This document shows positions 1 to 59,416 of a stretch of DNA of 59,416 nt, piece after piece (position 1 is the stretch's first letter; every line of letters starts with the position of its first letter). Where the stretch lies: the NCBI GenBank assembly GCA_040756435.1, contig JBFLZD010000018.1, positions 1 through 59,416 on the forward strand, written 5' to 3'. The notes under the pieces are model-generated. The model saw only the letters and a list, made by a program, of their open reading frames with translations, was not told the DNA's origin and ran no database searches. The translations under genes were made by a program, and so were the position numbers. The stretch is from Spirochaetota bacterium. Lineage in GTDB: Bacteria; Spirochaetota; UBA4802; UB4802.

Positions 1-823
1 AGGCTAAATCATCTACTGTGGATGGCCTACGTTCAATGGTTGACAGTATCATTTCTTTTAATGGTAACTTTAACTCAAGTAACCGGTACTCAGGTGTGCC
101 GGGGATATCCACGGGGACTGGAGCAAATACTACAGCATACTGTTCCAGCGTTTCCATGGAAGCCCTTTTTACCCACTCTTCTGTTCCCGGCCTGTCAAGA
201 TAGTTAAGCTGTATTCGGTGCGGATTTATACTGTGTGTAACTTTTGCCAGAGCTTCTAATTCTGACGGTGAGTCGTTAATACCCGGCACAATAAAAATTT
301 CAAGTATCAAGAGCCCTTTAAATTCTCTTCTAAACAGGGCAATCCCTTCAATGATTTTTTGCAATGACAGTTGCTTATGCGGTCTGCATATTTTGTTAAA
401 CGCATGCTCTGTAGCAGCATCCAGTGAAGGAATAACAATATCAGCATTATACAGCCGTTTTCGTACTTCACGTTTCCACAGCAGGGTTCCATTGGTAAGC
501 ACAGCAATTTTGTAGCGATAGTTACTTTTTAAATGATCTATGATGGTGCCAATACCACTGTGTAAAGTAGGCTCACCCGAGCCTGAAAAGGTGATTACAT
601 CCAATGCGGGATTGGTGCACAGTAGCGTATCTAACTCTTTTATGACTTCCGCAGTTGGCACATACTCTTGTATTTCATCAGTAAGCACGGTGGTTTTTCC
701 ACACTCACAGTACACACAGTTGAGTGTGCATGTTTTATGTGGCACAAGGTCAACACCAAGCGATACCCCTAACCTTCGCGACTGCACTGGCCCAAAGCAA
801 TACTGTAGTGATTTTTCATCCAT
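1..823 (-). CDS. Radical SAM protein, 3' end outside window
   Basis: This reading frame runs off the left edge, so only about 274 N-terminal residues are visible. The ATG at 823 opens M-D-E-K-S-L-Q-Y-C-F-G-P, followed at about residues 32-39 by C-T-L-N-C-V-Y-C, the CxxxCxxC motif that binds the radical-SAM [4Fe-4S] cluster. A glycine-rich SAM-binding stretch (FSGSGEPTLH, near residue 80) follows. The start resembles the COG0731-like group of radical SAM enzymes, whose substrates are mostly unknown, so no reaction is proposed. A copy of the GCGATAGTTAC word (515-525) lies inside the coding region. Next to it is intergenic DNA and then defence island 1. The family call is secure, the subfamily is a recollection. 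Confidence 0.85.
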   Translation of the reverse strand, partial: MDEKSLQYCFGPVQSRRLGVSLGVDLVPHKTCTLNCVYCECGKTTVLTDEIQEYVPTAEVIKELDTLLCTNPALDVITFSGSGEPTLHSGIGTIIDHLKSNYRYKIAVLTNGTLLWKREVRKRLYNADIVIPSLDAATEHAFNKICRPHKQLSLQKIIEGIALFRREFKGLLILEIFIVPGINDSPSELEALAKVTHSINPHRIQLNYLDRPGTEEWVKRASMETLEQYAVVFAPVPVDIPGTPEYRLLELKLPLKEMILSTIERRPSTVDDLA

Positions 824-1048
824 AGTGATATTAATTGTAGCACGGAAGATGGTGCTTGCCAATGTTACTGAAGTTCTGATTATTTTTTTATGGGCGATAG
901 TTACTGGTATAATTATTTCTTTGCCAGATTTATTCTTCACCAACAACTTTCATCCAACCCTTTTTTTTGCACATGCAGCTATAAAAATATTGTGTTTCAC
1001 ATAAAAATTTTCTTTTTCCTGTGAAATTTTGATTTACCATTATCCACT

Positions 1049-4000
1049 CTACTTTGTTAATTCCTCAGCAATCATTTCAGCCTGCTTAATCACCGTTTCA
1101 GTAGCCAGTTCCTGCATATCCGGAGGATAGCCGTATTTCTTTAAAGTCCTTTTTACAATTACCCTTAATTTGGCTCTCACGCTTTCTTTTATGGTCCAGT
1201 CTATGGATGTGTTTTGTTTTACCTTTTCATATATCACAACAGCCAGTTCCCGTAACTGCTCTTTTTGCATTAATTCCCTCGCACTTTTATTATCTGCTAT
1301 TGCTGTATAGAAAGCATACTCATATTCAGATAACCCCATTTCTTCAGCTTCTTTGTCCATTTTCTTTATATCTTTGCTTAGCTGGATTAGTTCTTCGATC
1401 ACCTCCACTGCAGTAATAACCTTGTTATGATATTTCTTAATTGAATCTTCCAGCATTTCCATTAATGTTCGGCTTTGAACCAGATTTTTTTTCATTCTGG
1501 CTTTTATCTCATCATTGAGAAGCTTTTTTAGAACCTCTAAGGCGATATTTTTGTGTTCCATATTTTTTACTTCTAACAAAAAGTCTTCTGATAACACAGA
1601 AATATCTGGTTTTTTAATCCCTGCTGCATCAAAGATATCTATAACTTTGTCAGTTACGAGGGCTTTATCAATTACTTGTCTTATTGCAGTTTCTATTTCT
1701 TCATCGGTCTTGCCCGTACCAGTGCTATCAAATTTCACAAGTCTTGCTTTTACAGCCTGAAAGAAGGCTACTTCGTCTTTAATAGCCATGGCCTGTTCAT
1801 GTGGAATAGCTATTGAAAAAGCTTTTGATAAAGCCGTAACTTCATCAATATATCGTTTCCGGCCATTCTCAAGGCCGAGTATATGTTCCTCTGCGGCAAG
1901 AATTATGGATAGTTTAGCAGAAGTATCAGCAGTAAAGTATTTTTTATAATTAAATCCATAAAACATCTGGGATACGATCTCCAATTTTTGGAGCATAAGT
2001 TCTACTGCCTGCTCTTGCAGAACTGCAGGATCGCCTTTTCCGCCACTATCGGAATAGAATGATAAGGCTTCTTTAAGGTCTGAGGCAATTCCAAGGTAAT
2101 CCACAATCAACCCGCCTGGTTTGTCTTTGTAAACCCTATTTACCCTGGCAATTGCCTGCATAAGGGTATGTCCTTTCATTGGTTTATCAAGATACATGGT
2201 GTGCAAACAGGGCACATCAAATCCTGTAAGCCACATATCACAAACAATCACCAATTTTAATTCATCTTCTGGGTTTTTCATCCTTTCTGAAAGGATATAT
2301 CTCTGCTCCTTAGTCGTATGGTGTTTTGCAATCTCTGGTCCGTCGGAAGATGCTGAGGTCATTACTACTTTAATTGTACCTCTTTTAAGATCATCGCTAT
2401 GCCAGTTTGGTCTTAACTTAATAATTTCATCGTATAAGCGAGCAGCAATTTGCCTTGTCATTGTTACTATCATTGCCTTGCCTTCAAAAACTTCCTGGCG
2501 TTGTTCAAAATGCGTGACAATGTCTTTTGCTATTTTACTTATGCGGTCTTTACTTCCAATCAATGCTTCAAGCTGTGTCCATTTAGCCTTTGCTTTTTGG
2601 GTTTCTGATAGATCTTCCTTTTCCAGTTCTTCGTCAAGTTCTTTAATCAGCTTCTTACCTTCATCGCTAAGTTCAATCTTTGCCAATCTGCTTTCGTAAT
2701 AAATTTTGACAGTTGCCCCATCTTCCTGTGCCTGAGCTATGTCGTAAATGTCAACATAGTTGCCAAAAACAGCAGGTGTATTCTTGTCTTCTTTTTCAAT
2801 AGGTGTGCCAGTAAAACCAATATAGGTTGCATTGGGTAGGGCATCGCGAAGATACTTGGCAAAACCATACACAACCTTTTTGCCTGTTATTTTACCCTGT
2901 TCATCCTTTGCGTCTATTGTTTTTGCTTTAAAGCCATACTGTGTGCGGTGTGCTTCATCAACTATAACGATGACATTTCTTTTATCTGTCAATGTTGGAT
3001 AAATATTTCCTTCATCGGGCTGAAATTTCTGTATAGTTGTAAATATCACGCCACCTGAGGAAACACTTAAAAGTTTCTTCAAATGCTCTCTATCCTGAGC
3101 CTGAACAGGTTCTTGCCTGAGTAGCTGCTTTGATGATGCAAAGGTATCAAACAACTGGTCATCAAGGTCGTTTCTGTCTGTAATTACAACTATCGTTGGA
3201 TTATCCATAGCAAGGATAATCTTTCCAGCAAAAAATACCATCGATAGCGATTTCCCAGCCCCCTGAGTGTGCCAGATTACACCAGCTTTTTTATCCCCCG
3301 AAGGTTGACTATTGACATCTGCCAACCCATAACTTTCTGGAGCTTCAGCTACCATTAAAGGCAAGGTTTTATTAATCGCATTCCTTGCAAATCCTGATGC
3401 TCGCAGGGTTGATTCCACAGCCCGATTTACGGCATAGTATTGGTGATAGGCAGCAAGTTTTTTAATGGTTAGAATTGATGTTAACCCGCTCTCTTTATCT
3501 ACTTTTTTAGATTTTTCAAATACGATGAAATGGCGCACCAGATCAAGCAAAGTGAACCTATTCAGCATTGCTTTAATAATGATTTCCAGTTGACTCAACC
3601 GTTGAGGTAACTCTTTTTTAAGATCTGGAGACTTCCATGTGCTGAATCGTCCGAAATCTGCAGATAGGGAACCTGCTTTTGCCTCAAGGCCATCAGAAAT
3701 AACATTGATCTCGTTATAGGTAAAAAGACTCGGAATAGCCTGTTTATATGTTTGAATCTGGCGAAAGGCAGATTGCAATGTGGCATTCTCATCAGCAGGA
3801 TTTTTTAATTCCATAACAACCAGAGGCAGGCCATTCACAAAAAGGATGACATCCGCGCGTTTGTTTATGTTGTTTTCGATAACAGTAAATTGGTTGGCAA
3901 CGATGAATTCGTTGTTTTCTGGATTCTTAAAATCAACCAGCCAGACCAGATCCCCTCTTTCACTACCATCTTTTCTGTAGCTAACCGTAATACCTTCTGT

Positions 4001-4282
4001 GAGCATACGGTGAAAGGTTTCGTTGTTAGCGATAAGTTCCGGAGAGTTCAGCCGCAGTAATTGTTTGATGGCATCCTCTCTGGCATCTTCAGGAATGGTT
4101 GGGTTGATACGGGCGATAGATTGCCTCAAACGGTTTAATAATAGAACCTCTTCAAAGGATTGTCTCTCTGGTGTTTTGCTATCGGGGTCAATATCAGGAG
4201 CGTAAATATGCTGATAACCCAATTGTTGCAGTAATTCGATAGCAAATTCTTCAATGGCAGATTCGGTGATTTTAGTCATCAT
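1049..4282 (-). CDS. hsdR: Type I restriction enzyme R subunit (HsdR)
   Basis: A 1077-aa motor and nuclease subunit of a type I R-M system, a length typical for the family. The N-terminal HSDR_N nuclease region shows an acidic residue in RADVILF (near residue 139) and an ELKNP motif (near 157), matching the D...ExK active site. The helicase part has a Walker A region (GAGKS, near 340) and a DEAH box (VDEAHR, near 440). It is the last gene of the long minus-strand operon, and its ATG overlaps the stop of the preceding 874-aa gene by 11 bases (ATGATGACTAA), which suggests translational coupling. Two Met codons open the frame, so either could be used. The gene looks intact, in contrast to the truncated hsdR at 14184-15002. 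Confidence 0.93.
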   Translation of the reverse strand: MMTKITESAIEEFAIELLQQLGYQHIYAPDIDPDSKTPERQSFEEVLLLNRLRQSIARINPTIPEDAREDAIKQLLRLNSPELIANNETFHRMLTEGITVSYRKDGSERGDLVWLVDFKNPENNEFIVANQFTVIENNINKRADVILFVNGLPLVVMELKNPADENATLQSAFRQIQTYKQAIPSLFTYNEINVISDGLEAKAGSLSADFGRFSTWKSPDLKKELPQRLSQLEIIIKAMLNRFTLLDLVRHFIVFEKSKKVDKESGLTSILTIKKLAAYHQYYAVNRAVESTLRASGFARNAINKTLPLMVAEAPESYGLADVNSQPSGDKKAGVIWHTQGAGKSLSMVFFAGKIILAMDNPTIVVITDRNDLDDQLFDTFASSKQLLRQEPVQAQDREHLKKLLSVSSGGVIFTTIQKFQPDEGNIYPTLTDKRNVIVIVDEAHRTQYGFKAKTIDAKDEQGKITGKKVVYGFAKYLRDALPNATYIGFTGTPIEKEDKNTPAVFGNYVDIYDIAQAQEDGATVKIYYESRLAKIELSDEGKKLIKELDEELEKEDLSETQKAKAKWTQLEALIGSKDRISKIAKDIVTHFEQRQEVFEGKAMIVTMTRQIAARLYDEIIKLRPNWHSDDLKRGTIKVVMTSASSDGPEIAKHHTTKEQRYILSERMKNPEDELKLVIVCDMWLTGFDVPCLHTMYLDKPMKGHTLMQAIARVNRVYKDKPGGLIVDYLGIASDLKEALSFYSDSGGKGDPAVLQEQAVELMLQKLEIVSQMFYGFNYKKYFTADTSAKLSIILAAEEHILGLENGRKRYIDEVTALSKAFSIAIPHEQAMAIKDEVAFFQAVKARLVKFDSTGTGKTDEEIETAIRQVIDKALVTDKVIDIFDAAGIKKPDISVLSEDFLLEVKNMEHKNIALEVLKKLLNDEIKARMKKNLVQSRTLMEMLEDSIKKYHNKVITAVEVIEELIQLSKDIKKMDKEAEEMGLSEYEYAFYTAIADNKSARELMQKEQLRELAVVIYEKVKQNTSIDWTIKESVRAKLRVIVKRTLKKYGYPPDMQELATETVIKQAEMIAEELTK

Positions 4283-6896
4283 AGTTTACATCACCATCTT
4301 TATAATCTTCTTGTTCTTCTGAAAAATCATATTTTATTCTCTCCGCTTCACGAGCATATGAATTAGCAATTTCTTTTAGTGATGAAGCAAAGCGTATTAG
4401 TCCAAGTTCTTCAATTTCTTCAGCTCTTTTTCTCCAAAAACCTGCAAGTTCTTTTTCAGGGTTTCCTGATGGATCAACAGTATGAACTCCGCGTGAATTG
4501 AAAACTTCCAGCATAAAACCTTTTCTTACATGTTCATTGTCCATTTCATCAAGCAATTCAGCAACAGATTTATGTATCCATAGACCACTTGGATCGGAAT
4601 CGGCATAGAAAAGAACCTTGCCCAAATGTTCCATTGCTATCTCATAATGACCTGATTCAATAGTTTTTCTTTTAACTACATCAAACCATTTTTTTAAATC
4701 ATCACCTGAAAATGAACCATCATCCATTTTGCCTGGAGGTCGTTTCCATTCCTGAAGTAGTTTCCATGCATTTAATGCAATATTTTTCCTTGTTTTGACG
4801 TCAGGTTCTTTTTCATTTGTTTGGTTTTTCGAGTGATTGACTAATTGAATAACCTCAATAAAAAATTCTGGTTTTTGCGATAAATATTTTTCAAGCAGTT
4901 TGGGTTTAGCATTATTATATTCATTTAATAATGGTAGATATGCCCATTCAATCTTGAATAATTCATCCTCATTAATTTCTGGATCATCTTGAAGCATTTT
5001 AATAACTTCAGTTAAATGGTAAGCAACCATTGCACCAATAGGTTCTTCAGATGAAATTCCAGAAATAAGGGCTTTAATTGCCTCCTCCTTTAAAAATTCT
5101 TTTTTTGTAAAATAATGAGCATAGATACATTCTATGGCTAAACGAGGACGACCGTATTTTAATAAACTTTCTATAGCAGGAAGCAAGCTACTTTGAGTAG
5201 GAAAAGGATTAACAATAATTTTTCTCCAATATTCTCCTATATTTTCACCCAAAAGCTTTTCTGCTTTTTCCCATATTTCCTTTTCAAATGGCAAATTAAA
5301 AAGTAATTCACATTTCTGTTCTGTTGACCATTTTTCAGCATTTAAACTTTCAATCCAGTTAATTCCCTTTAATTGATAACGAACCCAGATATATCCACTG
5401 ATGAACTGTTTTTTATATTGCTCTTTTGAATCCAAAAAAGAGGGAAGTAGTTCTTTATCGTTTTCTTCATTTGCAAGATGGGCAAATGCATTTCCAACTT
5501 TCATAGGGTTTTCAACACTTTTTGCAAAACTAATAACTGAATCAAATTGCTTAATTTCATAGATTTGTTTTATAGCCTCAATTCTTTGGTTTAAAATTTT
5601 TTCCTGCCACATACGCCAATCTATATTCACATTAAAAAACTCATTATCTCTATTGGAAAATAAATGTCTGTATAAATATTCAGGGTCTGATGGTTTAATT
5701 TTATCTGCTGTTTGTTCCAACAAATCAACTGTATTAGAAGGCAATGCCCACTTTGCATCTGAAAAACGACGATGTTTTTTTACAAACAACATTAGCGTTT
5801 CCCAGATAGGTTGTTTTTGTGCATCTGGTAATTTTATAATCTCATCCGATGAAAGATAAACAAGGAATTCTCTAAATGAGGGTTGTGGAATGTTATCCAT
5901 ATTTTCAACAAGTTCAGTGATACGGTTTATATTTCCTTTAGCCATTTCAACTGCAATTGTAGAATATTGCTTAACCTGAACCCAATATTCTTTTTTGGGA
6001 ACTTCATTTTTCCAGTTTTCAGGTATAAAATCTCTAAATAAGGGTTTACGACTTCCCATTGAAATCTGATGCTGATTTGGAAGCAATCTAATAACAGTTT
6101 TCCATGCAATATCAGGATAATTTTTTTGAATACCTTTTAGTGCAGCAATTCTCTTTTTAATTGGAGCTGTAGTTTGAGGGAACCATGGAAGAAGAATAGT
6201 AATAATAGAATTTGCAGGGCGATTGGCATAACTACCACCTGGATCATGTGTTGCCAGTTCAGCTAATAGTAGAATAGCTCTTGCAAGATGATCTTCGCTC
6301 CATGCCAATGTTTCCAGCGCCCAATAAAGACCTGTCAAGTAATTTGTTCCAAAGACACCACCCCGCCCTTCCTGATGAAAAAGTTCATCAAATGAGCAAG
6401 GCGTTTTCTTTAGAGTTTTTTCAACTGCATTGAGAAATTCATTGGGATTTGCTTCTGCAAGAATTGGCAAAAGTTCATTTAAACTTGCCCATAATTTCCA
6501 ATCAGCTTTATCAAAAAGTTCCCTTATTATAAGAATAACCGTTTCGTCAGGTTTATGTAATGTACAGTTTTTAAGTTTTGCCCCATGAACACCTAAAAAT
6601 GCAAGGGTCTCAGCTAAACCTTTACGCAGTTCTTGCGAATATTTTGGTTTTTTACCATAAATTGCTGCTGCAAATCTATCTTCAGGTTTTAAATCAAATT
6701 GAGGATGGACTTCTGATAATACTTTTAAGGCTATTTCTTTTATAGAATCAAGATGACTATCATAAAAAAATGAAGCATATCTTAATAGAATAGATACTTT
6801 ATCTTTAACAAGCCAATGGCCATTGTGCAGAAAAAAAACTTCCTCGTTGTATTTATTTATTTCTCGAATATTATTTATCCATTCTTTAGAATCCAC
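4272..6896 (-). CDS. Large helical-repeat protein, possible STAND-type sensor half
   Basis: An 874-aa protein of unknown function. It reads as almost entirely alpha-helical, with many Trp/Leu-rich segments resembling HEAT/TPR-type solenoids. No Walker A (GxxxxGK[ST]), DExH or nuclease motif was found on reading it. A conserved-looking block near residues 190-240 (ALETLAW ... DPGGSYANRP ... ILLPWFPQT) reminds me of the C-terminal sensor half of large NTPase-fused antiviral-type proteins, without the ATPase half; that is recollection, not a search result. It begins with GTG, which overlaps the stop of the HEPN-like gene by 11 bases, and its own end overlaps the hsdR start. The triplet HEPN, helical protein and hsdR is therefore probably co-translated. 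Role inferred: target sensor or scaffold for the HEPN partner. Confidence 0.75.
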   Translation of the reverse strand: MDSKEWINNIREINKYNEEVFFLHNGHWLVKDKVSILLRYASFFYDSHLDSIKEIALKVLSEVHPQFDLKPEDRFAAAIYGKKPKYSQELRKGLAETLAFLGVHGAKLKNCTLHKPDETVILIIRELFDKADWKLWASLNELLPILAEANPNEFLNAVEKTLKKTPCSFDELFHQEGRGGVFGTNYLTGLYWALETLAWSEDHLARAILLLAELATHDPGGSYANRPANSIITILLPWFPQTTAPIKKRIAALKGIQKNYPDIAWKTVIRLLPNQHQISMGSRKPLFRDFIPENWKNEVPKKEYWVQVKQYSTIAVEMAKGNINRITELVENMDNIPQPSFREFLVYLSSDEIIKLPDAQKQPIWETLMLFVKKHRRFSDAKWALPSNTVDLLEQTADKIKPSDPEYLYRHLFSNRDNEFFNVNIDWRMWQEKILNQRIEAIKQIYEIKQFDSVISFAKSVENPMKVGNAFAHLANEENDKELLPSFLDSKEQYKKQFISGYIWVRYQLKGINWIESLNAEKWSTEQKCELLFNLPFEKEIWEKAEKLLGENIGEYWRKIIVNPFPTQSSLLPAIESLLKYGRPRLAIECIYAHYFTKKEFLKEEAIKALISGISSEEPIGAMVAYHLTEVIKMLQDDPEINEDELFKIEWAYLPLLNEYNNAKPKLLEKYLSQKPEFFIEVIQLVNHSKNQTNEKEPDVKTRKNIALNAWKLLQEWKRPPGKMDDGSFSGDDLKKWFDVVKRKTIESGHYEIAMEHLGKVLFYADSDPSGLWIHKSVAELLDEMDNEHVRKGFMLEVFNSRGVHTVDPSGNPEKELAGFWRKRAEEIEELGLIRFASSLKEIANSYAREAERIKYDFSEEQEDYKDGDVNYDD

Positions 6897-7524
6897 TTGT
6901 CAACTCCTTAATGATTTTATTATCACCAGTAGAATTTTCATCCCATCCTCCTAAAATAGAGGCAATAAATAAAGAATTCTCATGTCCTGGTTTTATATGA
7001 TCAAATTTAGGTTTTACAAATTCTTGAGGTATTTCTGGGAAACTTTTTTCTGCTTCTGTAATTGCTGCCTGAAGAAGTGATTCAACATCAGGTATAGCAA
7101 ATAAAACAGAAAATACCCATATAGCAATTTGACGAATATCTTTTAATGTTTTTTCTGCTGGAACACCTGCATTAGAACCATGATATTGTTCGTTTCTTTG
7201 GTCATGAAACCAAATGATTTCATCTTTTCCTTTATATATAGGTAATCTTCTTGTTGTTAATTCAGAGATGAAAAAATCAATCTTTGTGTGATAGTTTTTT
7301 AACCATTCATCTACTTTTTTACTCTCATATGAGCGATTTCCACGCTGGATAGGATTTAAAGTTAAATATGTAGTAATTGATACTTCAATTGAATTATCAA
7401 AACTGATAAGTGATAATCTTTTATCGTAATCTGTCCCTTTCTGGTAGTGTATTTCAGCATGATATAAAATTTCGAATGGTTTCATCATCCAAGGTTTTAA
7501 ATTTTTTAATGCATCTTTATTCAT
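6886..7524 (-). CDS. HEPN-like protein, candidate RNase effector
   Basis: A 212-aa alpha-helical protein. Residues 110-115 read R-N-E-Q-Y-H, which fits the R-x4-6-H motif of HEPN ribonucleases, placed after a helix and before another (KTLKDIRQIAIWVFSVLFAI) as in HEPN folds. The first half (ISFDNSIEVSITTYL) is similar in style to DUF3644/HEPN-type proteins in defence loci. The ATG overlaps the hsdS stop by 8 bases, and the gene's own stop overlaps the GTG of the 874-aa helical gene. An effector/sensor pair is plausible, but RNase activity is inference from one short motif. Alternative: a non-catalytic HEPN or an unrelated helical protein. Confidence 0.6.
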   Translation of the reverse strand: MNKDALKNLKPWMMKPFEILYHAEIHYQKGTDYDKRLSLISFDNSIEVSITTYLTLNPIQRGNRSYESKKVDEWLKNYHTKIDFFISELTTRRLPIYKGKDEIIWFHDQRNEQYHGSNAGVPAEKTLKDIRQIAIWVFSVLFAIPDVESLLQAAITEAEKSFPEIPQEFVKPKFDHIKPGHENSLFIASILGGWDENSTGDNKIIKELTSGF

Positions 7525-8683
7525 ATTCTACCCTCACTTCCCCGCTCATCAATTTTGGCAAAAGGGTATCGCGCAGTTTCTCGAGCGTGCGGATATGAAT
7601 TTTATTTTGCAATATTTTATTGAATATGGGATTAATGACTTCATTAAAATGGTCTATCTGTTCATCTTCAGGAAAATTAAAAGTTAAATATTTTATACTT
7701 GAACTAGCATGTAATATTACTGAACCTGAAGCATGAGAATTAATTAGTTCCTGAATATCTTTGGAGTTAAAAAGCAAATATTTTAAACCTAAATTATCAT
7801 ATATTTTATTTTTTGAGTATATTTTTCTGATTCCTGAAGAATAAGCACCATTTAAACCAAAGGTTATTCTTCCCACAGTTCCGTCAAAAGACATAAGCAA
7901 ATCTGTTTCATTACAAACTTTCAAAGCTAATTCTTTTTTTATAAAAATATTCCCATTAGAATCAAACATATCACCAACTCTGATAAATCTAATAACGCCT
8001 GACTCCTCATAGTCTAAATAATTGTTACTTCCTGGTTCAAAACCCTTTTCAAATAAATAAATTTCTTCTAAAGGCTTCTCCTCCCATCCTTCAGGCAACC
8101 CGTCCTTGCACGGTTCCACAAACCACTGTCTGAAAAGTGTTTCTGCCATAGCTTCCAGCGTTTTGTTCTGGCGGTGGAGAAGGTCTATTTTGTCGTCTAA
8201 ACTGGAAAGCACAGAGGCAATGGCGCGCTGTTCGGGGAGAGGGGGGAGTAAAAAAGGATGATTTTCTACTACATCTATTTGAACTCTTTGTCTTCCAGAA
8301 CTTCCTGTCATTGATAAAATTGCAACATCTCTAAAATCTGGTGACATTGCGAAATAATAAAGAAAATTTTTGTCACTCAAGTCTTTTTTTTCTCTTAAAA
8401 CGATGAATTCAGTTGAACCGAATCCTACTTCGTTATCATCAAGAATATCAACAAAGGCTGTTTTCCCATTTTCCAAGCATGGAGTAATACGAGCAACGAG
8501 TGTATCTCCATTTCTAAATTTCATACCACCATTATATTCTTCAATCGAGTAACATGAGATTTTTTTCGTAAATGGGATCAGGGTATCCATCATTACTTTT
8601 TTTGCTTTTACACCTTTGGGAAGACTCTCTGTTGGATTAACTATAGCAATTTCCTTAAGAGTACATTCCTTCCACTCACTCAT
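7517..8683 (-). CDS. hsdS: Type I restriction enzyme specificity subunit (HsdS)
   Basis: The 388-aa DNA-recognition subunit, with two target-recognition domains separated by conserved helical spacers. The hallmark LPPLPEQRAIASVLSSLDDKI (split here as LPPLPEQ at about residue 149 and a following coiled coil) and a second helical segment at the C-terminus (RTLEKLRDTLLPKLMSGEV) are visible. The frame stays open upstream, but the start chosen is ATG at 8683 (M-S-E-W-K-E), because it overlaps the stop of the preceding gene in ATGAGTGA and because a second, broken hsdS in the same island begins with the same residues. It probably supplies specificity for the HsdM at 12642-14183 and the HsdR at 1049-4282. 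Confidence 0.92.
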   Translation of the reverse strand: MSEWKECTLKEIAIVNPTESLPKGVKAKKVMMDTLIPFTKKISCYSIEEYNGGMKFRNGDTLVARITPCLENGKTAFVDILDDNEVGFGSTEFIVLREKKDLSDKNFLYYFAMSPDFRDVAILSMTGSSGRQRVQIDVVENHPFLLPPLPEQRAIASVLSSLDDKIDLLHRQNKTLEAMAETLFRQWFVEPCKDGLPEGWEEKPLEEIYLFEKGFEPGSNNYLDYEESGVIRFIRVGDMFDSNGNIFIKKELALKVCNETDLLMSFDGTVGRITFGLNGAYSSGIRKIYSKNKIYDNLGLKYLLFNSKDIQELINSHASGSVILHASSSIKYLTFNFPEDEQIDHFNEVINPIFNKILQNKIHIRTLEKLRDTLLPKLMSGEVRVEYE

Positions 8684-9152
8684 TGCAAACCTCACCGTTT
8701 TTAACAAGAGTTTTTGATAGAGCACTTTTTGTTCGGCCAAATACTATCGAGTAGCCTATGACATATTGATACGGGCCATTCTGATCAGTAAAATCTTTCA
8801 GTTTTTTAATATCAATTTCTGTATTATTATCCCACCATGTTTTGAACTCAATGATCAAGACATTTGCATCATTGCTACCGCGACGGTGAAGTATAATATC
8901 TGGATAAGTTCCTTGCTCGAAATTCACAGTGCGTTTAGGATTTGCATGATTCTTATTGTATTCAAAATCCAAATGATAAGCTGCAAACTCAGTCTCATCG
9001 AGTATTTGTTGAAAGTAAATACTAAAACGATTGACAATGGAACGCTCATGTACTTTGTTTTCAATCAAATAAATGTCTTTTTCATAGACTAAATCCAGTG
9101 CAGTTTCAATGGCGGATTTGAGTTGTAATATTTGGTTTTCTTGTAATTTCAT
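8676..9152 (-). CDS. Small PD-(D/E)XK nuclease-like protein
   Basis: A 158-aa protein. Residues 84-85 are P-D (GTYPDIILHRR) and residues 102-104 are E-F-K (LIIEFKT), the arrangement expected of a PD-(D/E)XK nuclease core: beta strand with PD, spacer, then ExK. Upstream helices carry HERSIVNRFSIYFQQ, reminiscent of restriction-like proteins. It sits inside the R-M operon, directly before hsdS, and its stop overlaps the hsdS ATG. Function is unknown: it may be a stand-alone restriction nuclease or an accessory to the R-M complex. The gene has its own ATG, but only a weak ribosome site is visible. Confidence 0.65.
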   Translation of the reverse strand: MKLQENQILQLKSAIETALDLVYEKDIYLIENKVHERSIVNRFSIYFQQILDETEFAAYHLDFEYNKNHANPKRTVNFEQGTYPDIILHRRGSNDANVLIIEFKTWWDNNTEIDIKKLKDFTDQNGPYQYVIGYSIVFGRTKSALSKTLVKNGEVCNE

Positions 9153-9188
9153 TCCATTTCCCCTATTTCAAATTATTCATTATCGCCA

Positions 9189-9278
9189 TTATCTGAATAT
9201 CCATCTAGGGTCAGGTACCTTGCCCACGAGAATATCGCGAGCTGTATCAATACGGCGTTTGGTTTCGTTGTCTAACAT
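9189..9278 (-). pseudogene. N-terminal stub of a second HsdM
   Basis: A 29-codon ORF preceded by a good ribosome site (AAAAGGAG, 9 bases before ATG). It encodes M-L-D-N-E-T-K-R-R-I-D-T-A-R and then ILVGKVPDP before diverging and stopping. This is the start I recognise from a large class of type I N6-adenine methylases (MLD-ETKRRID-ARDILVGKVPDP), which should continue for about 500 more residues. The rest is missing, so this is a deletion remnant of a different hsdM from the intact one at 12642-14183. It marks an old recombination junction between the DUF3800 gene and the PD-(D/E)XK-like gene. It may still be translated as a leader. Confidence 0.7.
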
Positions 9279-9292
9279 GGTGACTCCTTTTC

Positions 9293-10186
9293 CTATTTTT
9301 CTTTTCTGGTAGGTGCCTTATCATAATCACCCTGTGGTTCATAATGCCAGAAATTTATCGGATTTTTTGGATCAAATGTATAAAGACCTCTTTTGTTTTC
9401 CAAAGAAACTCCGAGTTTTTTATTTTTACATTCATTATTAAAATACTCAAGAAGTTTGCATCTATATTTTTCACGATTACTTAATTTATACTCCTTATTA
9501 CAAAAAAGAAGTGGCTGTCGAGAATCTATATAACTTTGATAACAGTCAAAATTATTACGAGAAAAAACTGCCATTCCTGAGAACAAATCTGCAATCTGAA
9601 TTGGATATTCATCATGTGATTTTTTCTCTTTAAAATCTTCAATACTATAATAGGAATCGGTAAAAAAAGATCCAAATATAGTATTAACTAATTCCTGTTT
9701 TTTGCCTTTATTGTCTAAACACTTGCTTATTGTATCCCAGTCGATTCCATTTTTTTCATCCGGGAATATTAACCATCTGCTTCCTCGAGGTCTTTGTTTT
9801 ATTGCATGATTAAGTAGATGAAAAAACATTCTTTCGTAGTTAGCCATATCATCTCTTCCTTTGACATTGTGGCGACTATCCTGAGTATCCCATACTATAG
9901 TATCAACTCTTAAATCGAAAGTTAAAATATTATTTAAAACAAAATCAATAAGCTTTTCAGCACAAAAATAGTATTTAGCATCTTTTAATTTTTGCCATTT
10001 AAACTCCTTAATACCAGATTCTAACATAATAGATCTAATTGAGTTACAGAATTCTTTATATTTTGATTTCTTAAATGAAAAAGCGGATAAACTTCTATAC
10101 CTCGAGTCTGTTATATAACTTTCGTCAGTAAACATGATATATTCTGTTGTGATATAATCATGTTGTTTAACTTCAGCGTTTAGCAT
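9293..10186 (-). CDS. DUF3800-like protein
   Basis: A 297-aa protein. The N-terminal YIMFTDESY, the following RVDTIVWDTQDS (near residue 93) and a late acidic IQIADLFSG (near 196) match the pattern of DUF3800 proteins, a family with an RNase H-like fold and acidic active-site residues that is common in defence islands. The enzymatic role is not established. The ATG overlaps the stop of the preceding chimeric gene by 7 bases. The sequence is AT-rich, unlike the GC-rich HNH gene just upstream in the operon, which indicates a different origin. Confidence 0.75.
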   Translation of the reverse strand: MLNAEVKQHDYITTEYIMFTDESYITDSRYRSLSAFSFKKSKYKEFCNSIRSIMLESGIKEFKWQKLKDAKYYFCAEKLIDFVLNNILTFDLRVDTIVWDTQDSRHNVKGRDDMANYERMFFHLLNHAIKQRPRGSRWLIFPDEKNGIDWDTISKCLDNKGKKQELVNTIFGSFFTDSYYSIEDFKEKKSHDEYPIQIADLFSGMAVFSRNNFDCYQSYIDSRQPLLFCNKEYKLSNREKYRCKLLEYFNNECKNKKLGVSLENKRGLYTFDPKNPINFWHYEPQGDYDKAPTRKEK

Positions 10187-10665
10187 ACACCCCTCCCTTT
10201 ATAAAAATCTGTATCCCGGAGAGATTTTACTCGATAACCAACCGAAATAATAACATCAAGGTTATAAAAAGCTATTTCACTTTCTACCTTTCTTTTTTCT
10301 TCTTGTTGAACTATCCGGAATTTCCAGATAGTTGAAAAAGTTTCAAGTCCTTCTCCCTTGCAGATGTTTTGGATATGTTCATTTATGGTTCTCACATCTT
10401 TATCAAAGAGTTCACCCATCTGTTTTTGGGAAAGCCAGACCGTTTCATCTTCAAGTCTAACTTCCACACAGAGACCATCTTTTTTATCGTATGGTTTTAA
10501 ATCAACAAACATAGCATTACTTATGTCAATAAAAGGTGGCGATATATCAGTTATTTTAATGACCTTAGCATGTCGATTATTTTCAATAAAATTCTGACTA
10601 CTAAATGCAAAATCCGGCATTATTTCAGCAACATCCCCCAATTTAACTTCCTTCCACTCACTCAT
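10180..10665 (-). pseudogene. Chimera: HsdS N-terminus fused to a RhuM fragment
   Basis: A 161-codon frame starting with ATG at 10665, which shares its A with the stop of the HNH gene. About 66 residues (M-S-E-W-K-E-V-K-L-G-D-V...) are the beginning of an HsdS target-recognition domain. The frame then changes without warning at about residue 67 to VEVRLEDETVWLSQKQMGEL and YNLDVIISVGYRVKSL, which are hallmarks of the RhuM family. RhuM should continue after YRVKSLR with about 150 more residues, but the frame ends in DTDFYKGRGVC. Both halves are therefore truncated: a recombination scar that preserved the reading frame. A working specificity subunit is unlikely. Confidence 0.75.
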
Positions 10666-11216
10666 CACACCCCACCCCCTGGCCTCAGGTCCAGATCCAG
10701 AACCGTTAGTCTTTTTCCGCCCATGTCGCTGTCCAGCGAGCCGTTGCACTCGTGGCAGCAGTATATCGTCTTGAGGTATTTCTTCTCCAGCAGTGGGGGG
10801 ATGATGTCCTGTATTTTAGCGTCGGGATGCATCTCCTTATAAAAGTGGTACAGCCCTTTAGTGCCTTTCTTTGAATTGCAGCTTTTGCATGCCCATATCT
10901 GGTTGTGGATGCCTTGGATGCGGTCGCAGGCGGGGCAGCGTTCGTTTATGCTCAGGGAGCGGGGCACGATGTGCTCCCAGCTCAGGTTCTCCTTGCTTCC
11001 GCAGTAAATGCATTTCTTTTCCGCTTCCATGAGCTGCTTGTCTTCGCGCAGTATTTCCGACCACTTCTTCTCATCGTTCTTCAACTGCTGGAAGGTCTTT
11101 TTGATGAAACCGTAGGAGTGCTTTTTTGCCCCGGGGCCAAGGGCGCTTCTGGCGATTATCTTGGCATACTGATAGTATATCAGGTCGCGTATCGTGCACA
11201 CTTCACGGTCAGGCAT
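10665..11216 (-). CDS. HNH endonuclease family protein
   Basis: A 183-aa protein with an HNH-type zinc finger: CIYCGSKENLSWEHIVPRS at about residues 69-87, then CPACDR and CKSCNSKKG, and a late CCHECNG. The E-H-x-x-P-R-S core and the CxxC pairs are those of HNH nucleases. Start chosen at ATG 11216 (M-P-D-R-E-V), preceded by GGAGGG; the frame also opens further upstream, but without a ribosome site. The DNA is much richer in G+C than its neighbours (42 of 60 bases in 10921-10980), which indicates a separate transfer into the island. It may be a restriction or homing-type nuclease; the target is unknown. Confidence 0.78.
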   Translation of the reverse strand: MPDREVCTIRDLIYYQYAKIIARSALGPGAKKHSYGFIKKTFQQLKNDEKKWSEILREDKQLMEAEKKCIYCGSKENLSWEHIVPRSLSINERCPACDRIQGIHNQIWACKSCNSKKGTKGLYHFYKEMHPDAKIQDIIPPLLEKKYLKTIYCCHECNGSLDSDMGGKRLTVLDLDLRPGGGV

Positions 11217-11430
11217 GGTATCCCTCCAGTTTTGCCAGCATTTTAAGTGACACAATATCCCTATTGAATAGCATTGCAACACCCTGTTCGGTGAAGGCGT
11301 ATGGAAGGTAACGGCGGCCACCCCAACTTGAGGTCACAAATTGTGATCTCAAATTTGAAGAACCACTTGCTGTCGCAAGTTGCGATTTCAAGACAACCAA
11401 TTCATCATCTGTAAGTTGTAAACAAATCAT
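11209..11430 (-). pseudogene. ORF6N-domain gene fragment
   Basis: A 73-codon frame containing QLTDDELVVLKSQ and GGRRYLPYAFTEQGVAML, which belong to the middle of ORF6N-type phage-like DNA-binding proteins (the LPYAFTEQGVAML core). The roughly 60 residues that should precede QLT are missing, and the C-terminus diverges after VAML. It is therefore a remnant. Its ATG overlaps the Fic stop (TAATG), and its own end overlaps the HNH start, so the message is continuous. Inside lies an imperfect inverted repeat encoding the repeated LxSQ segments. ORF6N, RhuM and Fic genes are frequent guests between hsdM and hsdS. Confidence 0.6.
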
Positions 11431-12560
11431 TAAAACATCCTTATATATTCCTCAAAAACAAAAACCCTATTTCTTTGATATCCCGTGGATTCAATCAGTA
11501 TTTTATTTTCTACAAAAGCATTAACAAGATTATTAGCAGCCTTTGGTGAAAGAGTGATCATCTCTTGCACTTCCTTTACGGTTACAACAGGTTTTTTGAA
11601 AAGATGATGCAAGAATTCCATCGCCTGCTTTGATCTTTTGCCCATCGTTAAAATTTTGTGTTTTTCTATGTCTTCCTTTAACTTGATTATTTTTTGCAAA
11701 GTTGTTGCAGCATTTTCAGAAGTTAAAGCCACTCCGTTTAAAAAGAATTTTATCCATTGTCCCAGATCATTTTTTGTTCTAACAAAAGTTAGGTTATCAT
11801 AATAAAGTGTCTTGTTTTTTTCAAAATATTCTGACAAATACAACAGAGGTTTTTCCAGTAAACCATTTGCTACAAGATATAGGGTAATCAGTAAACGACC
11901 TATTCTTCCATTCCCATCAAGAAAGGGGTGTATGGTTTCAAACTGATAGTGAGCAATGGCAATTTTTACTAAGTGTGGGATTTTTAATTCATTATTATTA
12001 AGAAACTTTTCAAAATCAGAAAGTAGTTCTGGTAATTCTGTATGCGCTGGCGGAATAAATACTGCGTCAGCTATGGTAGCTCCGCCAATCCAGTTTTGCG
12101 ATTTTCTAAATTCCCCAGGAGCTTTATGTTCGCCTCTACCACTTGAAAGTAAGATCCAATGAGTATCCCTGATTAATCTGTTTGAGAGAGGCAATTTTTT
12201 GAGGTTCTCTATGGCATTATTCATAGCCTTAACATAATTGTTTACCTCCTTCCAGTCGTCTCGTTTTTCAGGGTCTATATCTTTTTCTTCGTTTAGAGCC
12301 TCTTCAATATTTGTTCTTGTCCCCTCAATGCGACTTGATACTACTGCCTCTTTAAAAATATGCATTTTTATAAACATATCTGTATCTGGCACCAGGCGTG
12401 AAAAAGAGTTCAATTCCCCCAGCTTTAAAGAGGCTTTTTCCAAAAGTTCATTTATGGTTTCATCTGTCCAGACAAAAGGGTGATTTATCTTTTCAGGTAA
12501 AAAATATGAATATTCATAACCCTTTTTATATATACCTGCTTTGAAATCCTTAATATCCAT
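11430..12560 (-). CDS. Fic-family protein with C-terminal winged helix
   Basis: Fic proteins transfer AMP (or a similar nucleotide group) to target proteins. The core motif HPFLDGNGRIGR (residues about 211-222) is complete, and the autoinhibitory S-S-R-I-E-G (about 75-80) identifies the class whose inhibitory helix precedes the Fic core. The last ~90 residues (KKPVVTVKEVQEM ... AANNLVNAFVENKIL) look like a winged helix-turn-helix. ATG at 12560 is preferred because GGGGG lies 5 bases upstream; an in-frame TTG at 12572 is the alternative. The start sits beside two AAAGTAAA inverted repeats that may be its operator. It is a common passenger of type I R-M operons. Confidence 0.9.
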   Translation of the reverse strand: MDIKDFKAGIYKKGYEYSYFLPEKINHPFVWTDETINELLEKASLKLGELNSFSRLVPDTDMFIKMHIFKEAVVSSRIEGTRTNIEEALNEEKDIDPEKRDDWKEVNNYVKAMNNAIENLKKLPLSNRLIRDTHWILLSSGRGEHKAPGEFRKSQNWIGGATIADAVFIPPAHTELPELLSDFEKFLNNNELKIPHLVKIAIAHYQFETIHPFLDGNGRIGRLLITLYLVANGLLEKPLLYLSEYFEKNKTLYYDNLTFVRTKNDLGQWIKFFLNGVALTSENAATTLQKIIKLKEDIEKHKILTMGKRSKQAMEFLHHLFKKPVVTVKEVQEMITLSPKAANNLVNAFVENKILIESTGYQRNRVFVFEEYIRMF

Positions 12561-12570
12561 TTTAGCCCCC

Positions 12571-12642
12571 AAAGTAAATTAAAATTTTCCTTATTTTACT
12601 TTCCCGCTCTAAAGTAAAATAAGAAAATCCATATTTTACTTT
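12571..12642. promoter_or_regulatory. Two 32-bp inverted repeats (AAAGTAAA/TTTTACTTT), probable operator
   Basis: Four half-sites stand between hsdM and fic: AAAGTAAA at 12571-12578, TTTTACTTT at 12594-12602, AAAGTAAAA at 12611-12619 and TTTTACTTT at 12634-12642. They form two 32-bp inverted repeats spaced exactly 40 bp apart, so the four half-sites fall on the same face of the helix at near-integral turns. Likely an operator, perhaps for the winged helix at the end of the Fic protein itself (inference). The second repeat touches the hsdM stop codon. Confidence 0.6.
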
Positions 12643-14183
12643 CACTGCAGTTTCACCTTTTTTAAGTTTTCAAGAATAAGCTGGTTTAGTCTTGCCTCTT
12701 CCTTTAACTGCTCTTCAAACTCAGCTTTTAGTTTGGTAAATCGCTCATTAAATTCAAAGTCATCTTCATCATCGGGAAGTCCCACATAGCGACCCGGGGT
12801 AAGCACATAATCCAGTTCACGCACCCGTTCAATGTTGACAGAACAGCAGAAACCTTTGATGTCCTGGTATTTTCCATTGGGATTGCGCCAGTTGTGGTAG
12901 GTAGAAGCAATCTTTTCAATGTCTTCTTTTGAAAATTCACGGGTTCTGCGATTGATGAGGTGTCCAAGGTTTCGGGCATCAATAAACAATATCTCATCCC
13001 TTCTGTTTCTGAACTTTCCGTTTGCCTTATTCCTGCTCACAAACCAGAGGCAGGCAGGAATCTGTGTATTCAGAAATAACTTTGGCGGAAGGTTAACAAT
13101 GCAATCAACCAGACGGGCTTCTATGAGTGCCTTTCTTATTTCTCCTTCGCCAGATGATTTAGAAGTAAGCGACCCTTTTGCCAGAACAAAACCAGCAACA
13201 CCACTCGGTGCAAGGTGATAAATGAAGTGTTGTATCCAGGCATAGTTAGCATTGCCGGTCGGAGGAACCCCATATTGCCATCTTGCATCCTTTCTTAATA
13301 GCTCACCACCCCAGTCGCTGTCGTTGAACGGTGGATTGGCAATAACAAAATCAGCCTTCAGGTCTTTATGGGCGTCGTTCAAAAAAGAGCCTTCGCTGTT
13401 CCATAAAACCTGCGAACTATCAATACCACGAATGGCAAGATTCATTTTACAAAGTCGCCAGGTGGTCTGGTTGCTCTCTTGTCCATAAATAGAAATATCG
13501 TTAATTCTACCCTGATGACTCATAACAAATTTTTCCGACTGAACAAACATTCCACCAGAGCCGCAGCATGGGTCAAAGACTCTACCACTAAAAGGTTCAA
13601 GCATCTCTACCAGAAGCTCAACAACACTTTTGGGCGTATAGAACTGACCCCCCTTTTTCCCTTCTGCAAGGGCAAATTGACCAAGGAAATACTCAAAAAC
13701 ATGCCCCAGAATATCTGCACTTCTTGCTTTTGCATCTTTAAGGGCAATGTTACCAATTAAATCTATTAAACCACCAAGACTTGTTGGATCAAGATTACCC
13801 CGTGCATAAACCTTTGGTAAAACTCCTCTAAGCGAAGGATTTTCTCTCTCGATCGCATCCATTGCGTCATCAACTACCTTGCCAATATCTGGCTGTTTTG
13901 CTTTTGATTGAAGATATGACCATCGGGCTACCGGCGGAACAAAAAAGACATTTTCTGCTTTATATTCGTCCCTGTCCTCTGGATCAGCTCCGGCATACTC
14001 TCCTTCGCCCTTCAGCAATTTTTCATACAGACTTTCAAATGAATCGGAAATGTATTTAAGGAAAATAAGCCCTAAAACTATATGTTTATACTCGGCAGCG
14101 TCAATATTCTTTCTGAGTTTGTCGGCTGCTTTCCAAAGTTGCGTTTCAAGAGGTTCTATTTGCTGATTATTTTTCTTTGCCAT
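12642..14183 (-). CDS. hsdM: Type I DNA methyltransferase subunit (HsdM)
   Basis: A 513-aa N6-adenine methyltransferase, full length for the family. The N-terminal HsdM_N helical domain ([22 protein letters not shown] split over residues 13-34) is followed by the SAM-binding motif [10 protein letters not shown] (near residue 203) and the catalytic NPPF (near 282). GGAGATCTAA-ATG gives a clear ribosome site for the start at 14183. It follows a truncated hsdR by a single base and precedes the Fic operator. It is the only intact methylase of island 1 and should pair with the HsdS at 7517-8683. Confidence 0.95.
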
Positions 14184-15002
14184 TTAGATCTCCTTTCTTG
14201 TTATTACAATATGTCTCAAATATGCATCAAAAGCCTTATATGCCTGGTCTTCAAGTTCAAGACGATCCACCAGAAATAATACACGGCGAGCATTGCCTGT
14301 CCTTAAAAACAATTTTATCAGGGCAGCAGCAACAAGGGTTTTACCGGTACCCGTTGCCATTTCAAAAAGAAACCTGTCCTTACCATCTTTTACAGCATTT
14401 TGAATAGATTTCACAGCCCGCAATTGATAATTTCTCAGGAAACGCAATTTATTCTCTATAATAAATCCCTGTCTGGTTTCCTCATTTTTATAGGATGGAT
14501 CATTTTTATAATCAGGTTTTTGCGTCAGGACAATATAGTCGTCATTGACAATTTCTTCTACAAGACGGTTCTTATCGGGTTTGAAATCAGTATACCCTCT
14601 GACAGTTTCAGGAGAAGGAAATTTGCTTATGATATGTGGGTTCCCTCTTTCTAAATCCCAGAAGTAATGTATATTTCCATTGGTAAGTATAACAAAACGA
14701 CAATTCAAAGCAAGAGCATATTTACGTGCCTGTTCTTTACCAAAAAGTGGATTTTTATCCTGGGACTTAGCTTCTAGGACAACCAGTGGATAGCCTGCCT
14801 CATCCAGAAGGAGAAAATCCACATAGCCATTAGTAGTATGTTCAAAATCTTCACCAAACTCGTTAAGCTTTTGTTTTGTTATCTTAACATTATTTTCTAA
14901 TAAGATATTAGCTTTGCCTTCTTCAGTGTCAAAAAACCTCCAACCTGCCTCTTCCAGCAATTTATTTATTTTTATTCTTGCTTTTGCTTCTTTTTCTGGC
15001 AT
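14184..15002 (-). pseudogene. Truncated HsdR, N-terminal third only
   Basis: About 272 codons of a type I restriction subunit of a different subclass from the one at 1049-4282. It holds the nuclease region (GYVDFLLLDEAGYPLVVLEAKS, split near residues 60-81) and a Walker A segment (MATGTGKTLVAA, near 215), then stops shortly after motif Ia (FLVDRLELEDQAY). The remaining helicase motor and C-terminal domain, normally another 500-600 residues, are absent and hsdM begins at once. Deletion remnant at the head of the operon. ATG 15002 is preferred over the adjacent GTG at 15005. Its promoter may still drive the operon. Confidence 0.8.
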
Positions 15003-15221
15003 CACAAAGATCTTTTAAAGTATATCATAATTGATTTCATTTATAATTTTTAGTCTTATCATTTGTACATAGAAACAATTTTTCACATATTTGCAATTTT
15101 TATTTTATTCAAAATAAAATTTTATTACATTTTTATTTTTTCAAGTCTTTTTTGAAATTTGTAGAAATTACAAGTTTCTAAACCTCTTATCACAAAATTT
15201 TTACTTGCCTGTTTATATGCT

Positions 15222-15251
15222 TTGACGCCATAATGGTATCCCACACATAAT
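15222..15251 (+). promoter_or_regulatory. Candidate sigma-70 promoter for the homocysteine operon
   Basis: TTGACG (15222-15227) and CATAAT (15246-15251) are 18 bases apart, and an AAAGGA ribosome site follows at 15257-15262 before the ATG at 15271. A second overlapping pair (TTGCCT 15205-15210, CATAAT 15229-15234) is also possible. The 15006-15270 interval is otherwise very AT-rich; I see no riboswitch-like stem set. Confidence 0.4.
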
Positions 15252-15270
15252 AACACAAAGGAAATTAATC

Positions 15271-16461
15271 ATGAGTGATATTGTTATAAAGAAAAGCTAT
15301 GAAGAAATAAATGCAAAGATAAAAAAAGGTGATGTAGTTGTTGTCACTGCCGAAGAAATGGCAGGCATAGTAAAATCTGAAGGATACAAGCAAGCCTTCA
15401 AAAAAGTTGACGTGGTGACTACTGGAACCTTTGGTACCATGTGTTCCTCCGGTGCATTTATCAATTTTGGTCATACCCGTCCCAAGATTAAAGCCTCAAA
15501 GGTATGGCTCAACGATGTAGAGGCGTATGCAGGCCTTGCTGTAGTGGATATTTACATTGGTGCAACTCAGGTGCAGGACGATGACCCACTCAACAAAGTA
15601 CATCCAGGACGCTTTAAATATGGTGGTGGACATGTTATTGAGGATTTAATTGCCGGTAAACCCGTCAAGCTTAAAGCAAAAAGCTACGGTACCGACTGCT
15701 ATCCTTTACGTGAATACGAAGCAACAGTAACCATACATGACCTTCGTGATGCATTTTTATACAATCCACGCAATGCCTATCAAAACTATAACTGTGCTGT
15801 CAACCAGTCCAAAAAAACCATATACACCTACATGGGGATACTGCGCCCCAATATGGGAAATGCAACCTACTCAAGTGCCGGGCAGCTAAGCCCTCTGCTC
15901 AATGATCCGTATTACTGGACAATTGGCGTTGGCACCAAAATTTTTTTAGGCGGTACTGTTGGTGCTGTAACATGGCGCGGTACTCAGCATGACCCCAATG
16001 CACCGCGTGGCGATAATGGTGTGGTACGCTCAGGTGCAGGAACCATTGCTGTAACCGGCGATATGAAGCAGATGTCGGCACAATTTATTAAAGGAGCATC
16101 GATTACCGGGTATGGTTGCTCGCTTATGGTTGGGTTGGGTATTCCCATTCCAATTTTAAACGAGGACTTAGCATTCTTTACCGGTGTTTCCGATGACCAG
16201 ATCTTTTGCCAGGTTGTAGATTACGGCTATGACTACCCCAATGCAATAGGACGCGTCATTGCCGAGGTTAGTTATGCACAGCTAAAATCAGGGTTTATTG
16301 AAATTGGTGGCAAACGTATCCCCACTGCACCACTTTCAAGCTATCCCATGGCAAAAAAGATTGCCACAATACTTAAAGATTGGATAACAGGCAATCAGTT
16401 TACTCTGGGTCAGCCACAAATACTACTGCCATCGGTACCCTATGACAAACGTCATGAGTAA
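15271..16461 (+). CDS. Homocysteine biosynthesis protein (HcyBio/DUF39)
   Basis: A 396-aa protein of the DUF39/HcyBio family, which in methanogens and other anaerobes makes homocysteine from aspartate semialdehyde and a sulfur donor. Visible conserved pieces are TTGTFGTMCSSGAF (near residue 50), HPGRFKYGGGHVIEDL (near 110), YGTDCYPLREYE (near 140) and FLGGTVGAVTWRGTQH (near 230). Cysteines at about 54 and 142 are candidates for persulfide chemistry. It is the first gene of a three-gene unit with a UPF0280 protein and a NIL-domain ferredoxin, the arrangement known for this pathway. The assignment rests on family resemblance; the biochemistry is established only in other organisms. Confidence 0.88.
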   Translation: MSDIVIKKSYEEINAKIKKGDVVVVTAEEMAGIVKSEGYKQAFKKVDVVTTGTFGTMCSSGAFINFGHTRPKIKASKVWLNDVEAYAGLAVVDIYIGATQVQDDDPLNKVHPGRFKYGGGHVIEDLIAGKPVKLKAKSYGTDCYPLREYEATVTIHDLRDAFLYNPRNAYQNYNCAVNQSKKTIYTYMGILRPNMGNATYSSAGQLSPLLNDPYYWTIGVGTKIFLGGTVGAVTWRGTQHDPNAPRGDNGVVRSGAGTIAVTGDMKQMSAQFIKGASITGYGCSLMVGLGIPIPILNEDLAFFTGVSDDQIFCQVVDYGYDYPNAIGRVIAEVSYAQLKSGFIEIGGKRIPTAPLSSYPMAKKIATILKDWITGNQFTLGQPQILLPSVPYDKRHE

Positions 16462-17173
16462 CACATTGCCCTACAGAACGCTTTCCACACGTTTTACCAC
16501 CTTTGAGGTGCGTGTTGAAACAACCAATCTTTATATATGCACCCATTCAAATGTATATGATAGGGCGATAGTTCTGGTTAAAAGCTTACGGGAAGATATT
16601 GAGCGCTATAGTGAAAAACACCCACAGTTTCTTCATGCTCTGACCCCGCTTGAGCCTGAATTTGGAGCGCCTGAGGTTGTTCAACGAATGTGCAAAGCTT
16701 CTTTGATGGCAGAAGTTGGTCCCATGGCAGCAGTCGCGGGAGCTATCGCCCAGATGGTGGGGGAAGATTTGCTGCACTACAGCTCTGAGGTCATTGTGGA
16801 AAACGGCGGTGATATATGGGCGTATGTGCGTGAACCTGCAACAATCAGTGTGTTTGCGGGGCGCTCAGCATTTTCAAAAAATTTAGGCATTGCTCTGACC
16901 CCTGGCATGACACCCTGTGGCATCTGTTCGTCATCAGGGAGGTTTGGGCGCTCATTTAGTTTTGGCAAAGCCGATATTGCAACAATCATTGCCACTGATG
17001 CAGCACTGGCAGATGCGGTTGCAACCGCAACCTGTAACTTAGTACAAAGCGATAGTGACTGTACAAACGCTGTATCGTTTGCAACCAGCATATCTGGTGT
17101 AAAAAGCGCACTGGTGATATACTGGAATACGATGGCAGTCAAAGGTTGCATTGAACTTACTGAAATTGAATAA
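16454..17173 (+). CDS. UPF0280 (ApbE-like) protein
   Basis: A 239-aa protein of the UPF0280 family, structurally related to the flavin transferase ApbE. Recognisable segments are TNLYICTH, MAAVAGAIAQMVGEDLL, VENGGDIWAY and GICSSSGRFGRSFSFGKAD. The start is ambiguous: ATG at 16442 lies inside the upstream gene, while ATG at 16454 sits in the overlap ATGAGTAA with the DUF39 stop. The latter was chosen for translational coupling. No Shine-Dalgarno precedes either. The role in homocysteine synthesis is suggested only by gene order. A GCTCTGACCCC word occurs twice inside the gene (16637 and 16892). Confidence 0.82.
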   Translation: MSNTLPYRTLSTRFTTFEVRVETTNLYICTHSNVYDRAIVLVKSLREDIERYSEKHPQFLHALTPLEPEFGAPEVVQRMCKASLMAEVGPMAAVAGAIAQMVGEDLLHYSSEVIVENGGDIWAYVREPATISVFAGRSAFSKNLGIALTPGMTPCGICSSSGRFGRSFSFGKADIATIIATDAALADAVATATCNLVQSDSDCTNAVSFATSISGVKSALVIYWNTMAVKGCIELTEIE

Positions 17174-17185
17174 ACGAGGTTTACC

Positions 17186-17629
17186 ATGGAATCACGAAAT
17201 GTACTGTTAATATTTAATCAGCACATTATGTACAAACCAATCATATACCGTATTGCAAAAGATTTTAATGTGATATTCAATGTGCTTGAAGCAAAAATAT
17301 TGCCCAAACAGGAAGGAAGGCTTATATTGCAGCTATCGGGCCAAACACAGGATCTGGATACATGCATAACCTACCTTAAAAATGAGGAAGTGGTTGTTGA
17401 CATCCTTGCCGATAAAATCCAGCGTGACGAAGACCGCTGCGTGCACTGTGGCGCCTGTACCGCTGTGTGCCGCACCGATGCTCTTGTCATAAACCGTGAT
17501 ACCATGATGGTAGAATTTCATCCCGATCGGTGTGTAGCATGCGGTTTATGCAAACTGGCCTGCCCCGTCAAGGCAATGAGCGGCATCTCCATTGATGTGG
17601 ATTCAGAGGAATTAGCATTAAAATCGTAA
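17186..17629 (+). CDS. NIL-domain 4Fe-4S ferredoxin of the homocysteine operon
   Basis: A 147-aa protein with an N-terminal NIL-like ligand-binding domain (residues 1-75) and two [4Fe-4S] ferredoxin motifs, CVHCGACTAVCRTDAL (about 85-100) and CVACGLCKLACPVKAM (about 115-130). In methanogens a similar protein works with the DUF39 sulfurtransferase as its electron donor. It follows the UPF0280 gene by 12 bases and has a GAGG ribosome site. All three genes share the plus strand and tight spacing, so one transcript is likely. The gene ends just before a convergent small gene. Confidence 0.88.
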   Translation: MESRNVLLIFNQHIMYKPIIYRIAKDFNVIFNVLEAKILPKQEGRLILQLSGQTQDLDTCITYLKNEEVVVDILADKIQRDEDRCVHCGACTAVCRTDALVINRDTMMVEFHPDRCVACGLCKLACPVKAMSGISIDVDSEELALKS

Positions 17630-17646
17630 TAGATGCTCTACACAAC

Positions 17647-18015
17647 CTACTGCGACAGCCAGCTAAAAAATGACAAATCTGACCATATATCCTTGCTAAC
17701 CTTTGGCTTTGCCGGTTTAGCTGGATCAGACGGTTTTGCCGGTTGAGGCGGTTTAGTGGTAAGAATCTGCCTGCTTGGGCGTGGAGCATTTACCGTACCT
17801 GTTATTTTTTCTTTTGGATTCCAGAAAACAAGCTTGCCATTGGTATCAAAACACAAAAGCCCCTGCACCGGCCCCAGCCAGTTTCCGGATTCTACTGACC
17901 ATGCATTATTGTTTATAATAAATGCAATACAATTAATATCCGTATCATAGATGAACTTGCCGGGTTCAATCCATCCAACATGATCACAATCTTTGTCAAA
18001 CAATGGAAATAACAT
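17647..18015 (-). CDS. Small protein with 4-fold beta-flower-like domain
   Basis: A 122-aa protein. The first ~65 residues (LFDKDCDHVGWIEPGKFIYD ... WLGPVQGLLCFDTNGKLVFW) show short repeated beta-hairpin units of the type called 4-fold beta flower: an aromatic or glycine turn, then a short strand. A proline/lysine-rich linker (KPPQPAKPSDPAKPAKPK) and a short hydrophobic tail follow. No signal peptide or catalytic motif is visible. Function unknown. Its start has an AGGAGG-like upstream site (rc of 18016-18023) and shares the 18016-18352 gap with the divergent heat-shock operon. Confidence 0.6.
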   Translation of the reverse strand: MLFPLFDKDCDHVGWIEPGKFIYDTDINCIAFIINNNAWSVESGNWLGPVQGLLCFDTNGKLVFWNPKEKITGTVNAPRPSRQILTTKPPQPAKPSDPAKPAKPKVSKDIWSDLSFFSWLSQ

Positions 18016-18252
18016 TTAGCAATCCTCCTTAATTATTTTATTTGTAATATTGAAATATTTTATTTTTTTTACATGGGAACCGTATGGATAAAATCAACAC
18101 ATTGAATTAAATATTGCAATTAAAAAATTATATAAAATGTAAAAAATAATCATTTTAGGATTATCATCCCTTTTGGGTTATAAAAACGTAGCTATAAAAA
18201 TTAAAAAAATTTTTTTTACATATTTTTTTCACCAAAATTTCCAAATGCCACC

Positions 18253-18286
18253 TTGACGATTTTCGTTTTTATTAGTATTTTATATA
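18253..18286 (+). promoter_or_regulatory. Promoter of the small heat-shock operon
   Basis: TTGACG at 18253-18258 is a near-consensus -35 box. An AT-rich -10 region follows at 18276-18286 (TATTTT at spacing 17, or TATATA at spacing 22). The CIRCE operator begins 7 bases downstream. The rest of the 18016-18352 gap is AT-rich, without other features I can name. Confidence 0.5.
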
Positions 18287-18292
18287 CAGAAA

Positions 18293-18319
18293 TTAGCACT
18301 CATTAAAATAGAGTGCTAA
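18293..18319 (+). promoter_or_regulatory. CIRCE operator (HrcA site)
   Basis: TTAGCACTC (18293-18301), nine bases, then GAGTGCTAA (18311-18319): a perfect match to the CIRCE consensus bound by the HrcA repressor. It lies at the expected transcription start, between the -35/-10 region and the first hsp20 gene, so HrcA should block initiation until heat shock. CIRCE normally controls groESL and dnaK; its use on an hsp20 operon is less common. Confidence 0.95.
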
Positions 18320-18352
18320 CAATAAAAACCTTATATTCATAGGAGGTGTGCT

Positions 18353-18805
18353 ATGAAATGGGGGTTAACAAAACGCAATGAAAGCAAATTAAATCCTTTT
18401 GAAGCTTTTGAACGAGATGTTAAAAGGATTTTTGACGATTTCTTTACATTGGAACCAGTAGATCTTTTTGATTCTGCATGGGTACCATCAATAGACGTTG
18501 AAGAAGATGAAAAATCCATTCATGTACGTGCTGAAATTCCCGGAATTGATGAAAAGGACCTCAATGTAACTCTTGAAGACAATGTACTGACCATCAGTGG
18601 CGAAAAGAAAGAAGAACGTAAAGAAGAAAACAAACGGTATGTACTTGCAGAACGCCGATTTGGTTCATTCAAACGCAGCATTGCATTACCTGCTGAAGTA
18701 AAGGCTGATAATGTTAAAGCTTCATTCAAAAATGGTGTTTTGACTGTTGACTTTGAAAAGAAGGAAGTGTCACAGCCCAAACGCATAACTATCAATGTAA
18801 AATAA
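18353..18805 (+). CDS. Small heat-shock protein Hsp20 (first of three)
   Basis: A 150-aa alpha-crystallin chaperone that binds unfolding proteins. The core runs from about residue 42 to 140, with AEIPGIDEKDLNVTLEDN and GVLTVDFEKKE as the typical strands, and the tail carries an I-T-I element (RITINVK) like the IxI oligomerisation motif. The start is set by AGGAGG at 18341. It is the first gene after the CIRCE site and is separated by 13 bases from the second Hsp20. Three non-identical Hsp20 genes probably form mixed oligomers or act on different clients (inference). Confidence 0.95.
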   Translation: MKWGLTKRNESKLNPFEAFERDVKRIFDDFFTLEPVDLFDSAWVPSIDVEEDEKSIHVRAEIPGIDEKDLNVTLEDNVLTISGEKKEERKEENKRYVLAERRFGSFKRSIALPAEVKADNVKASFKNGVLTVDFEKKEVSQPKRITINVK

Positions 18806-18818
18806 CAGGAGGTGGACT

Positions 18819-19229
18819 ATGTTCACAACGTATGATCTTCTTGATGACGTTTTAGCACTCAGGGACATGGTGGATCGCTTCTTTGATGAAGTTTCCACCA
18901 CCCGTCGACGCGTGGAATTCCCTTATATCAACGTCTATGAAAAAGATGATGATATCATTATACGGGCGATAGCTCCGGGAGTTTCATCCAGCGATGTTAC
19001 TGTGCAACTTGCTGATAATACAGTAACTATCGAAATGAACCGTAAGGAAGATTATGCTGACAAACCGTATTTGCGCAAAGAACGCGAGTTTGGCAGTTAT
19101 AAGAAATCTATTAAGTTGCCATACTATGTGGATCCTGACAAGGTTGAAGCATCAATGAACAATGGTATTTTGACCATTAAGCTGACCAAACATGAGTCAG
19201 TAAAACCACGCAAGATAACCATTAACTAA
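18819..19229 (+). CDS. Small heat-shock protein Hsp20 (second)
   Basis: A 136-aa alpha-crystallin protein, diverged from its neighbours. AIAPGVSSSDVTVQLADN, FGSYKKSIKLP and NGILTIKLTK mark the core, and RKITIN ends the chain as the IxI-type tail. ACAGGAGG precedes the ATG. It is co-transcribed with its neighbours under the CIRCE promoter. Confidence 0.94.
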   Translation: MFTTYDLLDDVLALRDMVDRFFDEVSTTRRRVEFPYINVYEKDDDIIIRAIAPGVSSSDVTVQLADNTVTIEMNRKEDYADKPYLRKEREFGSYKKSIKLPYYVDPDKVEASMNNGILTIKLTKHESVKPRKITIN

Positions 19230-19244
19230 AAGGAGGTGATAGTT

Positions 19245-19625
19245 ATGGCAACCCAGGTAGCAAAACGCACTGATAGAAATCTTGATAAGAAGGATTATTG
19301 CTTGGTGCCTCCGGTTGATATCTATGAAACCGACAATGAATATGTCCTCAAAGCAGATATGCCCGGGGTCCCAAAGGAAAATATTGAAATAACCTTCAAT
19401 AACAATGAACTGGAAATCAACGGTAAGATTGATGAAGCATATACCGCAAGCGACAACCTGACATACCGTGAATTTACACTGTGCAATTACAACCGTAAGT
19501 TCCTGGTTTCTGACAAGATTAATGTTGAAGGTATTACTGCTACACTTGAAAACGGTGTACTCACTGTTACATTACCTAAACGTGAAGAAGCAAAACCAAA
19601 GAAGATTGAAATAAAAGCTGAATAA
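19245..19625 (+). CDS. Small heat-shock protein Hsp20 (third)
   Basis: A 126-aa alpha-crystallin protein with KADMPGVPKENIEITFNNN and ENGVLTVTLPKREE in the core and a KKIEIKAE tail. The start is decided by the ribosome site: AGGAGGTGAT at 19231-19240 lies 5 bases before ATG 19245, whereas an in-frame GTG at 19236 falls inside that site. A Rho-independent terminator follows directly, ending the operon. Confidence 0.94.
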   Translation: MATQVAKRTDRNLDKKDYCLVPPVDIYETDNEYVLKADMPGVPKENIEITFNNNELEINGKIDEAYTASDNLTYREFTLCNYNRKFLVSDKINVEGITATLENGVLTVTLPKREEAKPKKIEIKAE

Positions 19626-19630
19626 TATTT

Positions 19631-19665
19631 TGCCCCATCTTAACATACGATGGGGCATTTTTTTT
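19631..19665 (+). terminator. Rho-independent terminator of the hsp20 operon
   Basis: TGCCCCAT (19631-19638) pairs with ATGGGGCA (19650-19657) around an 11-base loop, followed by a run of eight or more T. It overlaps the stop codon of the convergent inhibitor gene by two bases. Confidence 0.9.
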
Positions 19666-20074
19666 ATTCTGTAATCGTTATAGTGAATTCTTTTGTTTTT
19701 ACTGGTTTTGGATTTTTATCAAATGGACGTACATAATCAAACACAACAGTAGCTTTACCGGCTTTAACAGCCTTAAAGGTGAATATTTCTTTATCTATTC
19801 CTCCAACGGTTTGCCCCTCACACGTCTGCACTTTATAATCACTGTTAATAAGCACTCCAGGATTTTCCTTAATGGCAAATCGCCATCGGTACCCTGTACT
19901 CAATTGTGATTCAATTTCAATTGTGACACAGCCATTGTTTTTGATAATAATTTCCTGGCCTGCATACTTCTGTGCATCTACATTTGTGCAGGTATTATTC
20001 ATTAGCTTTGAACAACTTATTCCTGATGATAGTAGTATACATAATACCAGCATCGTGCATATATGTAATTTCAT
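19664..20074 (-). CDS. Chagasin-like cysteine-protease inhibitor (I42), lipoprotein
   Basis: A 136-aa protein with a signal peptide and lipobox (LSSGISC), so probably anchored to a membrane facing the periplasm. The mature part has the loops of chagasin-type inhibitors of papain-like proteases: STGYRW (the NPTTGY loop), GGIDKEIFTFKAVKAG, and VRPF in place of RPW. ATG 20074 is preceded by GGAGGG. It lies 25 bases downstream of a papain-like protease gene on the same strand, so enzyme and inhibitor are made together. The inhibitor may protect the cell from its own protease or act on foreign ones. Confidence 0.85.
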   Translation of the reverse strand: MKLHICTMLVLCILLSSGISCSKLMNNTCTNVDAQKYAGQEIIIKNNGCVTIEIESQLSTGYRWRFAIKENPGVLINSDYKVQTCEGQTVGGIDKEIFTFKAVKAGKATVVFDYVRPFDKNPKPVKTKEFTITITE

Positions 20075-20099
20075 AAAAACCCTCCATGAATTTTCATTA

Positions 20100-21257
20100 T
20101 TATTCTTTATCAAGGACAACCCATGCTGCCCCATAACCAATGTTATTGCATCCATATTCTATCCACATGTAGCCTTTTTCACCCCAACGCTCACCCCAGG
20201 AATTTTTTATCCTGTAAGCCTTTTTACTATCATCCCAACCTACAATAATTATTCCATGATTGACATCTTTGGGGCTGCTCACCGGTGTAAATTCATCAAA
20301 TATACCACCTACATAGGCCTGAAAAGCAGGGGTAACCTTTACTGTGGCTGCTATTGGTCCATAAGTGCTTAATGCCTTTTTCATCTCATCAACTGAAGGG
20401 ATCCCGCCATCTTTGCGGACATACCCCCAGGCTATAAGCTTTACAGGTATCTGTTTTTTGGGAGTGCACCCATATTCATAACCTCTATAAGGGGCAATCT
20501 TTTCCTCAACAGGATAGTTGGTCATCATAAAATCAAATACATTGCCATACCAGCCACCATTACAGCTACCTGCATCCCGCCCATATTTATCACGAGCACA
20601 ATCAATCATGTATTGTTCTGAAAGGTCAATATCAGCTTTTTTATTTATTTTATAACAACCTTCCACCACACCCATTGCAGTAAACGACCAGCAGCTACCA
20701 CACAGTCCCTGATCTTTAACAGCTGTCATCATTCCCAGCGCAAACCAGTCAAGCACGGGTTTGGATGGGTCAGCTAACATAAAAGACTGGGGCAATGTTT
20801 CCTCAGGTTTTACCGGGGTAACTTCTTCAGGTTTTTCTTCTTTTTTTACTTCTTCTTTAGGCTTTACAGGCTCTTTTTTCTCAGGTTGTAATTCAGCCTG
20901 GCGTTTTGCAGCCTGGGCTTCGGCCAACCGTTGTAAAAATTCAAGGAATAACTGGAACCCCCTACTTGTCTGTATTTCAGCTTCTTTTTCCAGATCCTTT
21001 GGTGGTATGGTACCTGTAATTTCCTCAATCTGGCGCTTTAACGCTTCGGTCATATCCACCTTGAATTTCAAATTACGCTCTTTTATATCTTTGCGTATGG
21101 CTTCTAATTGCTGTTTTACTTCAGTAATACTTTTTTTATTCTTTATTCTTTGAGCTTCAACATCAGTTTTAAATGAGCTTTTCATCTTTGACTGAGAAAA
21201 AGCAATTGGAGCGATGGCCACACACATCATAATGCAAATGATAAAATACTTTTTCAT
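20100..21257 (-). CDS. Secreted papain-family (C1) cysteine protease
   Basis: A 385-aa protein with a signal peptide (ICIMMCVAIAPIAFSQ), a Lys/Glu-rich propeptide-like segment (about residues 40-160, predicted helical), and a C1 catalytic domain. The active-site motifs are complete: QGLCGSCWSF (Cys near 189), NHGIIIVGW (His near 334) and IKNSWG (Asn near 352). ATG 21257 is chosen because a GGGAGAAAG ribosome site precedes it and a signal peptide follows; the frame is open further upstream. A chagasin-like inhibitor gene follows. Papain-type proteases are uncommon in bacteria. Confidence 0.92.
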   Translation of the reverse strand: MKKYFIICIMMCVAIAPIAFSQSKMKSSFKTDVEAQRIKNKKSITEVKQQLEAIRKDIKERNLKFKVDMTEALKRQIEEITGTIPPKDLEKEAEIQTSRGFQLFLEFLQRLAEAQAAKRQAELQPEKKEPVKPKEEVKKEEKPEEVTPVKPEETLPQSFMLADPSKPVLDWFALGMMTAVKDQGLCGSCWSFTAMGVVEGCYKINKKADIDLSEQYMIDCARDKYGRDAGSCNGGWYGNVFDFMMTNYPVEEKIAPYRGYEYGCTPKKQIPVKLIAWGYVRKDGGIPSVDEMKKALSTYGPIAATVKVTPAFQAYVGGIFDEFTPVSSPKDVNHGIIIVGWDDSKKAYRIKNSWGERWGEKGYMWIEYGCNNIGYGAAWVVLDKE

Positions 21258-21610
21258 ATACTTTCTCCCATTTGTTTTATTAATTTTTATAAATAATCGA
21301 ATAGAGTATGTACCGCCATTGGCTTCCTTTAAAATATACTTATTATAAAATATCTTTATTGATACCTGAAAATTTCTACTAATGTACAGTATTTTATGGT
21401 AATTGTCCAATCTTTTTTAATTTTACAGCAATCAAAATCTCAACTGCTTAATAGCCCGTTAATACAAACAAACAAAATTACATTGCAAAATTATAACAAA
21501 TTGTTACAATGTGAAAAATATTTAATATTTGATTTACTATAACCGATAAAAAAGTGTAATAGCATAATTACTAAGCATATAGTGCATAATATCATAAGAG
21601 GGTATTAACT
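21258..21610. other. Intergenic region between divergent genes
   Basis: 353 bases between the start of the protease gene and the start of the plus-strand exported-protein gene. AT-rich. I see no repeats, stable hairpin or convincing -35/-10 pair. Both promoters should lie here. Confidence 0.4.
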
Positions 21611-22450
21611 ATGAAATCAACAAGATTTTTACTGTACGCTATCGTTGCCATTTTAGCAGTTACCTTTAGTCTTGTAGCAATTGCTCAACAGCAAGCTCCT
21701 AAGGAAGAACCAAAGAAAGAAGGTATAAAAGAAGAAGTAACTGGATGGCGGATAAAAGATTTCAAACCGTATGTAAAGGCAATTCAGGAACTGGAAAAAC
21801 TCAGCAAAGAATATTCAGACAATCTTTTAAAACTGGCAATTGATGAATATTCAACTGGTATAGATATACTTGAAGATATGGAAAATGATGTCAATAAGCT
21901 CATTGAAACAAATCAGAAGAATAAGAATCTTCAGGAACAGTGGTACTGGCAGGAAATTGACCGCCGTGAACAGGAAAAACGTCAGATTGCAATGATGAAA
22001 TTTGAAGCAAAAACAAAAGCAGTAACTTACTTTACCAGAGCTATCAACCACATGGATGAAATAACCTTTGAAGAAGTACGAAAAGACCCCAAGTTTGTCA
22101 ATTTCCAGATACGATTGTACCAGGCATATGTTTCAACCCAGTACGACCTGTATAATCTGAAACCATGTATTCCAATTTTGGAGCGTTACATTGAAATTAA
22201 TGACCAGACCAAAAATGATGTATGGGCATATAAGTATCTGTCAAGCTGTTATGGATACATGGAAGGTGTGCTGCTTAAATACAAGCAGGGAACAGAACAG
22301 GAACAACTACAGTACAAGCAGAAAAAGAACATGTATATGCTGAGAGCAGCTGAACTGCAGTATGGTATTGATTCACCACAGTATAAACACTTACGTGAGA
22401 TAGTATCCAAAGACGAAAAGAAGAGTGAAAAAATCAACGAGTTCAAATAA
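21611..22450 (+). CDS. Exported protein of unknown function
   Basis: A 279-aa protein with a clear signal peptide (LLYAIVAILAVTFSLVAIAQ), so probably periplasmic. The mature part is highly charged and helical: a long coiled-coil-like region (about residues 60-135) and a second helical block ending in a lysine-rich tail. The spacing of Tyr/Leu/Ala (YFTRAINHMDEI, WAYKYLSSCYGYMEG) is reminiscent of TPR helices. I do not recognise the family. A Rho-independent terminator follows. Confidence 0.8.
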   Translation: MKSTRFLLYAIVAILAVTFSLVAIAQQQAPKEEPKKEGIKEEVTGWRIKDFKPYVKAIQELEKLSKEYSDNLLKLAIDEYSTGIDILEDMENDVNKLIETNQKNKNLQEQWYWQEIDRREQEKRQIAMMKFEAKTKAVTYFTRAINHMDEITFEEVRKDPKFVNFQIRLYQAYVSTQYDLYNLKPCIPILERYIEINDQTKNDVWAYKYLSSCYGYMEGVLLKYKQGTEQEQLQYKQKKNMYMLRAAELQYGIDSPQYKHLREIVSKDEKKSEKINEFK

Positions 22451-22500
22451 GTATACTCATTCCTGCTGCCACTGGCAGCGGGAAATGTTTCAATATAACA

Positions 22501-22533
22501 TAAAACCCCGTAACAATGCGGGGTTTTATTTTT
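22501..22533. terminator. Bidirectional Rho-independent terminator
   Basis: AAAACCCCG (22502-22510) pairs with CGGGGTTTT (22519-22527) around an 8-base loop, with T-rich sequence on the right and A-rich on the left. It can end both the plus-strand exported-protein gene and the convergent gene whose stop is at 22526. Confidence 0.85.
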
Positions 22534-23527
22534 CCATCACCTTGAATCCAGTAAACAGCTTGTATTCCAATCCATTATAGGTTAGTTTAACCTCAATGAC
22601 CCTGCCAGGGTAAACAAATAGTATGACGGGTTTTGGTTGCCGTATATTGTTGTCCCGTATATACTGCTCTGAATTTTCATCTAAACGCCAGCGTTCAATC
22701 ACGATTTCATGATACTGTCCGGATGAAAGATTAAGTTGAATTATCGATTGATTAATTGCAAGTACAGGCTCTGTACGACCATAATCCTGTCCATTACAGT
22801 ATATTTTATAAAAAACCCTGGAAGCTTTTTCATCGGTTGGAAGATCATTGATTGTAAGCTCTACCGTATAATCGCTGCTTACAGCAAACTGTACGTTGTT
22901 ACTATAGCGATATACTACCTTCTTTTCTTTAATATCGATAACTTCAGTATCATTGTCATCGGTTACAAAGACTATGCGGTCATCCACGTGCCCTTTCAAT
23001 GACGGCTTCCCGGTGAAATATAATGGCAATATAAAATCATTGTACACAAGAGTATTATCGTTTTTTAGGATAACCATGCTGTCTTTTAAAATTAAAATAT
23101 CACCAACCCCCTTAACCTGCTCCACCAGGCCTGTATTCACATCAGCCCTGTACAGTATGCTATCACTTTCATGAATACAGATATATATGGCACCTGATTC
23201 AAAAGCAATGCGTTTAATTTGTATACTTTCAGAATTTGTGGCAATAGGAAATTGAATTATGTTTTTATCCTGTAGAGTATAAGCTCCCGCAACTATCTCT
23301 TTTTCATTTTTAGCAACAAACAGTATTGCAGTATCCCTGACGTAATAATCAAGAACAACGCCTTGAACGGGTAAAGCCACTGAAGGCTCAATATATAATG
23401 TCCCATTAATTAAGGTTGGGAATGCAGTGCCTATCGCCAGGCTATAAAAGGAAAACTGAAATAACAAAAAGAATAGTATACACCAGAAAGCAATTCTATA
23501 CACGTGATAACCGGTTTTTGAAATCAT
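22526..23527 (-). CDS. Exported protein with beta-propeller-like body
   Basis: A 333-aa protein with an N-terminal hydrophobic signal or anchor (IAFWCILFFLLFQFSFYSLAIG). The rest is rich in short beta strands and turns (IKRIAFESGAIYICIHESDS, YRADVNTGLVEQ, LKGHVDDRIVFVTDDNDTEV), in the style of a beta-propeller, with a C-terminal domain that may be immunoglobulin-like. No catalytic motif. Its start overlaps the last 32 bases of the upstream decarboxylase gene, and no strong ribosome site is visible. Function unknown. Confidence 0.75.
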   Translation of the reverse strand: MISKTGYHVYRIAFWCILFFLLFQFSFYSLAIGTAFPTLINGTLYIEPSVALPVQGVVLDYYVRDTAILFVAKNEKEIVAGAYTLQDKNIIQFPIATNSESIQIKRIAFESGAIYICIHESDSILYRADVNTGLVEQVKGVGDILILKDSMVILKNDNTLVYNDFILPLYFTGKPSLKGHVDDRIVFVTDDNDTEVIDIKEKKVVYRYSNNVQFAVSSDYTVELTINDLPTDEKASRVFYKIYCNGQDYGRTEPVLAINQSIIQLNLSSGQYHEIVIERWRLDENSEQYIRDNNIRQPKPVILFVYPGRVIEVKLTYNGLEYKLFTGFKVMEK

Positions 23528-25205
23528 TATATATCTTTAAACCAAGCTTATTCTGCTCGTCAATTATTTCTTGCAATATTGCTGGAGTGGTTAAAGGATT
23601 TATGGTGATAGCCCTGAGAACTACAATTCGCTGATCGCGATAGCGTGTTGACTCCAGCATGGTTCGAGAAACAAAGCTGTTATCTTCCTGACGGATTGCA
23701 CGGTGAAGCTCTATGGTCATTTCATTGATAATATCATTTAGCTTTTTTAGGCGCCTGCGCAATTTTGCTGCTTTCTCTTCATCTGCAGTTTGGATTGCAC
23801 TCATTATGCGCTCAAGTTTTATCCGTATACTCTGTGGTACAAACCTATAGTTAGTGATAAATAATTCCGGATTATTGAGCAACTCAAAGTTTTCATGCTT
23901 TATAATGAGTTCTTTCAAGGTATTAGTAAGCATGAATGCATGTTCAAAGAGCACCTCAAAACCTGCCGTGCCAAATATCTTAAGCGTTACCCAGGGCTTT
24001 AAGCATGAAAATGGTCGTGAACCTTCCACAGTAAACCTTCCCTGGTCAACTGAATCCGGGCGAATAATGTAATTGGATGTATGCATAATGTTGGTAAGGT
24101 CATAGGGATTTTTAAACAAAATCAGTCCCATGGACAACGGTGAATACAATAGCTTGTGGGCATCAAATGTAACCGAATCAGCCTTTTCTATCCCTTTGAA
24201 TAAATCGCGGTATTTGTTAACCAGAAGTACTGATCCACCCCACGCCGCATCAACATGGAAGAAGATATTGTATTCATCAGCAATTTTTCTTAAAGTATAC
24301 AGGTCATCTATATTGCCTGTCTCAGTTGTGCCAGCAATGCCAATCAATGCAATGACTTTGATTGCATCAGCATGGGTGCTGTTATACTCAGCTATTGCTT
24401 TTAACTCACGTCGCAATGCATTAATATCTATCTTATTATTGCTATCAACTGGTATTTTAATTACGTTATTGTCACCAATGCCGGTAATACGAGCAACCTT
24501 ATCAATTGAATAATGACCACGCTGCGAAACTATATATACTGCTTTGTGTATATGATAATACCTGAATGCTTCAGCCACACCTGCTTTGCGTATGCCAGGA
24601 AAACGTTCATCAGCAGGGAACGCTTTGTTGCGTGCCACAAGCATTGCGGTAAGGTTTGCCAGTGTGCCATCAAGGGTTACATTTCCCAGTGCAATCCTGT
24701 GATTCTGAATATTTCGTTTATAAAATGACGCTGGCTTTTGAAAAATAAGCCTGTGTATCCAGGAAATAAATTCGCGCTCTACAAATGTTGACGCTTTTGC
24801 TGTTTCTATCTTTACCTGGTTTTGATTGAGTGCAGCAATGATCATCTCAAGCAAAATCATAAAATAGGGAATAGCACTTGTCATGTGCCCAATGTAATAA
24901 GGATTGCCAACCTTCACCGAGTGTTTGATAACCTTTTGTTTAATTTCAAGAAGTATATCTTTTAAAAGCTTTGGATCACGGGGAATATCAATATTATTAA
25001 ACAAGCATGCCAGTTCCGGTAATGATATCTCACTGTGAATACCACCCTTTTCCTTGAAAAAAGAATGGATAAGGTCAAGAAGCTCATACCCAAACTGCAT
25101 AAACTTATCAGGTGAATCGGGCATGATGAATAGCTTGCGCAGATGCTCTAAATCGGTGGGTATCTTACCAGGAGTATGATCTATTGTGGGCTCAGCCAAT
25201 CTCAT
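23496..25205 (-). CDS. PLP-dependent decarboxylase, PanP-like
   Basis: A 569-aa group II PLP decarboxylase. Conserved pieces are SPxFIGHMTSA-like YYIGHMTSAIPYF, ALGNVTLDGTLANLTA, GIAGTTETGNID, FHVDAAWGGS and DSVTFDAHKLLYSP, whose Lys (near residue 350) would form the Schiff base. The layout and the C-terminal NPLTTPAILQEII are close to the PanP group, an aspartate 1-decarboxylase that makes beta-alanine for coenzyme A; glutamate decarboxylase-like activity is the alternative. ATG 25205 was preferred to an in-frame GTG at 25217. No ribosome site is obvious for either. Confidence 0.82.
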   Translation of the reverse strand: MRLAEPTIDHTPGKIPTDLEHLRKLFIMPDSPDKFMQFGYELLDLIHSFFKEKGGIHSEISLPELACLFNNIDIPRDPKLLKDILLEIKQKVIKHSVKVGNPYYIGHMTSAIPYFMILLEMIIAALNQNQVKIETAKASTFVEREFISWIHRLIFQKPASFYKRNIQNHRIALGNVTLDGTLANLTAMLVARNKAFPADERFPGIRKAGVAEAFRYYHIHKAVYIVSQRGHYSIDKVARITGIGDNNVIKIPVDSNNKIDINALRRELKAIAEYNSTHADAIKVIALIGIAGTTETGNIDDLYTLRKIADEYNIFFHVDAAWGGSVLLVNKYRDLFKGIEKADSVTFDAHKLLYSPLSMGLILFKNPYDLTNIMHTSNYIIRPDSVDQGRFTVEGSRPFSCLKPWVTLKIFGTAGFEVLFEHAFMLTNTLKELIIKHENFELLNNPELFITNYRFVPQSIRIKLERIMSAIQTADEEKAAKLRRRLKKLNDIINEMTIELHRAIRQEDNSFVSRTMLESTRYRDQRIVVLRAITINPLTTPAILQEIIDEQNKLGLKIYNDFKNRLSRV

Positions 25206-25416
25206 TGTGGTAACCACTTGTCATAAGGTTGGAGGACATCTTATTACACAAAAGTAAATATAATTAAATTAATCAAGTACTTTTGCTGGAATATACAAAA
25301 TTATTGCCAATAATCATACAAATTCATTATATTGGCGATAGTTATTATAACCGGTCCACTGAAAATATAGCCCTAAATTGCAAAATAACCAATTTTTTAG
25401 TTTTTGCTTTTTTAAA

Positions 25417-25830
25417 GGCTCTGACCCCATTACAATAGTATCACCCCTTCGGGGTTTATAGTGTGGGTGTCATCCTGAACCATGTCCTGAATTTATTTCA
25501 GTAATGATTCAGTGCGGTCATCCTGATCATGATTCAGGAACTCATTAGCGGGAACAAGAGATTCCGGGTTAAGTCCGGAAGGACGTATAGGCAACAAGTC
25601 ATCCTGAAGCATGTCCTGAATTTATTTCAGGATTGATTCAGGATCTACTCATAATGCTCTGACCCCAAATCCCACTATCTCTCCAATAACTCAGCGTACT
25701 CTGCGTGATACATTACTTTATCTCTAGAGTCTAGGCTCTGACCCCTTACAATAATATCACCCCTTCGGGGTTTGCATGATGTTGTGATAACGTTGTGAAG
25801 ATAGTATGCTCTGACCCCATGGTTTCACAA
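25417..25830. repeat. Repeat cluster with GCTCTGACCCC words upstream of a RAYT gene
   Basis: The 749-base gap 25206-25954 is mostly repeats. GCTCTGACCCC occurs at 25418, 25656, 25735 and 25808. Two of the copies head a longer shared unit (25417-25457 and 25734-25773) that ends in ACCCCTTCGGGGTTT, a hairpin. A separate 32-base direct repeat (TCATCCTGAA-CATGTCCTGA...) stands at 25470-25501 and 25599-25630. These are likely REP-like substrates of the adjacent transposase. A truncated copy of the word occurs inside that gene (26361) and a variant at 59188. Confidence 0.75.
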
Positions 25831-25954
25831 TTTTTTTTAATTTTTTCATCAAAAAATACAAATTTTTTTCCAATTCCTTTTAATTTTTCCCAGCAAAAGC
25901 GTTGTATACAGTAGAAGCATAATAGCATATTACTATACTTATTGGAGGAATACT

Positions 25955-26551
25955 ATGGCACGGAAATTACGTGTACAGATGCCCGGTCTTACCTATCACA
26001 TCACTTCTCGCTGCATAGAGTGGCGAAATATGTTAGAAGAAGACTACTTTAAAGCCTGTTTTGTGGAAATTTTACGCAGAGCAAAAGAAAAATACCCGTT
26101 TAAGATTATCGCCTACTGTATTATGGACAATCACATCCATTTGGTTATTCACACGGTAGATGATGGAGCACCCATAGGACGCATTATGCAGTATATTAAG
26201 GCACGGTTTGCAGAATTGTATAATAAGGTAACCGGAAGAACCGGACCATTCTGGAACGAGCGGTATAAGGATAGTATTGTAGAGTTTGCCCGTGATGGGT
26301 TTCACTATTTGTTGTGGTTGTTGTGGTATTTAGCGTATAATCCGGTACGGAAAAATTTATGCTCTGACCCTACTGCATACACTTACAGCAGCATAAAAGC
26401 ATATTTACAGAAAGATGCTGATGTAGGGGTGCCAATAGATTACCATGACTATTTTAAAGAGTTGGGGAAAACATTTGCCGAAAGGGTAAAAAGATTTATG
26501 CGCTATGACGAGATATATCGCAAGCGGTATTCTATTGTGGGGTGGGTGTAA
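25955..26551 (+). CDS. REP-associated tyrosine transposase (RAYT, Y1)
   Basis: A 198-aa single-strand DNA transposase of the IS200/IS605-like Y1 family. Residues 53-68 read YCIMDNHIHLVIHTVD, with the H-x-H metal site, and the helix after it (IGRIMQYIKARFAELYNKVTG) carries the candidate nucleophilic Tyr. FWNERYKDSIVE and YLAYNPVRKNL are typical RAYT segments. It has a strong TTGGAGG ribosome site. RAYTs act on nearby REP-type repeats, here the GCTCTGACCCC cluster directly upstream. The gene appears intact. Confidence 0.92.
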   Translation: MARKLRVQMPGLTYHITSRCIEWRNMLEEDYFKACFVEILRRAKEKYPFKIIAYCIMDNHIHLVIHTVDDGAPIGRIMQYIKARFAELYNKVTGRTGPFWNERYKDSIVEFARDGFHYLLWLLWYLAYNPVRKNLCSDPTAYTYSSIKAYLQKDADVGVPIDYHDYFKELGKTFAERVKRFMRYDEIYRKRYSIVGWV

Positions 26552-26860
26552 AGCTATAAAAAATAAAAAATTATATATTTGGTCAAGTTAGTTTTTGGAC
26601 ATATCAAGTATAACAGAAATTTTAAACGCTTTCTATTACGCGGGCTTGATAAAGTGAAAATTGAATCCGGTATACATTCTTCAATAATCAATTTATTAAT
26701 CTGTTCGTTTTTTAAGCTTTCATGACCAACAATTTTACTCTTTTGTAGGTTTATTGTGCACAATAACCAATTGGTGAGTTTTTTAAATTCTCTCTTGACG
26801 AAGATACAATCTATAATTATGACAGTGATATACATTTTATTTTACAGGAGAATACCTACA
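26552..26860. other. Intergenic region before the Fe-S assembly genes
   Basis: 309 AT-rich bases. TTGACG (26795-26800) and TATAAT (26812-26817) are present but only 11 bases apart, too close for a normal promoter. An AGGAG ribosome site (26847-26851) serves the next gene. A 93-codon antisense frame here has no supporting features. Confidence 0.35.
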
Positions 26861-27595
26861 ATGACTATTCTGAAACTGGAAAATGTTTCATTATCGTTAG
26901 ATGAAAGGCCAATACTCAATAACCTTTCTGTTGACTTCTGGGAAGGACATATCCATGCAATTGTTGGCCCCAATGGTGCGGGCAAATCAACATTTTCATA
27001 CGTTGTTATGGGGCTTAGCGGTTATAAAAATATTACTGGTACTATCTATTTTAAAGGAAAACCCATAAACAATCTCACTGTGTATGAGCGAGCAAAATTA
27101 GGAATAAGCCTTGGATGGCAGGAACCTGCCCGATTTGAAGGACTAACTGTTGCACAATACCTGAAGGCATCAAAAAAGGATACTGGCATGCCCATTGAAG
27201 AAGCAATGGAAGTTGTAGGATTGCAACCACAGGAATACCTGCAGCGTGCATGCGACAAAACCTTAAGTGGCGGTGAACGAAAACGCATTGAGTTAGCTTC
27301 ACTATTAGTTATGCAACCTGAGCTTGTGCTTCTTGATGAACCTGATTCAGGCATTGATGTGGAAGCTCTGGAGCGCATCTTTGATGCAATAAATATATTA
27401 AAGGAAAGAGGTTCTACGGTAATAACTATCACCCATAGCATGGCAGTTTTAAAAAAAGCCGAGCATGCATTTTTAATGTGCCACGGCAGCATTATTGATA
27501 AGGGGAGCATTGATAAAATTTCAGGATATTTTGAAAATAAATGCATCCCCTGCGGACATAAAAATATTCCTGTTTTAGGAGAAGTACAGCAATGA
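26861..27595 (+). CDS. smsC: SufC-like Fe-S assembly ATPase (SmsC)
   Basis: A 244-aa ABC-type ATPase. Walker A GPNGAGKST (near residue 36), Q-loop in SLGWQEPARFEGLTV, signature LSGGERKRIELA (near 134) and Walker B LVLLDEPDSGID (near 155) are all intact, and the D-S-G-I-D ending is the SufC form. ATG 26861 follows AGGAG; the frame extends upstream without support. Together with the next gene it matches the two-gene SUF-like minimal system (SMS) of archaea and some anaerobic bacteria. It powers cluster assembly on the SufB-like partner. Confidence 0.9.
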   Translation: MTILKLENVSLSLDERPILNNLSVDFWEGHIHAIVGPNGAGKSTFSYVVMGLSGYKNITGTIYFKGKPINNLTVYERAKLGISLGWQEPARFEGLTVAQYLKASKKDTGMPIEEAMEVVGLQPQEYLQRACDKTLSGGERKRIELASLLVMQPELVLLDEPDSGIDVEALERIFDAINILKERGSTVITITHSMAVLKKAEHAFLMCHGSIIDKGSIDKISGYFENKCIPCGHKNIPVLGEVQQ

Positions 27596-28530
27596 ATGAT
27601 AAACGCGAAATTGCAAAAACATTATATAAAACAATGGGGCTTACTGACGCTGCCTTAAACGACCCTGATATTGCTCATTTAGTTATAAACGGCAATATGG
27701 TGGTTGGTGCACATTTAGTGCCAGGACTTGTGGTTGAGCCCCATGAAACGCACAATGGTGTTACCGTAAAAATGAAAGTATTAGCAGGTAACATTCTTCA
27801 AAAGCCAGTGCATCTTTGTTTTGGCATGCTTCCCGAGGATGGTCTTCAAGAAATTATCATGGATGTTACAATAGAAGAGCATGCAAAAGTTTCTATACTT
27901 GCTCACTGCACATTTCCCAATGCAAAAAATATTACACACAAAATGCAGGCAACTATTGTTATTAAAGAGGGAGCAAATTACTCATATTTAGAGCGCCATG
28001 TGCATGCACCACAAGGATTAATTACTGTAGTTCCGCATGCGATAATTACTGTGGAAAAGAATGCTACCTTTAAAACTGACTTTGAGCTTTTGCGGGGAAA
28101 AGCAGGTATTATTGACATCAATTATGAAACAACCTGCTACGATGGAAGCCTTTTAGAGATGAACGCCAAGGTAAATGGTATTGACGATGACGACATTACC
28201 ATACGGGAAACAGGACATTTAAAAGGTGAAGGCGCCGTTGGCGTACTAACTACACGTATTGCAGTGCGAGATAACGCAAAAGCTACAGTATACAATACAT
28301 TAACTGCACATGCAGCATTTGCGCGGGGACATGTTGATTGCAAGGAAATCATTCAGGATAATGGTGTTGCAAAAGCCATCCCTATTGTTGAGGTGTATCA
28401 TCCAAAAGCCCATGTTACTCATGAAGCAGCTATTGGCAGTGTTGATGATAAGCAGCTGCAAACTCTTATGGCACGCGGGCTTAATGAAGACGAAGCAGTG
28501 GACTTGATTATTCAGGGACTATTGTCATGA
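27592..28530 (+). CDS. smsB: SufB-like scaffold of the minimal system (SmsB)
   Basis: A 312-aa beta-helix protein, much shorter than SufB (about 470-490 aa). It has GVTVKMKVLAG, ILAHCTFPNAKN, YSYLERHVHAP, ALLRGKAG-like ELLRGKAGIIDINYETT and a C-terminal EAAIGSVDDKQLQTLMARGL, which is the SufB/SufD signature end. Its ATG overlaps the smsC stop (ATGA), so the two are coupled. No cysteine desulfurase or SufD/SufE/SufU gene is adjacent, so sulfur must come from elsewhere or from sulfide directly. The converging next gene overlaps its end by 6 bases. Confidence 0.88.
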   Translation: MNDKREIAKTLYKTMGLTDAALNDPDIAHLVINGNMVVGAHLVPGLVVEPHETHNGVTVKMKVLAGNILQKPVHLCFGMLPEDGLQEIIMDVTIEEHAKVSILAHCTFPNAKNITHKMQATIVIKEGANYSYLERHVHAPQGLITVVPHAIITVEKNATFKTDFELLRGKAGIIDINYETTCYDGSLLEMNAKVNGIDDDDITIRETGHLKGEGAVGVLTTRIAVRDNAKATVYNTLTAHAAFARGHVDCKEIIQDNGVAKAIPIVEVYHPKAHVTHEAAIGSVDDKQLQTLMARGLNEDEAVDLIIQGLLS

Positions 28531-28959
28531 TGAAATTTTATTTACATGTTTTTCTATGGCAAGTGCTGTAACACCCAATAATGAAAGCAATATAAAAAAT
28601 ATCATTGTTTTTATTGAAAGATCACTGCCCTGCTGGCGGCGTAAAAGCAATAATTCAAGATACATGGCATCACTGGACGTAAATTCTTTCTGCTGGGCAA
28701 CGCGGTTATCAAACTCTTTCAGAATATACTCAATGCCTGCACCCGCCTCATCATAGCGGTCATATCCAGCAAAAATGTGAGGATTTCGCAGTATAATATA
28801 TACTTGCTGTAATTTGTGGCTATCATCCTGGGTTAAAAGCTTTTCTATTGCTGGTTCAGTAACCACTTTTGAATAGATGCCAGGCAATCCAAAAATAATT
28901 CCTGCAACAAACACTGCTATGGAAAAATAAAAATATATTTTACTATCGTCAAATTTCAT
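28525..28959 (-). CDS. Small membrane protein with two TM segments
   Basis: A 144-aa protein. An N-terminal TM helix (YFYFSIAVFVAGIIFGLPGI) and a C-terminal one (MIFFILLSLLGVTALAI) enclose about 85 charged residues that should lie on one side of the membrane. I do not recognise the family. Its ATG overlaps the stop of the lipoprotein gene (ATGA), so the pair is probably translated together and may form a complex. Confidence 0.7.
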   Translation of the reverse strand: MKFDDSKIYFYFSIAVFVAGIIFGLPGIYSKVVTEPAIEKLLTQDDSHKLQQVYIILRNPHIFAGYDRYDEAGAGIEYILKEFDNRVAQQKEFTSSDAMYLELLLLRRQQGSDLSIKTMIFFILLSLLGVTALAIEKHVNKISS

Positions 28960-29417
28960 TGTCCAACCTCTTGTAAATATGTTACTATATCAACGGTTTC
29001 ATAGTCTGCCTTTTCCACTTTTACCATAACCTCAGGCAAAACCAATGCCGCTTCCTGCTGTTTTATAACTTCATTAATGTCTATCTCCAATTCATTGAAC
29101 AACGGCTTGATTGCTTCTTCAGATTCATTCTGTGTAATGGGTATCTGTTGTACTTGTTTTGGCAAAAGTTTATCAACAGATACAGTTAATTGCTTAAGAG
29201 TACGCTTATCTTCAGTAACTATCGCCACTGTTGCCGTATAGTTTTTTACAACTTTTTTTATGCTGGTGTTTAGTATGGTTACGGTATAGGTAGTAGCAAA
29301 TACAGGTATATTTTTCTGGAAGACCACCTGTACTGAAAACTCAACATCACCCACATCAACATACTGTGTGCAGGCAGTACATATCACAACTAACAGCGGA
29401 ATTATGTGTTTTATCAT
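28956..29417 (-). CDS. Small lipoprotein of unknown function
   Basis: A 153-aa protein beginning with a short lipoprotein signal (IIPLLVVICTAC, Cys as lipobox residue). The mature part has beta-strand-like alternation (FATTYTVTILNTSIKKVVKNYTATVAIVTED), as in an immunoglobulin-like or FxLYD-type domain, then an acidic tail. It is the first gene of a two-gene unit with the membrane protein at 28525-28959. Function unknown. Confidence 0.7.
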   Translation of the reverse strand: MIKHIIPLLVVICTACTQYVDVGDVEFSVQVVFQKNIPVFATTYTVTILNTSIKKVVKNYTATVAIVTEDKRTLKQLTVSVDKLLPKQVQQIPITQNESEEAIKPLFNELEIDINEVIKQQEAALVLPEVMVKVEKADYETVDIVTYLQEVGQ

Positions 29418-29515
29418 TAGTACCTCGTCTATGGTATTGTGCCGTTATTGTCCTATTGTATAGATTTAGTCAAGTAAAATGTTAAAAAGTACACATTACT
29501 ACTGTGTTGGGGTGT

Positions 29516-30235
29516 TTATCGTTGCATTTTTTCTATAATAAATTCAACATTCTTAAAAAATCTTGTGATATCTTTCCCATTCCGTGTTTTAACATAAGCC
29601 TTTCCCAAGACTATGTTTTGAAAAAACCGTGGTGGGCTTTCTATAAGCATGCCATCTATGGTATAGACTGGCAAATCTTCTTCATTATAGTCATACGTTG
29701 GAACAAGCGTATAAGCTAAAATCTTCCCATAGGCAGGAATTATTCCACTCCATCGTTGCTGTACAAAGTTATAATGTTCTTTTATTATATCCTTCATTGC
29801 CTTTTGTTTTTGCTCTATCGATAGCTCATTGAAATTGCTGGGCAGGTTAACCTTTTTTAATAAAAATGATTGTGTTAGTGCACAAATAAATATTGGCGAG
29901 GGCTTTGGCTTTTCTGTAACGCAGTATAAGAAGGGTTTAAAGTTTTTATACTCTTCTTCTTTATTTTGCCTTTTTTCTTTTTCCTGCTTCTGTATTTCCT
30001 GTGCAATCTCTTCTTTTGTTTCTTGTAACTTTTCAAGTATCTTTTCTTTTGGTTCATCAAGTGCACTGTGTAGATTGCATATGATATGCTCATTAAGTGT
30101 AGCCTTATCCAGAAATTCATCAATACGCCGTATACCTTTTGATATATTGTTATATCCCAACCGCCGTGCTACTTCTTTTTTAGAAAGATTTTTTTGGTGC
30201 ATAATATCATGCATAAATCTGTGAATTGCATACAT
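29516..30235 (-). CDS. HTH-containing protein of unknown function
   Basis: A 239-aa protein. The N-terminal ~60 residues (KNLSKKEVARRLGYNNISKGIRRIDEFL, split at 16-43) look like a Cro/CI-type helix-turn-helix. A Lys/Glu-rich coiled coil (about 62-96) follows, then a globular C-terminal domain. The start is fixed by GGAGGG 8 bases before ATG 30235. It is the first gene on the left of an AAA+/WYL cluster on the same strand, though 190 bases separate it from the ATPase stop. It could regulate or recruit the cluster; function unknown. Confidence 0.7.
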   Translation of the reverse strand: MYAIHRFMHDIMHQKNLSKKEVARRLGYNNISKGIRRIDEFLDKATLNEHIICNLHSALDEPKEKILEKLQETKEEIAQEIQKQEKEKRQNKEEEYKNFKPFLYCVTEKPKPSPIFICALTQSFLLKKVNLPSNFNELSIEQKQKAMKDIIKEHYNFVQQRWSGIIPAYGKILAYTLVPTYDYNEEDLPVYTIDGMLIESPPRFFQNIVLGKAYVKTRNGKDITRFFKNVEFIIEKMQR

Positions 30236-30378
30236 GGGTATTCCCTCCTTTTTGTAATTATTTTAAACACCACAGAGGATTTAATTTTTTTACATAAGTA
30301 ATTTTTGTTGATTTGCGGATACTTTAAAAACATTTTCTATAAAACATAGTACATTATTTCACATGCATAATGTAACAA

Positions 30379-30419
30379 AAGGATGTACACAAGACCAGCA
30401 AAGCCCTGCATACATCCTT
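30379..30419 (-). terminator. Inverted repeat, possible terminator after the AAA+ gene
   Basis: AAGGATGTA (30379-30387) pairs with TACATCCTT (30411-30419), a 9-bp stem with a 23-base loop, 8 bases past the AAA+ stop codon. On the minus strand it is followed by TTTTG, a weak T run. Function as a terminator is plausible but not strong. Confidence 0.45.
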
Positions 30420-30426
30420 AATGTCC

Positions 30427-32661
30427 TTATACTGTAAATCCTGTTTTCACACTTTTACCTTTTTTCATGTACTGCACTTCTTTTTCAAGCGCATCAATGA
30501 TGGCATCGTGGTTAGTTAAATCATCCATCATTATGATTTTCTGATATACAGCTTTGACATGTCCAGGGGTTAATCCTTCAAGTGCGGTTATTCTTTCCTT
30601 TTGCGGCAACGATAGCGGGTTGCTATCGCTTACAAAATAACGCTCATAAAGTTTAACACGCATGTCAGGCTGTACAGGATTAAATTTAATTTTATAAGTA
30701 AAACGACGCATGACAGCAGTATCTAAAAGCTCCAGCATATTTGTTGAACACAATAAGACGCCCTTAAAATTTTCCATTTGTACTAACATCTCATTGACAA
30801 AGGAAATTTCCCAGGAACGCTGTGCATGCTCACGGCTTGCAAAGAATGTGTCAGCCTCATCAATAAACAGCAGTGCATTGTTTTCGTGCGCTTCTTCAAA
30901 GGCCTGACGCATAAGCTTTTCGGTTTCCCCAACATACTTTTCCATGAGATCTGATGCACACTTTATGATAAGCTCTTTGCCTACCTGATTTGCAAGGTAT
31001 TTGACAAACTCGGTTTTTCCTGTACCTGATGGCCCCCATAGCAGGATAGAAATATTTGTAATATTGCATTGCCCGGCATAATAACGCCTGATAGCCTTTA
31101 CAACTCCATCAAGATTGATATCAGTGTTGCAGAATGTCAGATCATACTGTGGGGTTAAAGGATTAAGCTTATGGCTATGTATAGTACCAGAAAGATCAGC
31201 ATGGCGCTGCAACAGCCTTTCCAGTACAGTAACTATCATATCTTCCAATATTATTTTCTGTGAAACCATGGTTTCAACTGTTTTTATACTATTTGCAATT
31301 TCTGCAGCGTTGACAGCATATTTATGCGATAGTTCATGGATTATGGTACTGGTGAAATATTTTTCAAGCTTACTGCTCTTTAGTATTCTTTGCCATAGAA
31401 CAATACGCTGTGCAGAAGTGAAGTGCCTAAATTTTATGCTGTAGTTGAAACGGCGCAATGTTGAAGATGACATCCCATATATAGAATTCGTAATCCATAT
31501 ACACTGTGCAGCACAAGTATCAAGCAAATCATTAATCGTGCCTTTATCGCCTGAATCAAAGGAGAAAAATGATAAAAATGACAGCGTATTAAGAATGGTG
31601 TCGGCTTCATCAATAATAAGAATTGCATCATTTTTTTCAGCCATCTTCATAGCTATGGTTATAGCCATAATACGTGAACTTATGCTTTCATGCCTGGTGG
31701 TTTCACGCCCACTGGTATAGGTAAGTACAAAGACTTTACGGTGGGTGTTCGCTGCTATGCTTCGTGCAAACTGGGTTTTACCTGTGCCGGGGGTCCCGTA
31801 TAAAAGGATATTACAGGGTTTTTTGCTTTGTAATAAGCTTGTTACTATAGATTTATCATCATCTGATACACTAAACTCTTGCAATGGTATCGTTGGTTCA
31901 GTATCTATTTTAACGTATTTTGTAAGCAGATCTTCACTTGCAACATCATTCAAAAATTCAATAATTTCATCCGACAAAACTATATATTCGTATCCGTCAG
32001 GATTTATTGATTCAATGATGCGTGAGGTATATAAAATCCCTTTTTTTGATAGAGACATTTTAACGGCAGAAAGTGACAATCCTGTAGCTATAGCAATACG
32101 CTTTTGCAATTCACTGTAATTAACTTCGGATAACAGTTCTTTCAATGGGCTGTTTGGTATTGAAATAGCAATAGCCCATAATTTCATAATGGCACAATCA
32201 ATGTCAGTAAGTGAAAAAAATTCCATCAGTTTAGCTAAGCGCTCATCTAATTCATTTTTATGCTGTGCAATAGTTTCATATTCTTTTTTTATGAACATAA
32301 AAATCTTGTAACGAACAGTTGCCCATTTTTTCTTTTGCACAGCATCCAGTACAATACGCATGATTGTAGAACCTAAGTCTGAAGGATTATACAAGCTCTC
32401 TAACGCATCTTTATAGTAATCTGGACCAAATTCATCACGGTTTTTCTTTTCATTTTCCGAAAAAAGTGATTCTATCATCTCTCTGCGGCTTTTTATACTC
32501 AAACATTCCATACACAGTGTAAGCAATCGTTCGTTTGGTTCTAAATGCTGTAGTAAATTCATTGTGTATACCATTATCTCTTTGCGTATAGAAGCCTCCA
32601 ACACTGTCTGTGGTGCACTGTGAAAAAGTTTACGACTTCGAAATGATTTTGGTAAAGGCAT
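30427..32661 (-). CDS. Protein with two AAA+ ATPase modules
   Basis: A 744-aa protein. Residues 1-265 are a helical N-terminal region with no motif I recognise. The first AAA+ module has GTPGTGKT (near 288) and ILIIDEADT; the second has GPSGTGKT (near 541), LLFIDEADT and a VGETEKLM pore-like segment, with arginine-finger-like LRRF/MRRF after each. ATG 32661 follows AGGAGGT. Paired AAA+ modules usually unfold or remodel proteins or DNA complexes. It lies downstream of a WYL regulator on the same strand. I do not know this architecture as a named family. Confidence 0.85.
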   Translation of the reverse strand: MPLPKSFRSRKLFHSAPQTVLEASIRKEIMVYTMNLLQHLEPNERLLTLCMECLSIKSRREMIESLFSENEKKNRDEFGPDYYKDALESLYNPSDLGSTIMRIVLDAVQKKKWATVRYKIFMFIKKEYETIAQHKNELDERLAKLMEFFSLTDIDCAIMKLWAIAISIPNSPLKELLSEVNYSELQKRIAIATGLSLSAVKMSLSKKGILYTSRIIESINPDGYEYIVLSDEIIEFLNDVASEDLLTKYVKIDTEPTIPLQEFSVSDDDKSIVTSLLQSKKPCNILLYGTPGTGKTQFARSIAANTHRKVFVLTYTSGRETTRHESISSRIMAITIAMKMAEKNDAILIIDEADTILNTLSFLSFFSFDSGDKGTINDLLDTCAAQCIWITNSIYGMSSSTLRRFNYSIKFRHFTSAQRIVLWQRILKSSKLEKYFTSTIIHELSHKYAVNAAEIANSIKTVETMVSQKIILEDMIVTVLERLLQRHADLSGTIHSHKLNPLTPQYDLTFCNTDINLDGVVKAIRRYYAGQCNITNISILLWGPSGTGKTEFVKYLANQVGKELIIKCASDLMEKYVGETEKLMRQAFEEAHENNALLFIDEADTFFASREHAQRSWEISFVNEMLVQMENFKGVLLCSTNMLELLDTAVMRRFTYKIKFNPVQPDMRVKLYERYFVSDSNPLSLPQKERITALEGLTPGHVKAVYQKIIMMDDLTNHDAIIDALEKEVQYMKKGKSVKTGFTV

Positions 32662-32830
32662 AGCTACCTCCTGTAATGGTAATATAGGGTACATTGTTAA
32701 CACCGGGGTTGTTGAAGATAGATCTTTTATAGTAACTATCGCTACTACATTAAGACTCCTAAGGCAGGTTATTTATTGGTAATATACTAAAAACTTAGAA
32801 AGAAAGGTAGTAACTGACTTGCGATGTTTA

Positions 32831-33772
32831 TTATTCATACATGCTCAAGCTTTCCTTAAGCATGTTTATCATGGCCTGGCGAACCTTTTGTGGACTAACT
32901 ATCTCCACCTGTTTACCATAGAGCACAAGTTGCTTGCACAGATATAGGTAATCGCTTATGGCAAATGTTGCTCTGTACCAGTTATTGGGCTCCTTTTGTA
33001 TTGCAGGATGTAACAAGGCAATAATATTTTCAACGGTTGTTTTTGCAACCTGTGAATAGCGAATTGTAACTTCCACGGTATTAGCATTATTGATAAATGC
33101 GCTCAATGAAGTTGCAAACAGGTCATCAACATCAGGCACTTCCCATTCAAAATTGTGCAATGCATCACACACTACAACATCCTGTATGCGCTCAGCAACA
33201 AGCGGCAGGTATTTCTTCATATCTGTATCATACACTATAAGATACAGATTATTGTTACGAAATATAAAATAACACGGGCACAGTTTCCAGTTTGTCAGTA
33301 ACTGCCCTTCATTGGTTTTGTATGTGCACCGTATCATACGCTTTTCAAGCGCTGCAAAATAGATGCGTGCCAATGTCCACAGTGCTCGATCAGGATTGGC
33401 TGCAATAAATTTTTGCAATACCATATCACGTGTTGAATCTTTTACCACAAAGCCGCTATACACGCGTGCAATTTCAAGCTGCATATCAGCGTCAAGGTCT
33501 TCTGCAAGTGCTGTTATGAGTCCACCCTGTGTACGGTCAACACTTATTCCCAACTCATCTTCAATATGATCATTGATATATTTTCGGACATGGCTGTCGC
33601 TAATGTCCTTCTCATCTTCTTCAAGCGATAGTAACCGGGCAAGGCTTGCTGCATTCCAGGTTTCGTTGGCTCCAGGTGGTGATTGCAAAAGTGCCAGTAT
33701 ATGAAGGTAGCGTTTTAACACGCTGATCTTGCCTTCAGGGTTGGGGAAGTTGTGATCGTTTTTGCGAGCCAT
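32831..33772 (-). CDS. WYL-domain transcriptional regulator
   Basis: A 313-aa protein with an N-terminal winged-helix part (LKRYLHILALLQSPPG ... SDSHVRKYINDHIEDELG) and a central WYL-type domain (KLCPCYFIFRNNNLYLIVYDTDMKKYLPL) followed by a C-terminal extension (about 240-313). WYL proteins sense nucleic acid or nucleotide ligands and often control defence operons or replication genes. It stands directly upstream of the double-AAA+ gene, which suggests it controls it. No ribosome site is visible before ATG 33772. Confidence 0.82.
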   Translation of the reverse strand: MARKNDHNFPNPEGKISVLKRYLHILALLQSPPGANETWNAASLARLLSLEEDEKDISDSHVRKYINDHIEDELGISVDRTQGGLITALAEDLDADMQLEIARVYSGFVVKDSTRDMVLQKFIAANPDRALWTLARIYFAALEKRMIRCTYKTNEGQLLTNWKLCPCYFIFRNNNLYLIVYDTDMKKYLPLVAERIQDVVVCDALHNFEWEVPDVDDLFATSLSAFINNANTVEVTIRYSQVAKTTVENIIALLHPAIQKEPNNWYRATFAISDYLYLCKQLVLYGKQVEIVSPQKVRQAMINMLKESLSMYE

Positions 33773-33942
33773 TGGTGTTATAATAACAACAGCATAAATA
33801 AACTTGTAAACAATTATTCTAAAAAAAATTTTATGAACAGTGTCCTATATAATTCTGCTTTCTTAACCAACAGGATTGAAATTTTTATGTATGCATTTTA
33901 TATGATGAATAAATTTAATGAATATGAAACAATAATAAATTA

Positions 33943-34470
33943 TTAACCAGTCTTTACTATAAGATTTTTAACCTTTTGAACAATCATATCAGGCAAAATG
34001 TCTCTATTTTCCATTGTTACCTCATGGATTTCAATATCATCACGCTGCTTTATTGACTTAATGAATTCATCCCCACCTAACGTTATGGTGCCAATAACAA
34101 TATTTGTGCTATCAAGTGCTTTGATTGCTATATCTTTAAAGGTTTCTGAAAAGCATTCCATCTTGCCAATTTCGTCCAGTATAATAATTGTATTACTGTG
34201 TGGAATGATTGATGGAACAGCAATTGTATCAATATTATGGATATCCACACCATACCGCCGTATGTGATATGGTGATACAATATTCTGATGTGCTAAATAA
34301 CCTTTTTTGCCATCCAATGTATGCAACACAAAGCCAGTGCGCCTGCCTTCTACTCTTTCTTCTTCAGTGTAAAATCCATTAGCGTGATATGGCAGCATTG
34401 CTATAATCTTTTTTATTACAGTAGTTTTACCTGATGACGGCGCACCGGTTAAAAATATATTTTTCTTCAT
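33943..34470 (-). CDS. THEP1-family nucleoside-triphosphatase
   Basis: A 175-aa P-loop NTPase. Walker A GAPSSGKTT is at residues 8-16, Walker B IIILDEIGKMECFS near 95, and GFYTEEERVEGRRTGF is the family's conserved loop. THEP1 enzymes hydrolyse NTPs with broad specificity; the physiological role is not clear. It stands alone on the minus strand, 33 bases left of the first hairpin element. Confidence 0.88.
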   Translation of the reverse strand: MKKNIFLTGAPSSGKTTVIKKIIAMLPYHANGFYTEEERVEGRRTGFVLHTLDGKKGYLAHQNIVSPYHIRRYGVDIHNIDTIAVPSIIPHSNTIIILDEIGKMECFSETFKDIAIKALDSTNIVIGTITLGGDEFIKSIKQRDDIEIHEVTMENRDILPDMIVQKVKNLIVKTG

Positions 34471-34502
34471 AATATTTATATAAAATATTATTGTTTCAAC
34501 AA

Positions 34503-34619
34503 TAATAATTCCTTAAAAAATATCATAATGAAAATAGTATATACCCCTGCCGCCTTCGGCGGCGGAGGTGTATACTATTTTATATTTTGTTCAAATTTCC
34601 ACATTTTAGGAATAATTAA
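34503..34619. mobile_element. MITE-like hairpin element, copy 1
   Basis: About 117 bp bounded by AATAATTCCT (left) and AGGAATAATT (right), an imperfect terminal inverted repeat. The middle is a strong stem: AGTATATACCCCTGCCGCC, loop TTCGGC, then GGCGGAGGTGTATACT. It matches the element at 37835-37949 in reverse orientation over nearly the whole length (TTTTATATTTTGTTCAA and the ends are shared). It encodes nothing. It may also act as a bidirectional terminator. Confidence 0.75.
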
Positions 34620-34845
34620 TGTTGTTTCAATGTATTATTCATCTATGCATGATGACAGGCTTTATTAATTTGACAGGAATTACTGTTACAAAAAATATAC
34701 TTACAACTATTTAACAGGAGTAAATATATTGTGTCAAGATATTTGTAAATAGCTTGTAATGATATAATTGCAATCAGATTATATTAATTATCATCAATTA
34801 AAAACTAAAAAAGACAATTATACATTTATGGTTAGGAGGAATGAT

Positions 34846-35772
34846 ATGGTAGAACGATATGAATTCGCAGGGGAATCATTTATAAAAAAAGCTGATGGCA
34901 GGATAGTAATATATTCAAATCCTGATGATGGAGAAATAAACAGGATTGCTCTTGAGTATGGCATAGATATACATTCGCTCTATTCTGCTCTTGATACTGA
35001 AGAACTATCACGATTTGAAATTGAAAAAGATTATATGGTTTTGATCTGGAAAATACCTACTTCCATGAAAATCAATGAACTTTCATCACTTAATGTTATT
35101 ACTATAGGTTTTTTTATAAAAGATGACACTATTGTAGTAATAAGCCCAGAAACGCTTCCCTATATAACCGAAAAAGTTCACAATTCTATTGAATATCATT
35201 TTGATGTGCTGTTCCACTTTCAGCATTATACCATTAAACATTTTACCGAACATCTTAAAATTATTAAAATGATTTCAAAGGAAATCCAAAACAAGATCAA
35301 CAAGTCCATTGAAACAAAACATCTGGTGCAGATGTTTAATCTTAGTGAAAAGCTCATATACTACCTTCATGCTATAGAAAGCAATATTAGCTCGCTGGTA
35401 AAATTACGGTCTTACCTTAAAGATAATGTAAATACAATTAATTTTGATTTCTTAAACGATATTATTATTGACCATCAGCAAGCAAAAAAACAGGCCGAAA
35501 TTTATACAGAAATCTTTGCGGGACTTATGGACGCTCGCGCAAGCATTGTAAATAACAACATGAATATTCTTATTAAAAATCTAACAAAGATAAATGTTAT
35601 TTTTCTGCCATTAAACTTAATAGCAGGGATTTTTGGAATGTCAGAATTTTCCATGATAACACAGGAGGTGCCCTGGTATATTTCATATGGCTTTTTTGGA
35701 ATTACAATATTATGTGCTGGTATAATGTTAAGCTTTTTACTTAATAAATATGATGAACGGTGGAGACGATAA
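34846..35772 (+). CDS. corA: CorA-like divalent-cation transporter
   Basis: A 308-aa protein with an N-terminal cytosolic alpha/beta domain, a long helix pair (about 115-240) and two C-terminal TM helices (INVIFLPLNLIAGIFGMSEF and WYISYGFFGITILCAGIMLS). The loop between them reads F-G-M-S, where CorA transporters have Y-G-M-N, so the ion-selectivity Asn is replaced by Ser. The start at 34846 follows AGGAGG at 34834-34839. Probably an Mg2+ or other divalent-metal channel with altered selectivity (inference). It lies between the two inverted hairpin elements and overlaps or abuts dus. Confidence 0.85.
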   Translation: MVERYEFAGESFIKKADGRIVIYSNPDDGEINRIALEYGIDIHSLYSALDTEELSRFEIEKDYMVLIWKIPTSMKINELSSLNVITIGFFIKDDTIVVISPETLPYITEKVHNSIEYHFDVLFHFQHYTIKHFTEHLKIIKMISKEIQNKINKSIETKHLVQMFNLSEKLIYYLHAIESNISSLVKLRSYLKDNVNTINFDFLNDIIIDHQQAKKQAEIYTEIFAGLMDARASIVNNNMNILIKNLTKINVIFLPLNLIAGIFGMSEFSMITQEVPWYISYGFFGITILCAGIMLSFLLNKYDERWRR

Positions 35773-35786
35773 AATTAAATATCACC

Positions 35787-36773
35787 ATGCATATCATAAA
35801 AATTAATGGCATTAAGTACACATTTCACCTTGCACCCATGGCAGAGCTTACCACTCCAGCGCTGCGTAATGTTGTCAAAAATTTTACTGGTAACGTTGTC
35901 CTGTATTCTGAGATGTTAGCAAGTGGTGCTATAAATGCAAAGGCACCCCATAACGAGCCACTTGTGAAACGCTATAATTTTGACACACCTTTTTTTTATC
36001 AGTTAGTAGGAAATAACCCTGCAATTATGGCCAACGCTGCTGCTATTTTGCAAGACTATGGATGTGATGGTATTAACATAAACATGGCCTGCTCTGCACC
36101 ACATATTCTTAAAACGGGCGCAGGTGCTGGCCTTCTTTGCAATTTTGACCTGGCAAAAGCAATTATTGCTGCTTGCAGAAAAAACGTTCACGGCCTTCTT
36201 ACCGTTAAGATGCGTGCTGGCTTTCATGATATTGATTTGCCATTTTTACAGCAGTTTGTTACTATGCTGAAGAATGAAGGAGTTGATGCTGTCATTATTC
36301 ACCCACGTGCCGCAAAATGGGGTTTTACCCGTAAAGCTCGCTGGGATATTATTGAGGCGATAGTAACTGCTATAAATATCCCTGTCATTGGGAATGGTGA
36401 TATCTTTGAACCAGCACAAGCCTTGCAGTGTTTACAACAAACCCATTGTGATGGTATCATGATTGGTAGAGCAGCAGTACAGAAACCATGGATATTTGCA
36501 CAGTGTGATGCTTTATTGCAGCAACAGTCGCTGTCACTATCGCTTAACATTGAAGAAATATGGATAGAAGTTTTACAAAACATACAAAAAATGCTTCCGC
36601 AGAGGCTTCATAAAAGCAGGGCACACCGATTTTGTGCATATTATCACAAAAATGTTACATTTGGGCACACCCTGTTTTCATCAATACGGCAATGCAACGA
36701 AATAAATGATATGATTGTACTTATAAAGAATTATTTTCAACGAAATGAGGAAGAAAGAATAAAAATAGTATAA
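35787..36773 (+). CDS. dus: tRNA-dihydrouridine synthase
   Basis: A 328-aa FMN-dependent TIM-barrel enzyme that reduces uridine in tRNA. APMAELTTPALR (near 20) is the FMN-binding start, GCDGININMACSAP (near 90) holds the catalytic Cys, KMRAGF and HPRAAKWGFTRKARW follow, and GNGDI / DGIMIGRAA are the phosphate-binding loops. ATG 35787 is preferred; an in-frame GTG at 35760 overlaps the corA end. The gene ends three bases before the stop of the convergent Rpn nuclease gene. Confidence 0.9.
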   Translation: MHIIKINGIKYTFHLAPMAELTTPALRNVVKNFTGNVVLYSEMLASGAINAKAPHNEPLVKRYNFDTPFFYQLVGNNPAIMANAAAILQDYGCDGININMACSAPHILKTGAGAGLLCNFDLAKAIIAACRKNVHGLLTVKMRAGFHDIDLPFLQQFVTMLKNEGVDAVIIHPRAAKWGFTRKARWDIIEAIVTAINIPVIGNGDIFEPAQALQCLQQTHCDGIMIGRAAVQKPWIFAQCDALLQQQSLSLSLNIEEIWIEVLQNIQKMLPQRLHKSRAHRFCAYYHKNVTFGHTLFSSIRQCNEINDMIVLIKNYFQRNEEERIKIV

Positions 36774-36776
36774 TGG

Positions 36777-37748
36777 TTATTTATTTTTTAGCTCTTCCAG
36801 TTGTGCCTTAGTTAATTTAGTTATCTTTATAATTGTTTTATCATCGATTCCACTTTTCAATAAATTACGTGCAATAGTAATCCTTTCCTCATGTTTTCCT
36901 ATCAACTTACCTTTTTGAATTCCTTTTTGAATTCCTTTCTCAATCCCTTTATTAAATCCTTCTTTTATTAAATCTGATTTTATCTTTTTTAATGTTTGTG
37001 CTAACATTGAAGTTGCCTCCTGAGGAGTATTTACAAAATTTCCCGGTATCTTCTGGTCACTGTCTACTATACCATGCGATTGCAAATAATGTAATAACCA
37101 ATATAACAATGTGCGTATAAGCAAAAATTCGCCTTTCTCTGTATAAATTTGCACCAAATCCTTAATTCTGTCAATAGTTTTATAAAATATTGCATCATCA
37201 CCTGTTTCTAATAGAAATACAGTAGCTATCACATTCATCATTTGTTGAAGTATTTCTGGATTGAGTTCATTTTCAATGACTGGATAATATCTGAACTTAG
37301 GAACATATGGTAAACATTCATGCAATATCTCTGGAATATCAATCAAATCTTCAAGTGCAAATGGTGCATTCCATACTTTATCACCATTATATATCATAAC
37401 TGGAAATACAACAGGCAATTTTTTAGCATTGTGATGATATAGTAATTCCCTGTATAATTCTACAATATATTGTAACATCCTAAATGCTATGAATTTATCC
37501 ACAGTAGATTGGAATTCAATTAAAAGATAGATATACATATCAGTATTTCTAAAACGCAATTTATAGATAATATCTGCTTCATATTCTTTATAGTGATCAT
37601 TTACATACGTTTTATCAATTGTTTCAGCTTGCGTAAAATCAATTTCTTTAACCCAATCCATATGGACAAATGATTCTAACAATTCTTTTACCATTAATGG
37701 ATTAGAAAATAAATACTTATACCCTTTATCATGAATATTTTCAGCCAT
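36777..37748 (-). CDS. Rpn-family recombination-promoting nuclease
   Basis: A 323-aa PD-(D/E)XK nuclease of the Rpn / transposase_31 group. YKEYEADIIYKLRF and YIYLLIEFQSTVD (near 77) give the D...ExQ-type active site of the family, and PVVFPVMIYNGDKVW is its usual middle motif. The tail is a short in-frame tandem repeat (KGIEKGIQKGIQKGK), encoded by repeated TTTTTGAATTCC, which invites copy-number slippage. It starts 86 bases from the second hairpin element. Rpn proteins promote RecA-independent gene transfer, and some act in defence. Confidence 0.88.
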   Translation of the reverse strand: MAENIHDKGYKYLFSNPLMVKELLESFVHMDWVKEIDFTQAETIDKTYVNDHYKEYEADIIYKLRFRNTDMYIYLLIEFQSTVDKFIAFRMLQYIVELYRELLYHHNAKKLPVVFPVMIYNGDKVWNAPFALEDLIDIPEILHECLPYVPKFRYYPVIENELNPEILQQMMNVIATVFLLETGDDAIFYKTIDRIKDLVQIYTEKGEFLLIRTLLYWLLHYLQSHGIVDSDQKIPGNFVNTPQEATSMLAQTLKKIKSDLIKEGFNKGIEKGIQKGIQKGKLIGKHEERITIARNLLKSGIDDKTIIKITKLTKAQLEELKNK

Positions 37749-37834
37749 AGATACCTCATGGTAAAAATCTATTGTGTTTATACATTAATACGCTTGAGAA
37801 TGAAAAATTTGAAAAATTATGTTAAAAATTTTCA

Positions 37835-37949
37835 TTAATTATTCCTAAATGTTGAAAATTGAACAAAATATAAAATAGTGTACACCCCGCCGCCTTCGGA
37901 GGCGGGGGTGTACACTTTATTCTTTATGAAATTTTTTTAGGAATTATTA
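37835..37949. mobile_element. MITE-like hairpin element, copy 2 (inverted)
   Basis: About 115 bp from AATTATTCCTAAA to TTTAGGAATTATT, again with a GC-rich stem (TAGTGTACACCCCGCCGCC, loop, then GGCGGGGGTGTACACT). Read backwards it aligns with the copy at 34503-34619. The stem bases vary between copies in compensating pairs (tatataccc/ggtgtata here tgtacaccc/gggtgtaca), which suggests that the structure is kept. It and copy 1 bracket corA, dus and the Rpn gene. Confidence 0.75.
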
Positions 37950-38097
37950 CTGAAAAATTTTTGAGTTTTTTTAATGAATCCTTACAATAGTTATAAGCAT
38001 TAAATCAGATAAAACAATGGCGTGATAACCTGACTATAATGTTCATAAATTTACTTTGTATCAACAAACATAGTACTACTTTAAAATTTTAGTATTC

Positions 38098-38994
38098 ATG
38101 AGCTATCCATCATACATAGCATTATACGAACAAGGGGAGCTTCTCAAACGCATTGAAGCATTGAACACTATTGTTACCCACTGTACTCTCTGCCCTCATG
38201 AGTGCAAAGTTGACAGGCGTTCTGCAACCGGTAAATGCAAAACTGGCATGCAAGCACTGGTAGCATCATACCATGCACACTTTGGGGAAGAATCATGCCT
38301 GGTTGGTAAATACGGCTCAGGTACAATCTTTTTTGCCAACTGTAACCTTGCCTGCATATTCTGTCAAAACTGGGATATATCACAAATGCCTAATGGCCGC
38401 AACGTTACTCCCAAAGAAATGGCTGATATGATGATACGGTTGCAGCAAAAGGGCTGCCACAATATAAATTTTGTAAGCCCCACCCATGTGGTCCATGCAA
38501 TTGTTCAGGCACTTCCCTTTGCCATTGAACGCGGCCTAAGTATTCCTCTGGTATACAATTCAGGTGGATATGATTCATTTGAAACATTACAATTGTTAGA
38601 TGGTATATTTGATATTTACATGCCCGATTTCAAATATATGGACGCTGCTGTAGCAATGGAATTAAGCGGTGCAAGAGATTATCCGCAAAAAGCTATTACC
38701 GCCCTCAGGGAGATGCATCGCCAGGTTGGTGACCTTGTCATTGAAAAGGGCATTGCAAAAAGAGGTTTGTTAGTGCGTCATTTAGTCATGCCGGAGAACA
38801 TTGTCCGCAGTGATCTTGTATTTAAAGAACTATCTGCTATATCACCTCACACGTATGTAAATATTATGGCGCAGTACCACCCTGAATACAGGGCACATAC
38901 CCATAAAAGCCTGGGAAGGCGCATTACCATACAGGAATTTGATCAGGCTTATGTGTGGGCTAAACAAGCAGGATTATATAGATTTGATAGATAA
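38098..38994 (+). CDS. Radical SAM protein, PflA-like
   Basis: A 298-aa radical SAM enzyme of the group annotated as putative pyruvate formate-lyase activating enzyme (COG1313-like). An N-terminal Cys cluster (CTLCPHECKVDR and GKCKTG) precedes the SAM motif CNLACIFCQNW (near residue 82), and NSGGYDSFETLQLL / YMPDFKYMD are typical of the group. The substrate is unknown. No Shine-Dalgarno precedes ATG 38098, so a leaderless or weakly initiated message is possible. Confidence 0.88.
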   Translation: MSYPSYIALYEQGELLKRIEALNTIVTHCTLCPHECKVDRRSATGKCKTGMQALVASYHAHFGEESCLVGKYGSGTIFFANCNLACIFCQNWDISQMPNGRNVTPKEMADMMIRLQQKGCHNINFVSPTHVVHAIVQALPFAIERGLSIPLVYNSGGYDSFETLQLLDGIFDIYMPDFKYMDAAVAMELSGARDYPQKAITALREMHRQVGDLVIEKGIAKRGLLVRHLVMPENIVRSDLVFKELSAISPHTYVNIMAQYHPEYRAHTHKSLGRRITIQEFDQAYVWAKQAGLYRFDR

Positions 38995-39006
38995 CGATAT
39001 TTTTTA

Positions 39007-39035
39007 TTGACCTTAAATTTTTTTACATATATACT
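39007..39035 (+). promoter_or_regulatory. Promoter of the histidine-kinase-like gene, leaderless message
   Basis: TTGACC (39007-39012), 17 bases, TATACT (39030-39035). Transcription would start 7-8 bases further on, at the ATG (39043) itself. No ribosome site precedes the ATG, which agrees with a leaderless transcript. Confidence 0.55.
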
Positions 39036-39042
39036 ATAATCG

Positions 39043-40095
39043 ATGCTGAAAACTTCTTCACAACTCATTAATCTTTTTGACCTGGTAAATGATGAGATAC
39101 TCATACTTGATGGCAATAATTACACTGTACTATTTAACAATGATAGGGCAGAAAAGTTTGTTACAAATGGTGGTAAAACCAATATCCTGGAAGACGAAAA
39201 AATTAGAAATATTTTACGTTCCATACAACCTGACAAAACCCATACGGAACATATCAGCTTAAAAATAAATAATAAGATACATCACTACAAAATTAATATT
39301 TTAGCAATCAAAGATGATAACTCTTACCTGATTGCCTTTGTATTAACTGATACTACCCGTTTATTTAAACTTCACCGCAAGCAACAGCAACTCATTGCCC
39401 AGATACGCAAAAATTATTTTGACCGCTTTGAATCACTGAAACAGTTAGCTGACTCAATAGCTCATGAGGTACGGAATCCTCTTGTTTCTATAGGTGGATA
39501 TGCCAATCTCCTGATGCGAAAATGTGAGGAAGGAATAGATCACTTAGAAGCAAAAAAATTTTTATCATATATTGTTGAAAATGCTGAACGTCTTAACTAT
39601 CTGACACAACAAATTGAAGAAATGGGGGATCTTAAACGAGTTCAACTATCTGCATATGATATTGTAAAATTTTTAGAAGAACAAAAAACAACGTTAATTG
39701 CAGCTGCAAAACAATTTAATAAAGATTTACACATAACTATTGAAACTGAAAATCATTATCACATGTATATAGATTACGACCGCTTACGTTTTGCTTTAAC
39801 CCGCATCATTGAATTTATTGCTCAACATGCAAAAAGGGAAACTTTAAGTATGCACTGTCATGATAGCGTATATGAATTTATTATCACCATCTCGTTTTCT
39901 ACAGATATACTTACCGAAGAAGATTTACCATATATCTTTGACCCATTTTACACAACTCGATCAAATATTGAAACATTTAATCTCTGTATAGCCCAGCGCA
40001 TTATCATGCTGCATGGCGGAATCATTACCCCCGAAATTAAGAAAAACACCATTGTATTCAGAATAGCCCTGCCACAGGATAAGCGGTTAACGTAA
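39043..40095 (+). CDS. PAS-histidine kinase with degenerate ATP-binding domain
   Basis: A 350-aa cytosolic protein. Residues 1-115 form a PAS-like sensor (no TM segment), and residues 125-190 form a HisKA dimer with the phospho-acceptor H-box SIAHEVRNPLVSIGGY (His near 141). In the following HATPase domain the N box reads LRFALTRIIEFIAQHAK without the Mg2+-binding Asn, the G1 box (DxGxG) is replaced by SFSTDILTEED, and the G2 glycines are lost (NLCIAQRIIMLHGG). The domain is recognisable (IFDPFYTTR) but probably does not bind ATP. It may therefore accept phosphate or act only as a signalling scaffold. Its end overlaps the hemL end. Confidence 0.8.
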   Translation: MLKTSSQLINLFDLVNDEILILDGNNYTVLFNNDRAEKFVTNGGKTNILEDEKIRNILRSIQPDKTHTEHISLKINNKIHHYKINILAIKDDNSYLIAFVLTDTTRLFKLHRKQQQLIAQIRKNYFDRFESLKQLADSIAHEVRNPLVSIGGYANLLMRKCEEGIDHLEAKKFLSYIVENAERLNYLTQQIEEMGDLKRVQLSAYDIVKFLEEQKTTLIAAAKQFNKDLHITIETENHYHMYIDYDRLRFALTRIIEFIAQHAKRETLSMHCHDSVYEFIITISFSTDILTEEDLPYIFDPFYTTRSNIETFNLCIAQRIIMLHGGIITPEIKKNTIVFRIALPQDKRLT

Positions 40096-41379
40096 TACTA
40101 TCTCTAAAGATTCACCTATTGCTTTCACTGTTTTGTCAATATCCTCTTTTGAGTGAGATAAAGATAAAAATCCAACCTCATAACCTGATGGTGAAAGATA
40201 TATACCGCGCTCAAGCATTAAACGATGAAAGCGAGCAAACTGCTGCATATTGCATTCTTTAACCTGATCTACACTGGTAATGGTATCTTCAGCAGTAAAG
40301 TACAATGCAAATATTGAGGCAAAGCGTTCAAACAGCAGTTTATGTTTATACCGTGATATAAGCGGTTGCATCTGTTCTTCAAAATATGTTCCCAGTTCCT
40401 CAAGCTTTTGATATGCTGATGGCATTAATTTTTGTAATGTTGCAATGCCTGCTGCAACAGCAATGGGATTACCTGAAAGCGTTCCCGCCTGATACACAGG
40501 CCCATCAGGGGCAACCTTTGCCATTATTTCAGCCTTACCACCATACGCACCAACCGGTAATCCTCCACCAATAATTTTACCAAGCGTTGTGATATCAGCC
40601 TGCACACCAAAGCGCTCCTGTGCTCCTCCGCGGGCAAGCCTGAAACCAGTAATAACCTCATCAAATATCAATAGTACATTATGTTCTGTACATAGCTCCC
40701 GTACCTGTTTCAAGTAATCTTTCTTTGGAGGAATAAGCCCGTAATTACAGCATACAGGCTCCATGATGCAGCACGCAATATCATCGTTGTGCGATAGTAC
40801 CTGGTGCAAAGCATCTATGTCGTTATATTTTACTACTATAGTGTCTTTGGCATTGTCCTTTGTGACACCAGCTGAATCGGGCATACTAAAGGTTGCAAGC
40901 CCCGAACCCGCGGCAACAAGCAGGTGATCAGCATGACCATGATAGCAGCCATCAAATTTTATTATCTTGCTTTTGCCAGTATACCCGCGGGCAAGTCTGA
41001 TGGCACTCATAGTTGCTTCAGTACCTGAGTTAACAAAGCGAACTTTTTCAATACCTGAGAATGATTCAACCACCATTCGCGCGATGCTTATCTCCCCTTC
41101 ATGTGGTGCGCCAAAGCTGGTGCCATTTTCAGCTACCCGCTGAATAGCTTTAACAACATCATTATCAGCATGCCCCAAAATAAGCGGTCCCCATGACATG
41201 CAGTAATCAATAAAATCATTACCATCTTCATCAATGATATGACTGCCCTTACCTAATTTAAAGTACAATGGATGCCCACCCACTGAACGAAATGCACGCA
41301 CCGGTGAATTAACACCGCCTGGCATATATTTACACGCCTGATCATAAAGTTCTTTTGACCGTGATGTATGCAATGCCAT
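40087..41379 (-). CDS. hemL: Glutamate-1-semialdehyde 2,1-aminomutase
   Basis: A 430-aa PLP enzyme that converts glutamate-1-semialdehyde into 5-aminolevulinate, the second step of the C5 heme pathway. The family pieces are plain: MPGGVNSPVRAF (near 18), FVNSGTEATMSAIRLARGYTG, FDGCYHGHAD, and TTLGKIIGGGLPVGAYGG, whose Lys (near 267) binds PLP. Length is normal. It is the last gene of the heme cluster and lies 17 bases past hemB; an AAGGAGG site precedes the ATG. Confidence 0.97.
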   Translation of the reverse strand: MALHTSRSKELYDQACKYMPGGVNSPVRAFRSVGGHPLYFKLGKGSHIIDEDGNDFIDYCMSWGPLILGHADNDVVKAIQRVAENGTSFGAPHEGEISIARMVVESFSGIEKVRFVNSGTEATMSAIRLARGYTGKSKIIKFDGCYHGHADHLLVAAGSGLATFSMPDSAGVTKDNAKDTIVVKYNDIDALHQVLSHNDDIACCIMEPVCCNYGLIPPKKDYLKQVRELCTEHNVLLIFDEVITGFRLARGGAQERFGVQADITTLGKIIGGGLPVGAYGGKAEIMAKVAPDGPVYQAGTLSGNPIAVAAGIATLQKLMPSAYQKLEELGTYFEEQMQPLISRYKHKLLFERFASIFALYFTAEDTITSVDQVKECNMQQFARFHRLMLERGIYLSPSGYEVGFLSLSHSKEDIDKTVKAIGESLEIVLR

Positions 41380-41398
41380 AATCCCTCCTTAAAATAAA

Positions 41399-42373
41399 CT
41401 AATCAAACCACCTGTTTTTCAGAATATCAACCGTATGATATGAAATCACCATATCTGCACCTGCTCTAAAAATTGCTGTCATAATCTCACGCACCAGGCG
41501 TGCCTCATCACCAAACTGTAGCGTTGCTGCAGCTTTTACCATTGAATACTCACCACTTACATTATAGGCACATACAGGCACATCCACTGCCTGCTTAACA
41601 CGGTATAGTATATCTAAGTATGCAAGCGCAGGTTTTACCATGACAATATCAGCACCTTCTTCAATATCAAGATACACTTCTTTCAACGCTTCACGTGCAT
41701 TTCTGAAATCCATCTGATAGCTTCTCCTGTCGCCAAACTGTGGTGCACTACCAGCTGCATCCCTGAATGGGCCATAGAAAGCCGAAGCATATTTTGCAGC
41801 ATATGACAAAATGGGAATATGGAATAAGCCTGCTTCATCAAGTGCTGTTCGTATTGCTTCAATGCGGCCGTCCATCATATCCGATGGTGCTACCACATCA
41901 GCACCTGCCTGTGCATGGGAAACAGCTGTTTTTGCCAGAAGTTCTAATGTACTGTCATTGTCTATCTTGGCACCAACTACCATCCCACAGTGACCATGGC
42001 TTGTGTATTCACACAGGCATACATCTGTAATGATAGTTACATGTTTAAAATGTTTTTTTATTTCCCTGCAGGCTTTTTGCACTATACCGTTGTCATCATA
42101 CGCACCACTGGCTTTTTCATCTTTTTCATAGGGAATACCAAAGAGTATAATAGACTTCACTCCCAATGAAACATCAGCTTCTAATGTTTTTAAAAGATTA
42201 TCAATTGATAGGCGGCTTACTCCTGGCATTGACTCGATGGGCTGATTAATATGTGTGCCTTCAATGACAAAATAAGGCATGATGAGTTTATTGTAATCAA
42301 GCACTGTTTCAGCACAAAGATTTCGTATGACTTCTGATTCGCGTAACCGTCGTGGCCTGTAGTAGGGATGCAT
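41399..42373 (-). CDS. hemB: Porphobilinogen synthase
   Basis: A 324-aa enzyme that joins two 5-aminolevulinate molecules into porphobilinogen. The Schiff-base lysines lie in ILSYAAKYASAFYGPFRDAAGS (near 195) and MVKPALAYLDI (near 248), and the zinc-type metal site is present as DVCLCEYTSHGHCG (near 120). AGGAG precedes the ATG. Next downstream is hemL; upstream the operon is interrupted by a toxin-antitoxin pair. Confidence 0.97.
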   Translation of the reverse strand: MHPYYRPRRLRESEVIRNLCAETVLDYNKLIMPYFVIEGTHINQPIESMPGVSRLSIDNLLKTLEADVSLGVKSIILFGIPYEKDEKASGAYDDNGIVQKACREIKKHFKHVTIITDVCLCEYTSHGHCGMVVGAKIDNDSTLELLAKTAVSHAQAGADVVAPSDMMDGRIEAIRTALDEAGLFHIPILSYAAKYASAFYGPFRDAAGSAPQFGDRRSYQMDFRNAREALKEVYLDIEEGADIVMVKPALAYLDILYRVKQAVDVPVCAYNVSGEYSMVKAAATLQFGDEARLVREIMTAIFRAGADMVISYHTVDILKNRWFD

Positions 42374-42530
42374 AGTATCACTCCTATAATAAAGAATTCA
42401 TGGTAAATACCATCCTGATGGAGTCATTAGAAAAAACTCTGGATCTTCAAATCAAAAAATAGTATTATAGCAATATTTAGTAAAGTATTTTTATAACTAG
42501 AAAAATCAACCTACTTTTATAAAATGCTTA

Positions 42531-42833
42531 CTATGCTTTGTGTCGTATTTCTATAGTAATAATAAAAACAATCTTCTCCTTTTCATCAATTTCATAGAAT
42601 ATTCTGTATTTACCAATTCTATACCTCCAGGTTGGAGGTTTATAATTTACAAGCTTTTTTACATTTTTACCATAATAGGGATTTAATTGTAGCTGTGGAT
42701 ATACATATTGTTGAATTTTATTATAAATTTTTTGCCCAATGTTCTTTTGAATTTTTTCAATATCACTAATGAATTGGTTGGTTTCAAATATTCTGTAATT
42801 ATACAAATCGCCCTTTCTTTTTATGTGCATCAT
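42531..42833 (-). CDS. RelE/ParE-type toxin
   Basis: A 100-aa protein with the RelE fold pattern: an N-terminal strand (YRIFETNQFISDIEKIQKN), then WRYRIGKYRIFYEIDEKEKIVFIITIEIRHKAY-type ending (R near 70, R-H near 97). RelE-type toxins cut mRNA on the ribosome; ParE-type toxins poison gyrase; the sequence alone does not decide. The gene overlaps the antitoxin by 35 bases, and ATG 42833 or the following ATG may be used. It sits between hemB and cobA-hemD. Confidence 0.85.
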   Translation of the reverse strand: MMHIKRKGDLYNYRIFETNQFISDIEKIQKNIGQKIYNKIQQYVYPQLQLNPYYGKNVKKLVNYKPPTWRYRIGKYRIFYEIDEKEKIVFIITIEIRHKA

Positions 42834-43038
42834 TGCTACCTTTTTTTAATCGCTGTAATAAATCACGGTTGCTCAAAATTTCTGCCATTTCAAATTCATC
42901 AACCAATTCATTTTGTTCAATATATCGCAAGGTAGCTGTTTCAATAAAATTAGATATTGTTCTATTTTCTGCCTCAGCATACAGTTTAAGCTTTTGCATC
43001 AATGTATCATCAATGCGTAATGTTACAGTTTTAGGCAT
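42799..43038 (-). CDS. Ribbon-helix-helix antitoxin
   Basis: A 79-aa protein beginning KTVTLRIDDTLMQKLKLYAEAENRTISNFIETA, the beta strand and two helices of a ribbon-helix-helix repressor (CopG/RelB-like). The C-terminal part (FEMAEILSNRDLLQRLKKG) would bind and neutralise the overlapping toxin. GGAGG precedes ATG 43038. It probably represses its own operon at the sites just upstream. Confidence 0.85.
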   Translation of the reverse strand: MPKTVTLRIDDTLMQKLKLYAEAENRTISNFIETATLRYIEQNELVDEFEMAEILSNRDLLQRLKKGSNDAHKKKGRFV

Positions 43039-43072
43039 TATAATCCTCCATCATTTCAATAGTATTGCTTAT

Positions 43073-43110
43073 ATGGAATTCCATTCATGAATACAAATTA
43101 ATACAAATTA
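43073..43110. promoter_or_regulatory. Candidate operator of the toxin-antitoxin pair
   Basis: A perfect 12-bp palindrome, ATGGAATTCCAT (43073-43084), is followed by a tandem direct repeat ATACAAATTA (43091-43100 and 43101-43110). Both lie 35-72 bases upstream of the antitoxin ATG, where an RHH repressor would act. Confidence 0.5.
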
Positions 43111-43179
43111 AAGCAATTGTCAATAAAGTAAATTTTTTTATTACACAAATATATTATTTGATAAATATCAAGCCTGTAT

Positions 43180-44661
43180 CTATTTTTTATAATACTCCAC
43201 TATGGCCTGCACCAATCCTTCTATGGTAAATTCCTTAGCAACAATATGGGGCCATAGTCCCTGTTTTATGCACTCATCGGCAGTGATTGGACCAATGCAG
43301 GCAACAGTTGCAGTGGTGCTTCCTGCTAACTCCACAAAATTACGTACCGTTGATGAACTTGTAAACGTAATGATGTCAGCATTCTTTAACTCCTGTAACA
43401 TTGCAGGTGTTACTTCAGGCTTTACTGCATCATAGATATGCACTCTTTCCACCTGTGCTCCTGCATGTTGCAGTCCTTCAGTCAATGCAGCCCGTGCTTT
43501 TACCGAACAGGGAACAAGAATTTTTTTGGCAGCAATATCCACACCATTAAACGCATCCACCAAACTTTCTGCAACATATTCCTGTGGTACCAGATCAGCA
43601 ACTACTGCATACGCACGCAAAGCATCACGTGTAGCAGGACCAATAGCCGCCACCTTACACCGCAGTGACCGCGCATCAAGCCCTAACGTAAACATTTCCT
43701 CAAAGAAAATGCTCACCGCATTCTGTGATGTAAATACAACCCAGTCATACTCATGTAACCTGTTCAAAGCATCATGGAGTGGCGATAGTTCCGGTAATTT
43801 TTCTATTGCTATGGTAGGAAATTCCACAACATCAGCACCCAATTCATATAACCGTTTGGAAAGAACGCTTGCTTGCTCGCGCGTGCGTGTTACCACCACT
43901 TTTTTGCCAAACAGTGGCAAGGTGTCATACCAGCGTAATGTATTTCGCAAGCTCACTACCCTGCCTATACATATAATAGCTGGTGGTGTTAACCCTGCCT
44001 GTTCAACTTCTGTGGCGATAGTTTCCAGTGTGCCGGTTGCTACCTTTTGTTTTGGCAAGGTTCCCCAGGTAACCACTGCTATGGGAGTTTGCGCCGGGAA
44101 ATTTTTTTCCTGTATCAGTCGCTTGCAGATGACATCTAAGTTTTTCATTCCCATAAGAAATGTGTATGTTTTTTGCGGGCTATAATCGGGCAATGTAATG
44201 TCTTCAGTGCCATCAGCTCTCCGGTGTCCGGTGATTACTTCAAAGCTTGCTGCATAATCACGGTGAGTGATGGGGATACCGGCATACGCCAATGCCGAGT
44301 AAAAGGACGATATACCGGGAACTATCGCATACGCTATACCTGCTGCCACTAATTCTTCAGCTTCCTCACCACCCCTGCCAAAGATAAATGGGTCCCCCCC
44401 CTTAAGGCGCACCACCACCTTGCCTTCACGGGCTTTCTTTACAATAAGCGCATTTATTTCTTCCTGCGACAGTGTGTGCTGACTTCCCTGCTTGCCCACA
44501 TAGATAAGCTCCGCACGGGTGTGTTGCAACAATACTGGATTTGCCAGATAGTCGTATATAATGCAATCAGCTTTTTCAATGCACTCTTTTCCCGTAACCG
44601 AAATAAGTCCTGGATCACCAGGACCTGCTCCTACTAAATATACAAATCCATTCTGTTTCAT
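43180..44661 (-). CDS. cobA-hemD: Fused uroporphyrinogen-III methyltransferase / synthase
   Basis: A 493-aa fusion. Residues 1-245 are the SAM-dependent methyltransferase (CobA): VYLVGAGPGDPGLISVTG, VVRLKGGDPFIFGRGGEE and YAIVPGISSFYSALAYAGIPITHRD are its signatures. Residues about 250-493 are uroporphyrinogen-III synthase (HemD): VVVTRTREQASVLSKRL, VVFTSQNAVSIFFEE and ITFTSSSTVRNFVEL. The two activities feed uroporphyrinogen III toward precorrin-2 and so to siroheme, heme d1 or B12. The ATG overlaps the hemC stop (ATGA). Such fusions are known in several anaerobes. Confidence 0.96.
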   Translation of the reverse strand: MKQNGFVYLVGAGPGDPGLISVTGKECIEKADCIIYDYLANPVLLQHTRAELIYVGKQGSQHTLSQEEINALIVKKAREGKVVVRLKGGDPFIFGRGGEEAEELVAAGIAYAIVPGISSFYSALAYAGIPITHRDYAASFEVITGHRRADGTEDITLPDYSPQKTYTFLMGMKNLDVICKRLIQEKNFPAQTPIAVVTWGTLPKQKVATGTLETIATEVEQAGLTPPAIICIGRVVSLRNTLRWYDTLPLFGKKVVVTRTREQASVLSKRLYELGADVVEFPTIAIEKLPELSPLHDALNRLHEYDWVVFTSQNAVSIFFEEMFTLGLDARSLRCKVAAIGPATRDALRAYAVVADLVPQEYVAESLVDAFNGVDIAAKKILVPCSVKARAALTEGLQHAGAQVERVHIYDAVKPEVTPAMLQELKNADIITFTSSSTVRNFVELAGSTTATVACIGPITADECIKQGLWPHIVAKEFTIEGLVQAIVEYYKK

Positions 44662-45554
44662 AGTAGTTTTTCTGCTCCCTGATCAATCATAAAGCGTGCT
44701 AACCTGTCCCCTGCCCGTGTTGGGTCAGTATCTTCAACAGTATGGCGAAAATATCGTGTTCCGTCAACGGAAAGAATTACGCCGGTGAGTATAATAGTTT
44801 CATCAACGCAATGTGCAAACGCTCCCAATGGCACGTGGCATCCTGCACCAAATGCTTTTAAAAACTGTCGCTCGGCCTGAACTGATTTTGCTGTTGCTGC
44901 ATCGTGAAGATGTTTTACCGCTTCAATTGCCGTTTTGTCATCACTGCGCACCTGTATGGCAAGCGCTCCCTGACCTGGTGAAGGCAAAAAGTAACTGAAT
45001 GGCAGCGCCATACTGTAAAAGCCCAAAAGATCAATACCCAACCGTTTTAATCCCGCTTTAGCCAGTATGATGGCATCAAACTTGCCTTCACGTAAGCGAC
45101 GGATACGTGTGGGCACATTACCTCTCAGTGGCATGGCTTCCGTTGATGACAGTACTCGTTTGAGTTGCGCCACCCTTCGCAGTGAGCTTGTCCCAACTTT
45201 TGCATTTTCTTTTAGCGGAAACCAGTGGTTTGCTCTGTACGCTTCAGGTCGTATAATGATAACATCTGAAGGGTCCTCACGTTTTGTGACTGCTGCAATG
45301 GCAAGCCCCGGTGTGTCATCGGTTGGCAGGTCCTTCATGGAATGCACAGCCATGTCGATAGTTCCTGATAACAGGGCCTCTTCCAGTTCCTTGGTAAAAA
45401 AACCTTTGCCTTCAATTTTATCAAAGGACACATTTTGTATACGATCACCTTTTGTTTTTATGGTGACTATCGCATGCTCCTCTTTTAACTGGCTGGCAAC
45501 AAAATTGGCCTGCCACAGTGCCAGTGCACTACCCCGTGTTCCTATTTTTATCAT
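44658..45554 (-). CDS. hemC: Porphobilinogen deaminase
   Basis: A 298-aa enzyme that polymerises four porphobilinogen units. MIKIGTRGSALALWQANF opens the chain, VHSMKDLPT, SLRRVAQLKR and LPSPGQGALAIQ follow, and the dipyrromethane cofactor Cys is in FGAGCHVPLGAF (near 240). ATG 45554 was chosen since homologues begin at MIKIGTRGS; an in-frame TTG at 45581 is rejected. No Shine-Dalgarno is visible. A TATAAT (45568-45573) stands shortly upstream as a likely -10 box. It heads the heme cluster; no hemA lies next to it. Confidence 0.96.
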   Translation of the reverse strand: MIKIGTRGSALALWQANFVASQLKEEHAIVTIKTKGDRIQNVSFDKIEGKGFFTKELEEALLSGTIDMAVHSMKDLPTDDTPGLAIAAVTKREDPSDVIIIRPEAYRANHWFPLKENAKVGTSSLRRVAQLKRVLSSTEAMPLRGNVPTRIRRLREGKFDAIILAKAGLKRLGIDLLGFYSMALPFSYFLPSPGQGALAIQVRSDDKTAIEAVKHLHDAATAKSVQAERQFLKAFGAGCHVPLGAFAHCVDETIILTGVILSVDGTRYFRHTVEDTDPTRAGDRLARFMIDQGAEKLL

Positions 45555-45637
45555 AGTTATATGGTATACCACATTATACAATAATTTTTAACTAACAATG
45601 GATGCATGTGTTTGTAGTATGATGAATAGTGAGTGGG

Positions 45638-46942
45638 CTATGTCAAATAAAAATTATCGCTTAATAGCCATTTCCATAAAGGGACAAGTGTTATGGTTTT
45701 ATCTTTAAATGTATCACTTCCTTCAGTATCCTGGGTAATAATTAATAGATTATCACAATGCAAATCATGAGAAGCAGCATATAAAGACTTGAATTCCCTA
45801 TCATGGGTTTGAATATTTGTAATATCATAACATACCTGTATTAATTGCTGAATATCTTTGCCCTTTTTTATCACAAAATCAACTTCATGGTTGTTATAAT
45901 CTTTCCAGTAATATATTTCCATCTTTGATTCGTAATAACTCTTTCTTCTTTTTAATTCTATTGCTACTGCATTCTCAAGGATTGCACCTTTGTTTTCACT
46001 CACATCCACGCCAACAATTTGTTTCATACCTGTATCAATACTATAAACTTTTTTAGGCGCCAGTATTCTTTCTTTTAGTTTATATGAAAATCGTTCAACT
46101 ACAAAAATAAGAAATGAATACTCAAGAAATGAGACCCAATTTCGGATTGTACTAATATCTTTTATCCCAAAAATATTTTTTAGTTTGTTGTAGCTAAACT
46201 CAAATGATGAATTGGAAATAAGATATCTCACTATATCTCTGAATAACATATTTTTTCTAATGGAATATCGTTTTATTATGTCTTTTTCAATAATATCTGA
46301 ATATATCTTTAAAAGCATTTCCCTTCCAAGCTGATACGTTTCAGGGAACCCCCCTTCTTTTAAATATTCCTCAACATGCTTTTTTAAAATCCCAACTTTC
46401 TGCGTAGAGTACATATTATCACTTGGTACTGAAAATCCGTGATAGTGTAGAAACTCTTGTAAATTAAAAGGCATCAAGACAAAATCAATATAACGCCCTG
46501 TAAGGTGAGTGGCCAATTCTCCTGATAATAAATTTGAATTTGAGCCAGTAATGATTACTTTTTTTGTTCTCCTGAGTCTATTGACAAAAAGTTCCCATCC
46601 TTTAATATTCTGCAATTCATCTAAAACAATACACTCACATTCACCATATAACTCATAAAACACTTCAAGCAGTAAATCAAAGTCATCCGTAGTAAAATGC
46701 AAAAGTCTTTCATCATCAAAATTTATATATGCAAAAAGTTCATTAAACCCAGCTATCTGCCAGCTTAATACCGATTTACCACAGCGCCTGATACCTGTAA
46801 TAACTAATATATTAGGATACTTTAAATATGACTGCAATTGGGGTAAATTAACTGCTCTTTGTATGATGTTCCCTTTTTTAAATTTTTCCAGAATTTCTTC
46901 TTTCTGTGATACGATAATACGTTTTAAAATCTCAGGTTTCAT
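45638..46942 (-). CDS. AAA ATPase with DUF4143 nuclease-like domain
   Basis: A 434-aa protein of the AAA_14/DUF4143 group. Walker A GIRRCGKSVL is near residue 50, Walker B ECIVLDELQNIKGWE near 106, ITGSNSNLLSGELATHLTGR is the family's sensor region, and the C-terminal DUF4143 part ends in a PD-(D/E)XK-like NHEVDFVIKKG (near 352). Members are widespread and mobile; the function is unclear. It is preceded by a perfect 14-bp inverted repeat and has no ribosome site of its own that I can see. Confidence 0.9.
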   Translation of the reverse strand: MKPEILKRIIVSQKEEILEKFKKGNIIQRAVNLPQLQSYLKYPNILVITGIRRCGKSVLSWQIAGFNELFAYINFDDERLLHFTTDDFDLLLEVFYELYGECECIVLDELQNIKGWELFVNRLRRTKKVIITGSNSNLLSGELATHLTGRYIDFVLMPFNLQEFLHYHGFSVPSDNMYSTQKVGILKKHVEEYLKEGGFPETYQLGREMLLKIYSDIIEKDIIKRYSIRKNMLFRDIVRYLISNSSFEFSYNKLKNIFGIKDISTIRNWVSFLEYSFLIFVVERFSYKLKERILAPKKVYSIDTGMKQIVGVDVSENKGAILENAVAIELKRRKSYYESKMEIYYWKDYNNHEVDFVIKKGKDIQQLIQVCYDITNIQTHDREFKSLYAASHDLHCDNLLIITQDTEGSDTFKDKTITLVPLWKWLLSDNFYLT

Positions 46943-46950
46943 TTTATTAT

Positions 46951-46981
46951 AACCATAAAGATTAGGTTAATCTTTATGGTT
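46951..46981. promoter_or_regulatory. Perfect inverted repeat at the DUF4143 ATPase start
   Basis: AACCATAAAGATTA (46951-46964) and TAATCTTTATGGTT (46968-46981) form a perfect 14-bp inverted repeat with a 3-base centre, ending 9 bases before the ATG. It may be an operator or a hairpin covering the ribosome-binding region. I recall similar palindromes before genes of this family. Confidence 0.7.
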
Positions 46982-47021
46982 ATTTAAATGTATTTTAGTA
47001 TTAATGTCAATTATTTTATAT

Positions 47022-47615
47022 CTATATTTCTATCCCCTCAAAAACCCTGTTTCCATCAATTATTAGACCTTCAAGCACACTGCTTTTAAATGTTTCACCT
47101 TTTCGATAGTGTAATGGCTTTTCAAAGGTACCATCAGATCCAAGTCTGAATACATTAAGATAATACGCCTCGGGATTTACAATCCAGTATTCCCTTACAC
47201 CGTGGCGCTCATAAAGTTTCAATTTTTCGGTTTCATCTTTATATGCGGTGGATTCTGAAAGCACTTCCACCACAAGATCCGGAGCACCAATTATTCCGCG
47301 CTTTTCAATCTTTTTTTTGTTGCATACCACCACTATGTCGGGCTGCACCACGGTAAAAATGTTTTCATCAGAAGTGCTACTGCTTTCAGGCAGGATTACA
47401 TCAACAGGAGCTACAAACACTTTACAATCCTTCCCTTCCAGATAATCTGCAATAATGCGTCCAATGTTTAATACTATGCTCTGATGAGTTACATTTGGCG
47501 CAGGTGTCATATCGTAGGCTACTCCATCAATGAGTTCCCAGCGCTCTTCAGGCGGCCAGGTGAGGTAATCGGCATAGGTAAACCGCGTGTCGTGTTTTTG
47601 TTTGGGTAATGGCAT
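47022..47615 (-). CDS. Uma2-family endonuclease-like protein
   Basis: A 197-aa member of the Uma2 (DUF820) family, PD-(D/E)XK fold. FTYADYLTWPPEERWELIDGVAYDM opens the domain, VQPDIVVVCNKKKI and APDLVVEVLSEST hold the D...ExL-type active-site positions, and KLKLYERHGVREYWIVNP is the usual closing helix. Often found in many copies with unknown function. Monocistronic on the minus strand. Confidence 0.9.
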   Translation of the reverse strand: MPLPKQKHDTRFTYADYLTWPPEERWELIDGVAYDMTPAPNVTHQSIVLNIGRIIADYLEGKDCKVFVAPVDVILPESSSTSDENIFTVVQPDIVVVCNKKKIEKRGIIGAPDLVVEVLSESTAYKDETEKLKLYERHGVREYWIVNPEAYYLNVFRLGSDGTFEKPLHYRKGETFKSSVLEGLIIDGNRVFEGIEI

Positions 47616-47832
47616 TTCTGCTTCCTTAGTATGGAATCACTTTAAAGTTAACTCATTATCATTATTCTGTCAATCATAATGTTAAGGATATTTTTGTTGA
47701 AATACTTATGCTCAGGCACCTTATTGATATTGAAACCGTTTATAAAGAAAATTTATGAAGATTTATACCACCTACTTTTGGTAATTGCCATTTTCGACAT
47801 TGTTTTCATATCAATATTAAAGGAAGATAAAT

Positions 47833-48429
47833 TTAATTTTCTTTTAGTTTTTCAATCACGCCAGAAATTTCCAATAAGGCATTTGAAATTTTTTGCTGAA
47901 TTTCTAATGGAGGCAATGGAATTTTTAGCGCTTCAAGATTATCTATTGAAATACCACCATTGCCATCAAAAATTTTGAAAAACAATCCTTTTCGATACCA
48001 CCAATGAAGCACATGTACCACATAAAACGGATCGGCAATTGATCCATCAATTGCAATCCCTGCACACGAACTATCGACCAGGCCTCCTTCAGAAAAAACG
48101 GGTATAATGGCACTTGCCCCTGCGTATTCACCATCAAGTACAAATACAATATCACCTCCAAAAACTAACTGGTTTTGCGCCTCACACTCATCAATTCCAA
48201 TTGTAGCACAGAGTAAAGGCGCAAATTTTAATGTCTTTATACATTCGGGAGAAATCATTGCAACAGGTTTTGCTCCTGAGCCAATGATGTTTTTCCCTCT
48301 AAAGATTGGCCGTTTTACAATTGAGGAAAGCGCTTTGTGTTCAAACGCTCCTTTGGCAAAAAACGCATCCATCATATCTATCTTACAGGAATACAGAGCT
48401 TCAATTACGCTGCTAAAAATGTCTTCCAT
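47833..48429 (-). CDS. Orphan HsdS-like single target-recognition domain
   Basis: A 198-aa protein with the shape of one type I specificity half: a globular part with SSIVKRPIFRGKNIIGSG and FGGDIVFVLDGEYAGASAI, then the helical spacer motif LKIPLPPLEIQQKISNALLEI. A full HsdS has two such domains. No hsdM or hsdR is adjacent. It may be a remnant, a donor for recombination of specificity domains, or a half-subunit that dimerises. ATG 48429 was chosen over 48474 since the domain starts there. Confidence 0.7.
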   Translation of the reverse strand: MEDIFSSVIEALYSCKIDMMDAFFAKGAFEHKALSSIVKRPIFRGKNIIGSGAKPVAMISPECIKTLKFAPLLCATIGIDECEAQNQLVFGGDIVFVLDGEYAGASAIIPVFSEGGLVDSSCAGIAIDGSIADPFYVVHVLHWWYRKGLFFKIFDGNGGISIDNLEALKIPLPPLEIQQKISNALLEISGVIEKLKEN

Positions 48430-48515
48430 ATTGTCTTTTCCTTTTTTATGATTGACATCACTTTCATATTTCACTATTTTTCTGTCAAAAAGATTTGTAT
48501 GAGGAACAAACGATA

Positions 48516-48896
48516 ATGAAAAAAATTATTTCAACACCAAATGCCCCTCAGGCAATTGGACCATATTCACAGGCAGTAAGGGCTGGTGATTTTTTGTTCA
48601 TCTCGGGTCAGCTTGGTCTGGTGCCCCAAACCGGTGCGTTAGAAGAAGGGATTGAAGCACAAACCAAGCGCGCCATGGAAAACATTGGTGCAATCCTTAA
48701 AGAAGCAGGTGGCGGCTTTGAAAATGTGGTAAAGACCACCATTCTCCTTGCGGATATAAGCGATTTTCCAAAAGTAAACGAAATATACTCACAATATTTT
48801 TCAAATGATTTCCCCGCACGAGCAACCTTTGCCGTAGCTGCACTTCCTAAGGAAGCGCTCATAGAAATAGAAGCTATTGCCTATTTTGGGAAATAG
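48516..48896 (+). CDS. ridA: RidA-family enamine/imine deaminase
   Basis: A 126-aa protein, full length. MKKIISTPNAPQAIGPYSQAV, FLFISGQLGL, NIGAILKEAGGGFENVVKTT and FPARATFAVAALPKEALIEIEAIA are hallmark RidA pieces; the active-site Arg lies in PARATF. It hydrolyses reactive 2-aminoacrylate and related enamines. ATG 48516 was chosen over 48495 because homologues begin there. It is divergent from the HsdS-like gene. Confidence 0.95.
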   Translation: MKKIISTPNAPQAIGPYSQAVRAGDFLFISGQLGLVPQTGALEEGIEAQTKRAMENIGAILKEAGGGFENVVKTTILLADISDFPKVNEIYSQYFSNDFPARATFAVAALPKEALIEIEAIAYFGK

Positions 48897-48957
48897 ATAC
48901 ACCTGCATGTTTGATTAATTTTGCTTTTTGAAATTCCTTTTTTATGTGGTGAGATAA

Positions 48958-49105
48958 TTTGGGTGATACGAAGCAATCCTGTGACTCACTCCCTGTCATT
49001 GCGAACGAAGTGAAGCAATACTGTCCTTTAAAAAAGAAAAAAAGATTGCTTCGGTACCCGTGACAGTTTTTCGCAATTACGGGAAAAAGTGATCGTAATG
49101 ACGTA
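48958..49105. repeat. Dispersed GAAGTGAAGCAAT-type repeat
   Basis: Contains GTCATTGCGAACGAAGTGAAGCAAT, a phrase seen in many unrelated genomes as an intergenic repeat, and a partly inverted second copy (AGATTGCTTCGG ... GTGACAG ... TCGCAATTACG). It separates host-like DNA from the GC-rich island 2. Confidence 0.55.
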
Positions 49106-49119
49106 TTTCCCCACGCCAC

Positions 49120-50595
49120 CTACCTCGCGCTACTATACTCACTGTAGGTAAGTGCGAACACCATATCGGTCAGCCAGCGCCTGAATGAATCGTTATCGCT
49201 GAACTGCTTGAATAGCTCCGTATCGTCTTTGAGCAGCGCAGTCATTACACGTGCAAGAGCTTTATCGTGCTCGATACGGGCATTCTGCCTGTCGGAATAC
49301 TGACACGCTTTCTGATAAGCGGTGTCGTCGGCCACTCGCTGAGGAATTTCTTGGGTGATTAGTTTGCGTACCCGGTCGGCGTCGGTCCAGGGGATGTTAC
49401 CAAATAGGTCATTGAAGCTTTTGATGATGTTTGAGAGCCGATCCATCTCCGGCTCGGACTTGTGACCACTGCCCGTCGGAATTGGCTCAATTTCGGCATC
49501 GGCATCGGTAAGCACTATGCGCATAGTCGCTCGTTTCTCGACTCGATAGCTATCCATGTCGATTGCGTCGAGGATCCCCTTAGAGAGGTCTTCCTCTTTG
49601 GGTGCCGGCAACTTGGGAACGAGGAAATTGAGAAAAATGGAGAGCTTTTCCCAGCCAGCATTGGTGTAAGCAAGTATTGTCGACAAGAAGTTGTATGTCC
49701 GCAGAAAAGCTTTGGCTTTACTTTTGAAGTCAACCTGAGCATCTTCGTCGAGCTCATCGAGGTAATGTGCCACACCTGCATCGAGGATCGGATCAAGCTG
49801 GTCGCGGTCGGCCCCGCTCAGGTAGAGTCGCACCAGTTCATCAACTTGCTCAGGCGAATACACCTGGTGTCGATCCAAATCGGATTTGAGGTCGTGCAGC
49901 TTGTTCGGGTCGGTTTCATCGGCGAGGATGGTGGTGCGGTAGTACGGCTCGAACGCCTTCTGGATCGTCTCCGGGTCATTGACGAAATCGAGCACGAAGG
50001 TGTCGTGCTTCTGCGGGTGAGCGCGGTTGAGTCGCGAGAGAGTCTGCACCGCTTTGACCCCGGAGAGCACCTTGTCCACATACATTGTGTGCAGGAGCGG
50101 TTCGTCGTAACCGGTCTGAAACTTGTCGGCACAGATCAAGAAGCGGTATGGGTCTTCACGGATTTTTTCGGCAATCAGGCTGGAAGAAAAGCCGTTGAGG
50201 CTTGCTTCGGTGACTTTCACGCCGTTGTACTCGTACTCGCCGGAAAACGCTACAATAGCTTTATAGGGGCTTTTGCGCTCTGCAAGGTAGTCCTGAAAGG
50301 CGTGAAAGTACTGGATCGCGCGCTCAATGCTGCCTGTAACCACCATGGCCCGCGCCTTGCCGCCGATCTTGCTTTTCGCGATTACCTGCTCATGAAAGTG
50401 GTCCACCATAATCTCAGCCTTCAGGCGAATGGCGTACTCATGACCTTCGACAAAGCGGCGTAGTTTCTTCTGTGCTTTCTTGACGTCGAATTCCGGATCA
50501 TCTTCGATAGTCTTAATGAGCTTATAGTAGCTATTAACCGGTGTGTAGTTGGCAAGCACATCCAGGATAAATCCTTCCTGAATGGCCTGTTTCAT
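49120..50595 (-). pseudogene. C-terminal half of an HsdR
   Basis: The motor/C-terminal half of a type I restriction subunit (about 490 aa): LNGFSSSLIAEKIREDPYRFLICADKFQTGYDEPLLHTMYVDK is helicase motifs V-VI, and AVQTLSRLNRAHPQK the final motif. The nuclease and Walker A regions are missing. The homologous reading frame actually continues upstream of the ATG (PDGTVKHQPFHSYT-M) to about 50640, where it meets a truncated DUF3644 gene in another frame. It is a deletion remnant, not a whole gene. Confidence 0.82.
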
Positions 50596-50912
50596 GGTGT
50601 AACTGTGAAACGGCTGGTGCTTAACCGTGCCGTCTGGTTGCGGGTATGGGCGCTGTGCGTGAAGGGGCTTCCCGAACGCGTGTGCTTGTAGCGCGACCGC
50701 TTGCTACCCCCTCCCTGCTGCACGTAGAGACTGCTCAAGCGGTTCCGGTGCATCGCCAGCCATTTGGCTTTGAGCAAAAGTTCCCAGGCATTGAGCGTAA
50801 GGATGGTGAACGACTCGGCGCGATAGCGAAAATCGGGCTTGTTATAGACGTCAATCGCCGCGACCATGGCGGCGATGCTGCGATCGAGGAGTTCTCTACT
50901 GCGGGCTTTCAT
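50592..50912 (-). pseudogene. Truncated DUF3644 gene
   Basis: About 106 codons beginning LLDRSIAAMVAAIDVYNKPDFRYRAE (split at residues 8-33) and LNAWELLLKAK, the opening of DUF3644 proteins, a defence-island family. After KHTRSGSPFTHS (near 86) the sequence loses resemblance and runs into the frame-shifted start of the hsdR remnant, which indicates a deletion that removed the C-terminal part of this gene and the N-terminal part of hsdR. Confidence 0.75.
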
Positions 50913-51462
50913 GTTTTAGCCACTTCTTCCCGGCCTCGGTAATTTCCCAAATGCCGTGGGGAGAGTCGCTTTTCATCAAGCCTTCCCGCACAAGGGTATT
51001 GCGGCACCACTGGGCCGTGTTGCGCCAACGAATGGATTTGGGATCCGATGGCAATGGCTCATGATCGTATCTCGTCAGCTTGGAACGCATTTTTGTTCCG
51101 ACAAGGTCGAGAACCTCGCTCAGGGAGGCTTTGCCGCCGAGCTCTACAAGGGCTTCCAGGATGGGACGGCGAAAAGCGTCCTCTGGGGTTCGAAGTCCTC
51201 GCGGCAAACGGCTTTTAACCGTGCGAACAGTATTTTTTAGGCGCTGTGGTTTTTTGCTCAGGAGAGATGCCCACTCTTTTTGAAGCGCCTTAACCTTCTC
51301 GCGGAAGTCTGCCAGTCAAGTTGCTTCCTCTATGGCGTGCCGAGCTCTATCGTAATCGCCCTCCTTTAAGGCTTGTGCGCCATCGTCGTTGAGCTGGTTG
51401 GCGACAAGCTCGATTTCTTCCAGGAGAATCTCGAAAGCCGTGTTGACTTCGTTGCTTTCCAT
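50896..51462 (-). pseudogene. Winged-helix protein gene with an in-frame TGA
   Basis: Read from ATG 51462 the frame encodes a helical segment (MESNEVNTAFEILLEEIE), then after 48 codons a TGA at 51316-51318, and on in the same frame (LADFREKVKALQKEW) to a winged-helix domain (FRRPILEALVELGGKASLSEVLDLVG) like that before Mrr-type nucleases, ending at 50896. A single base change from CGA to TGA would explain it. Translation may resume at TTG 51207, giving the last 103 residues. Confidence 0.75.
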
Positions 51463-51466
51463 TGTT

Positions 51467-53104
51467 TCACCCCCTTGTTGATTTTATCTTGTTCTGCTTG
51501 AGGCGGCTCTTGCGGGCGTAGGCTGGATATTGTTCATAAACCACCTCCAGCAGGGCGTTGTGATCGAGGTCGCCGTAGGTCTCGATGATTTGCGCCGCGT
51601 CTTGCTGGAGTTCTTCAGGGAGGACGGCAAGAGCTTCTTGGGCTTTGGCGGGGTCAATCACTGTGATTCTTGTTTTGTCCTCTTCGGTGTCGTGGTCTAC
51701 CCGCACGAGGCCCTCTTGTTGGAGTGCCTCCAGGTCGGCATAGAGCTCTTTGGCAAAGGGTCCGTAGTGATACGGGACGAAGTGGAAGAATCGCCTGCGG
51801 CTCGCGCTGCCCTCCATCTGAAGGAGGAAGGTGTACTTCATGAGTGCGGTCACCAGCACCTCAGCCGACGCCCGCCCCGATCGCCTTGTCTTTTCCACGA
51901 GCAACGCCAAGAGAAGTAACCTCGACAGACGCTCCTGCAAGGCTTGCTGAACAGCAATCCACTCCGCGTTTTCTGCTTCCCATTCGGCAGTCAGCTCGCC
52001 GGTGAAGGCGCGGGAAAGAAGTGATTGAAAAGTTGCTTCGGCGTCTTCCATGGCACCACTCAACAGCATTCGTTGCTCGGCATATTGTTGCACAACGTGC
52101 GCAAAGTATTTCTGAGCGGTTGGATGCGGGGACATAAAGCGCAATTCACGGACAAATTTGAAATGTCGTTCATATCCACGATCAGGCAACTGGGCTAATC
52201 GCAGATGCCAATAGATGTATTCGGGCTCGTATCCTCCAATAACGCGAAGGACCTTTGTACCGTCAGCACCCAGTACGAAGGGAAAATCTACAAACTTAAA
52301 TCGGCGTGTATGATCCCCAAAAATGATGACGGGCAGCGCTCCTTGATAGAGCAAGGTAGTGTCATCAACATAGCCGCCAATAAGGCGCTCTCCTTGGTCA
52401 ATAATCGGACATGACCCGGATGTATTGTTTTTGTATTCATGCTGCTGCGCCTTGTTGCATTCTCTCGTGATATCGAGCAGACAATCTTCGAACTGAATAG
52501 TCAGCCACCCCTTTGGATTTGTCGATGGGTCGCCGAACATTTCCAGAAAGAGCGCGGGCAGTATTTTGTCTGACAGCTCCAGCGCCTCTTTGCGCTTGCG
52601 GCGGATCTCGTCGGCCTTCGTGAGTATATGGACAATCCGCTCCTGGACGGGAAGCGGGGGAAGGGGCACAACGATGTTTTCAAGCCTAGCTTTGCCGATT
52701 GCCCTGAACGTGCTGCCTTCTCCCTGCTCACTGAGCCAAGGCTCAACGTGCTTGAACCAGAAGTATAGATACAGAGTCAGTACGCTCCTAGTGCCGCTAA
52801 TTGCCACAAGGCCACGGCCAATACAGCACCGGTGGCTTGCTAGGTTCGTAGGCCCTACGGGCGCCCGAACCGAAAGCAGGATATCACCTGATTCCGCAGT
52901 CTGCTTGGGCGCAGAGCACCACACACGCGGTTTAGGCGATACGTCACCAAAGTCGGCTTTTCCTTGATAAAACGGAAGCCCGCATCCTTCTTTGTTGTAC
53001 GTTACGCTGGGGGGTGACTGTCCCATAACAATTGTTGCAACTTTTCGGTCTCCCACCTTGCCCCACCGCCAGCCACTAGGAAGTTGACCATGGTCTGGTT
53101 TCAT
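51467..53104 (-). CDS. hsdS: HsdS fused to a Panacea/SocA-like domain
   Basis: A 545-aa protein. Two target-recognition domains occupy residues 1-380, with the spacer motif VPLPPLPVQERIVHIL (near 145) and a second helical spacer near 340-360. Residues about 395-545 are an extra domain: LLLALLVEKTRRSGRASAEVLVTALMKYTFLL and FFHFVPYHYGPFAKELYADLEALQQEGLV match the Panacea (SocA/DUF4065-type) antitoxin-like fold. ATG 53104 is selected by the GGGAGGG site just before it. The stop of the 43-aa gene overlaps this start (ATGA). The extra domain may regulate or guard the complex (inference). Confidence 0.85.
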   Translation of the reverse strand: MKPDHGQLPSGWRWGKVGDRKVATIVMGQSPPSVTYNKEGCGLPFYQGKADFGDVSPKPRVWCSAPKQTAESGDILLSVRAPVGPTNLASHRCCIGRGLVAISGTRSVLTLYLYFWFKHVEPWLSEQGEGSTFRAIGKARLENIVVPLPPLPVQERIVHILTKADEIRRKRKEALELSDKILPALFLEMFGDPSTNPKGWLTIQFEDCLLDITRECNKAQQHEYKNNTSGSCPIIDQGERLIGGYVDDTTLLYQGALPVIIFGDHTRRFKFVDFPFVLGADGTKVLRVIGGYEPEYIYWHLRLAQLPDRGYERHFKFVRELRFMSPHPTAQKYFAHVVQQYAEQRMLLSGAMEDAEATFQSLLSRAFTGELTAEWEAENAEWIAVQQALQERLSRLLLLALLVEKTRRSGRASAEVLVTALMKYTFLLQMEGSASRRRFFHFVPYHYGPFAKELYADLEALQQEGLVRVDHDTEEDKTRITVIDPAKAQEALAVLPEELQQDAAQIIETYGDLDHNALLEVVYEQYPAYARKSRLKQNKIKSTRG

Positions 53105-53232
53105 CGTCCCTCCCATCCGATTACGTTTTTCGCCTGGTCAAGGAACGCCCGCGTCTCGGCGGTTTTGAGGTATCTGGCCACGTCGACCTCGCGATACCGT
53201 CCAGCGACTTCCTGCACGATGTCCATCCTCAT
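53101..53232 (-). CDS. 43-aa protein coupled between GIY-YIG and hsdS
   Basis: A 43-codon gene opening M-R-M-D-I-V-Q-E-V-A-G-R-Y and containing VDVARYLKTAETRAFLDQAK, a likely helix-rich peptide. Its ATG overlaps the GIY-YIG stop and its TGA overlaps the hsdS ATG, so it is translated in a coupled chain; chance would rarely give both overlaps. I recall similar short frames next to hsdS in other loci but cannot cite one. Function unknown; possible subunit stabiliser. Confidence 0.6.
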   Translation of the reverse strand: MRMDIVQEVAGRYREVDVARYLKTAETRAFLDQAKNVIGWEGR

Positions 53233-53546
53233 CGTTCTCCACAAGGCGGATTGTATTGCTGTCGGATTTCCTGCTCGATTGCGGACCGTCCAGCTTGCTG
53301 TAGGTTCGGCCTGTAGAGAACTGCCACATACAGTGTTCCCCTCCTATTGTGCTGCCAGCAGCCCTTGCGGTCATGAGTCTCAACGCGCGTTTTCACCTGG
53401 GACGATTCGCCTACGTCAATGATGCAGTATTTCCCATCTGCGCGGAGATCCAAGATCGCGTACACGCCTGAGCGGTCTTGTAGGCGCCCCGTTTCCCCTA
53501 TCGGATAGGGTCCGTCAAACGTCCAGTTGGCAATGTTGATGCTCAT
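53229..53546 (-). CDS. Small GIY-YIG-like nuclease
   Basis: A 105-aa protein. SGVYAILDLRADGKYCIIDVGESSQVKTRVETH (positions 26-58) fits the GIY-YIG fold: G-V-Y and I-D-V-G in place of GIY and YIG, then R-V-E-x-H, with the closing YNPPCGE common to the group. It lies between hsdM and hsdS and overlaps both neighbours by a few bases, an unusual place for a nuclease. It may be an extra restriction nuclease or a DNA-nicking partner. Confidence 0.7.
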   Translation of the reverse strand: MSINIANWTFDGPYPIGETGRLQDRSGVYAILDLRADGKYCIIDVGESSQVKTRVETHDRKGCWQHNRRGTLYVAVLYRPNLQQAGRSAIEQEIRQQYNPPCGER

Positions 53547-55192
53547 AGTTCACCTCCGTTTGAGTTTGCTTCTGATGCCTCAACAAAGTTACTTCCCGAC
53601 ACCATCGCCAGGAGATGGCGCAGGTCTTCGGTGATTTCCTCCTCCAGCTCCAGCAGGCGATTGATAAGCACTTCTGGCTTTTCGTGCTCGACGGCTTCCG
53701 CCTGATGTGGGCAGTAACGACCGGCGGTAAGGTTGTAGTCGGTGGCGCGAATCTGGTCTATGGTGGCCCACCAGGATCTTTCGCTTTCAAATTTCATCAG
53801 GTCGTCGGCTTTGAGGATAGCCCGCACACCGCCGTCTTTCTCATGGCGCCAGGTGTACGGGAAAAGCAAAACCATGTGCTCAAGGTCGCCATCGGTGGCA
53901 AAGTCCGGCAAGGGTCTGCGGGTGGCGCCCAGGTCGCGGCCGTCGCTATCCACACGGTAGAACCAGACCTTGGTGGTGCGCACATCGTCCTTCCCGAGCG
54001 GCTTGCGAAAGACCACGATGCTGGTCTTGGCGCCGCTATAGGGGTTGAAGACGCCGTTGGGCAGACTGATGACGGCCAGCACCTCGAACTGTTCCACGAG
54101 CTTGCGGCAGATGGCGCGGAGCATCTTTTTGGAGTCGAAAAGCAGTCCCTCCTTGAGTACGACCGCTGCCCGGCCGCCGGGGCGTAAGGCGTTCATCATG
54201 TGCTGAATGAAAAGCGCTTCGTAGAGCTTGATGTGATACTCAAACTGCGCCAGCCGCTCCTGCTTGGTGGGACCAAAGGGTGGATTGGCGAGGATCACAT
54301 CGTACTTGTTTTTGTGAATGTCTTGGGCTTTGTTAGAAAGACTGTCGTCGTTCTGAAGCTGACTCGAGCCGTCTTTGTGCAAGATCATGTTCATGAGGGC
54401 AAGCTTGAAGACCAGTGGGACATGCTCCACGCCGACGAGATGCTTCTCCTTCAGGGTTCGAAGAAGCCTCTCCTTTTCCGTAGCTGGAATACTCTTGCGG
54501 TTGATTTTCCCTTTGACCCACTCGAAGGCTCGGACGATGAAGCCGCCAGTGCCGCAGGCGGGGTCGTAAATGGTTTCGCCGACTTCGGGGTCAATGATTT
54601 GCACCATGCGGTCCACGATGTGTCGGGGTGTGAAGTACTCGGCAAACTCCTTGTTCTGGCCGAACTGCTGGAGGAGGTATTCGTAGGCGCGCCCGAAAAT
54701 GTCAAAGCGCTCGCCTGATTCACCTACCCCGCGCATCATGATCTCGCGCAGGTTCAACTCGTTGAGTTTTGAGACGAGGGCCCGGATGGTAGTGGTGTAC
54801 CGCAACCGGAAGACGGTCCCACCAAAGAGACGGCGCACATCGAAGGTAATATCCTTCCCGTACTGGTCCACAACTTTTCGGGTAGCAAGGTCATCGAACA
54901 TGCGCCGGCAGAAGTCCACACTATCCTCATAACCGTTCTGTTTGGCGTAACCGTCGGGATCACTTGCCCACTTGTGGAAGCGATATTTGTTTGGGATCGC
55001 CAGTTCTTCATCCGTGAGCGGCCGGCCCAGTGCCTCCTCCTGCTCCAGTGCCATCTCGTCCCAGAGTTTGAGAAACAGAAACAGGCTAAAGGTTTCTAAT
55101 CGCTCCGTGGCGTGGAGGGCATCGTCGCGGAAGACGTTGGCGATTTCCCACAGTTCTTCGCCAAACTGATTGAAGTCTGGTGTGTTAGTCAT
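53543..55192 (-). CDS. hsdM: Type I DNA methyltransferase subunit (HsdM)
   Basis: A 549-aa N6-adenine methyltransferase with N-terminal helical domain (FGEELWEIANVFRDDALHATERLE), SAM motif YDPACGTGGF (near 209) and catalytic NPPFG (near 300). C-terminal coiled coil for HsdS binding (INRLLELEEEITEDLRHLL). It is intact and overlaps hsdR upstream and the GIY-YIG gene downstream by a few bases. GC-rich codon use sets it off from the host genes. Confidence 0.95.
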   Translation of the reverse strand: MTNTPDFNQFGEELWEIANVFRDDALHATERLETFSLFLFLKLWDEMALEQEEALGRPLTDEELAIPNKYRFHKWASDPDGYAKQNGYEDSVDFCRRMFDDLATRKVVDQYGKDITFDVRRLFGGTVFRLRYTTTIRALVSKLNELNLREIMMRGVGESGERFDIFGRAYEYLLQQFGQNKEFAEYFTPRHIVDRMVQIIDPEVGETIYDPACGTGGFIVRAFEWVKGKINRKSIPATEKERLLRTLKEKHLVGVEHVPLVFKLALMNMILHKDGSSQLQNDDSLSNKAQDIHKNKYDVILANPPFGPTKQERLAQFEYHIKLYEALFIQHMMNALRPGGRAAVVLKEGLLFDSKKMLRAICRKLVEQFEVLAVISLPNGVFNPYSGAKTSIVVFRKPLGKDDVRTTKVWFYRVDSDGRDLGATRRPLPDFATDGDLEHMVLLFPYTWRHEKDGGVRAILKADDLMKFESERSWWATIDQIRATDYNLTAGRYCPHQAEAVEHEKPEVLINRLLELEEEITEDLRHLLAMVSGSNFVEASEANSNGGEL

Positions 55193-57509
55193 GACTCTCC
55201 TCCTTTATTGGCGCACCAGTTTCCAAAGCTAATGCTTCTTCTGCGAGCTGCAAAAGGCGGTCAAGTCCACCGAAAAGGGACTTGATGCGCGGCAGCCCAC
55301 CTGCCTGATCCAGCAGATGACTCCGGAGAATCTGCTCCGGGGTAATGTCCGCGTTGGCGCGCTTGAAATCGCAAATCATCAAAACCATTTCTCGCTGTGC
55401 GCTGTTGAGACCCTTACCTAAAGCCCATTTCTCAAACTGCCGCCGGCGTTGCAGAGTCTCGAAATCCGCCTCGCCCATAACAACGGCTATGAAGTCTTCG
55501 AGCGTCGCCTCCGGCTCTCCGTACAAGTCGCGAAGGGTAGCGAGGTCAAAGCCCATAGTCGCAAGGAACGAATGGTCAGGTGGAGTGGCTCCTTTGAAGT
55601 AGCGCCAACAGAGAAGGGTCTGTGCGAATCGTTGTTTGAGCGCCTCGCGCTCCATGCCCCCCTTGAGCTGGGCTTCAACCTGGCGGCGAAGTTCTTCCAG
55701 AACCGACGGGGAGATAGTTTCCGAAAAGACAAGATGCACCGGCACGTCGGCGATAATCATCTGCTGCTCGGTGCCGACTTTCTGGCGAGTTATAGCGCCG
55801 GATTGAGTTTCTTGGGGCTCTCCGCGCTCCTGCTGAATGAGTTGCTCCTCCTCCTGCTCGAGAGGCTCATCCACCACGCCCGGCGTGTCGTTGGTGATCA
55901 CCGGTTCGAGCCTTGTGATGTCCACAAAGTCCACGAGCTTATAGAACTCCTTGCCCGTTTCCCGGCATTTGCGGGTGCCACGACCCTTCATCTGCACATA
56001 GAGCACCTTGGATTTGGTCGGTCGCGCCATGAGCAGGACCTCAACATCCGGGGCATCAATCCCAGTGTCCAGCATGCCGACGCCCACGAGAACAATCGGC
56101 CGCGGTGCCATGTTTGGATCCTTATGTGCCTGTTCGATGATCGCTTTGCGTTCATCAGGGCTAGTAATCTTTTGGAACTCTTCGATCAGGGCGCTTGCAC
56201 CCGGCATCTCGTTGTGCACCGCCACGATGAACTTTTCTGCTGAAGCATCATTGGGCGGGAGATTGTTGAGCTCGTTGTACTTTTCGATAAGCGCGTAACG
56301 CAAGTTCTTAGCGTGCGCGATAGAGGCAGCAAAGACCATGGTTTTGACGGGCTGGCGCGTGCCCAGGATCTCGAAGTACTTTTCCGCAATGAGATGGTTT
56401 CTCTGCGGGACATCCACAGCTCGCCCCAGTTGCTCAGGTTCGAAGTCGAAGCCCATGTCGTGGACGCCTTCGAGGTCGACGTTAGTGTGAAACTTAAAAT
56501 GAATGCACTGTGCCAGCCGCTCCCACTCGGGCACTTCTGAGTTAGTTTCTCCTTGTCGTGTGGTGTAGCGATAAATGGGTCCTGGATACTGGCCGGGGTC
56601 GGTAAAAAAGCGATCAGTATTTACGGTCTCCTTGTCAGCCGGGGTTGCGGTCAAACCCAAGAGGATCGCACCGCCACTGGCGAAGTGTTCGAGCACGGGA
56701 TACCAGTCTCCGAAGTAAGACCGGTGACACTCGTCAAGGATTACAAGGCTGAAGTGGTCTTGGGGATAGGTAAGGTACTTCTTGCGCACCGCCAAGTGTT
56801 GGATCGTAGTAACCAGAACGTCCCTGTGCTTATCTTCGCTGCTTCCAGTAGCCCGCTCGATATTGAAGTTGACTCCGAGGTGCGTCTTGAATTTCTTAAC
56901 GGTCTGGGCAGCCAAGGCATCACGGTCAACCAAGAACAAAGTTCGCCGAATGAGACCCACCGACCAAAGCTTGGCGATCACACCTGCCGCAGTAATGGTT
57001 TTGCCGGTACCCGTAGCCATTTGCAGATACATACGGCGGCGGCCCGCTTGGACCGAGGCAAGGACCTGGGACACGGCTATGCGCTGGTAGTCTCGCAATG
57101 TGCCATGGAGTTCCACTGCCTGAGGCCTGAAGAATTCCCCAAACTCTGCAGGGGTCGGAAACTGGCAAATACGCTCCGGCAGGGTATTGGCTTTCAGGTT
57201 TTGCCGAAGGTAAATCTGCCCGTCACTTGCAAATATCAGCGGAACGTCTTGGCCGGTATTCTTCTTATAGATGCGCGCATAGCGCTTTGCTTGTTCCAAA
57301 GCAGCCCAGAGGTCTTTGCCGGGTTTTTTGGCTTCGAGGATAGCCACCACGCGGCCCTCTTGCAGGAAGACCCGGTCGGCTTCTTCACCATCCAGATGTT
57401 CGCGCCAGCGCTTGCGGGTAGCGGTGAAATCGGTCACAACCCAGCCTCGTTCCATGAGGTGGGCTTCGATTAGCAGTTCGGCTTCGGCTTCGTTTAGTCT
57501 ATTTAGCAT
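55185..57509 (-). CDS. hsdR: Type I restriction enzyme R subunit (HsdR)
   Basis: A 774-aa R subunit of the EcoKI-like type. Nuclease region: DRVFLQEGRVVAILEAKKPG (near 45). Helicase: LQMATGTGKTITAAG (near 163), ILDECHRSYFGDW (near 253), LLGLTATPADKE, and motif VI region QMKGRGTRKC. ATG 57509 was chosen because GGAGG stands 9 bases before it; the longer open frame upstream lacks support. It is the first intact gene of the island 2 operon and follows a wrecked hsdM. Confidence 0.95.
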   Translation of the reverse strand: MLNRLNEAEAELLIEAHLMERGWVVTDFTATRKRWREHLDGEEADRVFLQEGRVVAILEAKKPGKDLWAALEQAKRYARIYKKNTGQDVPLIFASDGQIYLRQNLKANTLPERICQFPTPAEFGEFFRPQAVELHGTLRDYQRIAVSQVLASVQAGRRRMYLQMATGTGKTITAAGVIAKLWSVGLIRRTLFLVDRDALAAQTVKKFKTHLGVNFNIERATGSSEDKHRDVLVTTIQHLAVRKKYLTYPQDHFSLVILDECHRSYFGDWYPVLEHFASGGAILLGLTATPADKETVNTDRFFTDPGQYPGPIYRYTTRQGETNSEVPEWERLAQCIHFKFHTNVDLEGVHDMGFDFEPEQLGRAVDVPQRNHLIAEKYFEILGTRQPVKTMVFAASIAHAKNLRYALIEKYNELNNLPPNDASAEKFIVAVHNEMPGASALIEEFQKITSPDERKAIIEQAHKDPNMAPRPIVLVGVGMLDTGIDAPDVEVLLMARPTKSKVLYVQMKGRGTRKCRETGKEFYKLVDFVDITRLEPVITNDTPGVVDEPLEQEEEQLIQQERGEPQETQSGAITRQKVGTEQQMIIADVPVHLVFSETISPSVLEELRRQVEAQLKGGMEREALKQRFAQTLLCWRYFKGATPPDHSFLATMGFDLATLRDLYGEPEATLEDFIAVVMGEADFETLQRRRQFEKWALGKGLNSAQREMVLMICDFKRANADITPEQILRSHLLDQAGGLPRIKSLFGGLDRLLQLAEEALALETGAPIKEESHD

Positions 57510-58176
57510 AGATAGAAACCTCCTGCGATGATTGGAAAATATGCGGTATCTCGCCCTGGACCGCGTCACCGGTAAATAGCGAAGAGCCGTTGTGCACCTC
57601 GGCAATGCGGATACCGAGCGGGGTATCGTGCTTGATTTTGGAGAGCATGGTACCCATGGCATGATTGTCCAGGCCCGGCAACCGGACGGCACCGTCACTA
57701 TTGAGAACGGGGTAAGGACTCAGGTTAAAGGACGGGTCGAGGAACTTTTCGATGAGCGTACCCAGGGCGTCGGCTTTGGCCAGGCGAGTTATTTGGTTGC
57801 GGAACTCGAAGTTGTCGATAATCTCCTGCACATTGGGAGAAAAACCATCCAGGTAGGTGCGAAAATCTGCCTCCAGTTGCTGGCGGCTAGCGCGAGCCCT
57901 GAGGTCGCGAAGCGTGAAGGGCGATGTATTGTAAAACGCCTGTCCTGCGGCCTGGCGGAGCGCTGCATCCTGATGCACAATCCCAGCTTTGTCGAGCGAG
58001 GTCTTCATGTCCAATACCGCCTTCTTGGTGGGTTCCAGAACCGCATCCAGCCGGCGGATAACGGTCATCGGGAGGATGACGTCGCGGTATTTGCCGCGAA
58101 CGTAAAGATCGCGCAACACGTCGTCAGCGATGCCCCAGATAAAGTTCGTGATCCAAGTCAGTTGCCCGTTTTCCAT
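57499..58176 (-). pseudogene. HsdM remnant with internal deletion
   Basis: A 225-codon frame. The first ~175 residues (TWITNFIWGIADDVLRDLYVRGKYRD in two pieces, RQAAGQAFYNTS, LGTLIEKFLDP, LPGLDNHAMGT) are the N-terminal domain of a type I methylase. The next segment, MLSKIKHDTPLGIRIAEVHNG (near 57650 in the DNA), belongs about 250 residues later in such proteins, after the catalytic NPPF, which is missing. The deletion kept the reading frame. It therefore cannot methylate. Its end overlaps the hsdR ribosome site. Confidence 0.8.
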
Positions 58177-58196
58177 TCTACACCTTTTTCAATAAG

Positions 58197-58440
58197 TCTT
58201 TACTATAAAGGTTATATCCCCATTCGCGTTTATTCGCGTTCATTGGCGGTTTTTCCTTGATCCGCTAATACACGCGAATGCACACTAATAAATTTTTTAT
58301 CCATTTTTTCGCGTTTATTAGCGTTCATTAGCGGATCCTGCGCATTTAAGTTAGCGTTCATTCGCGGTTTCTGCCCTTTCAAATCTGCGTTCATTCGTGG
58401 TTATTCGCAAATACACGCGAATCCACGCCAATAGTCCAAT
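58197..58440. repeat. Degenerate repeats CGTTCATTGGCGG / ACGCGAATGCAC (left block)
   Basis: The stretch is built of variants of GCGTTCATTCGCGG, ACGCGAATGCACACTAATAAA and TTTTTATCCATTTTTTCGCG, in a unit of about 65 bases. It covers the 3' end of the GxxExxY gene. The same units recur in 58826-58985 in the same orientation, so gene and repeats form one module. Confidence 0.8.
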
Positions 58441-58828
58441 GAGTAAAAGCCATTCGTTTCCACTCCAGTTTCGGTGCGCCGAAATTAAACAACACACCTA
58501 CAGGCTTTTCGGTTGCTTTTAAATAATTTAATAGTTGCGCTTCATCAAGTGTTGTCAATTGTTTTTCAGCTTTGATTTCAACAATAATCTGATCAAAGCA
58601 GATAAAATCTGGAAAATATTTCTTTGCCAGAGTTTGACCTTTATAGTAAATCTCTACTGGGGGTTGCGATTGGAAAGGTATTCTGCGCAGCGCAAATTCA
58701 ATCTCCAAAGCTGCCTGATACACAGCCTCCAAGAAGCCTGCTCCCAATTCATTGCTCACTTCCATTGCCGCCCCGACAATAGCATACACCTCGTCCTTAA
58801 AGAGTAATTCGTGTTTATTAGCGTTCAT
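58391..58828 (-). CDS. GxxExxY protein
   Basis: A 145-aa member of the GxxExxY family (PD-(D/E)XK-like). The name motif is seen as GAGFLEAVYQAAL (residues 29-41), and YFPDFICFDQIIVEIKAEKQL (near 70-90) carries the D...ExK nuclease-like residues. The first codons (MNANKHELL) and the last (DSRVFANNHE) are themselves made of the flanking repeat. The family occurs by the dozen in some anaerobe and uncultured genomes with the same type of repeat; its function is unknown. Confidence 0.9.
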   Translation of the reverse strand: MNANKHELLFKDEVYAIVGAAMEVSNELGAGFLEAVYQAALEIEFALRRIPFQSQPPVEIYYKGQTLAKKYFPDFICFDQIIVEIKAEKQLTTLDEAQLLNYLKATEKPVGVLFNFGAPKLEWKRMAFTHWTIGVDSRVFANNHE

Positions 58829-58985
58829 TGGCGGTTTTTCCTTTATCCACTAATGCACGCGAATGCACACTAATAAATTTTTATCCATTTTTTCGCTTTT
58901 ATTCGCGTTCATTCGCGGTTTCTCCTTTTTCCACTAATGCAAGCGAATGCACGCCAATAAAATTTTTGTCTTTTAATTTGCGTTC
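58826..58985. repeat. Degenerate repeats (right block)
   Basis: Two near copies of the ~65-base unit found in the left block: CGTTCATTGGCGGTTTTTCC ... ACGCGAATGCACACTAATAAA at about 58826-58895, then CGTTCATTCGCGGTTTCTCC ... GCGAATGCACGCCAATAAAA to about 58962. They interrupt or abut the methylase stub to the right. Confidence 0.8.
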
Positions 58986-59086
58986 ATTTGCTTAACCAGG
59001 TCATGTATGGCATTGACAATGTGTTTGGGAGTCAACACCTCACCAAAGTTATCTACACGCTGTTTTGATTGTAAATATGCTTTCAT
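58973..59086 (-). pseudogene. N-terminal stub of an N6-adenine methylase-like gene
   Basis: A 37-codon frame with K-Q-R-V-D-N-F-G-E-V-L-T-P-K and IVNAIHDLVKQ. This resembles the opening of DNA methylases that read RVADHGEVFTPxWIVxxMLDLVK and then continue to the SAM motif. Here the frame stops after MNAN within the repeat block. The remainder seems lost. Alternatively a chance frame, but 20 positions agree with the pattern. Confidence 0.55.
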
Positions 59087-59243
59087 ACAAGTTAATAGTG
59101 TAACTATTGATTCCTTATATTTTTTTATTTTCAAGCATTTTCTTTGTTTTCATTAAAATTTTGGTGTATTACCCTATGAAACTCTATGCTCTGACACCAT
59201 CACATTCAACTGGTAGTAAAAAATAATAAAGAATTAGCTTTTT

Positions 59244-59416
59244 TTATGCTTGTGTTAGTATCTCTGGTGGTGGTCCCCAGTAGAATTTAAGGCAATGGAT
59301 GCCGTTTTCACGGTGAAAATCAAAGGTATATGACCTGTTTTCATAATAACTGGGCAAGTTCTCTGGATAGTTATCGGTATTTATTTCTTTTAATCGCTCT
59401 TTGAAATACAAAAAAA
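59244..59416 (-). CDS. Partial ORF, 5' end outside window
   Basis: A frame open from the right edge, about 56 codons, ending ENGIHCLKFYWGPPPEILTQA and TAA at 59244-59246. It contains RSYTFDFHRENG and looks like a genuine protein end, but I do not recognise it. The stretch between it and the methylase stub (59087-59243) contains a GCTCTGACACC word at 59188 and nothing else I can name. Confidence 0.45.
   Translation of the reverse strand, partial: FLYFKERLKEINTDNYPENLPSYYENRSYTFDFHRENGIHCLKFYWGPPPEILTQA

Follow-up and report, generated by a model that had tools for sequence, protein, structure and literature searches.

Two GC-rich hairpins of about 120 bp face each other in the genome of a Spirochaetota bacterium, on either side of a 3.2-kb block carrying corA, dus and an Rpn/YhgA-like gene. 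Do they bound a mobile unit, belong to a family of small transposons, or act through their stems? The original prediction hesitated between a composite element and a MITE family, and read the covarying stem as a sign of RNA or cruciform function. We are highly confident that the hairpins are independent insertions of a ~120-bp MITE, a non-autonomous DNA transposon most likely moved by a DDE transposase of the IS4 family (NF033592 / transpos_IS4_1 type). The window referred to throughout is the whole stretch of DNA analysed, 59,416 nucleotides, which is contig 18 of a 3.61-Mb genome in 126 contigs.

Results

The window contains two copies of the MITE in opposite orientation, some 3.2 kb apart, with the following features:

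33943-34470, minus strand: NTPase_1 gene (PF03266), left of copy 1 and outside the element
34491-34499: left target-site duplication of copy 1, TTGTTTCAA, 9 bp
34500-34621, plus strand: MITE copy 1, 122 bp, terminal inverted repeats CAATAATAATTCCTTA / CATTAATTATTCCTAA
34531-34581: central palindromic stem of copy 1, loop TTC
34622-34630: right target-site duplication of copy 1, TTGTTTCAA, 9 bp
34846-35772, plus strand: corA (PF01544), outside the element, syntenic in relatives
35787-36773, plus strand: dus (PF01207), outside the element, syntenic in relatives
36777-37748, minus strand: Rpn/YhgA-like gene (PF04754 'Transposase_31'), outside the element, syntenic in relatives
37824-37832: left target-site duplication of copy 2, AAAAATTTT, 9 bp, single at the empty site in G001
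37833-37952, minus strand: MITE copy 2, 120 bp, orientation opposite to copy 1
37872-37921: central palindromic stem of copy 2
37953-37961: right target-site duplication of copy 2, AAAAATTTT, 9 bp

These boundaries lie within 3 bp of those first proposed for the pair (34503-37949), and alignment bears out its description as two inverted copies with common ends, a TTTTATATTTTGTTCAA segment and a GC-rich stem. Compared column by column, and including the flanks, the copies are 86% identical. In each of them the imperfect terminal inverted repeats (CANNAATWATTCCTWA) open with CA and close with TG, and the two also share near-identical subterminal arms around the 20-bp central stem. A single long stem can form in both (RNA folding z-scores, -6.1 to -7.7). 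Elsewhere in the window, 25426-25773 and 58220-59000 hold short direct repeats (TCACCCCTTCGGGGTTT; GTCATCCTGAA..CATGTCCTGAATTTATTTCAG) and tandem TTCGCGTTCATTCGCGG-type repeats.

A search of the same genome with copy 1 returned 169 candidates, among which 40 alignable copies were scored at 81-94% identity, which excludes a chance origin of the window pair. The end motif, allowing up to two mismatches, occurs 594 times (302+292) in the genome against 288 (146+142) for a reversed control; from this excess of about 300 ends we estimate some 150 elements. The family therefore extends well beyond the window, and the outcome that would have refuted the original prediction, just two copies in fully conserved surroundings, did not arise. 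Its short class, present in many copies, measures 113-122 bp and has no coding capacity. As far as our searches of the open-licence literature reached, the family is new for this lineage; it is an ordinary MITE family, if a well-documented one, with an unusual probable part as a landing pad for IS1182-type elements. Near several repeats (in the flanks of L222, L213, L086 and L105) a short motif, GCGATAGTTACTG / CAGTAACTATCGC, recurs and is possibly a further palindromic repeat family.

Stem covariation

The arms of the stem do vary together, as was first noticed. Across 33 aligned copies, six of the 20 stem pairs are changed on both sides, and ten compensatory cells were counted against 2.4 in shuffles (a count reached in 0 of 500), a test that is inflated by the relatedness of the copies. 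These changes, the position of many copies between divergent genes and the presence of a central GC stem in sister MITE families of the order would suit a stem under selection for a regulatory role, whether as RNA or as a cruciform, for instance at the flanking divergent promoters. We nonetheless regard this as improbable. The share of paired stem cells, 92.4%, is only slightly above the 90.7% of shuffles, and private mismatches are accordingly frequent. The window gave no match in an Rfam scan. Furthermore, read in the same element orientation, the loop is GAA in 18 copies and TTC in 9, and is thus inverted in 9 of the 27 scorable copies. Loop inversion together with perfect correction of the arms is the product of template switching at palindromes, and covariation alone is therefore no proof of RNA function. 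We infer that template switching underlies both the inverted loops and the matched arms. The covariation is modest and RNA function is not required to explain it; the functional reading originally placed on it is not demonstrated by covariation with a pairing excess this small, in a stem whose loop is turned around in about one third of copies.

Gene neighbourhood

Plain bidirectional intrinsic terminators, a still weaker proposition than a selected RNA, could account for a strong stem (z-scores of -6 to -8) with T-rich flanks, and one copy does match a terminator scan. With gene pairs assigned by a simple ORF caller, however, divergent genes flank 20 of 34 copies and tandem genes 13, with a single copy between convergent genes, against a small baseline of 2230 divergent, 3451 tandem and 676 convergent intergenic bases in the window. 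This avoidance of convergent pairs argues against plain terminators, which also do not come with terminal inverted repeats, target duplications or empty sites. We consider the terminator explanation very unlikely; the distribution fits insertion of a MITE into AT-rich DNA.

Target duplications and empty sites

In 46 of the 51 elements whose two ends could both be recognised, the 9-mers on either side match at 8-9 of 9 positions, and 38 of these are perfect. When left and right flanks are drawn from different copies, only 27 of 2550 combinations (1%) agree as well. The signal is confined to 9 bp, with no duplication seen at lengths of 7, 8, 10 or 11. Because the choice of some ends took the duplication into account, 46 of 51 is slightly optimistic, by a margin that the effect far exceeds. 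The count leaves out L116 and some truncated copies, certain of which, L116 included, carry no duplication. L116 itself (L116:2432-2521; G000:C35, ~24431-24520) is a MITE copy that lacks the GC stem tip, retains TAGTGTACACTA only and has no matching 9-bp duplication.

Both window copies follow the rule, each with a perfect repeat of its own (TTGTTTCAA around copy 1, AAAAATTTT around copy 2), and must therefore represent two separate insertions rather than the ends of a composite transposon. Comparison with relatives leads to the same view. The corA-dus-rpn block, rpn included, is found in the same order in G001 and G004, both of the same genus. In G001, sequence equivalent to window positions 34844-37832 runs straight into the equivalent of 37953-38995, the two overlapping by 9 bases; copy 2 is missing, and AAAAATTTT occurs once, an exact empty site. 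The copy 1 site in G001 is too diverged to be called empty or filled. Of five further loci tested, four are continuous and element-free in G001, and the fifth contains unrelated extra DNA.

The inverted orientation, the 3.2-kb spacing and an enclosed gene matching PF04754 'Transposase_31' are what might be expected of a composite transposon in which the pair bounds a unit carrying corA, dus and rpn. Such a unit would show matching repeats on its outer sides only. Here each copy has its own duplication, the block is not absent as a unit but syntenic without copy 2, and some 150 copies are spread across the genome. The composite half of the original alternative is thus rejected, and it is the MITE half, with its inverted repeats, 9-bp duplications, copy number, empty sites and candidate IS4-type parent, that stands.

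A candidate IS4-type parent

A PF01609 / DDE_Tnp_1 profile search of the host genome gave no match, and the parent was therefore sought in relatives. The order-mate Spirochaetes bacterium RBG_16_49_21 (G023) carries a complete 1,232-bp IS4-family insertion sequence with ends CACTGTTAATTCCTAAA / CACTATTAATTCCTTAA, a perfect 9-bp duplication (AAATTAATT) and a transposase of 371 aa that scores 163 bits against NF033592 (cut-off 115). The terminal repeats of this autonomous element (L128) are like those of the MITE at about 14 of 17 positions. Closer to the host, a transposase gene in same-genus G004 is 57% identical to that of the G023 element and ends in CACCATTAATTCCTTAA, and a deletion derivative in the same genome (L169) begins with CACTAATTATTCCTAAA, the left end of the MITE over 17 nt. 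Three genomes (G003, G036 and G023) contain MITEs with the same type of end and length of duplication around different interiors, and more distant NF033592-type elements in the phylum also combine CA...TG ends with 9-bp duplications.

The match between parent and MITE is limited to the ends, with subterminal sequence beyond the first ~17 nt differing, and only one copy of an intact element with both ends of the close type was seen. In the host genome itself our search for an intact parent found only a broken transposase piece with two stops (C47:3954-4136), beside an end-like TACTGTTAATTCCTTAA, which suggests that the parent is probably dead here. An intact parent is not strictly required of a MITE, and parents are often lost. 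An IS4-type match near an end-like motif in G019 (L137) formed no bracketed element and was set aside. In G275, two insertion sequences (L235 and L242) have exchanged 9-bp flanks, the left of one equalling the right of the other, which suggests recombination or rearrangement between the two copies.

An origin as a REP/REPIN-type element moved by a Y1 (RAYT/IS200-like) transposase, to which a high-copy extragenic palindrome might otherwise point, has a negligible chance of being correct given terminal inverted repeats and 9-bp duplications, as expected of DDE transposons, and an IS4-type parent with matching ends.

A second element nested in the palindrome

Longer members of the MITE family, of 256-306 bp, form another size class. 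They keep the ends, arms and 9-bp duplications, but in place of the stem tip they carry an unrelated insert bounded by GGGGGTGTCCC / GGGACACCCCC or GACGGCCCC. Among 29 sampled copies of this insert, 14 adjoin both MITE ends, 6 adjoin one and 9 lie elsewhere; about 20 of 29 thus sit in the MITE palindrome although the MITE makes up only ~0.5% of the genome. Most nested copies leave ~8-11 nt of each stem arm on both sides, with the stem tip missing. Several contigs start or stop inside longer versions of the insert that encode fragments matching IS1182-family transposase (30-43 bits against NF033551; fragments only, no full gene being assembled), a position expected of contig breaks if identical copies broke the assembly.

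Host-genome copies of this ~270-bp class (L084-L094, L106, L113, L117-L119, L121 and L122) have had their MITE stem tip replaced by a short element of IS1182 type that carries CATTGCGAGGAACGAAGTGACGAAGCAATC repeats. The window itself contains a decayed C-terminal fragment of an IS1182-type transposase at 26591-26695 (NF033551, E=5e-4).

Discussion

We are now able to propose how the two hairpins arose. An IS4-family DDE transposase would recognise the CANNAATWATTCCTWA ends, excise the MITE and insert it into AT-rich DNA between genes, with a 9-bp duplication of the target. Mobilisation in trans is deduced from sequence, with no intact parent found in the host genome, and the enzyme responsible is probably now extinct in this strain. 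The observations beneath this model are the terminal inverted repeats, the 9-bp duplications, the high copy number, the empty sites in a relative, the insertion sequence of the order-mate, and the decayed transposase copies in the genus and in the host genome. The GC-rich stem would be a passenger palindrome, its arms kept matched mostly by copying from a palindromic master and by template-switch correction, a process that would also flip the loop. The same stem may serve as the target at which IS1182-type elements replace the stem tip.

The family resembles other bacterial IS4-family MITEs (NF033592, PF01609) in being non-coding, ~120 bp long, bounded by terminal inverted repeats and a 9-bp duplication, high-copy and intergenic, and in having ends that match an order-mate IS4-type element and decayed copies in the genus. 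It differs in its central GC-rich palindrome, which is not seen in the candidate parent, and in the lack of an intact parent in the genome.

The nested element has its nearest parallel in IS1272 of Staphylococcus aureus, for which insertion by replacement of an inverted repeat has been reported (PMC5678879). As there, the element nested in the ~270-bp class, which has a probable IS1182-type relative (NF033551), targets an inverted repeat and takes the place of its tip, with no target duplication in evidence. Unlike IS1272, many insertions here share a single target, a repeated palindrome that comes from a different mobile element, and most of the copies are themselves short non-coding derivatives. 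Insertion sequences of the IS3, IS110, IS4, IS256 and IS5 families are known to target REP palindromes (PMC1525189), which likewise offer a high-copy intergenic landing site; in this case the element is of IS1182 type, its target palindrome belongs to a transposon, and the tip of the stem does not survive the insertion.

What first looked like a mobile block is thereby settled as two ordinary MITE insertions, and the family to which they belong is tied to a group of IS4-type transposases with 9-bp duplications in spirochaetes. We think it likely, with less confidence than for the MITE itself, that an unrelated IS1182-type family uses this palindrome as its principal landing site, cutting out and replacing the stem tip, so that one parasite spreads on another, away from genes, and that inverted-repeat replacement is general to IS1182-type elements rather than a peculiarity of IS1272. 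The nested insertions provide dozens of natural cases whose target palindrome can be read from sister copies, and lend themselves well to tests of inverted-repeat-replacing transposition.
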